A stretch of DNA of 52,654 nt from positions 1 to 52,654 of the forward strand of contig JAKAKL010000099.1 in NCBI GenBank assembly GCA_021824565.1, written 5' to 3'. The notes under the pieces were generated by a model that saw only the letters and a list, made by a program, of their open reading frames with translations, searched no databases and was not told the origin of the DNA. This document shows positions 1 through 52,654 of this stretch, piece after piece. The stretch's first letter is position 1; each line of letters starts with the position of its first letter. Source of the stretch: Bacteroidota bacterium (GTDB lineage: Bacteria > Bacteroidota > Ignavibacteria > Ignavibacteriales > Ignavibacteriaceae). A program made the translations under genes and the position numbers.

Positions 1-290
1 CTCCCACAATAGTATTACAGCCCGCATTGGAAGACGACACAGACGGCGAAGGCTTTATCGTCAGCACAAGCTATGACCCGGATGCCGATATATATGAATG
101 GGAAAAGGGAACCTCATCAGACCCGACAAAAACTGACACAACACCGGAACTAAAATTCTTCAAGGCTACGAAGAAGACAACCTTTGTCGATGATGATGTA
201 GTAAAAGGCGTACGTGTATTTTACCGTGTAAGAGCTACGAACTCAGCGGGCAACGGACCGTGGAGCCTTGCGGTTAGCAGAGTGCAGTAA
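1..290 (+). CDS. C-terminal end of a fibronectin type III-like protein (5' truncated by window)
   Basis: The reading frame is open from the first bases of the window to a TAA at 288-290, so this is the 3' end of a larger gene; a TTG at 27 is only an internal codon. The last ~95 residues look like one fibronectin type III module: a strand-forming region followed by a VFYRVRATNSAGNGPWS segment, the usual F/G-strand signature of Fn3 domains, and the protein ends shortly after it. There is no T9SS sorting tail. Such modules are typical of extracellular or cell-surface proteins, but the substrate and full architecture cannot be seen from here. Confidence 0.7.
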   Translation, partial: PTIVLQPALEDDTDGEGFIVSTSYDPDADIYEWEKGTSSDPTKTDTTPELKFFKATKKTTFVDDDVVKGVRVFYRVRATNSAGNGPWSLAVSRVQ

Positions 291-335
291 CAAAGCGGAA
301 GTTGAATTAAGAATGTAGAATTAGTAATGCGGCAT

Positions 336-373
336 TATTATCAGCCCATAAATTAATTTATGGGCTGATAATA
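336..373. terminator. 38-base perfect palindrome, probable bidirectional terminator
   Basis: Bases 336-373 form an uninterrupted inverted repeat (19-base arms centred on AATT, with GCCCAT/ATGGGC in the arms). It lies 46 bases after the Fn3 gene stop on the plus strand and 64 bases after the mini-ORF stop on the minus strand, so it can serve both convergent transcripts. T-rich sequence follows on the plus side only weakly, so termination is inferred from position and stem strength. Confidence 0.55.
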
Positions 374-437
374 TTTAGTAAAAGTAAAAACGATCCGCTG
401 AATCGTCTCAACATTTATACTTTTAGTTGAAAGTTCA

Positions 438-488
438 TCAAAATAAATGAACAAATAAAAAAGAAATAATAAGAAATATTTTTTTCAT
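438..488 (-). CDS. 16-codon mini-ORF resembling an isolated signal peptide
   Basis: An ATG at 488-486 (minus) is preceded by a very good ribosome binding site, AAGGAG with an eight-base spacer. It opens a peptide MKKIFLIISFLFVHLF that ends at TGA (440-438). The sequence is exactly what the first half of a Sec signal peptide looks like, yet no in-frame continuation of an exported protein follows before the 336-373 palindrome. It may be the stub of a deleted exported-protein gene or a true short membrane peptide. It lies downstream of the lipoprotein gene on the same strand. Confidence 0.3.
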   Translation of the reverse strand: MKKIFLIISFLFVHLF

Positions 489-609
489 GTTTAATCTCCT
501 TGGTAAATTTGGTTTAATTAATCTATATATTTTTAAAGACGAAAATTGAATTTATTGCTCACCTAATTATTACGGTGGCCCATTGCACATTAACATTTTT
601 CTTCACTAT

Positions 610-1716
610 TTATCTTTTCCCAACAGCAATAACTGCTCTTTGTCCATTATAACCTACTGCTACAATTTCGTTTCCTTTTATTGCTAAAGAAAGATACTCT
701 TCATTTACGAGTCCAGTTTGATCTCTAAAGCTTTTCCACCTGAGCCCGTTATATTGGATTACTTCGCCGTAAGAGCCTACCGCGACGACATCATTTATGT
801 CATTTCCTCTTATGCAGTTAATATAATAATTAGTGACATTAAAGTACTGGCTGCTCCAAGTATTATCACTAAGAAAGTTTTTATTATAAATTCCGCTCCC
901 AGCAACAAAGTATTGGCTGCTGGGTTTAAACCACACACTTACTAGATCCCAGTTTATTCCTTTGCTGGAAATTTCTGTTGCACTCGTACCGTTTATTTGA
1001 AATATTTTCCTTTGAGCAGAAGTATCTGGGTAAGATGCGACAGCAAGAATTTCAATTTTACCTGTCTGAGGATTAATCGCACCCCAAATGTCATATATGT
1101 TCATGTTGGTTCCGCTTTCTATCTTTTGCCAATTGCCGTTCTGGTAATGCGCAATACTGCCGGCATTACCTACCACATAAAAATCATTGCCGCTTATGCC
1201 CCATATTTTATTTATAGCACCATTTAATAATGAGATTACTCCACAATCCATATAAACTGAATCTCCATTTATCCAGCCAATACTACCGCCATTTGTTACA
1301 GCTATTTTATTATCTGGAAAAATATATATAGCTTTTAAAGGAGGATATTTAACTGCACTGCAATTGCCGAAATAATAAATTTTTTTAAGTTCCCATTTAC
1401 TCCCATCCCAATGCACTGCATTATAAGCATTTGGATCCGGGGCTCCGTTGGCTGAATCAAGATAAATAGCGCCCACGCACCAAATATCCGAATCGCTTAC
1501 AATAGCTACATCCTGCAAGTGGCTGCTACCTGCATTATCGGCACCGAAAGTAAATGTTTGAAACGTAAAATTATTACTGGTTGTATCTGGAGTGGTATTT
1601 TGCTTTGATGCAGTTGGGCTTTTGCAGCTTTGCGTTACAAAAATTATTATCAGAGATAGTAGCAGAGACAATACAAACTGTCTTTGATTAGGAATCAGCT
1701 CGAAATATTTTTTCAA
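610..1716 (-). CDS. Predicted propeller-type lipoprotein
   Basis: 368 residues. The N-terminus has a basic start, a hydrophobic stretch (about residues 14-29) and a lipobox-like TQSC at about 28-31, so it is probably a lipoprotein. A Thr/Ser/Asn-rich linker follows. The rest is made of repeating short beta motifs with the pattern (D)-I/V-W/V-x-V-G followed ~15 residues later by Y-N-G-x-x-W, for example VVGNAGSIAHYQNGNW and VAVGSYGEVIQYNGLRW. This resembles the beta-propeller surface proteins often present in several copies in Ignavibacteria, some mislabelled glucosyltransferases; no catalytic motif is visible. It seems to be transcribed alone. Function unknown. Confidence 0.7.
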   Translation of the reverse strand: MKKYFELIPNQRQFVLSLLLSLIIIFVTQSCKSPTASKQNTTPDTTSNNFTFQTFTFGADNAGSSHLQDVAIVSDSDIWCVGAIYLDSANGAPDPNAYNAVHWDGSKWELKKIYYFGNCSAVKYPPLKAIYIFPDNKIAVTNGGSIGWINGDSVYMDCGVISLLNGAINKIWGISGNDFYVVGNAGSIAHYQNGNWQKIESGTNMNIYDIWGAINPQTGKIEILAVASYPDTSAQRKIFQINGTSATEISSKGINWDLVSVWFKPSSQYFVAGSGIYNKNFLSDNTWSSQYFNVTNYYINCIRGNDINDVVAVGSYGEVIQYNGLRWKSFRDQTGLVNEEYLSLAIKGNEIVAVGYNGQRAVIAVGKR

Positions 1717-1891
1717 TAAAGAAACTCCTCTAATATTTATTTTAAAAAAGACAGAAGAAATATATAATAATCATTACTTAAGCACATCAGTAAATTTACT
1801 GATTTTTAGCTGCGCAAATTACATAGAGAGATATACGGAAATTACGTAGGATAGTTTTTCCAACAAGTAATTTTTATAGTAAAGGAAGAAG

Positions 1892-1911
1892 GAATTTGAT
1901 TAATCAAATTC
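1892..1911. repeat. 20-base perfect palindrome, copy 1 of 2
   Basis: GAATTTGATTAATCAAATTC is a perfect palindrome, and the identical 20-mer recurs at 49743-49762 next to the stop codon of a T9SS cargo gene. Two exact intergenic copies nearly 48 kb apart suggest a small dispersed palindromic repeat rather than chance. Confidence 0.6.
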
Positions 1912-1932
1912 ATGTTTAAGCAAAGTAAAAGT

Positions 1933-1995
1933 TTCATTACAATAAGCGTAGAGACGGGGCGGTGCCCCGTCTCAATGCCGCTAAATTGTAATGAA
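1933..1995. repeat. REP/MITE-like two-tier hairpin
   Basis: An 11-bp outer stem (TTCATTACAAT at 1933-1943 with ATTGTAATGAA at 1985-1995) encloses a 4-bp AGCG/CGCT stem and an inner 9-bp stem GAGACGGGG (1951-1959) / CCCCGTCTC (1965-1973) with a CGGTG loop. The imperfectly nested GC-rich tip on an AT-rich base is typical of REP-like or miniature mobile palindromes. No transposase lies nearby. Confidence 0.6.
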
Positions 1996-2024
1996 TAAAA
2001 AGGGAGATGAATATTCGGCAACAA

Positions 2025-2049
2025 AGAGACGTCCCGCCGGGACGTCTCT
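2025..2049. repeat. REP-like hairpin sharing the GAGACG core
   Basis: AGAGACGTCCC (2025-2035) and GGGACGTCTCT (2039-2049) form perfect 11-bp arms around a three-base loop. The arms share the GAGACG...CGTCTC core with the hairpin 50 bases to the left, suggesting both come from one repeat family. The remainder of the 1717-2127 gap shows no supported gene. Confidence 0.6.
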
Positions 2050-2127
2050 ACATTTAGTTAGCTATGTGTTCATGGCAATGAAGAAATGCTTTATGATGGA
2101 TAAGGAGAACAGACAGAATAATTTCTT

Positions 2128-3078
2128 TTATAATTCAACTGCTTCGACCCCGTGGAATTTATTCATATCAATGGCGGTAACGTTGCGTTCTGATTCCACA
2201 TAAAGATTCCGGAACTTTGCGCCCCAAATTATTTCATGATAAGTATAAGACGTTCTCGAATGAACAGACTGCGAGAACGCATCGTCAAAGGCTTTGATCA
2301 AAATTATAAACTCGGCGTCGGATTTCACCAGGTCGTTATAAGTAATTCCCAAAAGCGGACTGGTTTCATTGATCGGATGAACCACAGTCCATGACAGCGG
2401 GAAAAAATTTATCTGCTTTCTCTCGAGATCGAGAGTGTAAAATTTCCTCACGCCGCTTTCCCCTCCTTCTTTCATCGACGCTGTTACAAGTACCTCAACA
2501 TCAATTAACTGATTCTTCCTCGCGTTGGCAATACGAAATTCAAAGGCTGTTATACCGCGGTACGGAGCGATAACAGCGTTATTGCTGTATTTGATTTTTG
2601 CATTCGGCTTTGAAAATCTTCCGTAGAGAAGTCCGGTTGCAAGCGCAAAGCCTAAAAGACCAGCCATCGATTCAATAAGTGAAATTAGACTTGCCCAAAA
2701 ACCAACCGGGTGTATTACTCCGTAACCAACAGTTGTAATTGTTTGTCCGCTGAAGAAAAATGCGTCTAAAAATTTTTCAAATGTGGTTGTACCGGTAATG
2801 CCTCCAAGATGATCCACACCTATGATCATATAAAGCGAGGCAAAAAATAAATTAACAGCTACATAAGCGGCTATAACTACTCCGTTAAATTTCCACCATG
2901 ACATTGAAAGAAGCGAATGATAAATGCTTAACGATTCAAAGAACGGCATCGATCTTCTTTCAACATTGAAAGAGCCGTCCTTGTTTACCATTCGTTTTCC
3001 CTGGCTGGAAACTTTAGTGCCTAAGCCTAAATCCTTCAGCTCATAATCGGGCAAAGCAATTTTGTTCTGTGATTTCAT
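2128..3078 (-). CDS. Inward-rectifier potassium channel, KirBac type
   Basis: 316 residues, a normal length for bacterial Kir channels. After a cytosolic N-terminus comes an outer helix (WWKFNGVVIAAYVAVNLFFA, about 61-80), a pore helix and the selectivity filter TVGYG at about residue 116, and an inner helix (about 125-150). The C-terminal half is the immunoglobulin-like cytoplasmic Kir domain, which starts near NNAVIAPYRG and contains a typical F-E-x-R-I-A-N-x-R-x-N-Q-L motif. It is expected to be a tetrameric inner-membrane K+ channel. It lies 65 bases downstream of ftsK on the same strand, separated by a small hairpin, so it may be its own unit. No partner gene is evident. Confidence 0.93.
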   Translation of the reverse strand: MKSQNKIALPDYELKDLGLGTKVSSQGKRMVNKDGSFNVERRSMPFFESLSIYHSLLSMSWWKFNGVVIAAYVAVNLFFASLYMIIGVDHLGGITGTTTFEKFLDAFFFSGQTITTVGYGVIHPVGFWASLISLIESMAGLLGFALATGLLYGRFSKPNAKIKYSNNAVIAPYRGITAFEFRIANARKNQLIDVEVLVTASMKEGGESGVRKFYTLDLERKQINFFPLSWTVVHPINETSPLLGITYNDLVKSDAEFIILIKAFDDAFSQSVHSRTSYTYHEIIWGAKFRNLYVESERNVTAIDMNKFHGVEAVEL

Positions 3079-3106
3079 AGAAATAACCGTGAAGAAAAAT
3101 ACTAAT

Positions 3107-3125
3107 TTGAGTTACCGCAACTCAA
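3107..3125 (-). terminator. Weak hairpin between ftsK and the Kir gene
   Basis: TTGAGTT and AACTCAA form a 7-bp stem around ACCGC. On the minus strand it is followed by an ATTAGTATTTTTC tract, so it could terminate ftsK transcription. The stem is AT-rich and the T-run is interrupted. Confidence 0.35.
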
Positions 3126-3143
3126 AAATAGAAGTAAAAATTT

Positions 3144-5597
3144 TTATAACGATCTTAAAATTGTTTCAAGCTGCTCTTCGCTGTCGACAATAACGGCTCT
3201 TGCTTTGCTGCCGTCGCTTGGACCGACGATGCCCGCTTCTTCAAGCTGATCAATAATCCTTGCCGCTCTTGAATATCCGAGTTTTAATCTTCTTTGTAGA
3301 AGCGACGTTGATCCTTGCTGATGGCGCACCACAACTCTTGCGGCGTCTTCAAACATCGGGTCCAAATCAGATAAGAATCCCCCGGATGATTCTTTTTTCT
3401 TATCGTACAAAGAAGGAAGGAAATACGGTTTGGAATATCCCTGCTGTGAGTAAATAAAGTTTGTTATCCTTTCTACTTCGTCGGTAGAGATAAAGGCATT
3501 TTGAATTCTAATCGGCTTAGGCGAGCCCGTTGGAAGGAAAAGCATATCTCCTTTTCCAAGAAGCTGCTCTGCTCCGTTCATATCGAGTATGGTTCGGGAA
3601 TCAATTTTAGTTGCGACCTGGTATGCGACTCTTGCGCTGAAATTTGCTTTAATAACTCCGGTGATAACATTTACCGAAGGTCTCTGGGTTGCAAGCACAA
3701 GATGAATTCCGACTGCACGTGCAAGCTGTGCAAGCCTTGCGATTGGCTCTTCAACTTCTTTGCCCGCAGTTATCATCAAGTCAGCAAGCTCATCAATAAC
3801 TACAACCAGATATGGGATCGGGTGATGCTTGATTTCGTCTGTATCTTTCGGTCTCTTCTTCGGGTCGTTTACCTTCGCATTATAATCGACAATATTCCTT
3901 ACGCCGGCTTTTGCAAGCTTGTCGTAACGCTTCTCCATTTCATACTCGACGGATTTTAAAAGAAGTACTGCATTCTGCGGATTGGTTATAATTTCTTCTT
4001 CAAGATCAGGAGAGACTGCAAGGAAATGCCTGCGGAGCTTATTGTAAAAAGATAATTCAATCTTTTTGGGATCGATCATGATCAGCTTTACTTCCGACGG
4101 CTGCTTTGAGTACAGCAGGCTTGCGACGATCATATTAATGCCGACGCTTTTACCTGAGCCTGTTGAACCTGCAATCAAAAGATGCGGCATCTTTGCGAGG
4201 TCTGCGATATATACGTCGCCGTTAATTGTTTTTCCGTAAGCCATAGGAAGTTCTGCTTTCGATTCAGCTATTTGACCTAATACTGAACGAGCGTTAACCA
4301 GCGAAGCTTCTGCGTTCGGTATTTCAACTCCAATCGCGCTCTTGCCGGGAATCGGCGCGATGATCCTGATGCCGCGCGCCGCAAGCGCCAGCGCGATGTC
4401 ATGCTCAAGCCCGACTATCTTGCTTATCTTTACTCCAGGCGACGGGACAATTTCGTACAGCGTTACAACTGGACCGGGAGTTACATCTATCTTTTCAATT
4501 TCTATGTCGAATAATTTCAACTTCTCTTTAAGAAGTTCCGCATTACGCTTTAATTCTTCTTCTGCAACTTTGAAATCTTCTTTAGGAATCGGCTCAAGCA
4601 GTTCGAGGCTTGGTTTAGCATAATCGATTTTTTCTTCCCAGTTGTTAGGAAGATTAGCTTCGGATTCTTTGTCGATCTCTTGTTCTAAATTTTCGTCCGT
4701 CTTCTTTATATCGACCAGTTTATCTTCTTCTTCCTTTACCTTATTTCGTTCTTGCTTTACGGGCTTATCATCCTTGCGAATAATTTTTATTTCGGTTTCA
4801 ACTTCTGCTGCATCTTCGTTTTCACCGGCTTCAGAAGCTTTTGTAAAGATGGTTCTCTTTTTCTTTTCCTCGCGAAGCTCTTTTATTTTCTTTAAGTTCT
4901 TGTCTTCGGTTTCAACAGGCTTTTCTTCATCTTCAATAGAAGGCGAAGCAGTAAGAATATTCTGAATGAAGTGAAATATTTTTTCAATTTTAATGTCGAA
5001 CGCAACAACCAGCAGAACGACAGAAAGAGTAATCAGCATAATTAAAGTTCCGACGCCGCCTAAAATCCTGCTGAAGGTAAGCCCAAGATAATCTCCAATT
5101 GAACCTGAGAGTTCATAGATACCGCCGAACAAATTGAAGTGCGTTCTAAATAGTCCGAAGAAAGTTGAAAGTATTAACGCGGCAAGGAGCAGAAAGTTTG
5201 AAACATTAATAAGTTTGCGGAAATTCATTTTGACAAGGAGAGAAATTCCCCAAGCAAAGAGTATCACGGCAAAGACGGAAGAAAAGATTCCGAGCGTTGA
5301 GTTGATAAAAAAATCAGAGGCATACGCGCCGAATATTCCGAGCCAGTTGCGGATAGTATCTGCTTTATGATTGAAATCCGGGTTCGATCCAAACGGTTTT
5401 AGTAAATCGGAGAATTGATAGTTAAGATTGGCTTTGTCGTATCTTGAATAAGAAACTATGCTCAATAAAATAAGCACGGCAAAAAGGATCATAATTATTC
5501 CAATGATCTTTTTCTTTTTTCCGGCAAAGTTTTGGGGCGCTTTTTCTACTTTTGCATTTTTGTCGGCTTTTGTCTTTGATTTTTTTCTTACTGCCAT
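3144..5597 (-). CDS. ftsK: DNA translocase FtsK/SpoIIIE
   Basis: 817 residues. A basic N-terminus precedes four predicted membrane helices (about residues 30-210), then a Glu/Lys-rich linker (about 225-320), the alpha/beta motor and a C-terminal winged-helix gamma domain (about 745-817). The Walker A motif GSTGSGKS is at about 478 and the Walker B region VVVIDELADLM at about 598; TQRPSVNVITG, typical of FtsK motors, follows. FtsK pumps chromosome ends through the closing septum and activates dimer resolution at dif. The start is two bases after the comB stop, so the two are probably translated from one mRNA. Confidence 0.96.
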   Translation of the reverse strand: MAVRKKSKTKADKNAKVEKAPQNFAGKKKKIIGIIMILFAVLILLSIVSYSRYDKANLNYQFSDLLKPFGSNPDFNHKADTIRNWLGIFGAYASDFFINSTLGIFSSVFAVILFAWGISLLVKMNFRKLINVSNFLLLAALILSTFFGLFRTHFNLFGGIYELSGSIGDYLGLTFSRILGGVGTLIMLITLSVVLLVVAFDIKIEKIFHFIQNILTASPSIEDEEKPVETEDKNLKKIKELREEKKKRTIFTKASEAGENEDAAEVETEIKIIRKDDKPVKQERNKVKEEEDKLVDIKKTDENLEQEIDKESEANLPNNWEEKIDYAKPSLELLEPIPKEDFKVAEEELKRNAELLKEKLKLFDIEIEKIDVTPGPVVTLYEIVPSPGVKISKIVGLEHDIALALAARGIRIIAPIPGKSAIGVEIPNAEASLVNARSVLGQIAESKAELPMAYGKTINGDVYIADLAKMPHLLIAGSTGSGKSVGINMIVASLLYSKQPSEVKLIMIDPKKIELSFYNKLRRHFLAVSPDLEEEIITNPQNAVLLLKSVEYEMEKRYDKLAKAGVRNIVDYNAKVNDPKKRPKDTDEIKHHPIPYLVVVIDELADLMITAGKEVEEPIARLAQLARAVGIHLVLATQRPSVNVITGVIKANFSARVAYQVATKIDSRTILDMNGAEQLLGKGDMLFLPTGSPKPIRIQNAFISTDEVERITNFIYSQQGYSKPYFLPSLYDKKKESSGGFLSDLDPMFEDAARVVVRHQQGSTSLLQRRLKLGYSRAARIIDQLEEAGIVGPSDGSKARAVIVDSEEQLETILRSL

Positions 5598-5599
5598 TT

Positions 5600-6367
5600 T
5601 TAATTAGCTGTGTTTTCTTTTTCATTCTGAAAAGAAAGACCGGCGTCCGGTAAAGATTTAAGAACGTTCCCTACATAATAAGGAATTATACCGGAGCTGT
5701 TTATCTTGCTGCAAAATTTAAGGTCATCGTTATAGCCGTTTTCTATAAGCAATTTTCCATGCTCTGTTTCGGAAAGCATTTTATGGATACTCCTGCCGAA
5801 CGATTTGCTAAGCGCTATGCTTGCCCTTGCAGAATCCGAAAGCGTAATATCGCCTTTTATTTTTTCTATTTCGGAAATTAATTTGCCCGCGCAAACAGTG
5901 TCTTCCATAGAAAAATTATTTGATCTTCCTGCGCATTGAATTTCACAGTCTTTATCGAGCAGAGCAAGATGTTTCGCAACCGCAGAAATATTAGTAAAAG
6001 AACAAATGAACAAATCTGAAGAGAACTTTGCCTTAACTATTGCTTTGGTTCCGTTAGTAGTATAAAAAATAATTGACTTACCTGCAACGATGTCTTCGGT
6101 ATATTCAAAGGGTGAATTGCCGAGCGCAAATCCTTCAATCTTTTTTGTGTTGCGTTCGCCGCCGAGCAAAGTTTGTCCCCCGAACATTCCGCCTGAAACC
6201 TTAACGGCAAATTCAACTGTGCCGACCGGTATTATTTCTCTGGCGCCGTTTTGAAGCGCAGCAATAATCGTTGTAGAAGCGCGCAGCACATCGATAACGA
6301 CCGTAGTCTTACCGGTAAAATAAAGTTCATCTGCAATCGCAGGCGTATATAAAACGTTTATCTTCAT
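5600..6367 (-). CDS. comB: 2-phosphosulfolactate phosphatase family protein (ComB-like)
   Basis: 255 residues, matching the ComB family length. Family features include the N-terminal VVIDVLRASTTIIAAL segment with the conserved D-x-L-R-A-S-T, a GGERNTKKIEGFALGNSP block and the central FYTTNGTKAI region. ComB hydrolyses 2-phosphosulfolactate in coenzyme M synthesis in archaea. Many bacteria that make no coenzyme M carry homologues, so the physiological substrate here is uncertain. No other sulfolactate or coenzyme M gene is visible. It sits between gcvT (8-base gap) and ftsK (2-base gap), consistent with co-transcription but not functionally informative. Confidence 0.85.
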   Translation of the reverse strand: MKINVLYTPAIADELYFTGKTTVVIDVLRASTTIIAALQNGAREIIPVGTVEFAVKVSGGMFGGQTLLGGERNTKKIEGFALGNSPFEYTEDIVAGKSIIFYTTNGTKAIVKAKFSSDLFICSFTNISAVAKHLALLDKDCEIQCAGRSNNFSMEDTVCAGKLISEIEKIKGDITLSDSARASIALSKSFGRSIHKMLSETEHGKLLIENGYNDDLKFCSKINSSGIIPYYVGNVLKSLPDAGLSFQNEKENTAN

Positions 6368-6375
6368 TTCATTCG

Positions 6376-7464
6376 CTAATTATTTTTTTTCACAAAAGGA
6401 AGTTTTACAATAGAAGCCGGAACTTCCTTCCCTCTAATTAAAAAGTTTAGTGACGCGTTCTCATTCGCATTTTCCGCATTAACATAACCGAGCGCAATAG
6501 GTTTTTCAAGAACAGGGCTGACCGTTCCGCTCGTTACATCACCGATTTTTTTCCCGCCTGATGATATTTCATAACCATGACGCGGAAAGCATTTTTCATC
6601 GGATGTTAGAGCAATAAGCTTTCTCTTTAATCCGGCGGACTTAATATTTAACAGCGCTTCTCTCCCAATAAAATTTTCTTTGTTCAATTTTGTAATCCAG
6701 CCAAGCCCTGCCTCAAGCGGGTTTGTGGTTTTATCGATATCATTTCCGTAAAGACAGAAGCCCATTTCAAGCCGGAGCGAATCTCTTGCGCCTAATCCAA
6801 CGGGTTGGATATTATATTCTTTCCCGGCTTCAAAAATTTTGTTCCATATATCTTCCGCAATTTTCTCGTCGCCTTTAAAATAAATTTCAAATCCCAGCTC
6901 TCCAGTGTATCCGGTTCTTGAAACAATCATTTCGTAACCGGCAATTTTAGCATGGAAGAAGTGATAATATTCTAAATCAAGATTCTTATCGCAAATTTTT
7001 TGCAATACATTTTTCGATCCCGGTCCTTGGATTGCGAGCAGCGAATAATCATCGCTTTGGTTTTCAAGCTTAACTCCGAATTTATTATTTTCATTCATCC
7101 ACGAGAAATCTTTTTCGATGTTGGAAGCGTTTATGACGAGCATAAATTTTTCGTCTGAAATTTTATATACAAGAAGATCGTCAACAATTCCACCGTCATT
7201 ATAGCACATTGCCGAATACTGCACGCCGCCGGGCACAAGCTTGGATGCGTCGTTAACGGTAATATGCTGCACAAAATCGATTGCGTTCTTACCCTCGACA
7301 AAGACTTCGCCCATGTGGGAAACATCAAAAACGCCGACAGAATTTCTTACGGCTTTATGTTCCGCAATTATTGAATTGTATTGTATGGGCATTAAATAGC
7401 CGGCGAACTCAACTATTTTTGCGCCTAGCCTCTGGTGTATTTCGTAGAACTTAGTTTTCTTCAT
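6376..7464 (-). CDS. gcvT: Glycine cleavage system T protein (aminomethyltransferase)
   Basis: 362 residues, full length. The N-terminal GcvT domain has FDVSHMGEVFVEG and YNDGGIVDDLLVYK, which includes the catalytic Asp region that activates the methylene group. The family signature GLGARDSLRLEMGFCLYG is followed by the C-terminal barrel with GDVTSGTVSP and PIALGYV. The enzyme transfers the one-carbon unit from the aminomethyl-lipoyl H protein to tetrahydrofolate, releasing ammonia. The H, P and L proteins are not in the window, so the system is scattered. It is placed between the transaldolase-like gene and comB in a tightly spaced minus-strand run. Confidence 0.95.
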   Translation of the reverse strand: MKKTKFYEIHQRLGAKIVEFAGYLMPIQYNSIIAEHKAVRNSVGVFDVSHMGEVFVEGKNAIDFVQHITVNDASKLVPGGVQYSAMCYNDGGIVDDLLVYKISDEKFMLVINASNIEKDFSWMNENNKFGVKLENQSDDYSLLAIQGPGSKNVLQKICDKNLDLEYYHFFHAKIAGYEMIVSRTGYTGELGFEIYFKGDEKIAEDIWNKIFEAGKEYNIQPVGLGARDSLRLEMGFCLYGNDIDKTTNPLEAGLGWITKLNKENFIGREALLNIKSAGLKRKLIALTSDEKCFPRHGYEISSGGKKIGDVTSGTVSPVLEKPIALGYVNAENANENASLNFLIRGKEVPASIVKLPFVKKNN

Positions 7465-7526
7465 AAACGTTCCCTATATTTTTTAGAATATATCTTTTGG
7501 ACTATTCTAATTCTTGTTAATAATTA

Positions 7527-8171
7527 TTATTGATTTGTCTTTTTCCAATCGCTCAAGAATTTCTCAAGACCTAAATCAGTGAGCGGATGATTAAACAATT
7601 TATTTATAACATCGAAGGGCATTGTACAAACATCAGCGCCGATCAACGCGGCATCTACAAGATGAAGCGGATTGCGAATGCTTGCTACAAGCACCTGAGT
7701 TTTATAATTATAATTTCTGTAGATGGTAACAATTTGCGAAATTAAATCCATGCCGGAATGGCTTATATCGTCAAGGCGACCGACGAACGGGCTAATATAA
7801 GTCGCACCGGCTTTAGCCGCAAGCAAAGCCTGTGAAGGAGAGAAGCAAAGAGTAACGTTTGTATTTATTCCTTCGTCGCTTAATGTTTTTACGGCTTTAA
7901 GTCCTTCTTTTATCAGCGGGACTTTAACAACAATATTTTTGTGGATCTTGGAATATTCGTGGGCTTCTTTAATGATTCCTTGATAATCGGTTGAAATAAC
8001 CTCTGCGCTTACAGGTCCGTCAACTAAGGCAAGAATCTCATCCAGTAATTTTCTAAAGTCCTTTCCTTCCTTGGCAACCAACGAAGGATTTGTTGTAACG
8101 CCGTCTAAAATTCCAAGCGCGGCGGCTTCCTTAATTTCATTGATATTAGCCGTGTCAATAAAAAACTTCAC
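7527..8171 (-). CDS. Transaldolase / fructose-6-phosphate aldolase-like protein
   Basis: 214 residues, the size of the short transaldolase subfamily (FSA/TalC). It begins [10 protein letters not shown] from a GTG start, contains [13 protein letters not shown] and the Schiff-base lysine segment NIVVKVPL, followed by TNVTLCFS and SPFVGRLDD, all family signatures. Short members act either as transaldolases of the pentose phosphate pathway or as fructose-6-phosphate aldolases; sequence inspection alone does not settle which. With rpiB at 29.6 kb it would serve non-oxidative pentose phosphate metabolism. It starts 17 bases after rng. Confidence 0.9.
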
Positions 8172-8188
8172 TTAAAAAGCCTTTCAAT

Positions 8189-9775
8189 TTAATTTGCGTT
8201 TTTAATTTGCTCGGTTAAATCTTTCTGTGTTTTCTTGGAGAAAAATTTAATCTCGCTAATTCCAAGGTTAGGATCTTCAACCAGCTTTAGTCTGATAAAA
8301 TATTTCAATTCGAGCTTAAAGAACGTTTTAAATTTCGATTCCTTTAATTTTGAAGCAACAGCCGGATGACATTTAATGATCAAAGATTTTTCTTTTGAAA
8401 TCCTTTTGAACTTCCGCAGCCAATCTTCAAGATCATAAACAAGATGCGAATGCTTCGTAAGCAAGCCGGTGCCCAGACAGTACGGACAGACTTCCTTCAT
8501 CGCCTGCATAATATTCTGTCTGACTCTCTGGCGCGTTATCTGAACAAGACCAAAATCAGACATCGGCAGAATCGAAACTTTTGCACGATCTTTTTTAAAT
8601 TCTTTCTTAAGCTCGTCGTAAATTTTTTTCCGGTTCTTTTCATCCTCAAGATCGATAAAATCAACGACGATAATCCCGCCAATATCTCTTAGTTTTAATT
8701 GACGGCAGATTTCACGCGAAGCTTCCAGGTCGGTCTTTAATGAATTTAATTCCTGCTCCTTGCTCTTAGCATAGCGACCGCTGTTTACGTCGATAACAAC
8801 CATTGCTTCAGTGTGCTCGATAATCAAGTAGCCTCCGCTGGGCAGAGCTACCTTCCTTCCCATCAGAGTTTTAATCTGCTCTTCAATTTTGAATGAATCA
8901 AAAATTGAATTGCTCGATTTGAAACTTTCTATCTTATCAGCAAGCTGCGGCTGTACGACTTCGACATAGCTTTTTATCTGCTTATAAAGTTTTTTCGAGT
9001 CAATAAAAACTTTTGAAACATCGGAAGTAAAAAGATCTCTGATCACGCTTGAAGTTGTATTTAAATCCTGATGCAGAAGCGCAGGGGGCTGTTCGTTCTT
9101 AACCTGTGCTTCTATGCCCTGCCAGGTTTTAACAAGATTATTCAGATCGTCTTTCAAAGCTTCTTCGGTTTGAAACTTTGCGACGGTGCGGATAATTAAG
9201 CCGAAATTCTTCGGAAGAATTTCGCGAGCGATATGTCTAAGTCTCTTTCTTTCCTTATACTCGAAAATTTTTTTAGAAACTCCGATTTTATTATCAAACG
9301 GAAGCAGAACGCAAAATCGCCCCGGAAGCGAAACAGAAGAAGTAACTCTGACACCTTTGTTGTTCACCGGCTCTTTTGTAATCTGAATTATTATATCCTG
9401 TCCTTTATGGAGTTTCGGAACGCCGTTGGAGTCAAAAGTGTCTTTATTATTTCTACCGTTAGAATTGCTTTTGCCGTTAGAAGATTCTTCATCGTCTTCA
9501 TCATCAACTTCGGAATCATCATCCAGCATATCCTGGAACTGCTGCGTGCGGGCGCCGATATCTGAAAAATGGAGGAATGCATCATGCTTCATTCCGATGT
9601 CTACAAAGGCAGCCTTTATACCGGGCAAAACTCTTGCTACTTTACCAAGATAAATGTCCCCAACCATTCTGCGGTTTTCAGGATAGTCAACAAAAAAGTC
9701 GACTAAGTTTCCATCTTCCGTAATTGCAACGCGTGTCTGCGAAGTGGAGGAATTGATTATAATTTCTTTTGTCAT
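8189..9775 (-). CDS. rng: Ribonuclease G/E family endoribonuclease
   Basis: About 528 residues, the size of RNase G rather than the long RNase E. The N-terminal S1 domain (VGDIYLGKVARVLPGIKAAF) is split by an acidic, Ser/Asn-rich insert (about residues 88-112). Catalytic metal-binding aspartates lie in VIDVNSGR and VDFIDLED, and the Zn-link motif CPYCLGTG is near the C-terminal third. The enzyme cuts single-stranded AU-rich RNA and acts in rRNA maturation and mRNA decay. I chose ATG at 9775 over the TTG nine bases upstream because the family begins at M-T-K-E-I. pnp lies upstream, pairing two RNA decay enzymes. Confidence 0.94.
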   Translation of the reverse strand: MTKEIIINSSTSQTRVAITEDGNLVDFFVDYPENRRMVGDIYLGKVARVLPGIKAAFVDIGMKHDAFLHFSDIGARTQQFQDMLDDDSEVDDEDDEESSNGKSNSNGRNNKDTFDSNGVPKLHKGQDIIIQITKEPVNNKGVRVTSSVSLPGRFCVLLPFDNKIGVSKKIFEYKERKRLRHIAREILPKNFGLIIRTVAKFQTEEALKDDLNNLVKTWQGIEAQVKNEQPPALLHQDLNTTSSVIRDLFTSDVSKVFIDSKKLYKQIKSYVEVVQPQLADKIESFKSSNSIFDSFKIEEQIKTLMGRKVALPSGGYLIIEHTEAMVVIDVNSGRYAKSKEQELNSLKTDLEASREICRQLKLRDIGGIIVVDFIDLEDEKNRKKIYDELKKEFKKDRAKVSILPMSDFGLVQITRQRVRQNIMQAMKEVCPYCLGTGLLTKHSHLVYDLEDWLRKFKRISKEKSLIIKCHPAVASKLKESKFKTFFKLELKYFIRLKLVEDPNLGISEIKFFSKKTQKDLTEQIKNAN

Positions 9776-9997
9776 ATAAAACAAACTCGTTTAATGAAAT
9801 AAAATATTTCATATATAAAATTCTAAACACTAACACGTCCAACCCCGGAACAGCGCGTTCATTTGCCCGGACGATTTTATCTGCGGAAAATTTTTCCGGC
9901 AAAATCATCGCCAGCAAATAAACAAGCTGAAATACATTCAAATTAACTTCCGTCATGTTGAACTTTTATTAACTAAAATTATTTTAATAAAAAACTG
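9776..9997. other. Gap between pnp terminators and rng
   Basis: Together with the hairpins at 9998-10082 this makes a gap of just over 300 bases. It holds an AT-rich rng leader and a patch with higher GC near 9838-9920 containing GCGGAAAATTTTTCCGG, a short inverted repeat. An imperfect promoter (TTTG ... TTTATTTG, minus strand) is possible near 9920-9945. No convincing gene is seen. Confidence 0.4.
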
Positions 9998-10025
9998 CTT
10001 TAGATCGTCTGTCGACTATCTAAAG
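9991..10025 (-). terminator. Second terminator-like hairpin downstream of pnp
   Basis: CTTTAGAT and ATCTAAAG form an 8-bp stem around a 12-base loop. On the minus strand it is followed by CAGTTTTTTATT. It lies just beyond the stronger hairpin at 10060-10082, making a tandem pair. Confidence 0.5.
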
Positions 10026-10049
10026 ATTAAATAAAAATCATGTCATTTT

Positions 10050-10082
10050 AAAAATAACTTGCCGGGAAGATTTACCCCGGCA
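10050..10082 (-). terminator. Rho-independent terminator of pnp
   Basis: On the minus strand TGCCGGG (10082-10076) pairs with CCCGGCA (10066-10060), followed by AGTTATTTTT. It lies six bases past the pnp stop codon and closes the ribF-rpsO-pnp group. Confidence 0.75.
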
Positions 10083-10087
10083 CTAAA

Positions 10088-12196
10088 TTATTTTTCAGTT
10101 CCGTTGCCTGAATTATTATTTTCTTTTAATAATTCTTTTCTGCTTAAAGAATACTTACCATTCTCAATCTTCAACAGTTTTACAGTAACTTTATCGCCTT
10201 CCTTAAAGTAGTCTGTAACTTTGTTTACGCGCTTGCTGTCAATTTGTGAAATGTGCAGCAAGCCTTCCTTGCCGGGAAGAATTTCGACAAACGCGCCGAA
10301 GTCCATAATTTTTGTTATAACTCCGTCATAAACTTCGCCGACTTCAGGAGTGGCAGTTAATTTTTTAATATAGTCTTTGCACTTTGCCGCGCTATCTTTA
10401 TTCGGAGACGCAATGCTGACAGTTCCAAAATCGTCGATATTAATATCAACTCCGAAAAGTCTCTGCATACCTTGAATAGTTTTTCCGCCGGGACCAATTA
10501 TCAAACCGATCTGGTCTGTTTCTACTTTCATAGTAATTAATCTTGGCGCATATGAAGAAAGCTGCTCGCGGGGCTTTTCAATTGCAGTATTCATAATACC
10601 AAGAATATGCAAACGTCCGTCCTTAGCTTGATTCAACGCCTGTTCCATAATTTCAAATGAGATGCCTTGAATTTTTATATCCATTTGAAACGCGGTAATT
10701 CCGTCTGAAGTGCCGGCAACTTTAAAGTCCATGTCGCCAAGATGATCTTCGTTGCCGAGGATATCAGAGAGGACAGCAAATTTTTCTTCTTCTTTAACGA
10801 GACCCATAGCAATGCCTGCAACCGGCTTAGGAATGGGAACGCCTGCGTCCATCAGCCCAAGAGAACCTGCACAAACAGTTGCCATCGAAGATGATCCGTT
10901 TGATTCTAAAATATCAGAAATTATTCTCACTGTATATGGAAAAACTTCTTCAGCAGGCATCAAAACTTTCAGCGCCCGCTCGGCAAGATTACCGTGTCCT
11001 ATTTCGCGTCTTCCAACGCCTGACATTTTTCCAACTTCGCCAACGCTGAACGGTGGGAAATTATAATGAAGCATAAACTTCTTGGTGTACTCATCAAATA
11101 GACCGTCAACAATTTGTTCATCATTCTTTGTTCCAAGCGTAACAGTTGTTAAGCTTTGAGTTTCGCCTCTTGTAAACAAAGCCGAACCGTGTGTCCTAGG
11201 TAAAATTCCAAGCTCAATAGAGATTGGTCTTATTTGCTTAGTATTTCTTCCGTCAAGACGGATTCCCTCTTCAAGAATTCTTTTTCTCATTAAATCTTTT
11301 TCAAGATCATGAAGAATTTCATTGATTACTTTTTCCTGTTCGGGATATTTTTCCGCGAGGCTTTCATTTACAAAAGCGGCAAGCTCTTTGTTGCTGGCGC
11401 TTCTTTCTTCTTTAGCAAGAACAGAATAAACGATCGTTCTAAATTTTTCATAAGCCAAATCCATTACGTCTTTAACTAAAGCTTCGTCCGGGACCGCCAC
11501 GACAACTTCACGCTTTGATTTGCCGGCCTCTGCCTTTAGCTGAAGCTGAAGTTCGACTAATTTTTTAATTTCGCTTTGAGCAAATTTTAAAGCGCCAAGC
11601 AAATCCTGTTCACCTATTTCCTTGGATTCACCTTCAACCATCATTATGGAATCAGCGGTTCCTGCAACAACAAGCTCAATATCGCTTTCTTTGATTTGTT
11701 TGATTGTCGGGTTAACAATAAACTCACCGTTTACTCTTCCTACTCTTACTTCAGCGCAAGGACCATCAAAAGGAATATCTGAAATTGTTAGCGCTGCCGA
11801 AGCTCCTACAGCGCCCAGAACATCAGCGTCATTCTCTCCGTCATGTGAAAAAACAAAAGCTACAACTTGAGTTTCATTCTTAAATCCTTTTGGGAACAGC
11901 GGGCGGATAGGTCGATCAATCAATCGGGAGCTTAATATTTCTTTCTCAGTAGGTCTGCCTTCGCGCTTAATAAAGCCGCCGGGAATTTTTCCCGCAGCAG
12001 AAGTCTTTTCGCGGTATTCTACTTGAAGCGGGAAAAAGTCTTGATCCTCTGCCGCCGATTCGGCTGCCACTGTTGTAACAAGAACCATTGTTTCGCCATA
12101 CTTAACCATAACGGCGCCGCTCGCCTGCTTGGCAAATCTTCCGGTTTCTATTGAAAATATTTTGCCGCCGATTTCTACTTCTTTAGTAACTAACAT
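10088..12196 (-). CDS. pnp: Polyribonucleotide nucleotidyltransferase (PNPase)
   Basis: 702 residues, full length. Two RNase PH-like domains (about 1-220 and 310-540) flank an all-helical linker; the second contains GRREIGHGNLAERAL and the GTSDGITAFQMDIK active-site block. A KH domain with IIGPGGKTI (about 568) and an S1 domain (about 625-690) complete the classic order. PNPase degrades RNA 3' to 5' using phosphate and works with endonucleases such as the RNase G encoded next. The start is nine bases after rpsO, the widely conserved rpsO-pnp pairing. Confidence 0.98.
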   Translation of the reverse strand: MLVTKEVEIGGKIFSIETGRFAKQASGAVMVKYGETMVLVTTVAAESAAEDQDFFPLQVEYREKTSAAGKIPGGFIKREGRPTEKEILSSRLIDRPIRPLFPKGFKNETQVVAFVFSHDGENDADVLGAVGASAALTISDIPFDGPCAEVRVGRVNGEFIVNPTIKQIKESDIELVVAGTADSIMMVEGESKEIGEQDLLGALKFAQSEIKKLVELQLQLKAEAGKSKREVVVAVPDEALVKDVMDLAYEKFRTIVYSVLAKEERSASNKELAAFVNESLAEKYPEQEKVINEILHDLEKDLMRKRILEEGIRLDGRNTKQIRPISIELGILPRTHGSALFTRGETQSLTTVTLGTKNDEQIVDGLFDEYTKKFMLHYNFPPFSVGEVGKMSGVGRREIGHGNLAERALKVLMPAEEVFPYTVRIISDILESNGSSSMATVCAGSLGLMDAGVPIPKPVAGIAMGLVKEEEKFAVLSDILGNEDHLGDMDFKVAGTSDGITAFQMDIKIQGISFEIMEQALNQAKDGRLHILGIMNTAIEKPREQLSSYAPRLITMKVETDQIGLIIGPGGKTIQGMQRLFGVDINIDDFGTVSIASPNKDSAAKCKDYIKKLTATPEVGEVYDGVITKIMDFGAFVEILPGKEGLLHISQIDSKRVNKVTDYFKEGDKVTVKLLKIENGKYSLSRKELLKENNNSGNGTEK

Positions 12197-12205
12197 TTAA
12201 AACCT

Positions 12206-12469
12206 TTACTTTCTAATATTCAATTCTTTAATTATCGATCTGTATCTTTCAATATCTTTGTCCGAAAGATAATCCAGCAGTCTTCTTCTTTTTCCAACCA
12301 TCATCATCAAACCGCGCCGCGAGTGGTGATCTTTTTTATGCACATTAAAGTGATCGGTTAGCTCATTAATCCTCTTTGTCAAAAGTGCAATTTGGACTTC
12401 CGGTTTTCCGGAATCTTTGTCATCCTTGCCATATTGTTTTATAACAGCAAGTTTTTCTTCTTTGGTCAT
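12206..12469 (-). CDS. rpsO: 30S ribosomal protein S15
   Basis: 87 residues, within one or two of the usual length. It has the typical helical order, with [20 protein letters not shown], then [18 protein letters not shown], which carries the conserved rRNA-binding His/Asp residues, and [11 protein letters not shown]15 binds 16S rRNA at the three-way junction and starts platform assembly. It sits between ribF and pnp, as in many bacteria. In several species S15 represses its own mRNA, but no leader structure obvious enough to claim this is seen in the 48-base gap. Confidence 0.98.
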
Positions 12470-12517
12470 TTTTTTTCCTTATTTTATTATACAATATAAT
12501 CCCAGAACGAACCGGGA

Positions 12518-13459
12518 TTAATTAATTAAATTATTTAAAATTTCTCTTCCAATTTCAGTGTCTTTTTTCATCTGCTTGATAAGTTCTTCAGCAGAGGAAA
12601 ATTTTTCTTCACCGCGAATTCTTTCAACGACATTTACTGTAACATACTCACCATAAATATCTGCGTCAAAATCCAGAATATATACTTCGGTTGTAATTTT
12701 TCCTTCGTTATAGAATGTCGGGCGCCTGCCGATGCTCATTACACCGAAAAATTTTTCGTCGTTTAGAATAAACTCTACAGCATAAATACCAAGCGCAGGA
12801 AGCAGTTTGTTTTTGTCATCGAGCTCAATGTTTGCCGTAGGAAAACCCAGCAATCTTCCTCTTTGGTCGCCTTTGACAACAACTCCGCTGAAGCAATAAA
12901 ATCTATTTAAGAACAAGTTGGCAAGCATTATATCGCCGCCGCTAAGGGCATTTCTTATTTTGGTGCTGCTTACCGTAATTCCATTCTTATTTACAGGTCC
13001 GACGACGGAAACCTCAAAATCAAATTCTTTTCCCATTTCTTTAAGCGTCTGCTCATCACCGCCTCTGCCCTTGCCAAAATGATGATCATGACCGATAACA
13101 ATTTCCTTAACCCCTATTGAATCAATTATATATTTTTTAACAAATTCTTCAGAACCAAGCTGTGAAAATTCTTTAGTAAAATTGATAACTAATAAATTTT
13201 GAATCCCCAGATTTTTTATAATCTCAACTTTTTCTTGAAAAGTATTCAGAAGTTTAATTTCGTCGTCTTTCTTAATAACTGTTCGCGGATGCGGATCAAA
13301 AGTAACTAAAAAGCTTCTTGAATTAGCTATTGCCGCACGTTCCACTACCTTTTCAATTATATTTCTGTGCCCCACATGAATCCCGTCAAAGGTGCCTAAG
13401 GTAAGAACAGTATTCTTGTCTTTATTTACCTCTGAAAGGTTATAAAATATTTTCATCAC
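12518..13459 (-). CDS. ribF: Bifunctional riboflavin kinase / FAD synthetase
   Basis: 313 residues, the normal bifunctional length. The N-terminal nucleotidyltransferase domain has GTFDGIHVGH with the HxGH motif, VTFDPHPR, and VIGHDHHFGKGRGG. The C-terminal riboflavin kinase domain has GDQRGRLLGFPTANIEL and the YGVM-type strand YAVEFILNDEKFFGVMSIG. It makes FMN and then FAD in the cytosol. It is 99 bases from truB on the same strand. The gap holds a TATATTTG box on the minus strand (13491-13484) that may be a promoter, although a good -33 element is not seen. Confidence 0.96.
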   Translation of the reverse strand: MMKIFYNLSEVNKDKNTVLTLGTFDGIHVGHRNIIEKVVERAAIANSRSFLVTFDPHPRTVIKKDDEIKLLNTFQEKVEIIKNLGIQNLLVINFTKEFSQLGSEEFVKKYIIDSIGVKEIVIGHDHHFGKGRGGDEQTLKEMGKEFDFEVSVVGPVNKNGITVSSTKIRNALSGGDIMLANLFLNRFYCFSGVVVKGDQRGRLLGFPTANIELDDKNKLLPALGIYAVEFILNDEKFFGVMSIGRRPTFYNEGKITTEVYILDFDADIYGEYVTVNVVERIRGEEKFSSAEELIKQMKKDTEIGREILNNLIN

Positions 13460-13558
13460 AAGGTTTATCTAAACTATATTTGACAAATATAAGCCATTTG
13501 GTGCTTAAAATAAAATTGCTTAATCACGCCCTGAGAAAGTCAAATCCAATATAACCAG

Positions 13559-14266
13559 CTAATTTGAACTGAAGGTCGTCATTTTTTCTATAAAATTTTG
13601 CACTGAAATTGCATTTTGTACCGAATACTCACCGATTCTTGTCCGCCTCAGCGAACTTAACAAACCACCGCAGCCTAATTTTTTGCCAAAGTCATCAGCT
13701 ATTACCCTAATATAAGTACCTTTGGAGCAGCTAATTTCAAAATAAATTTCCGGCATACTGATTTTCGTTATTTCAAATTTCGATACCACAACTACCTTGG
13801 CTTTTCTTTCTACAGTTTTACCTTTTCTTGCTAACTTATATAAAGATTTACCATTGTGCTTTATAGCCGAATACATTGGAGGAATTTGCTCGATAATTCC
13901 CAAAAATTCATCTCTGGCTTTAAGGATATCTTGTTCCATAATTCCTTCAGTTGATTTTTTTTCTGTCGTTTCAGTTTCAAGATCCATTGAAGGTGAAGTT
14001 TCGCCTAATAAAATTGATCCGCTGTAAGTTTTTTGAAGCTCCTGGAATTGGGCAATCTCTTTAGTTTTTCTGCCTGTACATACTATCAGTAATCCAGTAG
14101 CCTTTGGATCAAGCGTTCCTGCATGCCCGACTTTTTTTGTCCCGGTAGCTTTCCGGATTTCATATACTACTTTAAATGATGACCAGCCGAACGGCTTATC
14201 GACGAGTATAACTTCGCCTTCATCAAAATTACAAGTTGAAAAATTATTCGTTTCCCTTGTTATCAT
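13559..14266 (-). CDS. truB: tRNA pseudouridine(55) synthase
   Basis: 235 residues. The catalytic block [16 protein letters not shown] contains the nucleophilic Asp; also visible are the N-terminal [10 protein letters not shown] and the [14 protein letters not shown] segment of the pseudouridine synthase fold. It converts U55 of tRNA T-arms to pseudouridine. It is somewhat shorter than the E. coli enzyme, lacking most of the C-terminal PUA-like extension, as in many TruB proteins of this phylum. The start overlaps the end of rbfA by 23 bases, suggesting translational coupling. Confidence 0.96.
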
Positions 14267-14600
14267 TTTCGTGAATTTTTTTTATCAGCCCTTCTATCTT
14301 TTCAACATAATCCAGAGTATCATCAATAAAAAATTTTAACTCGGGCACAAATTTAATCTTAATTCTTGAAGCAAGTTCCGAGCGAATGAAACCGGTAGTG
14401 GCGCGAACTTTTTCAAGAACTATTTCACGCTTTTCTTTTTCAAAAACAGATATATATATTTTGGCAAGTTTAAGATCGGGTGTAACTTTTACAGTAGTAA
14501 TAGTTACAAAACCGAAAGCAGGGTCGTTAAGCTTGTGCAGGAAGATTAAACTTACTTCTTCCTTTATCAAATTTTCAACTTTATCAATTCTATGCTGCAT
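14244..14600 (-). CDS. rbfA: 30S ribosome-binding factor A
   Basis: 118 residues, a standard length. It shows the one-KH fold pattern with [38 protein letters not shown] and the family end [19 protein letters not shown]. RbfA binds immature 30S subunits and helps 16S 5'-end maturation. It lies 65 bases after infB and overlaps truB, the common infB-rbfA-truB order. Confidence 0.97.
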
Positions 14601-14665
14601 ATTATCAACCTCCTACTTGCATCAAATTAGAAATTAAAAAATGAATTTATAATTTGATTTAAATG

Positions 14666-17329
14666 CTATGCAAGTTTTTTCTTCGTTTCGACTATCTTAT
14701 AAGCTTCTATAACATCGCCGTTTTTAATATCATTAAAGTTGGCAATATTAAGTCCGCATTCATATCCTGCATCAACTTCCCTAACGTCGTCTTTGAATCT
14801 TTTTAATGATGCAATCTCACCTTCATGGATAACAATTCCGTCTCGTATAATTCTTACTTTACTATTTCTTGTAATTTTACCTTCCTGTACATAGCAGCCG
14901 GCAATTGTGCCAAACTTAGGCACTTTAAATGTGTCTCTAATTTCTATAGTAGCTGTAACTTCTTCAGAAAGAACAGGCGACAACAATCCTTCAAGCGCCG
15001 ATTTGACTTCGTTTATTGCATCGTATATAACGCTGTACAATCGTATATCAACATTTTGTGTCTCGGCAAGTTTGCGCGCATTCAAATTGGGTCTTACATG
15101 GAAGCCGATAATAATAGCATCGGAAGCAGATGCTAAAAGCACGTCGCTTTCAGAAATTCCACCGACACCTTTATGAATTACTCTTACTATAACTTCGTCG
15201 GTAGAAAGTTTCATAAGCGAATCTGAAAGAGCTTCAACCGAACCATCCACATCGCCTTTAACAATTAATGCAAGTTCTTTAACGCCGCCGATGCTGATAT
15301 TCTTTGCAATTTCATCAAGCGTAATATGATGAACCTGTTTTTGATCCTGCTCGCGCTTTAATTGCTGTCTCTTTAAACCAATTTCCCTCGCCATTCTATC
15401 TGATTCAACTACAACAAAAGTATCGCCGGCTTGCGGTGCTCCTTCAAAACCAAGAACCAAAACAGGTGTTGACGGCGGCGCTTCCGCAATTTTATTTCCA
15501 CGCTCATCGAACATTGCACGTACTTTGCCCTGGTATACTCCCGCAACAAAAGGATCGCCAACTCGCAGTGTTCCTTTCTGCACAAGGATAGTCCCTGTAA
15601 TTCCTCTTCCTTTATCAAGCTGCGATTCAACAACTACTCCTCTTGCTAATCTATCTGGATTAGCTTTAAGGTCAAGCACTTCTGCTTCAAGAAGAATTTT
15701 TTCAAGAAGAAGATCAACGTTCAAACCGCTTTTTGCCGAAATTTCAACGCACTGATATTTGCCTCCCCATTCTTCAACTAAAATATTTCTCTCTGCTAAC
15801 TGTTGTTTTATTCTATCAGGATTTGCTCCTGGCTTATCAATTTTATTTATCGCAATTACAATAGGCACGCTTGCAGCCTGTGCATGATTGATCGCTTCGA
15901 TTGTTTGAGGCATTACTGCATCATCCGCCGCGACCACAAGCACTACAATATCAGTTAGCTGGGCGCCGCGCGCTCTCATTGCCGTAAAAGCTTCGTGACC
16001 CGGCGTATCAAGAAATGAAATAAATTTTTTATCGCCTACGTTAACTCTGTAAGCACCGATGTGCTGAGTAATTCCTCCAGCTTCGCCGGCTACCACATTT
16101 GAATTGCGGATGTAATCAAGCAAAGAAGTTTTACCGTGATCAACGTGTCCCATAATTGTTACCACTGGCGGGCGGTGAGCTAACATATTCGGATCATCTG
16201 GAAAATCATCCAGCGCTTCTGATGTATATTCTTTTTGAAACTCTACTTCAAAACCAAACTCATCCGCAACAAGCGTAATGGTTTCAACATCAAGCCTTTG
16301 ATTAATCGACACCATCAAACCAAGCTCGATGCATTTTGAAATAACATCGCTTACAGGAACCAGCATTAAATTAGCCAGCTCATTCACCGCAATGAATTCC
16401 GTGACACTTATTTTATTTTGCTCAAGAGATTTTTGCTCGAGACGTCTTTCTTCTTCGGCTTCTCTTTCTCTTCTTTTTTTCTTTCTTAAACTTGCTCTAT
16501 CAGAGATAACCGAATCATCCATGCTTAACATAGTTTTGCGGATTGCTTCTTTAACCTCTTTCTGATCTATTTCAAATCGCTTTATCCGCTTTTTCTTTTT
16601 TATGGTTGGTATTTCTTCTATTGCCGCTTCAATGCTTTTCTTTTTTGCCTTAGGTTTTTTCTTCTTTTTTATTATATCAGTTTGAGCTTGTAAGTTTTCT
16701 TTTTCTTCAGCTGATTCTTTCTTCTCTGGCTTCCGCTTGTCTTCACCAAGATCAATCTTTCCGACAACCTTAAGTCCTTTTTTCTTTGATGCCTCAAGAT
16801 CCTTTGGTGATACAAATTTTATTTCTTCTTCCTGTTGCGGTTGCTCTTCTAACTGCGGCTCAATTGCTGCGATAACTTCTTCAACAGGAGCAGCTACCTG
16901 CGGCTGCTCAACAGTCTTTTCTTCCGGGGTTTCTTCCTTCGATGCCGCCTCCACTATGACAGGCTCGGCTTCATGAACCGTTTCTTTTACATGCTGTACT
17001 TCTGTTTCTACAACTACATGCTGCTCAACTTCAGGTTCTTCCACCTTTACAGGCTGCTTTTCTTTTTCTTTGACCTTTTCTTCTTCTTCGGCTTTATCTC
17101 CTCTTTTCTTGTTGAACTCAGCAATTTTCTTTTTATGTTTTTCTACTTTTTCTATGTCCTTCTTATAATGGTCATTAACTTCCTTCTGCATCTCATCGGA
17201 TACTACTGAATTCGGGCTTTTAACTTCAAATCCTTTTTTACGCAGGAATTCAATGAGACTTTCTGTCGATATATTTATCTCGGAAGCTAACTTTACTATT
17301 CTCAGTTTTTTAGACGTGGTTTCGGACAT
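14666..17329 (-). CDS. infB: Translation initiation factor IF-2
   Basis: 887 residues. Order: a short N-terminal IF2 helical module (about 8-55), a long Lys/Glu-rich, low-complexity linker (about 60-300), a second IF2_N module (VTEFIAVNELANLML, about 305-360), then the GTPase core with GHVDHGKTSLLDYI (about 393), DTPGHEAF and NKID. EF-Tu-like domain II, the IF2 core domain III and the C-terminal fMet-tRNA-binding domain follow. IF-2 brings initiator tRNA to the 30S subunit and promotes subunit joining. It starts 16 bases after nusA. Confidence 0.98.
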   Translation of the reverse strand: MSETTSKKLRIVKLASEINISTESLIEFLRKKGFEVKSPNSVVSDEMQKEVNDHYKKDIEKVEKHKKKIAEFNKKRGDKAEEEEKVKEKEKQPVKVEEPEVEQHVVVETEVQHVKETVHEAEPVIVEAASKEETPEEKTVEQPQVAAPVEEVIAAIEPQLEEQPQQEEEIKFVSPKDLEASKKKGLKVVGKIDLGEDKRKPEKKESAEEKENLQAQTDIIKKKKKPKAKKKSIEAAIEEIPTIKKKKRIKRFEIDQKEVKEAIRKTMLSMDDSVISDRASLRKKKRREREAEEERRLEQKSLEQNKISVTEFIAVNELANLMLVPVSDVISKCIELGLMVSINQRLDVETITLVADEFGFEVEFQKEYTSEALDDFPDDPNMLAHRPPVVTIMGHVDHGKTSLLDYIRNSNVVAGEAGGITQHIGAYRVNVGDKKFISFLDTPGHEAFTAMRARGAQLTDIVVLVVAADDAVMPQTIEAINHAQAASVPIVIAINKIDKPGANPDRIKQQLAERNILVEEWGGKYQCVEISAKSGLNVDLLLEKILLEAEVLDLKANPDRLARGVVVESQLDKGRGITGTILVQKGTLRVGDPFVAGVYQGKVRAMFDERGNKIAEAPPSTPVLVLGFEGAPQAGDTFVVVESDRMAREIGLKRQQLKREQDQKQVHHITLDEIAKNISIGGVKELALIVKGDVDGSVEALSDSLMKLSTDEVIVRVIHKGVGGISESDVLLASASDAIIIGFHVRPNLNARKLAETQNVDIRLYSVIYDAINEVKSALEGLLSPVLSEEVTATIEIRDTFKVPKFGTIAGCYVQEGKITRNSKVRIIRDGIVIHEGEIASLKRFKDDVREVDAGYECGLNIANFNDIKNGDVIEAYKIVETKKKLA

Positions 17330-17345
17330 AAATTAAGCGCCTTAT

Positions 17346-18593
17346 CTACTCTTCTTCTTCAAACTGTGATTTAATTATTTCAATTATCTGTGCTATTTTT
17401 TCATCATCAAGTCCTTCAATTTCTTTCAGCTTTTCCGGACCTGCCTGAAGAACTTCAACTGCAGTATCGTAGCGGTGATTTATCAATAGCTCATAAATAT
17501 CACTGCCTAATTCTTCTTTCAAATCTATCAACTCGATATCTTCTTCGTACTCTTCAAAAGGCTTTTCTTCTCTTAATATTTCTATCTCAAAGCCTGTAAG
17601 CTTTATCGCAAGCCTTATGTTCACACCGTTTCTTCCGACTAATAAAGAAACCTGATCGCTGTCTGCTGTTACAATCGCTTTTTTGTTGTGAGTGTCTACT
17701 TCAATCTTTTTAAGCTTTGCAGGTGCAAGTGCTCTTTGAATAAAGACTGACGGATCGGTAGAATAATTTATCACGTCAATATTCTCGTTATTCAATTCTC
17801 TTACTATTGCGTGAATACGAACGCCTTTCATTCCGACGCAAGCGCCAACAGCATCAATCCTATTATCCTGCGATTCGACTGCAACTTTAGCTCGTTCGCC
17901 GGGCTCTCGGGAAATTGCTTTAATGTCGATAATCCCGTCATAGATTTCAGGAATTTCTATTTCAAAAAGTCTTCTTAAAAACGTGTTATCAGATCGGGAA
18001 ATAACGATCAAAGGTCCGCTGTTTGTCTTCTTAACTTCTTTTACAATTGCACGAATCGTTTCGCCTTTTTTATATCTTTCGTAAGGGATCTGTTCGTGGC
18101 GCGGAAGCAGTAATTCATTTTTATTATGATTAACTAGAATATCATTCTTCCTGATCTGATAAATATCGCCGACCACAATTTCTCCCATCAATTCGTTGTA
18201 CTCGTTATAAATAATATCTTTTTCGATCTCGCGGATTTTCTGATTAAGCCCCTGTTTTGCTAAAGTTATAAGTCTTCTGCCAAAAGATTCGAGAGGGAGT
18301 TTTTCAACGAAGTCATCGCCGACTTCAAGCTCATCCTCATTGCCGCGCTTGTTCACTTCGTCAATTGATATTTGCGTGTTTGAGTTTTCGACAGCATCAA
18401 CTATTTCGCGTTCAAGAAAGATTTCTATATCGCCTCTATCCATATTAACAACAACATCAAACTTTGCTTCTTCACCATACTTTTTCTTTACAAGCATACC
18501 GAAAATTTCTTCAATTATGCCTGCCAAAACATCTTTGTCGACTCCTTTTTCTCTTACCATCTGGGCAAAAGATTCAACGATATCTGCGTTCAT
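17346..18593 (-). CDS. nusA: Transcription termination/antitermination protein NusA
   Basis: 415 residues. N-terminal RNA polymerase-binding domain (1-130), S1 domain (about 135-200, with GEIVVGDIYQIR), then KH1 and KH2 (about 230-350, with AVGACVGMKGVRIHAIVREL and LLVGRNGVNIRLA). A short acidic helical tail ends in EEEE; the double acidic repeats of the E. coli protein are absent, as in many bacteria. NusA controls pausing, termination and antitermination. It lies 16 bases from both rimP and infB. Autoregulation of this operon is known in E. coli; a leader hairpin here would fit, but that is inference. Confidence 0.98.
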   Translation of the reverse strand: MNADIVESFAQMVREKGVDKDVLAGIIEEIFGMLVKKKYGEEAKFDVVVNMDRGDIEIFLEREIVDAVENSNTQISIDEVNKRGNEDELEVGDDFVEKLPLESFGRRLITLAKQGLNQKIREIEKDIIYNEYNELMGEIVVGDIYQIRKNDILVNHNKNELLLPRHEQIPYERYKKGETIRAIVKEVKKTNSGPLIVISRSDNTFLRRLFEIEIPEIYDGIIDIKAISREPGERAKVAVESQDNRIDAVGACVGMKGVRIHAIVRELNNENIDVINYSTDPSVFIQRALAPAKLKKIEVDTHNKKAIVTADSDQVSLLVGRNGVNIRLAIKLTGFEIEILREEKPFEEYEEDIELIDLKEELGSDIYELLINHRYDTAVEVLQAGPEKLKEIEGLDDEKIAQIIEIIKSQFEEEE

Positions 18594-18609
18594 TTCTTAG
18601 TTTCCTCCG

Positions 18610-19068
18610 TCAAGAAAAACTTACTATTACTTTAGCTTTTGTTATGTTATTAAAATTAATTATTGTTTCGTTTTTATTATCCGATATAAAGACCAGCTTT
18701 TCGCCATCGATACCGGTAAGTTTGCCGATGAGTTTTTTTGTTTCATCGTTTCGCTTATAAGAAATTTCAAATTTTCTGTTTACATGTTTTGAATACTGCT
18801 TTAAGAATTTGAGCGGTCTATCCACACCTGGAGACGAGACTTCAAGACGATAAGAAGAATCAATCAAATTGAGTTTTTCAACGTGTTCGTCTATTTCCCC
18901 GCTGATCTTAGCGCAGTCATCGGCGGAAACATTTTTTTCTCCGTCGATAAATATTTCAATAATACGGTTGTTTGGATTTCCCCGGAAAACAATGTCAACG
19001 AGAAAGAATCCGTTTGCTTCAGCAGCATCCGCCGCAATTTTTATAATATTTTCGTTAAATAAATTCAT
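18610..19068 (-). CDS. rimP: Ribosome maturation factor RimP
   Basis: About 152 residues from ATG at 19068. I preferred this to the TTG at 19089 because the upstream start lies inside a stable hairpin and adds seven unlike residues. Family features are FLVDIVFRGNPNNRIIEIFID, the DDCAKISGEIDEHVE helix and the YRLEVSSPGVDRPLK motif, all diagnostic of RimP. The C-terminal part is the SH3-like barrel. It acts in 30S subunit maturation. It is the first gene of the rimP-nusA-infB-rbfA-truB run. Confidence 0.95.
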   Translation of the reverse strand: MNLFNENIIKIAADAAEANGFFLVDIVFRGNPNNRIIEIFIDGEKNVSADDCAKISGEIDEHVEKLNLIDSSYRLEVSSPGVDRPLKFLKQYSKHVNRKFEISYKRNDETKKLIGKLTGIDGEKLVFISDNKNETIINFNNITKAKVIVSFS

Positions 19069-19075
19069 AGAAACA

Positions 19076-19096
19076 AAAATCGCCCTCAAGGGGCGA
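19076..19096 (-). promoter_or_regulatory. Leader hairpin just upstream of the rimP start
   Basis: On the minus strand CGCCC-CTTGA-GGGCG is preceded by TTTTT and followed by ATTTTTG, then the rimP ATG within about ten bases. It looks like a small intrinsic terminator or a start-site-masking stem in the 5' leader of the nusA operon, so attenuation or translational control is possible. The stem is only five base pairs. Confidence 0.45.
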
Positions 19097-19106
19097 AAAA
19101 GATAAA

Positions 19107-19137
19107 CAAACTTAATACTATTTTATCGAATAAGCAA
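19107..19137 (-). promoter_or_regulatory. Promoter of the rimP-nusA-infB operon (TTG-N20-TAnnTTTG)
   Basis: On the minus strand TTG (19137-19135) is followed exactly 20 bases later by TAAGTTTG (19114-19107), which fits the Bacteroidota primary-sigma consensus. Transcription would start about ten bases upstream of the leader hairpin. Confidence 0.6.
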
Positions 19138-19317
19138 GGATATAATCGCTATAAATAGGCATCATTTACGTCATGTTCTATTAGCGTTAATATCGAATTT
19201 ATGAATAATACTTTTAATTCCTATAAAAATTTTAAAATGTAAAGCAATTTTTATAAATGAAATCAATTATATAAATTCAGGTTGTAAAATTTGTAAGTCT
19301 TCCAAATAAAACTTCGC

Positions 19318-21204
19318 ATGCGAATACCCGAAAACAAAATAGAAGAGATAAGGGCTGCGGCAAATATTGTCGACGTAATTTCCGAGTACGTTCAACTTAG
19401 AAAGCGCGGCAAGAATTTTCTAGGGCTGTGTCCTTTTCACAATGAAAAAACGCCGTCGTTTACGGTAAGCGAAGACAAGCAGATTTTCCATTGCTTCGGC
19501 TGCCATGCAGGCGGAAACGTTTATAAATTTTTAATGGACTATGAAAAGATTTCCTTCATCGAAGCCGTCCAGGAAATAGCAGAGCGCACCGGTATTACAA
19601 TTGAAGCCGATGAAGATTCTAGCGAAAAGCAGAGCGAACAGGAAATACTTTATGATATTAACACAACGGCTGCAAAATATTTCTCCGATAACCTCCTTAT
19701 AAAAAAGGACGGAGAGTCCGCCCAGAATTATTTCCACAACAGGAAAATCAAAATTCAGACTATGCGTACTTTCGGGCTTGGCTACGCTTTTCCAACCCGC
19801 GATGCGCTTGTGAATTTTTTAAAAGAAAGAAAAATAGATTTTAACAAAGCGCTTTCGCTTGGTTTAATCGGAAGCGGCAGCGATGGAAGGCTGTATGATA
19901 AATTCGCAGGTAGAATTATTTTTCCTATCTTCTCACCCAACGGCAGAGTAGTTGCTTTTGCCGGAAGAGTTTTTAACGAAAAAGAAGGAACCGCAAAATA
20001 TTTAAACTCGCCGGAGTCCTCTATTTATACAAAAGGTAGAATTCTTTACGGACTTTCGCACGCCAAGGATGAGATCAGAAGATCCGACCGCGTAATTCTC
20101 GTTGAAGGATATATGGATTTAATTTCATTATATCAAGGTGGAATAAAAAATGTAGTTGCAGTCTCGGGCACTGCGCTAACTGATGAGCAATCAACTTTGC
20201 TTTCGAGATATACAAAAAATGTTGTCCTTCTTTTTGATGCCGATACTGCCGGTATAAAAGCATCTATGCGCAGCATCGAAATTTTACTTAGGCGCGATAT
20301 GGAAATTAAGATCGCGTCTCTGCCCAAAGGCGAGGACCCGGATTCGTTTATTAATAATTTCGGTAAAGATAAGTTTGAAGAAATAATTAAGCGCTCCGTA
20401 AATTTTATAGAATACCAATCAGCTTATTATGAATCGCTTGGAATGTTTGATGATGTAAGCAAAACCGCTGAAGCGATTAGAGACTTAGTTAAACCTATTG
20501 CGCTTATAAAAGATGAACTGAAGAGAAATCTTTTGATAAAATCTATTTCAAAAAAATTTAATTTGCGCGAAAAACTGCTCGAGGCAGAACTTGAGAAAGC
20601 AATTCAGCAGGAGGGCAAACAAATAACCGCCGATGAAAGATCAAGGCTTAGAGTACAAACAAATATTGAAGCTACTACGCCTTCTCAGATTTCTAAAAAA
20701 GCGTCCCCGGCTGTTTATAATCTTGAAAGAGAAATCATCAAGCTTCTATTTGAAGGCGACAAAGGTGTAATCGAGTTTATTGCAGCGCATATTCCGCCGG
20801 AAGAATTTCTTATCAGCGTACATTCAAAAATTGCTGAAATAGTTTACGAAGCTTGCACAAAAGGCGATGATGTTATAGCCGCTTCACTTCTCGAAAAGAT
20901 AAATAACGACAAGATTAAATCTTATGTAATTGAACTTACTTTTGAAAAACATCAGACAAGCAAAAAATGGGAAGAAATTTATCCCGGCGCAGCCTATGAA
21001 GTAATTTTGAGCAAGGTTGTCCGCGATACAATTAAGAAATTTAAAACAAGTTTGATTGAAGCCAGGATTGCAGAAAACCATAGAAAGCTTTCATCAGCCG
21101 AAACAGAAAATGAAAGACTTGAACTAATGCGCGAAAATGTTGAACTGGAACGCAGCAAACAAAAACTTAAAGACGAATTAAAAATCGAAGAAGAGTCTTT
21201 GTAG
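19318..21204 (+). CDS. dnaG: DNA primase
   Basis: 628 residues. The N-terminal CHC2 zinc finger is intact (CPFHNEKTPSF and FHCFGCHAGG, about 38-66). The TOPRIM catalytic core has VILVEGYMD (about 258) and VLLFDADTAG (about 302). The C-terminal helical region (about 440-628) is the helicase-interaction part. DnaG makes RNA primers for replication forks. It is divergent from rimP across a 228-base AT-rich intergenic region. No helicase gene is next to it. The adjacent rpsU and rpoD genes seen in E. coli are not present here. Confidence 0.97.
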   Translation: MRIPENKIEEIRAAANIVDVISEYVQLRKRGKNFLGLCPFHNEKTPSFTVSEDKQIFHCFGCHAGGNVYKFLMDYEKISFIEAVQEIAERTGITIEADEDSSEKQSEQEILYDINTTAAKYFSDNLLIKKDGESAQNYFHNRKIKIQTMRTFGLGYAFPTRDALVNFLKERKIDFNKALSLGLIGSGSDGRLYDKFAGRIIFPIFSPNGRVVAFAGRVFNEKEGTAKYLNSPESSIYTKGRILYGLSHAKDEIRRSDRVILVEGYMDLISLYQGGIKNVVAVSGTALTDEQSTLLSRYTKNVVLLFDADTAGIKASMRSIEILLRRDMEIKIASLPKGEDPDSFINNFGKDKFEEIIKRSVNFIEYQSAYYESLGMFDDVSKTAEAIRDLVKPIALIKDELKRNLLIKSISKKFNLREKLLEAELEKAIQQEGKQITADERSRLRVQTNIEATTPSQISKKASPAVYNLEREIIKLLFEGDKGVIEFIAAHIPPEEFLISVHSKIAEIVYEACTKGDDVIAASLLEKINNDKIKSYVIELTFEKHQTSKKWEEIYPGAAYEVILSKVVRDTIKKFKTSLIEARIAENHRKLSSAETENERLELMRENVELERSKQKLKDELKIEEESL

Positions 21205-21388
21205 TATACATGAAAATATTTTTCTGTTTTAATCGCTCGCTTGCTTAGAACTAAAGTTTATTATCCAATCCGGGCAATGAACTCTTTTAATATTAGCGTG
21301 TAACTAATAAGTTTGTGCTGGTTAATTCTTCCTTGTAATAAAAAATTTGTAGTTTTATAATTAAAATAAATAATTCCGTTTTTAGAAT

Positions 21389-21610
21389 ATGAAATACAGG
21401 CAGGCAAAGACAGGCAAATTGATGATAGATATACTTCCGGATAAATGCGACTACTGCGGATGCTGTGTCGGCGTTTGTCCCGAAGATGCAATCGAATTAA
21501 AAGAAGCAGAAATATTTATTATCGACGAACGCTGTACCAACTGTGCTAAATGCGTTTGGAGCTGCCCGATTGAGGTAATAAAGTTTAACAAAGAAGGCGT
21601 ACCCGCTTAA
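21389..21610 (+). CDS. Small 2[4Fe-4S] ferredoxin
   Basis: 73 residues with two complete cluster motifs: CDYCGCCVGVCPEDAI and CTNCAKCVWSCPIEVI, each CxxCxxCxxxCP, so it should carry two low-potential 4Fe-4S clusters. An alternative start, ATG at 21422, would remove the first 11 residues and give the family-typical MIDILPDKCDYC beginning; either is possible. Only 25 bases separate it from the flavoprotein gene that follows, so the ferredoxin is probably its electron donor (inference). Confidence 0.9.
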   Translation: MKYRQAKTGKLMIDILPDKCDYCGCCVGVCPEDAIELKEAEIFIIDERCTNCAKCVWSCPIEVIKFNKEGVPA

Positions 21611-21635
21611 TAACAAAAACTGAAAATTAAATTGA

Positions 21636-22802
21636 ATGAAGACTGATTACGATATAATTGTTGTAGGCGCCGGACCGGCAGGTTCTATCGCTGCGCGCTT
21701 TGCTGCGGAGCAGGGCGCTTCCGTTTTAATGCTAGAAAAAGATAGAGATGTCGGCTATCCTGTTCGCTGCGGCGAAGCAATCAGCAAGGCAGGCGTTTCT
21801 GAATTTATCGAGCCTGATGAAAGATGGATATCAGCACACATAAGCAAGTTCGCTTTAATTTCCCCCGACGGCACTGAAGCGGTAATTGAATTTGGTGATG
21901 CAGGCTATGTTCTTGAGCGCCGGATTTTCGATTATGAATTGGCAAAAACTGCAGCCAAAGCGGGCGCGGAAATTTTAACGAGAGCTTATGTTAACGGACT
22001 TATTATTGAGAATGGAAAAGTATGCGGTGTTAAATATGATTACCGAGGTCAGCAAAAAGAATTACGAGCGAAAGTTGTAATCGGCGCAGACGGAGTTGAA
22101 TCGAGAGTAGGCAGATGGGCAGGGCTAAAGACATATATTGATTTTAGAGATATGGAATGCTGCGTTCAGATTACTGCCTCCAATATTAACGTTAATAATG
22201 AGACTCTGTATTTTTATTTCGGACAAAATGTTGCGCCCGGCGGCTACTTCTGGATTTTTCCGAAAGTCAACGGCGCAGCAAACATTGGTCTTGGCGTCAG
22301 CGGCATGGTCGGGAAGAAAAAATCCGCTTTATCTTTTCTAAATAATTTTATGGAGCAGAATTTTCCGTCTGCTCCCATATTAACTTCGATTGCAGGCGGA
22401 GTGCCAAGCTCAATAACTTTAGAAAAAATTTCAGCACCGGGAATAATGCTTGTAGGAGACGCAGCGCGGCAGGTCAATCCGCTGAGCGGAGGAGGAATTG
22501 CAAGCGGGATGATCGGCGGGAGTATCGCAGGAAGAATTGCAGGCGAAGCCGTTAAGAAAAATAACCCTGATTATATTTTAACTTATGATAAAGAATGGCA
22601 CAACCGTCTGGGCAAGCGCCATGAAATTTTTGAAAGGATTAAGAACGGCATTTACAATTTCAGCGATGAGAAGTTTAACAAAATAGCGCATTCTTTTAAC
22701 AGTATTCCAAAAGAGAAGAGAACTTTAGGAAGGCTCTTTACAACGGCTTTGGTCAACCAGCCTTCTCTTCTTGTAGATATTGCTAAAGTGTTTATTATAT
22801 AA
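21636..22802 (+). CDS. Geranylgeranyl reductase family flavoprotein
   Basis: 388 residues. N-terminal FAD-binding Rossmann motif IVVGAGPAGSIAARFAAEQG, then GYPVRCGEAISKAG with the family Cys, VIGADGVESRVGRWAG in the middle, and GIMLVGDAARQVNPLSGGGI near residue 275, the ribityl-binding GD motif. This is the digeranylgeranylglycerophospholipid / geranylgeranyl reductase family, which saturates isoprenoid chains of lipids, quinones or chlorophyll. Which isoprenoid is reduced here is unknown; menaquinone or another polyprenyl lipid would be reasonable in a non-phototroph. The ferredoxin gene directly upstream suggests ferredoxin-dependent reduction. Confidence 0.9.
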   Translation: MKTDYDIIVVGAGPAGSIAARFAAEQGASVLMLEKDRDVGYPVRCGEAISKAGVSEFIEPDERWISAHISKFALISPDGTEAVIEFGDAGYVLERRIFDYELAKTAAKAGAEILTRAYVNGLIIENGKVCGVKYDYRGQQKELRAKVVIGADGVESRVGRWAGLKTYIDFRDMECCVQITASNINVNNETLYFYFGQNVAPGGYFWIFPKVNGAANIGLGVSGMVGKKKSALSFLNNFMEQNFPSAPILTSIAGGVPSSITLEKISAPGIMLVGDAARQVNPLSGGGIASGMIGGSIAGRIAGEAVKKNNPDYILTYDKEWHNRLGKRHEIFERIKNGIYNFSDEKFNKIAHSFNSIPKEKRTLGRLFTTALVNQPSLLVDIAKVFII

Positions 22803-22824
22803 TTCTTTGTTCCAGGAGATCAGC

Positions 22825-24351
22825 CTGAAAAAAAATAATTCTACAGCAATCAACGGTTCAAATTATTCTAAAGATAAAATAGATCTGAAAAGATTATGTT
22901 CGTTCTTTAACGGAATAGAAGATTCGTTTTTCTGGTGCTTAAACTCTGCAGATCATCAAGAAATATTTTATTCGGACGGAATAATTAAAATTACGGGATA
23001 CACTCCGGAAGAAATTAATAAATTTGCAGAACGTGTAAATAAAATTATTTACCAGGAAGACTTATCATACGTAAAAAGACTTTTCGCCGGCTTCAATAGA
23101 GATATTTCACAAAATAGCTTAAAATTAATTTATAGGATTGTCAGTAAGGATAATAAAATTGTTTGGGTAAGAGAGCATGTGTCTGCCGAAAGAGATGCTG
23201 AAGGTAAAATAATTTTCTTAAAAGGATTAGTTACATCCATATCGGAACTCAAAGAAGAAATAATTAATCTCAGCGAATCATTAGAACACTTCAAGCAGTT
23301 GAATATTTCGAAAGATAAATTTATTTCAATGCTTTCGCACGACCTGCGGGCGCCTTTTACAAGTATTCTCGGCTTCGCAGAAATATTAATAAGCGAACCG
23401 AATCTTTCACACAATGAGCGCGTGGAATTTTTAAATTATATAAATGATTCTTCACAAAATCAACTTCAGCTAATTAATTATTTGCTCGATTGGTCCAGAC
23501 TTCAAACCGGAAGATTGAAAATTGAGCCGGTGCGGCTTCATGCACAGACTATCGTCTATAACTGTATTTCCTCGCTTACTGGAAATGCGATAAGAAAAAG
23601 TGTTGAGATAAAAGTAAACGTTAAAGATACGCTTTACGTTCAAGCAGATGAAAGATTGCTGATGCAGGTCATAAACAATTTGCTGAGCAATGCAATCAAG
23701 TTCTCTAACGAGCATGACACAATTGAAATTACTGCAGATGTGTTTAATAACTGTCTTGCAGAGTATATCGTTAAAGACAATGGCTTAGGTATTTCCGAAG
23801 AAAACAAAAATAAAATTTTTAAGATAGAAAAAACTTTTTCAACTGAAGGGACAAAAGGCGAAAAGGGAACCGGATTGGGCTTATCACTCGTTAAGGAAAT
23901 TATAGAAAAGCATGGCGGAACAATTTGGTTTTATTCTGACCCAGGCGAAGGAAGTGAATTTCATTTTACAATTCCCTGCTCTCAAAAAATTATTTTGGTT
24001 GTAAACGAGAATGCTCTGGAAAGGAAAAAAATTGAAAGGATAATTCAGGAAAGCGTGGTATCGTACAAAATTATCAGCACTGAAAACAGCTATGAAGCAC
24101 TGGAAATTATTTCAGACAGTTTCCCTTCGGTTGTAATCGTCAGCCACACGCTTCCATTGATGAATGGGTTGAAGCTTGTAGAATCAATACGCAAAGAGGA
24201 TAGTAATTTTAAGATTCCTATTTTTTCAGTAGTACCAAAAATTTCAGAAGAGTTAATAAGATCGTATGAAAATTTAGGCGTCGACAAAATATTTCAAATG
24301 CCACTAGATGAACAGAATTTCTGCGACGAACTTCAAAAAATTCTAGATTAA
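22825..24351 (+). CDS. PAS sensor histidine kinase with degenerate C-terminal receiver
   Basis: About 508 residues. A PAS domain (about 25-140, with ITGYTPEEIN and WVREHV) precedes a HisKA helix pair with FISMLSHDLRAPF (His at about 172). The HATPase has NNLLSNAIKFS, DNGLGISEEN and GTGLGLSL, so the kinase is complete. The last ~120 residues have the receiver fold but lack its key residues: ILVVNENALE instead of a DD pair, Ser where the phospho-accepting Asp should be (VSHTLPLMNG), and Met for the conserved Lys (FQMPL). I place the start at CTG 22825, six bases after AGGAG; TTG codons at 22780 and 22807 are alternatives. No membrane segment is seen, so it should be cytosolic. No response regulator is adjacent. 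Confidence 0.9.
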   Translation: MKKNNSTAINGSNYSKDKIDLKRLCSFFNGIEDSFFWCLNSADHQEIFYSDGIIKITGYTPEEINKFAERVNKIIYQEDLSYVKRLFAGFNRDISQNSLKLIYRIVSKDNKIVWVREHVSAERDAEGKIIFLKGLVTSISELKEEIINLSESLEHFKQLNISKDKFISMLSHDLRAPFTSILGFAEILISEPNLSHNERVEFLNYINDSSQNQLQLINYLLDWSRLQTGRLKIEPVRLHAQTIVYNCISSLTGNAIRKSVEIKVNVKDTLYVQADERLLMQVINNLLSNAIKFSNEHDTIEITADVFNNCLAEYIVKDNGLGISEENKNKIFKIEKTFSTEGTKGEKGTGLGLSLVKEIIEKHGGTIWFYSDPGEGSEFHFTIPCSQKIILVVNENALERKKIERIIQESVVSYKIISTENSYEALEIISDSFPSVVIVSHTLPLMNGLKLVESIRKEDSNFKIPIFSVVPKISEELIRSYENLGVDKIFQMPLDEQNFCDELQKILD

Positions 24352-24432
24352 TTTTTTAAAGCTAAATACCGCTTAATCCCTTCCAACTTAGCAAGTCAAT
24401 TTTTATATTTCGCAAAAAGAATAGGAGTTACT

Positions 24433-25761
24433 TTGAAAATTGCTGTTGTAGGAACCGGTTACGTTGGTTTAGTAACAGGGACATGTTTTGCTGAAACCGG
24501 CAACGATGTAATTTGTGTTGATATTGATTCAGCTAAAGTGGAGAAGATGAAAAAAGGTATAGTACCGATTTACGAACCTGGACTTGACGTTCTCTTTGAA
24601 AGAAATATTAAAAACGGAAGATTAAGTTTTACAACTAACTTGCATGATGCCGTTAGAGTTTCGGATATTTTATTTTTATGTCTGCCGACGCCGCAAGACG
24701 GCGGTGGCAGCGCAGATTTAAAATACATCCTCGGCGTAGCCGACGATCTTGGAAAACTATTTAACGAAGAACCTAACATTGGGTTTAAAATTATTATTGA
24801 CAAAAGTACTGTCCCTGTTGGTACCGCAGATAGGGTTAGAGCAAAAATAAAATCTCATACTATTAGCTATGATTTCGATATTGCTTCCAACCCGGAATTT
24901 TTGCGCGAAGGAATGGCAGTTGAAGATTTTATGAAGCCGGAACGAGTAGTTATTGGGACAAGTAATCCAAAGACAAAAGAAATTTTAAATCAGCTTTATG
25001 AGCCATTTGTTCGAAGCGGCAATCCAATTTATTTTATGGATGAGCGTTCTGCTGAAATGACAAAGTACGCCGCTAATTCTTTTCTTGCAGCTAAAATTTC
25101 CTTTATGAATGAAATAGCAAATTTATGTGAGTTGACCGGCGCTGAAGTTGATAAGGTTAGAATTGGAATCGGATCCGACTCTCGCATTGGAAAAAGATTT
25201 TTATTTCCCGGTGTCGGTTATGGCGGATCGTGCTTTCCAAAAGATGTTATCGCACTTGTGAACACTGCTAACGAAAATAATTATGATTTTAAGATTTTAA
25301 AGTCAGTCATTTCCGTCAATAAAAGTCAAATAGAATTATTCTTCAAAAAAATTTCCAATCATTACGGCGGGAATTTATCAGGTAGGCATTTTGCAGTTTG
25401 GGGGCTAGCATTTAAACCTAATACAGATGATGTCCGCGAAGCGCCGTCGATTTCTTTGATAAACAATTTACTCGAAAGCGGCGCTAAAGTTTCTGCATTC
25501 GATCCTGAAGCCGCTGAAACAACTAAAGCGATTTTAAAAAATAAAATCACTTACTCAGAAAATTCTTACCAGGCTCTGAATGGCGCCGATGCATTGATAA
25601 TAGTAACCGAGTGGAATGAATTTAGAAATCCGGATTTTATTAAAATAAAAACGTTGCTTAAAGAGCCGGTTATTTTTGACGGAAGAAATCTTTATGACAT
25701 TGAAAAGATGAAATCAAATAATTTTATTTATTACTCGGTTGGAAGAGCGCCGGTCAAATAG
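24433..25761 (+). CDS. ugd: UDP-glucose 6-dehydrogenase
   Basis: 442 residues from a TTG start with AGGAG upstream. NAD-binding GTGYVGLVTG at the N-terminus, the FLCLPTPQDGGGSADL loop, the family KSTVPVGT motif and the catalytic Cys in GYGGSCFPKD (about 266) are all present. The C-terminal domain has GLAFKPNTDDVREAPS. It oxidises UDP-glucose to UDP-glucuronate for capsule, exopolysaccharide or LPS sugars. Other glycan genes are absent nearby, but the NusG-like antiterminator 31 bases downstream is the type often found with polysaccharide loci. Confidence 0.95.
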   Translation: MKIAVVGTGYVGLVTGTCFAETGNDVICVDIDSAKVEKMKKGIVPIYEPGLDVLFERNIKNGRLSFTTNLHDAVRVSDILFLCLPTPQDGGGSADLKYILGVADDLGKLFNEEPNIGFKIIIDKSTVPVGTADRVRAKIKSHTISYDFDIASNPEFLREGMAVEDFMKPERVVIGTSNPKTKEILNQLYEPFVRSGNPIYFMDERSAEMTKYAANSFLAAKISFMNEIANLCELTGAEVDKVRIGIGSDSRIGKRFLFPGVGYGGSCFPKDVIALVNTANENNYDFKILKSVISVNKSQIELFFKKISNHYGGNLSGRHFAVWGLAFKPNTDDVREAPSISLINNLLESGAKVSAFDPEAAETTKAILKNKITYSENSYQALNGADALIIVTEWNEFRNPDFIKIKTLLKEPVIFDGRNLYDIEKMKSNNFIYYSVGRAPVK

Positions 25762-25792
25762 TTTTAAAATTATTTCACACTAAGGAATTTTT

Positions 25793-26314
25793 TTGGAATC
25801 TATAAATACGACAAAATCCTGGTTTGCACTTTACACCAAGCCAAGATGCGAATTCAAAGCGTCAAAGGAACTTCAGGAAATTGAGGTTGACCATTATTTG
25901 CCTTCGGTTACAATAATTAAACAATGGAGCGACCGCAAGAAAAAAATTACAGAGCCTTTGCTGCGAGGCTATATTTTTATTTATGCGGATGAGAGAGAAA
26001 GAATGATTTCGCTTGAAAGAGAGTCTATCGTTCGCTGCATATTTGACCACGGCAGACCGGCAAAAATTCCCGAATGGCAAATTAATAATTTAAAATTATT
26101 TTTGAGCAGAAAATCTGATTTCTCTGTGAATGAAGGACTAATCCCCGGTGTTAAAGTATTAATTAATGAAGGTCCGTTTGAAGGCGTCATCGGAACTATA
26201 ATTGACGGGGGAAATGAAAGATCAATCGCAGTCTCAATCGATTTATTAAATAGATCAGTTGTGGCTCATCTACCAAAAGAAAGTTCGTTTGAGTTGATTA
26301 AAAACGAGGAATAA
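25793..26314 (+). CDS. NusG-like (UpxY/RfaH-type) transcription antiterminator
   Basis: 173 residues from a TTG start. The NGN domain begins WFALYTKPRCEFKASKEL and continues through LLRGYIFIYA; the C-terminal part is a KOW domain with VLINEGPFEGVIGTIID. The overall form matches specialised NusG paralogues such as UpxY and RfaH, which bind paused RNA polymerase and allow transcription of long operons, usually for surface polysaccharides. Housekeeping NusG normally sits beside secE and rplK; neither is here. The partner ugd supports a glycan role, yet no long downstream glycan operon follows, so its target is probably elsewhere. Confidence 0.85.
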   Translation: MESINTTKSWFALYTKPRCEFKASKELQEIEVDHYLPSVTIIKQWSDRKKKITEPLLRGYIFIYADERERMISLERESIVRCIFDHGRPAKIPEWQINNLKLFLSRKSDFSVNEGLIPGVKVLINEGPFEGVIGTIIDGGNERSIAVSIDLLNRSVVAHLPKESSFELIKNEE

Positions 26315-26387
26315 ATATTTCTCCGTATGATGATATTTAGAAATATTTTTTATAATTTGATTCTGGAAATTTTACCGGAAGAATTTA

Positions 26388-27383
26388 ATGATAAAACAGC
26401 CTGATCTATCTGCTCTTATAAAAAATGATCCCGTCGATCACTTCCTTTTAATAAAAAAAATCGAAACGAAATTAACCAAGCAGAATAAATCATACCTTTA
26501 CTTAGAATTGGGCGACAAAACGTTATCGCTAAGTTCAAATATGTGGGATAATTTTGAAGAGATATTTCCTATCCTGAATGCAGGCGATGTGGTAAAGGTG
26601 TCCGGTTTCATTGAAGATTATCAGGGCACAAGGCAAATTAAAATTGGAGCTATCCGGAAGGCTGAAATTTCTGATAATGTTTCGTCATTGGATTTTTTGC
26701 CTAAGTCAAAAAGAGGACTTGATGAAATGATCTCTGAGTTCTCGAAACGGATTGACCAAATAAAAAATAAATTTCTAAAACGTTTATTAAAAAATATTTT
26801 TAATAAAGAAAACCTTGAAAAATTTTCTTCCGCGCCTGCCGGGAAAACATGGCATCACTCATATATTCACGGGCTAATTGAACATACGCTCGAGATAATT
26901 AAAATCTGCGATCTAATGTGCGATATTCATCCAGAGATAAACCGGGATTTACTAATTGCCGGAGCGATGATGCATGACTTTGGCAAGACCGAAGAATTGA
27001 GCTTTAAGAATATTTTTGATTATACCGATAAAGGGAAACTCCTTGGACACATTGTAATCTCAGCGATGTTCATAAATGAAGAGACAAAAAAAATTCAAGC
27101 TTTCCCGGAAGATCTGAAAAATTCTTTAATACATATCGTTCTAAGCCACCAGGGCAAGCTTGAATATGCTTCTCCGGTGGTTCCGAAAACTTTAGAAGCA
27201 ATCACTCTTTATCAAGCTGATGAGCTAAGTGCAAAAGTAAACGCATATAAAAATGCAATTATCAGCCAGGTAAATACCGAAAGCGGCTGGACAAAATATA
27301 TTAACCTTGCATCAACTGAATTGTTTAAACACGGCTTGTCTCAGGACAAAGAACATGAAATAAATAAATCACTTTTTGATTAA
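26388..27383 (+). CDS. YhaM-like 3'-5' exoribonuclease with OB-fold and HD domain
   Basis: 331 residues. An N-terminal OB-fold (about 15-90, with VVKVSGFIEDYQGTRQIKI) precedes an HD domain with WHHSYIHGLIEHTLEI and GAMMHDFGKTEEL (about 193), and a further HQGKLEYASP metal-ligand region. This is the YhaM/CbfA architecture: Mn-dependent 3'-5' exonuclease on RNA and single-stranded DNA. The identification rests on domain order and motifs. It lies 73 bases after the antiterminator gene and 17 bases before the TPR gene. Confidence 0.85.
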   Translation: MIKQPDLSALIKNDPVDHFLLIKKIETKLTKQNKSYLYLELGDKTLSLSSNMWDNFEEIFPILNAGDVVKVSGFIEDYQGTRQIKIGAIRKAEISDNVSSLDFLPKSKRGLDEMISEFSKRIDQIKNKFLKRLLKNIFNKENLEKFSSAPAGKTWHHSYIHGLIEHTLEIIKICDLMCDIHPEINRDLLIAGAMMHDFGKTEELSFKNIFDYTDKGKLLGHIVISAMFINEETKKIQAFPEDLKNSLIHIVLSHQGKLEYASPVVPKTLEAITLYQADELSAKVNAYKNAIISQVNTESGWTKYINLASTELFKHGLSQDKEHEINKSLFD

Positions 27384-27400
27384 TTAACATAGGAGGCTTT

Positions 27401-28186
27401 ATGAATATAAAAAAGTTTTCGTCATTCGTTTTTGTTTTGTTTTTTGCAGTAATTTTTTCCCCGAATTTTTCTTTAGCGCAAAATGTTAAAGATTTAATCG
27501 GCAAAGGAGATAATTATCTGAACGTAGAGTTTGATAACCAGAAAGCGTTGGACGCATATTCAGAAGCAGATAAAATTTCTCCCAAGAATTGGGAAGTCTA
27601 TTGGAGACTCAGCAGAGTATATGTATATATTGCAGAGCATATGCCTGCATATAATGATAAAGAAAAAGATGCGCAGCTTGCAGAATACCAAAAGGCATAT
27701 AATTATGCCGACGAATCAGTTAAGCTTGCACCGGACCAGTCCGTCACTTATTTGAGGCGTGCGATTGCAAACGGAAGGATCGCATTGTTCAAGGGAATAT
27801 TTACTGTCGGCGGCGTTGTAAATGCTGTAAAAGCTGACTGCGAAAAAGCTATTGCTCTCGGCAACGGCGGAAATTATATTCAGGCACTTGCACATTATGT
27901 TCTTGCGTTAACCAATGCAAAGGTTAGTGAAAAGTGGAAACCGGCAAGGGCAATTTTAGGATTAGGCTGGGCAGATCTTGACGTTGCAATTTCAGAATAT
28001 CAGAAAGCAATAAATCTTTATCCAAACTTTAGAATGTTCTACTTTGACCTAGCAAGAGCATACATGCGTAAAGATGAAAATGATAAAGCAAAGGAAATGC
28101 TGAATAAAGTTATTCAATCGCCAAAGAGGGATGAAAACGATGACGCACTTTTAATGGAAGCAAAAACTCTTTTGCAGCACATGTAA
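27401..28186 (+). CDS. Exported TPR-repeat protein
   Basis: 261 residues. A Sec signal peptide is clear (basic MNIKK, hydrophobic core, cleavage likely after SLAQ at about residue 26). The mature part is a set of helical tetratricopeptide-like repeats: ALDAYSEADKISPKNWEVYWRL, AISEYQKAINLYPNFRM and AYMRKDENDKAKEMLNKVI. A strong AGGAGG site precedes the start. It is probably a periplasmic scaffold; its partner is unknown. It is flanked by the YhaM-like and sirtuin genes with short gaps, so it may be co-transcribed with both. Confidence 0.85.
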   Translation: MNIKKFSSFVFVLFFAVIFSPNFSLAQNVKDLIGKGDNYLNVEFDNQKALDAYSEADKISPKNWEVYWRLSRVYVYIAEHMPAYNDKEKDAQLAEYQKAYNYADESVKLAPDQSVTYLRRAIANGRIALFKGIFTVGGVVNAVKADCEKAIALGNGGNYIQALAHYVLALTNAKVSEKWKPARAILGLGWADLDVAISEYQKAINLYPNFRMFYFDLARAYMRKDENDKAKEMLNKVIQSPKRDENDDALLMEAKTLLQHM

Positions 28187-28207
28187 AATATTTCTGATAT
28201 ATACATC

Positions 28208-28948
28208 ATGAATAGTCGCGATGATGTTATTAATAAAGTTGCCTCTGCGAAATCGATTGTATTTTTCACTGGCGCGGGCGTTTCGGCTGAAAGCGGTATT
28301 CCAGTATTCAGAGGGAAAAACGGGATATGGAATAAATTAAAACCGGAGGAACTTGCGAACTTTAATGCTTTTCTGAAAAATCCCGAAATGGTGTGGGAGT
28401 GGTACAATCATCGTAAACAAATCATCGATCAATCTGAACCGAACGCTGCACATCTATCAATTTCGGAATTTCAAAAATATTTTCAAAACGTTTCAGTCAT
28501 TACACAAAATATAGATAATCTTCATCGGCGCGCAGGAAGCAAAATTGTTTATGAACTTCATGGAAATATTGAAAGAAATTATTGCATCAACTGCAGAACT
28601 TTTTACAACGATGATCTTCCATTTGAGGAAAAAGTTCCTAAATGCAAATGCGGAGGTCTAATTCGACCGGATATTGTTTGGTTCGGAGAGATGCTTCCCG
28701 AAAAAGAATTTACATCCGATGAAAAAGCAATCAGCGGATGCAATATTTTTTTTATCGTTGGAACTTCGGCTGTAGTTTATCCGGCAGCATCATTAATTTA
28801 CGCCGCAAAAGATTACGGCGCTTTCATTATCGAAATAAATATTGAAAAAACCAATGCTTCCAGAATTGCAGATCAATCCTTCTTTGGAAAAGCTGGAGAT
28901 ATTCTTCCTGAAATATTAAATCTTATAAAAACTAAGATTAATATATAG
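28208..28948 (+). CDS. cobB: NAD-dependent protein deacylase, sirtuin family
   Basis: 246 residues. The NAD-binding GAGVSAESGIPVFRG, the TQNIDNLHRRAG motif, the catalytic His in ELHGNIE (about 118) and a zinc module with CINC and CKCGG are all present, with GTSAVVYPAASL near the C-terminus. Class III sirtuins of this type remove acetyl or succinyl groups from lysines. The A-Y-x-x-R pair of desuccinylating CobB appears changed (VWEWYNHRKQI keeps Tyr and Arg), so desuccinylation is possible. It is convergent with the MarR gene, with only four bases between stops. Confidence 0.93.
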   Translation: MNSRDDVINKVASAKSIVFFTGAGVSAESGIPVFRGKNGIWNKLKPEELANFNAFLKNPEMVWEWYNHRKQIIDQSEPNAAHLSISEFQKYFQNVSVITQNIDNLHRRAGSKIVYELHGNIERNYCINCRTFYNDDLPFEEKVPKCKCGGLIRPDIVWFGEMLPEKEFTSDEKAISGCNIFFIVGTSAVVYPAASLIYAAKDYGAFIIEINIEKTNASRIADQSFFGKAGDILPEILNLIKTKINI

Positions 28949-28952
28949 ACTG

Positions 28953-29399
28953 CTAACCTTTCAGTCCTATCAGTTTGCACATTCGCTGAAAATCAATTTG
29001 CTCTTTATCTGTAAGGACGCTGAACTCTTTAACAACTGTATCCAAAAACATCGGGAAGATTCCCTCAAAAACTTTTTTACCTTTCTTGGTAAGATGTATT
29101 ATAAAATACCTTCTGTCTTCCATATTTCTTTCGCGTTCTACAAAACCTTGCTTTTCAAGATTATCAATAACCATCGTAATATTACCGCCGCTTCTCAATA
29201 TTTTTCTGCCCAGTTCTTTTTGCGAAAGAGGTCCTAAATTAAAAAGGACATCCAGGATTGCGAATTGGCTGATTGTAATATTCTTTTTAAGAAACATTGA
29301 ATTAATCCTGCTGCTTAGAGATTCAGCCGATCTTATAAGCTTTATGTAAACATTAAGCGCGTTTACTTCTTTTACGGTGCCTTTATAATTTGTTGCCAT
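28953..29399 (-). CDS. MarR family transcriptional regulator
   Basis: 148 residues. The winged helix-turn-helix spans about residues 45-115, with ISQFAILDVLFNLGPLSQKELGRKILRSGGNITMVIDNLEKQGFVERERNMEDRR broken here only in description: the recognition helix is the SGGNITMVIDNLEKQG segment and the wing carries D-R-R. Flanking helices form the dimer interface. It should be a ligand- or redox-responsive dimeric repressor. It is divergent from rpiB across 179 bases; autoregulation from that region is plausible, but no clear operator palindrome was identified. Confidence 0.9.
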   Translation of the reverse strand: MATNYKGTVKEVNALNVYIKLIRSAESLSSRINSMFLKKNITISQFAILDVLFNLGPLSQKELGRKILRSGGNITMVIDNLEKQGFVERERNMEDRRYFIIHLTKKGKKVFEGIFPMFLDTVVKEFSVLTDKEQIDFQRMCKLIGLKG

Positions 29400-29578
29400 G
29401 TTAGTTGCCTTCCATTGTTTTTAAATATATACGGAATTTAATGTTAATTTAATCAGCGTTATAAAACTATACTTTGAATATTTAATAATCAACCCAGGAG
29501 ATGTTATAATTTGATTAATGAACTCTTTCATTTTTTACTTAAATTTGTCATATTGAATTTAAATTTAAGGAAACATAG

Positions 29579-30022
29579 TTGAAAATAGCAATTGCATCAG
29601 ATCACGGCGGTTTTGAATTAAAAAATTTTCTATTTAACTGGCTCAAAGGAAATAATATTGAAATAATCGATCTGGGGAACAAAGTTTACGATAAGGAAGA
29701 CGATTATCCGGATTTTGCAGATAAACTTGCCAAATATGTTTCAAGCGGCGCGGCTGATAAAGGGATTGTAATTTGCGGAAGCGGCGTAGGAGCTTGCGTT
29801 GCTGCTAACAAAACCAATGGGATTAGAGCCTGCGTTTGCCACGATACTTACTCGGCCCATCAAGGCGTCGAACACGACGATATGAACGTTCTTTGTCTCG
29901 GTGCACGTATTGTCGGCGATGAACTTGCTAAAGAATTAGTTTCCGCTTTTCTAAATGCTTCTTTCATTAATGAAGGCAGATTTAAAAGACGTTTTGAAAA
30001 ATTGAAAAAATTAGAAAAGTAA
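29579..30022 (+). CDS. rpiB: Ribose-5-phosphate isomerase B
   Basis: 147 residues from a TTG start. IAIASDHGGFELK at the N-terminus, the active-site CGSGVGACVAANK and the substrate-binding HDTYSAHQGVEHDDMNVLCLGARIV region broken by a short loop identify the RpiB/LacAB family. It interconverts ribose 5-phosphate and ribulose 5-phosphate in the pentose phosphate pathway, linking with the transaldolase-like gene at 7.5 kb. A TAAATTTG box at about 29549-29556 is a possible promoter -7 element. Confidence 0.94.
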   Translation: MKIAIASDHGGFELKNFLFNWLKGNNIEIIDLGNKVYDKEDDYPDFADKLAKYVSSGAADKGIVICGSGVGACVAANKTNGIRACVCHDTYSAHQGVEHDDMNVLCLGARIVGDELAKELVSAFLNASFINEGRFKRRFEKLKKLEK

Positions 30023-30030
30023 TCGTTGAG

Positions 30031-30135
30031 CTAATAATTTTTCTTTTCTTCGGTCAAAACAAATCCGCCGACTAAAAATGAAACTAAAATTATAATTGAA
30101 AAAAATACCGTCAGACTATCAGATAATATCATCAT
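30031..30135 (-). CDS. Candidate 34-residue single-pass membrane micropeptide
   Basis: ATG at 30135-30133 (a second ATG follows immediately) opens 34 codons to TAG at 30033-30031. AAGAGG lies eight or nine bases upstream. The peptide has a short polar N-terminus (MMILSDSL), one strong hydrophobic helix (VFFSIIILVSFLVGGFVL) and a charged tail TEEKKNY, a very regular single-span topology with a positive inside end. A TATAAT hexamer lies about 25 bases further upstream on the same strand. It is convergent with rpiB, eight bases away. It resembles small accessory subunits of membrane complexes in shape only; no family is recognised. Confidence 0.5.
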   Translation of the reverse strand: MMILSDSLTVFFSIIILVSFLVGGFVLTEEKKNY

Positions 30136-30454
30136 ATCTCTTTGCCTCTTCGTGTTTTTATTATACAATAGATATCTAAACCAAACCTAAATGCTGTAAT
30201 GAAATTTAGACAGAAAAACTTATGCCACGGTGTTCGTATTTCAAACTTCTTTTTTATTCTAAAATGAAATAAAGTAGTCAGTCGTTAGGGACTTATTTTA
30301 TCAAACATGTCTCAGTTTTGGATATTATTGATAAAAGTTAAAAAATGAGATGGTTTGGACATCAGCCCATAATTTGGCAAAGATATTTATCCCTTTTATT
30401 TTCTATATCCAAATTTTATTTTATCAGCACATAAATTTTAACAAGGAACTTAAA
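30136..30454. other. AT-rich gap with no recognisable gene
   Basis: About 320 bases between the micropeptide start and the dehydrogenase start. It is AT-rich, with possible -7-like boxes such as TAATTTGG near 30371 and an AAGGAAC site just before the dehydrogenase ATG. No structured RNA, repeat or credible ORF was seen. Confidence 0.4.
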
Positions 30455-31321
30455 ATGAAAATAGGATTCATCGGATTAGGTTTGATGGGAAGTAGGATGG
30501 CAAATAACTTGCTTAAAAAAGGGAACATGCTTTTTGTCTTTAACAGGACAAAGGAAAAAGCAAAAAATCTAACAGAAAAAGGCGCAGTTTTTTGCGATTC
30601 AATCGCGGAGCTGGCATTGCAGTCTGAAGTCTTAATAACAATGCTTACAGCGCCGGACGTTGTTGAACAAGCTGCTCTTGGCACAGATGGATTTTTAAAT
30701 AGTCTTGAGAAAAATTCTATTTGGATTGATTGCTCAACTGTCAATCCGGAATTTTCTAAACTAATGGCAACGCAATCAGAACAAAAAGGAATACATTTTC
30801 TCGATGCACCTGTATCTGGCACCATTACTCCGGCAGAAAAAGGCGAGTTGACATTTCTAATTGGCGGTAATAAAGAAGATGTTGAATTCTGTATGCCTTT
30901 GTTTGAATCTATGGGTAAAAAGATTTTGCACGTAGGAGAAAATGGTAAAGGCACAGCGCTTAAAATGGTAATTAATCTATTGCTTGGTCAAGCAATCACC
31001 GGCTTCTCCGAAGGTCTTCTTTTGGGAGAATCCTTAGGAATATCGAAACAAACGCTGCTTGACATATTGCTCGGCGGACCAGTTGCTGCGCCGTTCCTAT
31101 CAGGGAAGAAAAATAAATTCCTACAAAATAATTTTGAAACAGAATTTCCTCTTCAATTAATGCTTAAAGATTTACGTCTTGCGCTGTCAGAGGCTAAGTC
31201 GAAAAATATTATACTTCCTTTAACCGCAGGCGCTGAGGAAATATTTAAATTTGCAGACGAAGCAGGGATGGGCGAAGACGACTTCTCCGCAGTTTATAAA
31301 TTCTTGAACGGCGGAAGGTAA
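30455..31321 (+). CDS. NAD(P)-dependent beta-hydroxyacid dehydrogenase
   Basis: 288 residues from ATG 30455, which is preceded by AAGGAAC; the reading frame is open further upstream but the extension is not family-like. The N-terminus IGFIGLGLMGSRMANNLLKKG is the Rossmann motif, FLDAPVSGT is the substrate-binding signature and GKGTALKMVINLL contains the catalytic Lys. This is the 3-hydroxyisobutyrate dehydrogenase / glyoxylate-succinic semialdehyde reductase family. The exact substrate cannot be assigned by eye. It stands alone, with gaps of about 280-430 bases on either side. Confidence 0.9.
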   Translation: MKIGFIGLGLMGSRMANNLLKKGNMLFVFNRTKEKAKNLTEKGAVFCDSIAELALQSEVLITMLTAPDVVEQAALGTDGFLNSLEKNSIWIDCSTVNPEFSKLMATQSEQKGIHFLDAPVSGTITPAEKGELTFLIGGNKEDVEFCMPLFESMGKKILHVGENGKGTALKMVINLLLGQAITGFSEGLLLGESLGISKQTLLDILLGGPVAAPFLSGKKNKFLQNNFETEFPLQLMLKDLRLALSEAKSKNIILPLTAGAEEIFKFADEAGMGEDDFSAVYKFLNGGR

Positions 31322-31547
31322 ATAGCTCGCTTCCTCTTTACAATACTTCTTCGTATCCTGGTGACTTCGCGGCTAATATTTTTAATTTTTTTAGAAAATA
31401 GCTCTCCCTCATTGCCGCCAGAACAGAAAGGCTCCAAGATGAACTAAGAAAATTTACTTTTAAGTCAGCCTCTCATGAGGAAAAGTCAATATCATATAGC
31501 TCGATAAAAAATTTATAATAGGAATTATCATTTTTTATATTTATTCC

Positions 31548-31578
31548 TTGCAACATACAATGCTGTTGAATATTTTTG
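31548..31578 (+). promoter_or_regulatory. Bacteroidota-type promoter for the 31.6-kb gene
   Basis: TTG at 31548-31550 is followed exactly 20 bases later by TATTTTTG (31571-31578). Transcription would start about 15-20 bases before the gene. Confidence 0.5.
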
Positions 31579-31600
31579 TATAATAAAAAAACGGAGTGTG

Positions 31601-31972
31601 TTGAAGAGAAATATAAAATATTATTTCGGATTTGTTTTTAGCGTTATAATTTTTTCTCTAACATTATTGACGATAAACGCTGACAAATCTTCAAAGGAAA
31701 ACAATTCTTACTCTATTTCCTCAGAACGAAGCATTAATAATTTTAGTTTTGCAGATCATACTACAAGCATATCATTAAATAGTTTATTTGAAAAAACATA
31801 CTCTCAAAATCGTAAATTTATTATTAGGAAAAGGAAACAACAGCAAAAGCTTAAGATGTTAAATAAGCTTGAGCCGGAGTCCTTAGCCGGATACTTTCTC
31901 TTCACATTTCAAAAAGAACATTCCAAACCAAAACTTACTGATAAGTCCAATCACAACTGTTTTCTAATTTAG
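31601..31972 (+). CDS. Small exported or membrane-anchored protein of unknown function
   Basis: About 123 residues. I prefer TTG 31601 (GGAG 4 bases upstream) to GTG 31598. It begins with basic residues and a hydrophobic stretch (YYFGFVFSVIIFSLTLLTI, about 8-26), either an uncleaved anchor or a signal peptide. A Ser/Asn-rich segment and a strongly basic stretch (about 70-88, KFIIRKRKQQQKLKM) follow, then a short C-terminal region ending near a single Cys. No family is recognised. It is preceded by a good promoter, which supports expression. Confidence 0.55.
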   Translation: MKRNIKYYFGFVFSVIIFSLTLLTINADKSSKENNSYSISSERSINNFSFADHTTSISLNSLFEKTYSQNRKFIIRKRKQQQKLKMLNKLEPESLAGYFLFTFQKEHSKPKLTDKSNHNCFLI

Positions 31973-31996
31973 ATAACAAACACATCTTGCTTTTAT

Positions 31997-32050
31997 AAAG
32001 TAATTTCTTATTCCGAATTATTTTGGAATTACTTTACTTCCGTAATTTTT
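31997..32050 (+). promoter_or_regulatory. Competing hairpins before the DUF6588-like gene
   Basis: AAAGTAATT (31997-32005) can pair with AATTACTTT (32027-32035). Alternatively AATTAC (32027-32032) can pair with GTAATT (32042-32047), which is followed by TTTTTT. The two are mutually exclusive, the second being terminator-like. It may simply terminate the upstream gene. The stems are AT-rich. Confidence 0.35.
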
Positions 32051-32093
32051 TTACAACGATTTAAAACAAATTATACATAATATTAGGTGAAAT

Positions 32094-33155
32094 ATGAAAA
32101 AGTTACTTTGGTGTCTTTCAATTGTTATAACCATATTTTTTTATTCAAACGCATTTGCACAGGATAATCTGCAAAAAACATTATCGGGTTTGTCGAGTGA
32201 TGCAGCAAGTGCTTATGTTGCCCCGGTTGTATCAGGCTTCGGTGCTAATTTAAACTCCGGCTGGGTTCATAGAATAGTTCCGGCAAAAATGTATTCACTC
32301 GATATCGAATTCACTGTTGTTGGAATGGGAACGTTTTTTAATAATAATAATAAGACATTTGCTTCCTCTGGTTCATTTAGATTTAATACTGACCAGGCTA
32401 TGAACATGACAACAGATATTTCTGACCCTAACGCGCGGCAAAACATTGTCAACCAAATTATCAATCAAGATTTTCAAGTTGGCATTTCGGGACCAACAAT
32501 TGTCGGAAGCAAAAGTCAGAATGTAGCTATATCTTTCCCAGGAAAAACATTTACTTATAATGGTCAATCTTACACTGTGCCTGAGCAAAACATTGAATTG
32601 AGCAGTGTGAATGGATTACTTGATAATTTGTCAATCCTGCCTTTTGCTGCAGCACAGCTATCGGTTGGTACTTTTTACGGCACCGCTGCCGAAATAAGAT
32701 TCCTTCCAAGCATTCAGCTAAACTCGGACCTCGGAAGCATTAGCTATTTTGGATTCGGCATACAGCATAATCCAGGTATGTGGCTGGACGAGCCGTTACC
32801 GGTTGATGTTTCAGTCGGAGTATACACTCAAACTATGAAGGTTGGAAATATCTTTAAAAGTACAGCCACCTCATTTGGTATTTATGCTGGTAAAACATTC
32901 GGAACAAATCTATTAGGCGTAAGCCCGTATGCTGGCTTCTCTTTTGAAACTTCTACTATATCAGTTAACTATACCCGCACTATCGATACTCAGGCAGGAC
33001 CGGAAGATGTTAATGTTTCGTTTGATATGAAGGGGGAAAATAACGTAAGGTTTTCGCTTGGCGCATCGTTCACAGTTTTATTTTTGAATTTAAATGCCGA
33101 TTACAGCGTTGCAAAATATAATACTGTAAGTGCTGGGCTCGGGTTTGCATTCTAA
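32094..33155 (+). CDS. Exported DUF6588-like beta-rich protein
   Basis: 353 residues. A signal peptide with cleavage likely after NAFAQ (about residue 23) is clear. The mature protein is Gly/Asn/Ser/Phe-rich with alternating strands, ending in an aromatic-terminated strand (SAGLGFAF), as in outer-membrane beta-barrels. The N-terminal segment, with SDAASAYVAPVVSGFGANLNSGW and a lipid/porin-like pattern, matches the DUF6588 family of Bacteroidota, as far as I can tell from memory. Location is probably the outer membrane; function is unknown. It is followed by a T9SS cargo gene on the same strand. Confidence 0.75.
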   Translation: MKKLLWCLSIVITIFFYSNAFAQDNLQKTLSGLSSDAASAYVAPVVSGFGANLNSGWVHRIVPAKMYSLDIEFTVVGMGTFFNNNNKTFASSGSFRFNTDQAMNMTTDISDPNARQNIVNQIINQDFQVGISGPTIVGSKSQNVAISFPGKTFTYNGQSYTVPEQNIELSSVNGLLDNLSILPFAAAQLSVGTFYGTAAEIRFLPSIQLNSDLGSISYFGFGIQHNPGMWLDEPLPVDVSVGVYTQTMKVGNIFKSTATSFGIYAGKTFGTNLLGVSPYAGFSFETSTISVNYTRTIDTQAGPEDVNVSFDMKGENNVRFSLGASFTVLFLNLNADYSVAKYNTVSAGLGFAF

Positions 33156-33198
33156 TAATTCACAGCTTAAAAAAACATTAAATGAAATAAATATTTTG

Positions 33199-33254
33199 GG
33201 TTGTTTGTAAAAACGGCACTTGCAAACAACCATTCAATAAAAATTTCTGTGCCG
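33199..33254 (+). promoter_or_regulatory. Pseudoknot-like RNA leader before the YCF48-like gene
   Basis: GGTTGTTTG (33199-33207) pairs perfectly with CAAACAACC (33223-33231), a 9-bp stem. CGGCAC in its loop (33214-33219) is complementary to GTGCCG (33249-33254), six bases before the AAGGAG ribosome site at 33261. The arrangement could form an H-type pseudoknot or a pair of alternating stems. It may instead be the terminator of the upstream gene. Confidence 0.45.
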
Positions 33255-33274
33255 AAAAATAAGGAGTAAAAAAA

Positions 33275-34546
33275 ATGAAAAAACAATTACTAATCTCAAT
33301 ACTTTTGATAATCTCAGTAAGTATTCAATCTCAAACATGGGAAAAGCAAACTTCAGGAACCACGGAGAACCTTCGACATATTTATTTTATAAATTCAAAT
33401 ACAGGGTGGGCAGTTGGAGAAGGTGGATCTATTCTTAAAACTACTAATGGCGGGACAAACTGGACAACTCAGCAAGTTATAAAATTTGCTTATTTCATTG
33501 GCTGCTATTTTATTGATGCAAATGTTGGTTGGGCAAGCGGTGATGGAGGCTTGTATAAAACAACAGATGGCGGCGCTACATGGAATATACAAAATGGTCC
33601 CGGAGGATTAACAAAGGTATTTTTTATTGACGGAAATAATGGCTGGACAGTTGGTGGTACTGATGGCAGTACACCATATGTGGGTGATATCTTCAAAACT
33701 ACTGACGGAGGTACAACATGGACACATCAAACTAATAATACAACGTGGGCACGTTTTTATGGAGTACAATTTGTCGATGCAAATACAGGCTGGGCATATG
33801 CTGAAGTTAATAATTCGGTTGTGAAAACAACAAACGGCGGAGCGGATTGGCAAGTCCAATTATCATACGGGAATAGTTTCGATATTCAAAGCATGTATTT
33901 TGTAGATCAAAACATTGGCTGGATTGGCGGCAATAACGGCAGCACAGGCTCACTTTTGAAAACTACTGACGGCGGTATTCACTGGACAAACAAAACTCCA
34001 AATCTTCAATATGGTCCAGGATATATTAAATTCTTTGATGCGCAGAATGGCATTGCCGTCGGACAGGGACGGTCGGGTTCTTTAGCTATGCTTAACACAA
34101 CTGACGGCGGAGAAAACTGGTCCATCCAACTAACCACATTTCCGCAAGGCGTTACAGGCAATGGTTTGAATGGTGGTTTTTTTATAGATAAAAAGACCGG
34201 ATGGGCTGTTGGAAACAACGGACTTATCTTAAAATATAATTCTACTACAGATATTAATGAAAAAAATCTAAACATCATACCAAATAACTTTACTTTGGAT
34301 CAGAATTTCCCAAATCCGTTTAACCCTACTACCACAATTAACTATGCGGTTCCAAAAGCAAGCAAAGTAACTATAAAAGTTTATGATGTTTTAGGAAATG
34401 AAGTAGCTTCACTTGTAAATGAAGAAAAGAACGCCGGAAGTTATTCGATTAATTTTAGCGCAGCCAAACTTTCAAGCGGTACATATTTCTACAGAATGAC
34501 TGCTGGCAGCTTTGCTGAAACTAAAAAATTAATACTCTTAAAGTAA
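33275..34546 (+). CDS. YCF48-like seven-repeat surface protein with T9SS sorting domain
   Basis: 423 residues. A signal peptide (cleavage near SIQSQ, about residue 19) is followed by seven propeller-type repeats, each with GWAVG-like start and KTTDGGxxW end: for example GWAVGEGGSILKTTNGG and GWASGDGGLYKTTDGG. This is the BNR/YCF48 (photosystem II stability factor-like) repeat pattern. The last ~85 residues are a T9SS type A sorting domain with NFPNPFNPTTTINYAVP and a terminal KKLILLK. It is therefore predicted to be exported through the outer membrane and anchored or released. The binding target is unknown. A strong terminator follows. Confidence 0.92.
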   Translation: MKKQLLISILLIISVSIQSQTWEKQTSGTTENLRHIYFINSNTGWAVGEGGSILKTTNGGTNWTTQQVIKFAYFIGCYFIDANVGWASGDGGLYKTTDGGATWNIQNGPGGLTKVFFIDGNNGWTVGGTDGSTPYVGDIFKTTDGGTTWTHQTNNTTWARFYGVQFVDANTGWAYAEVNNSVVKTTNGGADWQVQLSYGNSFDIQSMYFVDQNIGWIGGNNGSTGSLLKTTDGGIHWTNKTPNLQYGPGYIKFFDAQNGIAVGQGRSGSLAMLNTTDGGENWSIQLTTFPQGVTGNGLNGGFFIDKKTGWAVGNNGLILKYNSTTDINEKNLNIIPNNFTLDQNFPNPFNPTTTINYAVPKASKVTIKVYDVLGNEVASLVNEEKNAGSYSINFSAAKLSSGTYFYRMTAGSFAETKKLILLK

Positions 34547-34567
34547 TTTATTTTTATTGTGCGATGT

Positions 34568-34599
34568 AAGGCGGGACTTTGTTCCGCCTTATTTTTTTT
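34568..34599 (+). terminator. Rho-independent terminator of the YCF48-like gene
   Basis: AAGGCGGGAC (34568-34577) pairs with GTTCCGCCTT (34581-34590) around TTT, followed by A and eight Ts. It lies 22 bases after the stop codon. Confidence 0.85.
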
Positions 34600-34792
34600 C
34601 AAAAAATATTTTCTTCTGTAAGCGATTTAAAACATCATTTTATCTTAATAGAATTATTTGCATCTTAGTTATGCGGAATAACTTATTAAAATAACCAAAA
34701 GATAATATCCATAGTATCTTCTTCGTCTTTATAATAAAATAAAGATTAGTAATTTTGTATCTATATTTTGATTTTTTAATTTAACAAATACT

Positions 34793-36805
34793 ATGATCGG
34801 AACTATAACTTCATTTAAAACTTATTGCAACAGTTTAACAAGTTTCTCCAGATATAAAACAAGAGAAGTTTATATCGGCGATGTGCCGCTCGGTGGAAAT
34901 AATCCGATTAGAATTCAATCCATGACGACAACAGACACAATGGATACAATCGCAACTGTTGAACAGACAATCAGAATGGTCGATGCAGGTTGTGAATATG
35001 TAAGAATTACAGCGCCGAGCAAATCTGAAGCGCAAAACCTTGAAGAAATTAAAAAAGAATTACGAAAGCGCGGATATAAAGTACCGTTGATTGCCGATAT
35101 TCATTTTACTCCAAATGCTGCCGAGATTGCAGCAAGAATAGTTGATAAAGTTCGTGTCAATCCCGGAAACTACGCTGACAGAAAAAAATTTGAAACTATT
35201 GAATATACGGATAATGATTATGAATCCGAGCTTGGAAGAATTAGAGAAAAGTTCTCGCCGCTTGTAAAAATTTGCAAAGAATATGGCACCGCAATGAGGA
35301 TCGGGACAAACCATGGCTCGCTTTCCGACCGCATTATGAGCCGCTACGGTGATACTCCGCTCGGGATGGTGGAATCGGCTCTGGAGTTTGTGCGTATTTG
35401 TGAAGATTTAAATTATTATAGCATTGTCCTTTCAATGAAAGCAAGCAATCCGCAAGTAATGGTTCAAGCATACAGGCTTTTAATTAAAAAGATGGAAGAA
35501 GAAAAAATGAATTATCCGCTTCATCTTGGTGTAACGGAAGCCGGGGGCGGTGAAGACGGAAGAATAAAATCTGCGCTCGGTATTGGCGCTCTGCTTGAAG
35601 ATGGAATTGGCGATACAGTTAGAGTTTCATTAACCGAAGATCCTGAGTTTGAAGCGCCGGTTGCAATCATGATTGTTGATAGATATAAAGGAAGAGAAAA
35701 TCATGCCTCTATTAAATCTATTGAAAAAATTCCCATCGATCCGTTTAATTATTTTAAACGGCAGACAAATGAGACAGTGGAAATTGGCGGGCATAATGTG
35801 CCGAGAGTGGTTGCAGATTTCAGTAAACGCGAATTAAAATCTTATCGTGATCTTTCGGATGCGGGATATTTTTACAATGAAGAATCAGATAAATGGAATT
35901 TGAACGATATGGCTGCTGACTATATCTTCCTTGGAAAAAATACTGCACCTTTTGCAATTCCTAATGGATTAAAAATTATTTATAACTATGAGTCGTGGAT
36001 AAATAAAGGAAACCACGATTGGTCGTTTCCTTTATTTACGACGGAAGAATTTATGAATTATTCCGGCGGCAATGCACAAACTATTTTTGCTAAAATTAAT
36101 TTCAATGACTTCTCACCAAATTTTATTGAGAAGCTGAAAAATTATCCTTCGGTGGTTCTTGTTATTGAAACTTCTAATTTACACGGGATGGCTGAACAAA
36201 GAAGATTTTATTTCGATCTGCTGGAAAAGGAAATTAAAAACCCTGTCATCTTAAAAAGAAATTATAATAATATAAATCTTGACGAACTTAGACTTTTTGC
36301 TTCTACTGATTTAGGGACTTTATTAATTGACGGCTTTGGAGATGGAGTTTGGATTGAAGTAGAAAATCTGAATAATACAGAGCTTGATTCCACCAGCTCA
36401 AAAGTATACGTCAAAAAATTTATAAGGAAAAACGATTCTAAAGAAAAAATAATCAATAGAATCTTATTTGGAATTCTACAGGCTGCACGAACAAGAATTT
36501 CCAAAACGGAGTACATTGCTTGTCCTTCATGCGGCAGAACTCTTTTTGATCTGCAAGAAACTACTAACATGATACGTAAAAAGACGGAACATTTGAAAGG
36601 CGTTAAGATTGCAATAATGGGCTGCATTGTTAACGGGCCCGGTGAAATGGCTGATGCTGATTATGGTTACGTAGGTTCCGGTATCGATAAAATAACCTTG
36701 TACCGCGGAAAGGATATTGTACGAAGAAATATTCCAGCCGCAGGTGCGGTTGATTCTCTGATTGAAATTATAAAAGAAGATAATAACTGGATTGAGTCAA
36801 ATTAA
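34793..36805 (+). CDS. ispG: 4-hydroxy-3-methylbut-2-en-1-yl diphosphate synthase, long form
   Basis: 670 residues, about 280 longer than E. coli IspG. The N-terminal TIM barrel (about 20-310) has VPLGGNNPIRIQSMTTTDT and VPLIADIHFTP. A central insert (about 310-560) follows, then the 4Fe-4S domain with CPSCGR and CIVNGPGE, supplying three Cys and the Glu ligand. The insert-bearing form is known in plants, Chlamydia, Chlorobi and Bacteroidota. It catalyses the penultimate step of the MEP pathway, giving HMBPP, and needs electrons from ferredoxin or flavodoxin. The encoded 2[4Fe-4S] ferredoxin at 21.4 kb is one candidate donor. It appears transcribed alone. Confidence 0.96.
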   Translation: MIGTITSFKTYCNSLTSFSRYKTREVYIGDVPLGGNNPIRIQSMTTTDTMDTIATVEQTIRMVDAGCEYVRITAPSKSEAQNLEEIKKELRKRGYKVPLIADIHFTPNAAEIAARIVDKVRVNPGNYADRKKFETIEYTDNDYESELGRIREKFSPLVKICKEYGTAMRIGTNHGSLSDRIMSRYGDTPLGMVESALEFVRICEDLNYYSIVLSMKASNPQVMVQAYRLLIKKMEEEKMNYPLHLGVTEAGGGEDGRIKSALGIGALLEDGIGDTVRVSLTEDPEFEAPVAIMIVDRYKGRENHASIKSIEKIPIDPFNYFKRQTNETVEIGGHNVPRVVADFSKRELKSYRDLSDAGYFYNEESDKWNLNDMAADYIFLGKNTAPFAIPNGLKIIYNYESWINKGNHDWSFPLFTTEEFMNYSGGNAQTIFAKINFNDFSPNFIEKLKNYPSVVLVIETSNLHGMAEQRRFYFDLLEKEIKNPVILKRNYNNINLDELRLFASTDLGTLLIDGFGDGVWIEVENLNNTELDSTSSKVYVKKFIRKNDSKEKIINRILFGILQAARTRISKTEYIACPSCGRTLFDLQETTNMIRKKTEHLKGVKIAIMGCIVNGPGEMADADYGYVGSGIDKITLYRGKDIVRRNIPAAGAVDSLIEIIKEDNNWIESN

Positions 36806-36913
36806 TTTTTGCTTCAAATTATAATTGCTTAGAAATTTTGATTTTTTATTTTAACTACAGTATTAGAAATCACAAAATATAATATTTTTATTCAAAGTGG
36901 AGCGATTTAATTA

Positions 36914-36944
36914 TTGATATATTGACGCTCATAGTTTATATTTG
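36914..36944 (+). promoter_or_regulatory. Bacteroidota-type promoter upstream of the NIF3 gene
   Basis: TTG (36914-36916), 20 bases, TATATTTG (36937-36944). The predicted transcript would start near 36950 and meet a terminator at 37046-37075 before the NIF3 gene. Confidence 0.55.
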
Positions 36945-37045
36945 CCTAAGAAATTATGATAAGTAGAATAAAATATTTAGTAAATATCAAGATAAGTAAT
37001 AAGTCTGCGGCTGTAACGCGGAAAAGGAATTAAAACAGAAAGATG

Positions 37046-37075
37046 CACCCCGATTAAGTCGGGGTGTATTTTTTT
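37046..37075 (+). terminator. Intrinsic terminator directly before the NIF3 start codon
   Basis: CACCCCGA (37046-37053) and TCGGGGTG (37059-37066) around TTAAG, followed by TATTTTTTT. The NIF3 ATG begins four bases later, with no ribosome binding site between. It either ends the ispG transcript and a short RNA from the 36.9-kb promoter, or acts as a leader attenuator. Confidence 0.75.
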
Positions 37076-37079
37076 AAAT

Positions 37080-38195
37080 ATGACGGGATCTGAAATAATT
37101 AAATATTTTGAAAGTTGGGCTCCGAAAGAGATTGCATGGCAAAAAGATAACACAGGCTTGCAAGTCGGATCTCCAATTAGAAAGGTAAAAAACATTTTAC
37201 TAAGCCTTGACCTTACCGAGATGGTTGTGGACGATGCTATAAAGAAAAATTGTAATTTTATAATTACACATCACCCCTTCCTTTTTCATCCGATAAAAAA
37301 AATCGACCTGCATAAAGACAAAAATTCCAGACTAATAGAAAAGCTCATCAAAAACGAAATCACTTTATATTCTGCACATACAAACCTCGACTCGACAAAA
37401 GACGGCGTAAGTTTCCAGCTTGCAAAAAAATTAAAGCTTCACCAAGTTGACTTTCTTGTTAAACTGAAGTCAAATCAGTTTAAACTCATTGTCTTTTTGC
37501 CTGAAAATTTTGCCGCAAAAGTTTTAGATACTATTTTCAATTCTGGCGGCGGCATTATAGGAGAGTATTCTAATTGCAGTTTTTCTACAAATGGAACCGG
37601 AACATTTAAAGGCTCTTCAAAAACAAATCCAAACTTTGGCAAAAAAGAAGTCGTGGAAAAAATTAACGAAGTTAAGATTGAAGTTATTGTTGATTCATGG
37701 AAACTGAATAATGTAATTTCAGCGATGCTAAAAGCACATCCTTATCAAGAACCTGCTTATGATATAATCCCACTTGAAAATACGAATCAGAATTACGGCA
37801 TGGGAGCAGTTGGGTTTTTAGAAAAGCCGCTTACTCAAAAACAATTTTTGGATTTTGTTGCAGCCAAACTGAAAATAAAAAATTTCAGATACGCTGCGGG
37901 TGGAAAAAATATTATAACAAAAGCGGCTGTGTGCGGCGGCTCGGGAAGTGAATATATAGACGATGCTATCGGCAGCGGCGCTGATGCGTTTATTACTGCC
38001 GATTTGAAATATCATACGTTTCAGGATTATCAAAATAGAATTTTATTAATAGACGCAGGTCATTATGAAACGGAAATTTTCTCTCTTGAAGAAGTTAAGA
38101 AAAGATTGGCTTCATGTATAGAAAATTCTAGATCAAACATTAAGATTTTTAAATATGAAGGGTCAACGAACCCGATAATTTTTTATAATAATTAA
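37080..38195 (+). CDS. NIF3-family dinuclear metal protein
   Basis: 371 residues, the long YqfO type with a PII-like domain (about 130-235) inserted into the metal-binding fold. Metal ligands lie in ITHHPFLFHP and SAHTNLDSTKDG in the N-terminal part and DAGHYETE in the C-terminal part. These proteins form hexameric rings with a two-metal site; they are often annotated GTP cyclohydrolase I type 2, but that activity is not established. The gene follows a terminator with almost no leader and precedes a coiled-coil zinc-ribbon gene by 18 bases. NIF3 plus zinc ribbon is a recurring bacterial pairing. Confidence 0.92.
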   Translation: MTGSEIIKYFESWAPKEIAWQKDNTGLQVGSPIRKVKNILLSLDLTEMVVDDAIKKNCNFIITHHPFLFHPIKKIDLHKDKNSRLIEKLIKNEITLYSAHTNLDSTKDGVSFQLAKKLKLHQVDFLVKLKSNQFKLIVFLPENFAAKVLDTIFNSGGGIIGEYSNCSFSTNGTGTFKGSSKTNPNFGKKEVVEKINEVKIEVIVDSWKLNNVISAMLKAHPYQEPAYDIIPLENTNQNYGMGAVGFLEKPLTQKQFLDFVAAKLKIKNFRYAAGGKNIITKAAVCGGSGSEYIDDAIGSGADAFITADLKYHTFQDYQNRILLIDAGHYETEIFSLEEVKKRLASCIENSRSNIKIFKYEGSTNPIIFYNN

Positions 38196-38213
38196 TTTAG
38201 GAGCACATATAAA

Positions 38214-38939
38214 TTGTTTGACAGGCTAAAAATTTTATACGAATTGCAAAACATTGATGATCAGCTTGATGAGTTAGAAGAACTTCGCGGTGATCTTCCA
38301 AATGCTGTACAAGAACTTGAAGAAAAAATAAAGAGCATCAAAGACGAAATATCAGCCAAGGAAAAGCAGAAAAAAGAATCACTGAGCAAAAGAGAAGAGA
38401 ATGAAAAGGAAGCTGACAAGCTTAAAGAGAGTCAGAAAAAATTCAAAGCACAACTTTACCAGGTAAGAAATAATAAAGAGTATGACGCACTTACAAAAGA
38501 AATAGATCATACCGATGAGCTTGTTGCAAAACTTGAATCTGAAAATGATACTCTAGCCGATGTAAGTAAAAAATTGAGCGAAGAAATTGAAGAGGTAACA
38601 CCGCAGCTTGATGATCTAAAGGAAGAGCTTAAAATAAAAGAAGCCGATCTAAAAGAAATTATAAAAGCCAACGAAAAGGAAGAATCTAAGCTTACAACAA
38701 AAAGAAAAGAAATTGAAGCTCAGACGAAGAAGCCAGATTACGCAGCATACATGAGAATTAGAAAAGCGAAAAAAGGCAAAGCAGTAGTTACTATCAGAAG
38801 ATCGGCTTGTTCCGGCTGTCATAATATCGTGCCTTCGCAGCGCCAGCTTGAGATAAGAAGAAACAACAAATTATTTTTCTGCGAATACTGCGGAAGAATT
38901 CTTGTCTCTTCTGAGATTGCCGATACGGTCGAGGTATAA
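38214..38939 (+). CDS. Coiled-coil protein with C-terminal C4 zinc ribbon
   Basis: 241 residues from a TTG start with AGGAG upstream. About residues 1-180 are a long Lys/Glu-rich antiparallel coiled coil; about 195-241 carry a zinc ribbon with CSGCHN and CEYCGR, two CxxC pairs. This is the family once called DUF164 and recently linked with CdsZ, suggested to act in nucleic-acid or translation regulation. Specific function here is not known. The gene is paired with the NIF3 gene and followed by a strong hairpin. Confidence 0.9.
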   Translation: MFDRLKILYELQNIDDQLDELEELRGDLPNAVQELEEKIKSIKDEISAKEKQKKESLSKREENEKEADKLKESQKKFKAQLYQVRNNKEYDALTKEIDHTDELVAKLESENDTLADVSKKLSEEIEEVTPQLDDLKEELKIKEADLKEIIKANEKEESKLTTKRKEIEAQTKKPDYAAYMRIRKAKKGKAVVTIRRSACSGCHNIVPSQRQLEIRRNNKLFFCEYCGRILVSSEIADTVEV

Positions 38940-38974
38940 TTCTTCATTTTTATACTTTTAATTTAACCAATTCT

Positions 38975-39009
38975 CTACCTTTGCAGGAACTGTTCCGGCA
39001 AAGGTAGAT
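38975..39009 (+). terminator. Strong hairpin after the zinc-ribbon gene
   Basis: TCTACCTTTGC (38975-38985) pairs with GCAAAGGTAGA (38999-39009), and the loop itself contains GGAA/TTCC. No T-run follows on the plus strand, so termination would be atypical; 3'-end protection is also possible. Confidence 0.5.
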
Positions 39010-39056
39010 TGAGTAACAAATTCCTTTCTAACCCCCAATAATTACAAATATTCCTG

Positions 39057-39087
39057 CTGTTTTAACGCAGTTAATTTATTATATTTG
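39057..39087 (+). promoter_or_regulatory. Probable promoter of rnpB
   Basis: CTG (39057-39059), 20 bases, TATATTTG (39080-39087), one base off the -33 consensus. The TATATTTGCC sequence matches the one at 36.9 kb. The leader to the mature rnpB 5' end would be about 80 bases and includes a small GCCGG/CCGGT stem. Confidence 0.5.
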
Positions 39088-39175
39088 CCACACAGAAATA
39101 AAAACTAAATTTAAAAAGTAATTGGCTTAAGCCGGCAATCTATCACCGGTTTATTTTTAAAAGAATAATATAAAT

Positions 39176-39600
39176 AATTCAAACCGGGCAATTGTTCCGA
39201 TTGACATCGGGAAGGAAAGTCCGAACTTCACAGAACAGAGTGCCGGGTAACGCCCGGAGATTATCTGGGCAATCAGATAATTATGGAAAGTGCCGCAGAA
39301 AATATACCGTCCCGATTATATCGGGATAAGGGTGAAATGGCAGGGTAAGAGCCTACCGCGGAAATGGTAACATTTCCGGTCCCGTTTTGCGGGATGGCGG
39401 TTAAGTCCGCCACATGGCAAACCCCACTCGAAGCAAGGGCAAATAGGGAAATCTTCCCGATAAATATCGGGACAAGGTTGTTCGCCTTGAATGATTTCCG
39501 GGTAGCCCGCTGGATTCTGATGGTAACATCAGAACAAGATAAATAATTGCCGTCTCGATATCTATCGGGATTACAGAATTCGGCTTACAGGTTTGAATTA
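39176..39600 (+). ncRNA. rnpB: RNase P RNA, bacterial class A
   Basis: Ends are set by P1: AATTCAAACC (39176-39185) with GGTTTGAATT (39591-39600). P2 is GGCAATT with AATTGCC. Conserved core pieces are in order: AGGAAAGTCCGAAC near 39212, ACAGAACAGAGTGCCGGGTA, GGGTGAAATGGCAGGGTAAG with AGAGCCTACCGCG, AACCCCACTCGAAGCAAG and ACAGAATTCGGCTTACAGG near the 3' end. It is the catalytic RNA that matures tRNA 5' ends; the protein partner RnpA is not in the window. Three or four of its helices carry near-identical CCCGAT/ATCGGG stems. No local terminator lies between it and recJ. Confidence 0.95.
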
Positions 39601-39639
39601 TTTTTAATTGTTCCTTTTGCAATCTGCAGGAAACATCGT

Positions 39640-41358
39640 ATGCTGAAAAAGCGCTGGAATATTAGAGAAATCGAAAATAACTACCTTGTCACTGATCTTG
39701 CAGATTCATTGTCTATCTCTGAGGTGTTAGCCAGACTTTTAGTTCTTAGAAATATTTACAATTTTGAACAAGCAAAAAACTTTTTCCGTCCGTCTTTAGA
39801 TCATCTGCATGACCCTTTTTTGATGGACGGAATGGAAAGCGCAACCTACCGCGTAATAAAAGCATTAACCGAAAACCAGTTGATTTGCATTTACGGCGAT
39901 TATGATGTCGACGGCACTTGCTCGACCGCTTTGCTCTATCTTTTTCTGAAAGAGCTTGATGCAAATGTTGAATTTTATATTCCCAAAAGATTAACAGAAG
40001 GATACGGCATTTCTAAAGCTGCGATTGATTATGTTAAGAACAATGGCACTTCACTTTTAATTTCCGTTGACTGCGGCATCACTGCCATTGAGGAAGCCGA
40101 TTATGTTAATGAGCTTGGAATGGATTTAATAATTTGCGATCACCATCAGCCTAAAGAAGAAATTCCTCGCGCTCTTGCCGTACTTGACCCGCTAAAACCT
40201 AACTGCAATTATCCGTTCAAATATCTTTCAGGAGCTGGTGTGGCTTTTAAGCTTGCTCAGGGAATTTCTGAGCGAATAGGCAAAAGAGAATTACCGCTGA
40301 AATTTTTAGACCTCGTTGCGCTTGCTGAAGCCGCAGATATTGTTCCTCTTGTTGATGAGAACCGCGTTCTTGTTAAAGAAGGTTTGAGTTCAATTAATTC
40401 AAAACCGCGTCCGGGCGTGGAAGCGCTAATGACAAGCAGCCGAAATAAAGTAGGCAGCTTGACTTCGGGACAAATTGTTTTTACTATCGCTCCAAGAATT
40501 AATGCCGTCGGTAGATTAGGAGACGCAGAACGAGCCGTAAAATTATTAATCTCGAACGATAAGATTGAAGCGGAAGGACTTGCAAAAATTTTGGAATCGG
40601 AAAATTATGAGAGACGAAAAATTGATGAAGATACTTTCGATGACGCTTTGGAGATTGTAGAAAATTCTTTGGACTTAACGGAAGAAGCTGCTATTATTCT
40701 TCATCAAGAGAAATGGCATCCTGGAGTTATTGGAATCGTTGCTTCGAGATTAGTTGAAAAATACTACCGTCCAACTATAATGCTAACCACAGTAGATGGA
40801 ATCGCAAAAGGATCGGCACGCAGCATTTCAAACTTTAATATTTACGAAGCTCTTAAAAAATGTCAGGACCTTTTAATTCATTTTGGCGGACACGAAGCTG
40901 CCGCCGGTCTGGCTGTAGAAGTTGAAAAGTTAGACGAATTCAAATTTAAGTTCAATCAAATTGTTAAAGAATCTATTTCGGAAGAAGATATGCTTCCCGA
41001 AATACATATTGATTCTAAGCTTAAATTTTCCGAAATAACATCGAGGTTTTTAAGAATTATGGATCAGTTTGCGCCGTTTGGTCCAGGGAATATGCGTCCT
41101 GTATTTTTATCTGAGGATGTAGAAATAATTAATACGCCGCGTATTGTTGGAACAAATCATCTGGTTCTAAATTTCCGCCAGCAGAACAGCGATAAAGTTT
41201 TTGATGCGATAGGTTTTAATATGGGCGAATACTTTGACACAGTCAGCAAGTTTCGCCCGATTGTAGATATAGTTTATAATATCGACTACAGCGCACGCGA
41301 CGGAAGAACTTTTCCGCAGTTGAAATTAAAAGATTTAAAAATAAAAGAAAATATCTAG
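39640..41358 (+). CDS. recJ: Single-stranded-DNA-specific exonuclease RecJ
   Basis: 572 residues from ATG 39640 (AGGAAA upstream). The frame is open further 5' but that part lies in rnpB. The DHH core has CIYGDYDVDGTCST and LIICDHHQP; the DHHA1 domain has HFGGHEAAAGLAVE; the C-terminal OB-like domain is present. RecJ degrades single-stranded DNA 5' to 3' in recombination and mismatch or base excision repair. It heads a run with yebC, ruvC and ruvA. Confidence 0.97.
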   Translation: MLKKRWNIREIENNYLVTDLADSLSISEVLARLLVLRNIYNFEQAKNFFRPSLDHLHDPFLMDGMESATYRVIKALTENQLICIYGDYDVDGTCSTALLYLFLKELDANVEFYIPKRLTEGYGISKAAIDYVKNNGTSLLISVDCGITAIEEADYVNELGMDLIICDHHQPKEEIPRALAVLDPLKPNCNYPFKYLSGAGVAFKLAQGISERIGKRELPLKFLDLVALAEAADIVPLVDENRVLVKEGLSSINSKPRPGVEALMTSSRNKVGSLTSGQIVFTIAPRINAVGRLGDAERAVKLLISNDKIEAEGLAKILESENYERRKIDEDTFDDALEIVENSLDLTEEAAIILHQEKWHPGVIGIVASRLVEKYYRPTIMLTTVDGIAKGSARSISNFNIYEALKKCQDLLIHFGGHEAAAGLAVEVEKLDEFKFKFNQIVKESISEEDMLPEIHIDSKLKFSEITSRFLRIMDQFAPFGPGNMRPVFLSEDVEIINTPRIVGTNHLVLNFRQQNSDKVFDAIGFNMGEYFDTVSKFRPIVDIVYNIDYSARDGRTFPQLKLKDLKIKENI

Positions 41359-41369
41359 GAGTAACATTA

Positions 41370-42107
41370 ATGTCAGGTCATTCAAAATGGGCTACAACCA
41401 AAAGAAAGAAAGCCGCTATCGACGCAAAACGCGGTAAGGCTTTTACAAAAATCATTAAAGAAATTACAATCGCAGCGCGAGAAGGCGGCGGTGATCCAAA
41501 CGGAAATCCGCGCTTAAGACTCGCTGTTGATAATGCTAAAGCCGTTAATATGCCGGCTGATAACATTGAACGCGCAATAAAAAAAGCTACCGGCGAACTT
41601 GAGGGCGCAACTTATGTTGAGCTTACTTATGAAGGTTACGGACCAGCTGGAGTGGCAGTAATTGTAGAAGTTGCAACAGACAATAAAAATAGAACTGTAG
41701 CAGAAGTAAGACATATCTTTAGTAAGAACGGCGGCAGTATGGGTGAAGGCGGCTCTGTCGCATGGATGTTTGAGAAGAAAGGCGTCGTTACACTTCCAAA
41801 GCAGAATAAAACTGAAGATGAAGTGATGGAAGTAGTGCTGGATGCCGGAGCTGACGATCTTCAAACTGAAGAAGATTATTTCATTATACAAACTTCGATT
41901 GAATCTTTTGAATCTGTTAGAAAAGCTGTCGCAGATAAAAAACTTAGTGTTGAAAATGCTTCGCTTCAGTGGATTGCAAAAAATATGATTGCTGTTGCCG
42001 GCGAAGATGCCGAAAAAGTAATTAAGCTTATTGAATCACTTGAAGACTGTGATGACGTTCAGAATGTTTACACTAATGCCGATATTGATGATTCGGCTTT
42101 AAATTAA
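41370..42107 (+). CDS. yebC: YebC/PmpR family regulator
   Basis: 245 residues, standard length. It starts MSGHSKWATTKRKKAAIDAKRGKAFTKIIKEI in family fashion (shown here only as the SGHSKW and RGKAFTKIIKEI parts) and has VTLTYEGYGPAGVAVIVE-like and GGSMGEGGSVAWMF segments. Members were described as transcription regulators of ruv and quorum-sensing genes. More recently a role in ribosome function at difficult peptide sequences has been proposed. The conserved neighbourhood yebC-ruvC-ruvA is retained here, 11 bases after recJ. Confidence 0.96.
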   Translation: MSGHSKWATTKRKKAAIDAKRGKAFTKIIKEITIAAREGGGDPNGNPRLRLAVDNAKAVNMPADNIERAIKKATGELEGATYVELTYEGYGPAGVAVIVEVATDNKNRTVAEVRHIFSKNGGSMGEGGSVAWMFEKKGVVTLPKQNKTEDEVMEVVLDAGADDLQTEEDYFIIQTSIESFESVRKAVADKKLSVENASLQWIAKNMIAVAGEDAEKVIKLIESLEDCDDVQNVYTNADIDDSALN

Positions 42108-42130
42108 TTCTATCACCAAAAGTATTGTGA

Positions 42131-42667
42131 ATGATAATACTCGGAGTTGATCCCGGAACTATTTTCACCGGTTTCGGGATTATTAAACAAAGTAAAAATA
42201 ATTTTAGCCATATAAAGCATGGACTAATAAAGCTTCCCTCTTCTAAATCTCTTTCATTAAAACTTGAAATTATTTACGATGAACTTGATAAAATAATAAA
42301 GACCTATAAGCCTGATGAATTTGCTATTGAGACTGCATTTTACGGAAAGAATGTACAGTCGGCGATGAAGATCGGCTATGCTCGCGGAGTTTCGCTTCTT
42401 GCAGCAGTACATAATAAAATTCCGGCAAGCGAATATTCACCGCGGGAAATTAAAAAATCGGTCGTCGGTTCAGGTGCCGCATCTAAAGAACAAATCAGTT
42501 ACATGATAAAAAAAATGTTAGACTTAAATGATGAAAAATGCCGCTTCGATGAGACTGATGCGCTTGCGGTAGCAATGTGTCATGCTTTCAGAATGAAAAC
42601 GCCGATAAAGAGAAGCAGCAATTGGAAGGAGTTCATTGAAGCCTTCCCGGAAAGAGTTATTCAATAA
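42131..42667 (+). CDS. ruvC: Holliday junction resolvase RuvC
   Basis: 178 residues. Acidic catalytic residues lie in ILGVDPGTIFTGFG, FAIETAFYGKN and the C-terminal FDETDALAVAMCHA motif. It cuts four-way junctions symmetrically after RuvAB branch migration. It is 23 bases after yebC and 46 bases before ruvA. ruvB is not in the window. Confidence 0.97.
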   Translation: MIILGVDPGTIFTGFGIIKQSKNNFSHIKHGLIKLPSSKSLSLKLEIIYDELDKIIKTYKPDEFAIETAFYGKNVQSAMKIGYARGVSLLAAVHNKIPASEYSPREIKKSVVGSGAASKEQISYMIKKMLDLNDEKCRFDETDALAVAMCHAFRMKTPIKRSSNWKEFIEAFPERVIQ

Positions 42668-42713
42668 TGCGAAAATTATAATTGTATTTTAATTCTAAGT
42701 TTGTATTCTTATT

Positions 42714-43295
42714 ATGATTGGATTATTAAAAGGAAATATTATTTCGTCTAAGCCGACGCAGCTTTTGATAGATGTAAGCGGCGTAGGTTACCTTGTGAAT
42801 ATTTCGATTAACACCTTCGAAAATATCTCCGGTAAAAATTCAGTCTCTCTTTATATCCATACGGCGGTAAAAGAAGATTCAATTACGCTCTACGGATTTT
42901 TTACGGAAGGTGAAAAGGAAATGTTCGAGCTTCTCATTTCCGTAAATGGTATCGGACCTAAAATTGCGCTCAGCATTTTATCGGGTATCAAGATTGATGA
43001 TCTTAAAAATGCAATTCAATCGGCGGACATTTCAAGAATAATTGCAGTTCCAGGCATCGGCAGGAAAACTGCAGAACGTTTGGTGTTAGAGCTTAAATCA
43101 AAAGTAGATCAAGTTCACGAAGAAAGCGGTGCGAAAATTTCTTTCAGTATTAAACAGGAAGCAGTTGCTGCGCTTACAACATTAGGCTACAATTCTAAAA
43201 TTGCCGAGAATGTAGTAAGGGATATTCTGAGCACGGAACCGGATACTTCTCTTGAAGAAGCTATTAAAAAATCTCTGAACAGATTAAACAGATAA
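42714..43295 (+). CDS. ruvA: Holliday junction branch migration protein RuvA
   Basis: 193 residues. OB-fold domain I (1-65), two helix-hairpin-helix motifs (LLISVNGIGPKIALSIL and IIAVPGIGRKTAERLVLEL) and the C-terminal three-helix RuvB-binding domain (about 145-193, AVAALTTLGYNSKIAENVV). It forms tetramers on Holliday junctions and loads RuvB. It ends the repair run; its stop abuts the stop of the convergent gene. Confidence 0.97.
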   Translation: MIGLLKGNIISSKPTQLLIDVSGVGYLVNISINTFENISGKNSVSLYIHTAVKEDSITLYGFFTEGEKEMFELLISVNGIGPKIALSILSGIKIDDLKNAIQSADISRIIAVPGIGRKTAERLVLELKSKVDQVHEESGAKISFSIKQEAVAALTTLGYNSKIAENVVRDILSTEPDTSLEEAIKKSLNRLNR

Positions 43296-43952
43296 CTAAA
43301 TCACTTCACAATTTAATTCTGCGATGCTTTCAAGACTGGCGTGGAGCTTATCTCCAGGAACTACTTTTCCGACTCCGGCTGGCGTGCCTGAAAAGATTAA
43401 ATCACCTTCCTCAATAGTCATTAACGAAGAAATATATTCTACAATTTGAACCGGCTTGAAGAGCATCATATTTAATTTTTCTTTTTGTCGAATTTTGTTG
43501 TTCACTTCAAGTAATATTTCTTCATTTAAAGTTAAGCTGTAATTTTCTTTTAAAATAAAATCGGAAAGCACGGCAGAAGTATCAAAGCATTTAGCAACGG
43601 TCCACGGGTCGCCTTTTGATTTAGCTTCATTCTGAAGATCGCGCAAAGTCATATCCAGCCCCAGTCCATAGCCCGTAATAGCTTCTTCAGAAGATTTTGC
43701 ATCTGCATCTTTAATTGTCTTTCCAATTAAAAGAACAAGCTCCACTTCATGATGAAGATTATTAGAAAATCTGGGATGAATTATTTTTTCCCCTGAATAT
43801 ATAATTGCAGAAGACGGCTTTATAAAAACGACCGGCTTATCCGGAACTTCGTTCCCGAGTTCTTTTGCATGCTCTGCATAATTTCTTCCTACACAGATCA
43901 TTTTCCCAACGGCTATTTCTTTGTCTCGATTTTTTATCTTAACTGTTTTCAT
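43296..43952 (-). CDS. Fumarylacetoacetate hydrolase family protein
   Basis: 218 residues, the short FAH-domain type. CVGRNYAEHAKELG, the metal-binding HHEVELVLLIGK (Glu ligands) and IFSGTPAGVG are present. Related proteins act as acylpyruvases, oxaloacetate decarboxylases or keto-enol isomerases in aromatic degradation. Substrate is not deducible; no degradation genes are nearby. It is convergent with ruvA with no gap, and apparently has its own promoter. Confidence 0.9.
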   Translation of the reverse strand: MKTVKIKNRDKEIAVGKMICVGRNYAEHAKELGNEVPDKPVVFIKPSSAIIYSGEKIIHPRFSNNLHHEVELVLLIGKTIKDADAKSSEEAITGYGLGLDMTLRDLQNEAKSKGDPWTVAKCFDTSAVLSDFILKENYSLTLNEEILLEVNNKIRQKEKLNMMLFKPVQIVEYISSLMTIEEGDLIFSGTPAGVGKVVPGDKLHASLESIAELNCEVI

Positions 43953-44043
43953 GTTATTCTGTCTAAACTTTATAATAAAATTTAAAATAATCTTACAGAG
44001 AAATTAAATAATTTTTCCGAAACAGCAATATGATTACTAAAGA

Positions 44044-45303
44044 TCAAGTCTTTTGTTTTTTAGGTCTCGCAGCAGGAAATAAAATATTATTTAATATTAG
44101 TCTGTAGCCGGGAGAATTTTTGTGCAGAGATAAATCTGTTGGAGGGTCGCCGACAAGATGTTCGTAAGCTTCGGGATCATGCCCGCCGTAGAAAGTAAAT
44201 GTGCCGCGTCCGTAATTCCCATGAATATATTTTACCTGACCGAGCCCCGGTCGTTCGCCAAGAATTGTAACGGATTTTTTAATCAACGATTTTCTGAACA
44301 TTGTAGTTTGTCCCATAAACCCGTGGATAACATTTACATGGTCTTGAACAAGCATTGAAGAAACCGGGTCGTACTTAGCGGAAAAATCGAAAAGCGTAAA
44401 ATAATCATTTTCCCTGCTTCCTACTTCGTCGGGACGAATATTTATATCGCTGAAGGAATATACGTACGGATTCATTTCGAGCTTGAAGTTTGTAAATGCA
44501 AGAGTGTTTGAATAATCCAGTTTACTTTGCGCATCAGGATCAGCGGGATCGCCGTCAAACATCTGCGCGCAAATATCCGTATGTTCTGCAGCGAGCGCAA
44601 TATCAAAAGTGTCGGTTGCCGAACACATAGCAAATAAAAACCCGCCTTGACCAACGTAATCTTTAATGTCCTGTGCGACTGTCTTCATCATATCCGAAAC
44701 TTTTTTAAACCCATTTTTCTTTGCATCATTTTCATATTGGATTTGATTATCAATATACCATTGTGCATTGCTGAAGCTTGCATAAAATTTTCCATACTGC
44801 CCTGTGAAATCTTCGTGATGAAGATGCAGCCAATCGTACTTTGATAAATCGCCGTGAAGAATTTCATCGTTCCATATTTTTGTATAAGGAATTTTAGCAT
44901 AATCCAGAACCATCGTAACAGCATCGTCCCACGGTTGAAAGCTCGGCGGCACGTAAACGGCAATCTTCGGAGCTTTCTCTAATCGGACTGCGGACATATT
45001 ATTATCCGGGCTTTGAACTTGGGCATAAATTTCCGAAGCCTGAGCGGTAGTAAGTTTATCATACGCAACGCCGTCAATTAAGCATTCGTTTTCAATATCT
45101 TTAGAATAGTCGATCATGAAAGAGCCGCCGCGGTAATTTAATAGCCAGTCGGCTTTATATCCTTTTTGCAAAGCATGGTAAGTAATCCCGTAAGCTTTAA
45201 GATGATCGGTTTGTTTTAAGTCCATGTATATTAATATTTTCGATTGAGCAAAACTTGAGAGAGGAAGCAGCAAAACAAACAGCAAAATTTTTTTTAACAT
45301 CAC
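44044..45303 (-). CDS. Exported protein of the family often mislabelled 'asparagine synthetase B'
   Basis: 419 residues. A signal peptide (LLFVLLLPLSSFAQ, cleavage near residue 19) is clear, so it is periplasmic or secreted, which does not fit a cytosolic asparagine synthetase. The sequence starts with KILIYMDLKQTDHLKAYGI and has LNYRGGSFMIDY, then a region like a glutamine-amidotransferase or ThuA flavodoxin-like fold (LHHEDFTGQYGKF, GGFLFAMCSATDTFDIAL). The Cys in FAMCSATDTF sits where a nucleophile elbow would be. No synthetase ATP-binding motif is visible. Homologues in Bacteroidota databases carry the label by transfer. Function unknown. Confidence 0.75.
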   Translation of the reverse strand: MMLKKILLFVLLLPLSSFAQSKILIYMDLKQTDHLKAYGITYHALQKGYKADWLLNYRGGSFMIDYSKDIENECLIDGVAYDKLTTAQASEIYAQVQSPDNNMSAVRLEKAPKIAVYVPPSFQPWDDAVTMVLDYAKIPYTKIWNDEILHGDLSKYDWLHLHHEDFTGQYGKFYASFSNAQWYIDNQIQYENDAKKNGFKKVSDMMKTVAQDIKDYVGQGGFLFAMCSATDTFDIALAAEHTDICAQMFDGDPADPDAQSKLDYSNTLAFTNFKLEMNPYVYSFSDINIRPDEVGSRENDYFTLFDFSAKYDPVSSMLVQDHVNVIHGFMGQTTMFRKSLIKKSVTILGERPGLGQVKYIHGNYGRGTFTFYGGHDPEAYEHLVGDPPTDLSLHKNSPGYRLILNNILFPAARPKKQKT

Positions 45304-45321
45304 ACACCGTAATCCATAATA

Positions 45322-45346
45322 AGTAAAAAGCGATCATAAGATCGCT
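45322..45346 (-). terminator. Terminator of clpX
   Basis: On the minus strand AGCGATC-TTAT-GATCGCT is followed by TTTTTACTT. It lies about 70 bases past the clpX stop and just before the next minus-strand gene. Confidence 0.7.
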
Positions 45347-45413
45347 GCAAAAAATATCTTGAAAATATTGTCGTTCAATCCAGAAGTTTGTCGTAGAAAA
45401 TAAAAGAGCCTGG

Positions 45414-46667
45414 CTAAGCGGATTTCCTGTCTGCTTCAAGATATATAGGATCGGCTCCTTTTTCAATCACGTCTTTCGTAACTATACATTTATCTACATT
45501 TTCTTTGTTCGGAAGATCGTACATAATATCAAGCATAAAATCTTCTACGATAGATCTTAAAGCGCGCGCACCGGTCTTTCTTTCCATAGCCTTGTTTACG
45601 ATTGCATTGATCGCAAATGGATCAAACTCAAGTTCGATTCCTTCTATCATAAATAATTTTTTGTACTGCTTTAAAATTGCATTCTTCGGTTCCGTTAATA
45701 TGCTTTTAAACGCTTCTTCAGAAAGAGATTGAAGCGGAGCAATAACTGGAATTCTTCCGATCAATTCCGGTATCAGTCCGTAGCGCAGCAAATCTTCGGG
45801 AAGAATATACTTCAGCAAATCATCGTCCGATTTTTTGTCTTTTAGTTCTCTTGAAGAAAATCCCATTTTATTTTTGTTTATTCGAGTTGCAATAATCTTA
45901 TCAATACCGTCAAACGCGCCGCCGACAATAAACAAAATATTTTTTGTATTTACATTTATCAAACTCTGCTCGGGATGTTTTCTTCCGCCTTTCGGAGGAA
46001 CGCCTGCGATTGTTCCTTCAAGTATTTTTAATAGCGCCTGCTGAACGCCTTCGCCGGAAACGTCTCTTGTAATCGAAGCGCTTTCGCTCTTGCGTGCGAT
46101 TTTATCTATCTCATCTATATATACAATTCCTTTTTGGGCGCGCTCAAGGTTATAATCTGCCGCTTGTAAAAGATGAACCAAAACTGTCTCAACGTCATCG
46201 CCGACGTAACCGGCTTCGGTTAAAGTAGTGGCGTCTGCAATAGCAAAAGGGACGTCTAAAATTTTTGCAAGAGTTTGAGCAAGTAAAGTTTTTCCAACGC
46301 CTGTCGGTCCGATTAACAAAATGTTGCTTTTCTCTATTTCAACATCGTCAAGCTCAAAAAAGGATGAGCGAGAATTTATTCGCTTATAATGATTATAAAC
46401 AGCTACTGCTAATATTTTTTTCGCTTTATCCTGACCGATTACATATTCGTCCAAAGTCTTTTTAATTGAAGCGGGCGTGTGGACAACCGGGCTTTTAGAT
46501 TTCCCGTTATTATATGCCGCTAAATTATTCTTTAAAATATCTACACTGCTCCCGATGCATATATCGCAAATATAAACGTCTGGTCCAGCAATCATGCTGC
46601 CGACTTCGCTTCCGTCTCTTCCGCAAAACGAACACTTTACTATTTTCTGATTCTGTTTCTTACCCAT
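45414..46667 (-). CDS. clpX: ATP-dependent Clp protease ATP-binding subunit ClpX
   Basis: 417 residues. The N-terminal zinc-binding domain has CSFCGRDG and CDICI. The AAA+ domain has Walker [16 protein letters not shown] (about 120), Walker [13 protein letters not shown], the pore loop region GYVGDDVE and sensor motifs; [12 protein letters not shown] and [12 protein letters not shown] are family markers. ClpX unfolds substrates for ClpP; clpP is not in the window. The start overlaps the upstream TPR gene end by eight bases. Confidence 0.97.
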
Positions 46668-48507
46668 TATTTACGTTATCCTTTAATTTTAATATTTCTG
46701 ACCTTGCTTCATCAAGATATAATGAATTGGGAAAATTTGCAAGCAGTTTTTCATAGGTTTCTACTGCTTTCTTAATATCGCCCTTACCATACTGGTAAAC
46801 TTTTGCCAGCAAATATAGGGCTTTATCTGAATAAATATTATTCTCTTTTTCGCCTGCAACTCTTTGAAGCTGCGCCGATGCGCTGTCAATATTATCGAGT
46901 GCAAGTTCCATTTCGGCAATTCTAAGCTCAGCGATGTTTTGAAGCATCAATTTCTGACGGTCGTTTGCCACAATTATATATTTATCAAGAGCTTCCTTAA
47001 ATTTATCTTGATCGACGAGAAATTCCGCCTGCCCAAACGCTGCAAGATTAGACGAATCATTCTGCGACGTGTTCAGCAATAAGGATAATTCAAGCGCTTC
47101 ATTAGCCGAGCTGTTTTTAGGATCGCTCGAAAGATCATTCAAATAATCCTTTGCTTTGTTTATGTTGTTTTGATAGAAACTTATTCTAGCCAGTTGATAA
47201 CTTGAAAAATTTCTTTCATCTTCGGGATACCTTCCGGCAGAAGCGACTTTCTGAAAATATTTAAATGCAGAATTAAGGTCTCCTCTTGCAAGATATGCTC
47301 TGCCCAAATCTTCATACGCTTTAGAAGTATAATCGGAAAGAGAGGCGTCTGTAAATAACTTATTAAATGATTCTAACGCGCCGTCAAGATCGTTGTAATC
47401 ATTCAATCTTATTTCGCCGACTTTAAGCAGCGCTTCGTTGGAGACATCCGAATTAGGATAGATCCTTTCTATTTCAGAATAAGCGTCAATAACTTTTTTA
47501 ATATCAGGCGAATTATTCTTTACCGGCATGAAATAAGGTTTCCAGTCCGGCTTAGTATTATTCTCTTCTTCCATCATTGCCTCAAGAGTCTCAGCATACT
47601 GAAGCTTTGCATAGGAAACAATCGGCGATTCGGGATATTTATCAATTACATCTTTCAAAACTTTTTCAGCAGTCTTATAAACTTTTTCGCCGTACAAAAA
47701 TCTTCCGAAATTATAAAGCTCGGCACCGTTGGATTTTTGAAACGCATCAATTTCCTTGTATAAAGAATAGGCATCATCGTATGACTTAGCTTCGACATAA
47801 AGTCTCGCAAGAAGATATTTAAACCCTACCTCATTATCATTGTCATATTTTTTTACTACACTAATCGCTTGATCCAATGCGCCGGGCTTGCGTATGAAGT
47901 TTAATATTCTCGTTTCGGCATTGCTAAACTGGTTCGGATCGCGCGAAATTATTAAGCAGTACTGCTCGGTCGCCTCTTTATAACGCATTGTAATGGAATA
48001 AAGGTTAGCAAGATCGTAAGCGAAATATTGCGGAGTTTGCGAAATATCCTCTCCGTCTTTAAGATATTCAATAGCTTTGTCAAAAGCTCTTAATTGAAGA
48101 GCGTAATTTGCAATCACTCTATAATTTACTTCACTCTTTGGGAAAGTTTTAAGGGCGTCATCCCAAGTCTGGAAAGCGCGGTTGTCATTTCCCTTAAGAT
48201 AATAAGTTGTGCCGAGCAATCCGACTAAGTTAATATCATTCGGCGAGCCGCTGATTCTATTTTCAATCAAGTTTATCGACGCGTCATAATTTTTGAGCTG
48301 GATATATGTTTGGTTCAGCATCTGAAAATATTCATAATTGTTCGGCTGCTCGTGATAAAGCTTTTCGAGAACCGGCATTGCCTTTTCATACATTCCTGCC
48401 TGAACAAAGCCTTGAGCAAGCATAAATTGATTATTTAAATCTACGCCGTTCTGAGCAAGTAGCACGGAAGTAAATAAGGATACTATTAGCAAAAACTTTT
48501 TAATCAT
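46660..48507 (-). CDS. Large exported TPR protein
   Basis: 615 residues. A signal peptide (cleavage after VLLAQ, about residue 19) is followed by about 12-14 TPR-like helical pairs across the whole length, for example [44 protein letters not shown] and [23 protein letters not shown]. The C-terminal repeats resemble the YbgF/BamD type. It is predicted to be a periplasmic or outer-membrane-associated scaffold. The overlap with clpX implies co-transcription, although the two act in different compartments. Confidence 0.88.
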
Positions 48508-48594
48508 ACAGTTTCAAAAATAGTAAAATAGAGAGCGGTTTCAAGGGAAGAAAAAATTGTCGGTTGATTTCGCTGCAGATTGAATAACGAATAT

Positions 48595-48885
48595 TTACTT
48601 ATTAATTCTATAACTGTTTGTGTGAATTAGATTGTAAGCCGTTCCATATAAAAGCCGGACAGGTGAAACTGCTTTAACAAAACACGTTTTCATATTATGA
48701 AGCTGCCCTAAAAATAATTTTTCAATAGGGACATGATTATTAAAGACTGATTTTCTTTTTACTAAAGCGGCATTATGCTCCGATGAACAACCTGTTCGGG
48801 TACTTAATACCACGTTAATAGGCGCTGCGGAATACCGCTTCAGGTGCATTGAATAACCTATTAGCATGTTCGAAATACCCATCAA
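48595..48885 (-). CDS. Doubtful ORF running into a degenerate repeat region
   Basis: A 96-codon ORF from TTG 48885 (ATG codons at 48882 and 48867). The product is rich in Tyr, His, Cys and basic residues, without a recognisable domain or signal peptide. Its 5' part coincides with units of the 22-bp repeat array, so coding status is doubtful. It may be a gene relic. The rest of the gap 48508-48594 holds nothing I can identify. Confidence 0.2.
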   Translation of the reverse strand: MMGISNMLIGYSMHLKRYSAAPINVVLSTRTGCSSEHNAALVKRKSVFNNHVPIEKLFLGQLHNMKTCFVKAVSPVRLLYGTAYNLIHTNSYRINK

Positions 48886-49016
48886 GGCGCTTTACTGCAC
48901 CCCTGGAGGTGGTTAGAATGATCTAAAAGCTGGTTTGGCGCGCCCCTAAGGGTGGTTGGAATGACCTATAAAGGTGGTTACCAGAACCCTTAGGGGTGGT
49001 CCTGATAACCTATAAG
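48886..49016. repeat. Degenerate 22-bp tandem repeat array, at least six units
   Basis: Units begin at 48886, 48908, 48929, 48951, 48973 and 48995; all are 22 bases long except the second (21). Five start with GGTGGTT or one base off it (GCTGGTT, GGTGGTC). Two unit types alternate: one ending CCCCTAAG-like (48886, 48929, 48973) and one ending ACCTATAA-like (48908, 48951, 48995). Junctions make small dyads such as CCCTTAGGGG and ACCTATAAAGGT. Weaker units in the same phase seem to continue left to about 48777. Confidence 0.75.
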
Positions 49017-49054
49017 TGTGTAAAATACTGCAATTTAGCTTAAAAGATAAGGTT

Positions 49055-49534
49055 TTACTGCTTTGATGCAGCAACAGTAGTTACAATCTTAGGAGCCTTT
49101 TCGTAAAAAGCCTCCATTTTTTCAACCACAGCAGCAAGACCGGGCACTTCAAACTTATTTTTTACACCTGCAGAATAAACTTTGCCGGTATTGTTCATAA
49201 TATCGCTTCCGAGCGCCATAATAGTATCTTCAACTGCGCGGTTAAGAGCAGCTATTTTTGGTTGAATTTGTTCCATCAAGTTGTAAAGCGCCCAGTCATC
49301 CAGGTAGCCCTGTCTATCAAACAGGCTGTTAAAGATAGCGGGGAAGTCTCTTACGACGCCGTAGGCAATTTCAGCAAGAGGTTTGTAAGCAGGACCCATC
49401 TTTACAATTGAAACGCGCTGGTCATCTGTTAAGTTCAAAAGGAAAGGGAGATTTGAACTTACATCGTTCAAAGATGATTGAACCGAATCGAACTTTTCGG
49501 AAGTAAGGACAGAGTGAATTAAGTCTTGTCCCAT
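49055..49534 (-). CDS. Small helical protein of unknown function
   Basis: 159 residues, no signal peptide or membrane helix. It looks all-helical, with LPFLLNLTDDQRVSIVKMGP, an aromatic central part (FNSLFDRQGYLDDWALYNL) and a C-terminal amphipathic helix (VVEKMEAFYEKAPKIV). GGTGAC lies seven bases before the ATG. A promoter with TTGACA is 90-130 bases upstream, and the gene is flanked by a terminator and the 22-bp array. I do not recognise the family; codon use looks like that of its neighbours. Confidence 0.65.
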   Translation of the reverse strand: MGQDLIHSVLTSEKFDSVQSSLNDVSSNLPFLLNLTDDQRVSIVKMGPAYKPLAEIAYGVVRDFPAIFNSLFDRQGYLDDWALYNLMEQIQPKIAALNRAVEDTIMALGSDIMNNTGKVYSAGVKNKFEVPGLAAVVEKMEAFYEKAPKIVTTVAASKQ

Positions 49535-49601
49535 TTTGTCACCTTTAGATTTATTGAAAAAGAAAAATTAATTTCCCAACAACAATATGCAGAGGGCGTA
49601 T

Positions 49602-49632
49602 ATAAAATACACAATAGAAGAAAGCTTGTCAA
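49602..49632 (-). promoter_or_regulatory. Promoter of the 49.1-49.5 kb gene
   Basis: On the minus strand TTGACA (49632-49627) is followed after 17 bases by TATTTTAT (49609-49602). Counted from TTG this is the same 20-base spacing as the other promoters, with a weaker -7 box. It leaves a leader of about 60 bases. Confidence 0.5.
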
Positions 49633-49699
49633 GAAAAATATGTAAGAAAGAAAAGATTTTTTAGAGACAAATTTCCGGTTAGAAAGCAAAAAGAGAATG

Positions 49700-49731
49700 A
49701 ATAAAAATAAGAGCCGCACTGTGCGGCTCTT
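49700..49731 (-). terminator. Terminator of the large T9SS cargo gene
   Basis: AAGAGCCGCAC (49709-49719) and GTGCGGCTCTT (49721-49731) make an 11-bp perfect stem; on the minus strand ATTTTTATT follows. It lies about 30 bases past the stop codon. Confidence 0.85.
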
Positions 49732-49742
49732 AATTATGGCAG

Positions 49743-49762
49743 GAATTTGATTAATCAAATTC
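49743..49762. repeat. 20-base perfect palindrome, copy 2 of 2
   Basis: GAATTTGATTAATCAAATTC, identical to 1892-1911. Its last base is the first base of the complement of the cargo gene stop codon, so the gene ends at the repeat edge. Confidence 0.6.
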
Positions 49763-52506
49763 TACTTGAGTAAAACCATTTTCTTTATTGAAGTATAATC
49801 TCCAGATTTCAATTGGTAGAAATAAACTCCGCTTGAAAGATTACTTGCATCAAAGTTAACTGAGTATTTTCCTTGAGACTTGAATTCATTAACAAGTGTC
49901 TTCACTTCTCTGCCGAGGGCATCAAAGATTTTTACAGATACAAATTCGTTTTTGGGAATTTGATAAGTAATAATAGTTGTCGGGTTGAATGGATTAGGAT
50001 AGTTCTGATTGAGAGCGTAGGTCCTTACTATTTCATTATCCATAACTGATATTTCTTTAGATGTGCCGGAAGACTTACCAATTACATTTCCTTCGGTAGA
50101 ATATCTTCCTACAACGAAGAACTCAGGCTGATCAAGATTAGTACTTACCGTTAAGCGGGCAATAACTGTTCTGCAGCCTAAGCCCTTTGTGTTTACCTTA
50201 TAAGAAGAAGTATTGCCGGAAGAAAGATTGGAGTATGTTATATTAATATTAGATAAAGTCCCAACAGCAGTCCCGGTTGAGTTATCAATTAACACTACTT
50301 TGAAATTGACGTAACCATTATTGCCTAAAGCGGACAGAGCTGCTGCGCTGTCAATAAGCCCGGTCATATCACTAAAAGCGAAATTAGAATTATCGCTCAA
50401 AGTAAACGGCTCTGTTACGATTGTTGAGTTGATATTGTTTATATTATTATTGTTGGTAGTATCGCTGACTTTGATAAAATTTACTTTGTTGTTGTCAACA
50501 ACAATATCACCTAAGGAGTATGAAAATTGAGCATCTCCTTTTACAACTACCACGCCCTTGCCGCTGCCGATTGAGTTCGGGTTAGTTTTAGGGAAGCTGC
50601 CAAGATTGTTTGAGGTAATAAAATAATAAGGAGCAGTAAAGGGATAATAAGCAGAGGCAAACATAGCGCTTGAATTAGCGCCGTTAGATAATTGAACATC
50701 CTGTCCGTTTGTATTTAGCGTTTTATTTATAAACGGAGTGCTGATATTTGCAAATTGATTTGTATAAGAAGTGCCGCCGCCGTAATTGCTCCAGCTAAAA
50801 TAGCAGTTGGTATTATCGTTTGTCAGATTTATTGATGCAGACTTAACATTGCTGCCGTTAGAGAAGAAGCTGTTAGATTGAGAAAGATCCCTCGATATAA
50901 CATTAACCATTGAGCCGGTTCCGGTATAATCGCCTATCCAGCAAGCTTTAGCGGTACCGTCCGGCATACCGATAATTGAAGGGTGATAGTTTATAAAGTA
51001 ACCATCGCCTGAGGATATATTAGAAATTGCTGATACCGTAGCAGCCCAACTGGAAGAAATATTAACTCTGCAATAATATATGTATTTCAAATAATTATCT
51101 TGTTCATATGCAATTTGAAAACCATTAGCATAATCTATTTTGTTGGCGTAAACACTTGCATTTACAGAATTATTATCCGTACCGGAAATTTGTTGACTCA
51201 GAATAGGACCATCATGCCATGTTAAATTCCAGGTGCCGCCGCCATTGTTAAGGAAACCATACCGATAATATATTCCGGGCATTGCAGACTTGCCTTCAAA
51301 AGTAATTAAAAACTTTCCGTTCCAGCCCCATGCAATATTGGGATTTGCACTCACTGAATATGAATCAGTAGTGCTTTGCCAAACAGCGCCGCCTATAGCA
51401 TAAGTATAGCTTGCGCCTGACCAGGAAAAAACTTTTAACTGAATAGAATAATAACTTCCATAGATTTGTTGAAATACTATTGCAACTGCATTACCATAAT
51501 AATCTATTGAAGGACATTTGCCGCCGCCATTATCCAAAGGCTGACCGTTGTTCATAATTTGCCACTGACCGTTCTGTACCTTCGTTTCATAAAAAACATG
51601 ACCCATGCTTTCGTACACCATGTGTAAGGCGCCATCCGATGTTTCTACAAGCTTGCGCTGGCTGTTGTTTATAAAAGCATTCGTTTGATTAGAGAGCTGC
51701 GAGGCTTTTACATTTGCCGTTACCTTGCCCGTATCACTTGTAAATACAACCGGTGTTGGATTTGCCGAAGCGTTTTGCACTGTTGCACTGCTGTTTGTCG
51801 ACCAGCTCTGAAAATAAATATTATGGTTAACCCCATTAATTGTTACATACTGGTTTGATGGAAAGCTGACTTGATAATAAGGATTGCCAGGAATATTATA
51901 ATCTTGATTTAAAAATATTCCTTGATAAACATCTCCATTATAATTTGTGGATAAATCAGGATAGAAAGGAGAAGTTCTTGATTTAAGCGGTGCAGACATG
52001 CCTTCGTTGCGTTTTGTGTTTCCATAATTAGGATCTGCATAATCAATCAGCCATGGATCTGCAAAGCCGATGTGGGTGGAAGACATGCCGTATGCTGGAT
52101 AATCCAGCAAGATGTTCTGAATTATTGCGCCGGAATTTGTAGGGATGAAATTTGAGGTATAATAGTTATCATTATTTTTAACTACAAAAATATGGTGATT
52201 TAATATGTTAGGTTCAGCGTTGCCGTTTCTTGTCCAATTATTATATTTCTGACTACTCTCAATTATCTGATCACCCTGAAGAACCTCCGTTTCGCCCGGA
52301 TATGTTGATATTGCCGTGCCCGGACTTAGTCTTGGCGTAGGGAATGTAGTGCCATTCCATCTGCCTACGGTACCTGTGTTGGCGCCAGTTGAAAGTTTCT
52401 GATTTATTGTTACAGACATACTATAAACAATTCTTAGCTTAACGGACGGATTACGAATAAACCACACCGAATCATAGGTTGTTTCGTAGGAATAAGTAAT
52501 TCCCAT
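49762..52506 (-). CDS. Large T9SS cargo protein, apparently lacking its signal peptide
   Basis: 914 residues. The body is Asn/Ser/Thr/Tyr-rich with sialidase/BNR-like beta segments (LVETSDGALHMVYES, NPNIAWGWNGKFLITFEGK), then a stretch near 640-800 and a T9SS type A sorting domain in the last ~85 residues (NYPNPFNPTTIITYQIP, ending KKMVLLK). Cargo of T9SS needs a Sec signal peptide, but the N-terminus MGITYSYETTYDSVWF has none, and an in-frame TGA lies 11 codons upstream. None of the other frames upstream encodes one. The gene is probably 5'-truncated or frameshifted, or the true start lies beyond the window in a broken frame. Confidence 0.75.
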   Translation of the reverse strand: MGITYSYETTYDSVWFIRNPSVKLRIVYSMSVTINQKLSTGANTGTVGRWNGTTFPTPRLSPGTAISTYPGETEVLQGDQIIESSQKYNNWTRNGNAEPNILNHHIFVVKNNDNYYTSNFIPTNSGAIIQNILLDYPAYGMSSTHIGFADPWLIDYADPNYGNTKRNEGMSAPLKSRTSPFYPDLSTNYNGDVYQGIFLNQDYNIPGNPYYQVSFPSNQYVTINGVNHNIYFQSWSTNSSATVQNASANPTPVVFTSDTGKVTANVKASQLSNQTNAFINNSQRKLVETSDGALHMVYESMGHVFYETKVQNGQWQIMNNGQPLDNGGGKCPSIDYYGNAVAIVFQQIYGSYYSIQLKVFSWSGASYTYAIGGAVWQSTTDSYSVSANPNIAWGWNGKFLITFEGKSAMPGIYYRYGFLNNGGGTWNLTWHDGPILSQQISGTDNNSVNASVYANKIDYANGFQIAYEQDNYLKYIYYCRVNISSSWAATVSAISNISSGDGYFINYHPSIIGMPDGTAKACWIGDYTGTGSMVNVISRDLSQSNSFFSNGSNVKSASINLTNDNTNCYFSWSNYGGGTSYTNQFANISTPFINKTLNTNGQDVQLSNGANSSAMFASAYYPFTAPYYFITSNNLGSFPKTNPNSIGSGKGVVVVKGDAQFSYSLGDIVVDNNKVNFIKVSDTTNNNNINNINSTIVTEPFTLSDNSNFAFSDMTGLIDSAAALSALGNNGYVNFKVVLIDNSTGTAVGTLSNINITYSNLSSGNTSSYKVNTKGLGCRTVIARLTVSTNLDQPEFFVVGRYSTEGNVIGKSSGTSKEISVMDNEIVRTYALNQNYPNPFNPTTIITYQIPKNEFVSVKIFDALGREVKTLVNEFKSQGKYSVNFDASNLSSGVYFYQLKSGDYTSIKKMVLLK

Positions 52507-52590
52507 GATAAATCTTTGAGTTGAAAGTGTAAAGGTTCAAGTGAAAATGGACTTTTTGAAAAAATATTTTTGTAAAGTTGATTCATAATA

Positions 52591-52654
52591 CATTCTACCA
52601 GATGTCCCGCTGCACTTCAGCTCCGTTACGACATTTTTATGGATGTCTTCACTA
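52591..52654. repeat. Start of a 41-base imperfect tandem repeat at the window edge
   Basis: CATTCTACCAGATGTC (52591-52606) and CATTTTTATGGATGTC (52632-52647) are spaced 41 bases apart and share CATT...GATGTC with similar following bases. Between them is CTGCACTTCAG with GCTG/CAGC complementarity. It looks like the beginning of a repeat array that continues outside the window. Confidence 0.4.

Follow-up and report, generated by a model that had tools for sequence, protein, structure and literature searches.

A phased repeat array beside a gene of an unnamed family looks like one half of an undescribed two-part element of several bacterial phyla

Upstream of a TPR gene in an Ignavibacteriaceae genome (Bacteroidota bacterium, GCA_021824565.1) lies a row of imperfect repeats about two helical turns apart, which raises the question of whether such a row is a functional element or the worn remains of a satellite. 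The window analysed here is positions 1-52,654 of contig JAKAKL010000099.1 (forward strand). The key to its array is the neighbouring gene at 49055-49534, and the repeats look as if they belong to an undescribed two-part element of several bacterial phyla, in which a small gene is followed by a row of repeats.

The array spans 48771-49010 and, read on the minus strand, consists of 11 imperfect units with a mean spacing of 21.8 nt (21 or 22), as defined by unit-chain, lag and dyad tests. The units start at 49010, 48988, 48966, 48944, 48923, 48901, 48879, 48858, 48836, 48814 and 48792, and their minus-strand consensus is about GGTtaTtCaAAcCACCTttAaG. GGTGGTT-like heptamers are present at 48908, 48929, 48951, 48973 and 48995. 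The two alternating unit types proposed in the original prediction are borne out by Tandem Repeats Finder, which returns a period of 44 (48908-49000) together with a period of 22 (48907-48979); with lags of 43 and 44, they make the better preserved right part of the array (48901-49010, minus strand) a 44-bp higher-order repeat. Self-identity over 48900-49016 is 0.505 at lag 22 (shuffle mean 0.247; none of 1000 shuffles reaches 0.505) and 0.568 at lag 43, the latter supporting the alternating 44-bp order. An older, longer array had also been suspected, and it is real, as the weaker left part (48760-48906) is periodic too (lag 22 = 0.392, p 0.001) and the unit-chain model places 11 units with a score of 127, where none of 25 dinucleotide shuffles scores above 59.3. 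The proposed dyad is significant by column permutation (p 0.0005, 2000 permutations), and an inverted repeat with two 25-nt arms (48943-48967 and 48972-48996, 76% complementary) occupies 48943-48996. The array was rightly taken to be non-coding: its period is no multiple of three, and Pfam has no match for the open reading frame that runs into its left part (48595-48885, starting at TTG). Over 301 nt, the array folds better than shuffled sequence on either strand (z -3.05 and -3.72), and a search of 48300-49700 against Rfam 15 gave three chance-level matches, none near the cut-off or over the array core.

At the nucleotide level the array stands alone. Several intergenic copies of the repeat in the same or related genomes had been named as the sign of a functional element. 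A search of the window's own genome with a 291-bp array segment found zero further copies, and in 80 genomes of the family the array DNA had no relative, the best non-self match having an E value of 0.006 over 27 nt. Comparison with plasmids gave one chance-level record and comparison with phages three; among viral contigs there were 35 pattern matches, none of them a relative. The TPR gene on the other side of the array is retained in 78/80 family genomes, and in 29 relatives a lag scan of its upstream region, read as sequence for seven of them, gave no comparable array. In one relative (G017, L060), the intergenic site equivalent to that of the array carries a different inverted-repeat family (GTCCCGATGAAAATCGGGACGTATCGAAACAACC). 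Taken alone, the missing nucleotide conservation would mark the array as a decayed satellite by the reasoning of the original prediction, which had expected a neutral satellite to lack periodic conservation. That expectation holds for the nucleotides, but not for period, dyad and location on the 3′ side of one gene family, all of which are conserved.

That gene family has no name. The array directly flanks, on the 3′ side, the minus-strand gene at 49055-49534, which encodes an all-helical protein of 159 amino acids, and begins 44 nt past its stop codon; the gap (49011-49054, minus strand) has no terminator-like site, unlike many homologous loci. Upstream of the gene, a promoter-like site with 10/12 matches (49604-49632, minus strand) is weak, as the window contains six such sites where 3.0 are expected. 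Homologues of the 159-aa protein occur in 7/59 genomes (its own included), and a profile search located the gene, often in several copies, in 16/80 family genomes; across the phylum it is present in 26/296 genomes. Structure models of the window protein (pLDDT 91.3) and of a Bacteroidota member (90.9) are confident and alike, with one helix of 52 or 55 residues and shorter helices around it. Neither solved structures (PDB) nor a viral library gave a match to these models at E 0.001, and the best VIA-align result for the fold was Z 3.4 over 54 residues. Pfam scans of 10 and 59 members found no curated family common to them; among the 59, hits to one Pfam and three NCBIfam families were confined to one member apiece. 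Swi5 was set aside because it matched 1/10 members only (22.6 bits, cut-off 22.1), as was the deoxyribonuclease IV model, which matched that same member at 22.7 bits against a cut-off of 315, and phrog_2791, which matched the window protein only (E 0.0005). The HEPN/Abi RNase motif R-x(4-6)-H occurs in just 7/80 members (the best 80 of 319 relatives). Family and structure searches thus recognised no known DNA-binding fold or family in the partner protein, and its net charge is slightly acidic (median -2.5), which is unusual for a DNA binder and counts against plain sequence-specific binding.

Earlier scans had indicated that most homologues in family genomes have their own 21-nt-period array on the 3′ side. 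The association was counted in three sets of loci, with an array called at a unit-chain score of at least 80, a threshold set on the first sets and then applied to the held-out one. The family set comprises 32 loci, namely 36 rows minus four fragments (G010:C217, two rows of G019:C27, and G000:C8); an array lies 3′ of the gene in 26/32, the window included, and 5′ in 0/32. The database set, from a profile scan with one genome per species, comprises the best 80 of 319 relatives, five of which are also among the 32 family loci; here an array lies 3′ in 67/80 and 5′ in 1/80. The further, held-out set came from 296 phylum genomes, which gave 44 rows: seven were excluded as coming from the family to which the window belongs, and 5/37 of the remainder as duplicates, leaving 32 new loci with an array 3′ in 23/32 and 5′ in 2/32. 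No array reached the threshold at 13/80 database loci (one of which, L199, has no downstream sequence), 6/32 family loci and 9/32 further loci. Control tiles passed in 12/460 cases, and these include the window's own array and two coding repeats, also in the window, one of which encodes part of an IF2-like protein and the other part of a coiled-coil protein. The best period in the further loci is 21 in 18 and 22 in five, so the 22-bp period of the window is an ordinary variant. By record titles, which carry the depositors' names, the best 80 of 319 relatives belong to Ignavibacteria, Bacteroidota, candidate division KSB1, Pyrinomonadaceae, Planctomycetaceae and one Bacillota MAG. At two loci (L200, L388) a strong 21-nt array lies 5′ of the partner gene and none lies 3′. 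Elsewhere, two partner genes stand in tandem (L391 and L392, G214:C45:275884-276919), and only the last is then followed by a strong array (26 units).

The unit model was fed with 112 loci; for the anatomy of the arrays, five family loci that duplicate database loci were then left out. The 92 arrays retained have at least seven units and reach 1.5 times the shuffle maximum (71/80 database and 21/27 family loci); they contain a median of 12 units (7-24), with a mean spacing of 20.75-21.25 in 83/92. They start a median of 85 nt past the stop codon, and within 20 nt of it in 16/92. Dyad symmetry is significant (p<0.05) in 74/92 arrays and in 18/23 held-out ones, and in 0/7 coding 21-nt repeats. 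A terminator-like hairpin lies between gene and array in 33/67 of the arrays that start at least 35 nt past the stop codon, against 2/335 shuffles; past the array such hairpins occur in 4/92, against 2/460 shuffles. The -7 motif TAnnTTTG precedes the array in 1/51 cases (4 when shuffled). A terminator in between and no excess of the promoter motif suggest that the array often lies beyond the transcript of the gene, without a visible promoter of its own.

Pairing potential is 0.476 within units, 0.474 between neighbouring units and 0.454 between distant ones, so that pairing within the unit equals that with the neighbour and no one hairpin is preferred. An apparent signal of RNA hairpins with compensation (z 9.7) was discarded, as it was biased by the choice of axis; once that choice was removed, the difference between same-unit and neighbour pairing vanished. 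The gene strand was favoured by A-runs in the first 92 arrays (AAAA 774 against TTTT 362), a bias that was not repeated in 23 held-out arrays (109 to 114). Similarly, the distal unit AAGTGGGnnGGGGTACTT occurs in 23/92 arrays and 0/92 upstream regions, and 91% of 32 motifs fall past the 0.7 mark of the array; it was rejected as a general distal unit after appearing in 0/32 held-out loci.

While period and dyad persist, the sequence of the units turns over, fast but not instantly as far as these comparisons indicate. Mean unit similarity is 0.391 where the proteins are at least 70% identical and 0.325 where they are less than 40% identical. A profile measure rated L188/L189 and L157/L151 as dissimilar despite array DNA matched by blastn, and single-pair comparisons of arrays therefore rest on blastn rather than on that measure. 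By blastn among 14 pairs with similar proteins, L202/L195, L185/L165 and L149/L145 have no array DNA in common, with proteins that are 87-90% identical; such closely related proteins beside unlike arrays make simple sequence-specific binding unlikely. Array DNA is common at the distal end only in L170/L150 and L181/L169, and is still common to other pairs such as L150/L153, L163/L166, L188/L189, L193/L195 and L157/L158.

The same 14 pairs delimit the unit of homology. Its upstream boundary lies 15-200 nt before the start codon and its other boundary in the 3′ part of the gene or at or near the end of the array, also between copies from the same genome; two such same-genome pairs are alike at 84% over 1210 nt (L188/L189) and 91% over 826 nt (L193/L195). 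There are exceptions: L157/L158 remain alike for about 320 nt beyond the array, L174/L175 have other, non-colinear blocks in common, and L151 carries a block matching the array of L157 about 870 nt further from the partner gene. In L151, gene and array block stand apart as if by an insertion. Gene and array are nearly all that related copies have in common, which gives the pair the look of a translocatable cassette. This cassette measures about 1.0-1.3 kb and comprises a short upstream region, the gene for an all-helical protein of about 155 amino acids, in many cases a terminator-like hairpin, and finally 7-24 array units two helical turns apart (21 bp, 22 in some genomes); most of the arrays are dyad-symmetric. 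Cassettes stand at unrelated positions, often in several copies per genome, and the orientation of their neighbours is not conserved (next open reading frame 38 plus and 38 minus; previous 31 and 35). From these positions, movement of the cassette appears probable; no target duplication or recombinase was identified. A palindrome near GAATTACAAATTC recurs just past the array at L168, L169, L172, L176 and L181, and is perhaps a common neighbouring repeat or a preferred insertion place.

Arrays also occur apart from the gene. Samples from four gene-bearing genomes, 1.2 Mb in all, contain 16 period-21 intergenic arrays, 11 of them in the window's genome, and one is gene-linked and 15 are orphans. 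Five gene-lacking genomes, defined as family genomes without a partner match at 1e-5 in the profile search, contain none in a sampled 0.8 Mb; with the window's genome excluded, the comparison is five in 0.8 Mb against none in 0.8 Mb. The gene-bearing samples also show periods of 17 (twice), 19 (once) and 25 (twice), with 20, 22 and 23 never seen, and G031, which lacks the gene, has a few arrays whose period is not 21. Significant dyad symmetry is found in 8/15 orphan arrays. One orphan array recurs in the window's genome, where it occupies nine places on eight contigs when its own is counted, and in the copies inspected homology extends over the array and about 40 nt of adjoining sequence, not further; the arrays at these places (L253:1099-1519, L249:11826-12296, L304-L312) have a 42-bp higher-order repeat, similar left end units and variable length. 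Further individual cases were recorded. An array at about 27.4-27.9 kb of G071:C28 (L237) has no adjoining partner gene, and its units resemble those of the gene-linked C10 array. The arrays at the starts of G048:C31 and C95 (L238, L239), likewise with no adjoining partner gene, consist largely of AAGTGGGAGGGGGTACTT units, and in G048 the partner gene was not found at 1e-5 despite these AAGTGGGAGGGGGTACTT arrays. The orphan array at L254:8448-8774 lies about 205 nt from an open reading frame for a 107-aa protein with a Lys/Pro-rich tail like those of the partner family, possibly, to judge by that resemblance, a second array-linked family. Two orphan arrays (L250:3673-3987, L252:3627-3878) start at the stop codons of metabolic genes, named by eye as phosphomannomutase-like and phosphate acetyltransferase-like.

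How might gene and array work together? Two-turn spacing, dyads, terminators before many arrays, the missing promoter motif and the absence of pairing specific to one hairpin speak for a function of the array as double-stranded DNA. The explanation we put forward, tentatively and at somewhat less than even confidence, is a two-part cassette in which the array acts as duplex DNA and the protein forms a cooperative nucleoprotein array on it. Most likely, the protein would coat the array as duplex DNA, probably as a dimer on successive dyads along one face of the helix, and would build a cooperative assembly in principle like that of a centromere-binding protein on iterons. Half-site sequences would change in the manner of elements that read DNA shape or diversify the sites they recognise, and orphan arrays in the same genomes could be further places of binding or insertion. 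Besides the charge of the protein, its lack of a recognised DNA-binding fold or family and the unlike arrays beside closely related proteins, this explanation has against it the 15 orphan arrays away from the gene, of which only 8 have a significant dyad, and the loci with no array at the threshold (13/80, 6/32 and 9/32). Candidate end uses include segregation, nucleoid anchoring, and upkeep or spread of the element. The original prediction had offered phasing for cooperative, iteron-like protein binding or a folded RNA; helical phasing supports its DNA half, and the RNA hairpin found no specific support. The acidic charge of the protein and the turnover of the units leave room for recognition of DNA shape, for a role as RNA or for a selfish satellite. 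A bolder form of the duplex DNA reading, which we regard as rather unlikely, is a new class of bacterial mobile element whose small protein, of unrecognised fold, reads mainly helical phase and dyad symmetry in place of sequence, and maintains or spreads its own and orphan arrays as scaffolds or centromere-like sites.

Among the rival explanations, a transcript of chained 21-nt hairpins that binds or controls the partner, as in type III toxin-antitoxin systems, appears improbable, though worth keeping in view. The units are foldable (arm of about 8, centre of about 5, arm of about 8, with many A-rich centres), the window array folds better than shuffles on both strands, and the A-runs of the first 92 arrays lie on the gene strand; arrays that start within 20 nt of the stop codon (16/92) and the slight excess of adjacent-arm pairing over that of distant units (0.476 and 0.474 against 0.454) point the same way. 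Against this stand the absence of hairpin-specific pairing, the terminators before the array (33/67), the near-absence of the -7 motif (1/51), the failure of the strand bias in held-out arrays and the strict two-turn spacing, for which there is no obvious RNA reason.

The cassette and its arrays could instead be selfish, spread by a copying mechanism that favours 21-bp dyadic units, with the array useless to the cell and the protein serving the spread. Cassette-like ends of homology, several copies per genome, the orphan array found nine times in the window's genome (its inspected copies being homologous over the array alone), the patchy presence in 26/296 phylum genomes and the fast turnover of units all suit this account. 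Period, dyad and position are kept across phyla, however, whereas a purely neutral satellite needs less order, and no target duplication or recombinase was identified; we judge it rather unlikely. Absent nucleotide conservation and the worn left part of the window array would fit a plain decaying minisatellite unconnected with the gene, a reading already contradicted by the association with one gene family in three locus sets, against 12/460 tiles, and accordingly very improbable. Equally hard to credit is that the arrays code for heptad repeats, 21 nt being seven codons: at least one of the six frames stays open from end to end of the array in 35/92, but none does in 57/92, the period is 22 in the window and five held-out loci, and coding 21-nt repeats lack the dyad (0/7).

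The element matters because spacing and symmetry are kept while the sequence of the repeats changes. What looked like a junk satellite in one bacterial genome has a conservation recognisable by period and position, not by letters. Every member of the family gains a ready-made candidate ligand, so that its role becomes directly testable. If the bolder reading is true, phased arrays would serve several phyla as nucleoprotein scaffolds of the chromosome or as centromere-like sites.

A search of open-licence papers, with preprints and most subscription papers outside its range, found no description of such arrays, and the pairing of gene and array fits none of the classes compared; the defining features of type III toxin-antitoxin systems and of a REP/RAYT partner that were tested are absent. 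Type III systems (ToxIN, CptIN, TenpIN) likewise combine a small protein gene with a tandem array and a terminator between them, and in them the array precedes the toxin gene, with units of 34-50 nt in about 2-5.5 copies (PMC12373285). By comparison, the array here lies 3′ (67/80 of the best 80 of 319 relatives; 23/32 further loci) and 5′ in one and two cases, its units measure 21-22 nt with a median of 12 per array, and hairpin-specific pairing is absent. The partner has no supported family match, and its absence from the libraries used is compatible with a ToxN-type endoribonuclease. REP/BIME elements with RAYT (TnpA-REP) are likewise palindromic, dispersed intergenic units tied to one gene family. 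Dispersed palindromic intergenic units are indeed seen here (dyads in 74/92 gene-linked and 8/15 orphan arrays, and the nine-place array), but with strict two-turn spacing, long tandem arrays and no common unit sequence; in contrast to RAYT, no Y1/HUH transposase family was recognised in the partner, whose models are all-helical and whose members have no family-wide Pfam match. Unlike CRISPR-like arrays, the arrays inspected consist of contiguous imperfect units without spacers.

Plasmid replication iterons, of about 17-22 bp, are likewise tandem units about two helical turns apart; the arrays here differ in being mostly dyadic and several per genome, and their partner matches no initiator family in Pfam. 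In the F plasmid, sopC lies downstream of sopB and has 43-bp units. In plasmid centromeres of this and related kinds, the iterons on which a binding protein acts carry short inverted repeats (PMC5016525). Unlike them, the element described here has a partner without a recognised ParB-type family, stands in several copies on many contigs per genome, and has a unit sequence that is not common to its copies. What it has of a ParABS-like system is seen directly in array, position and dyads: a dyadic array adjoining the gene of a putative binding protein.
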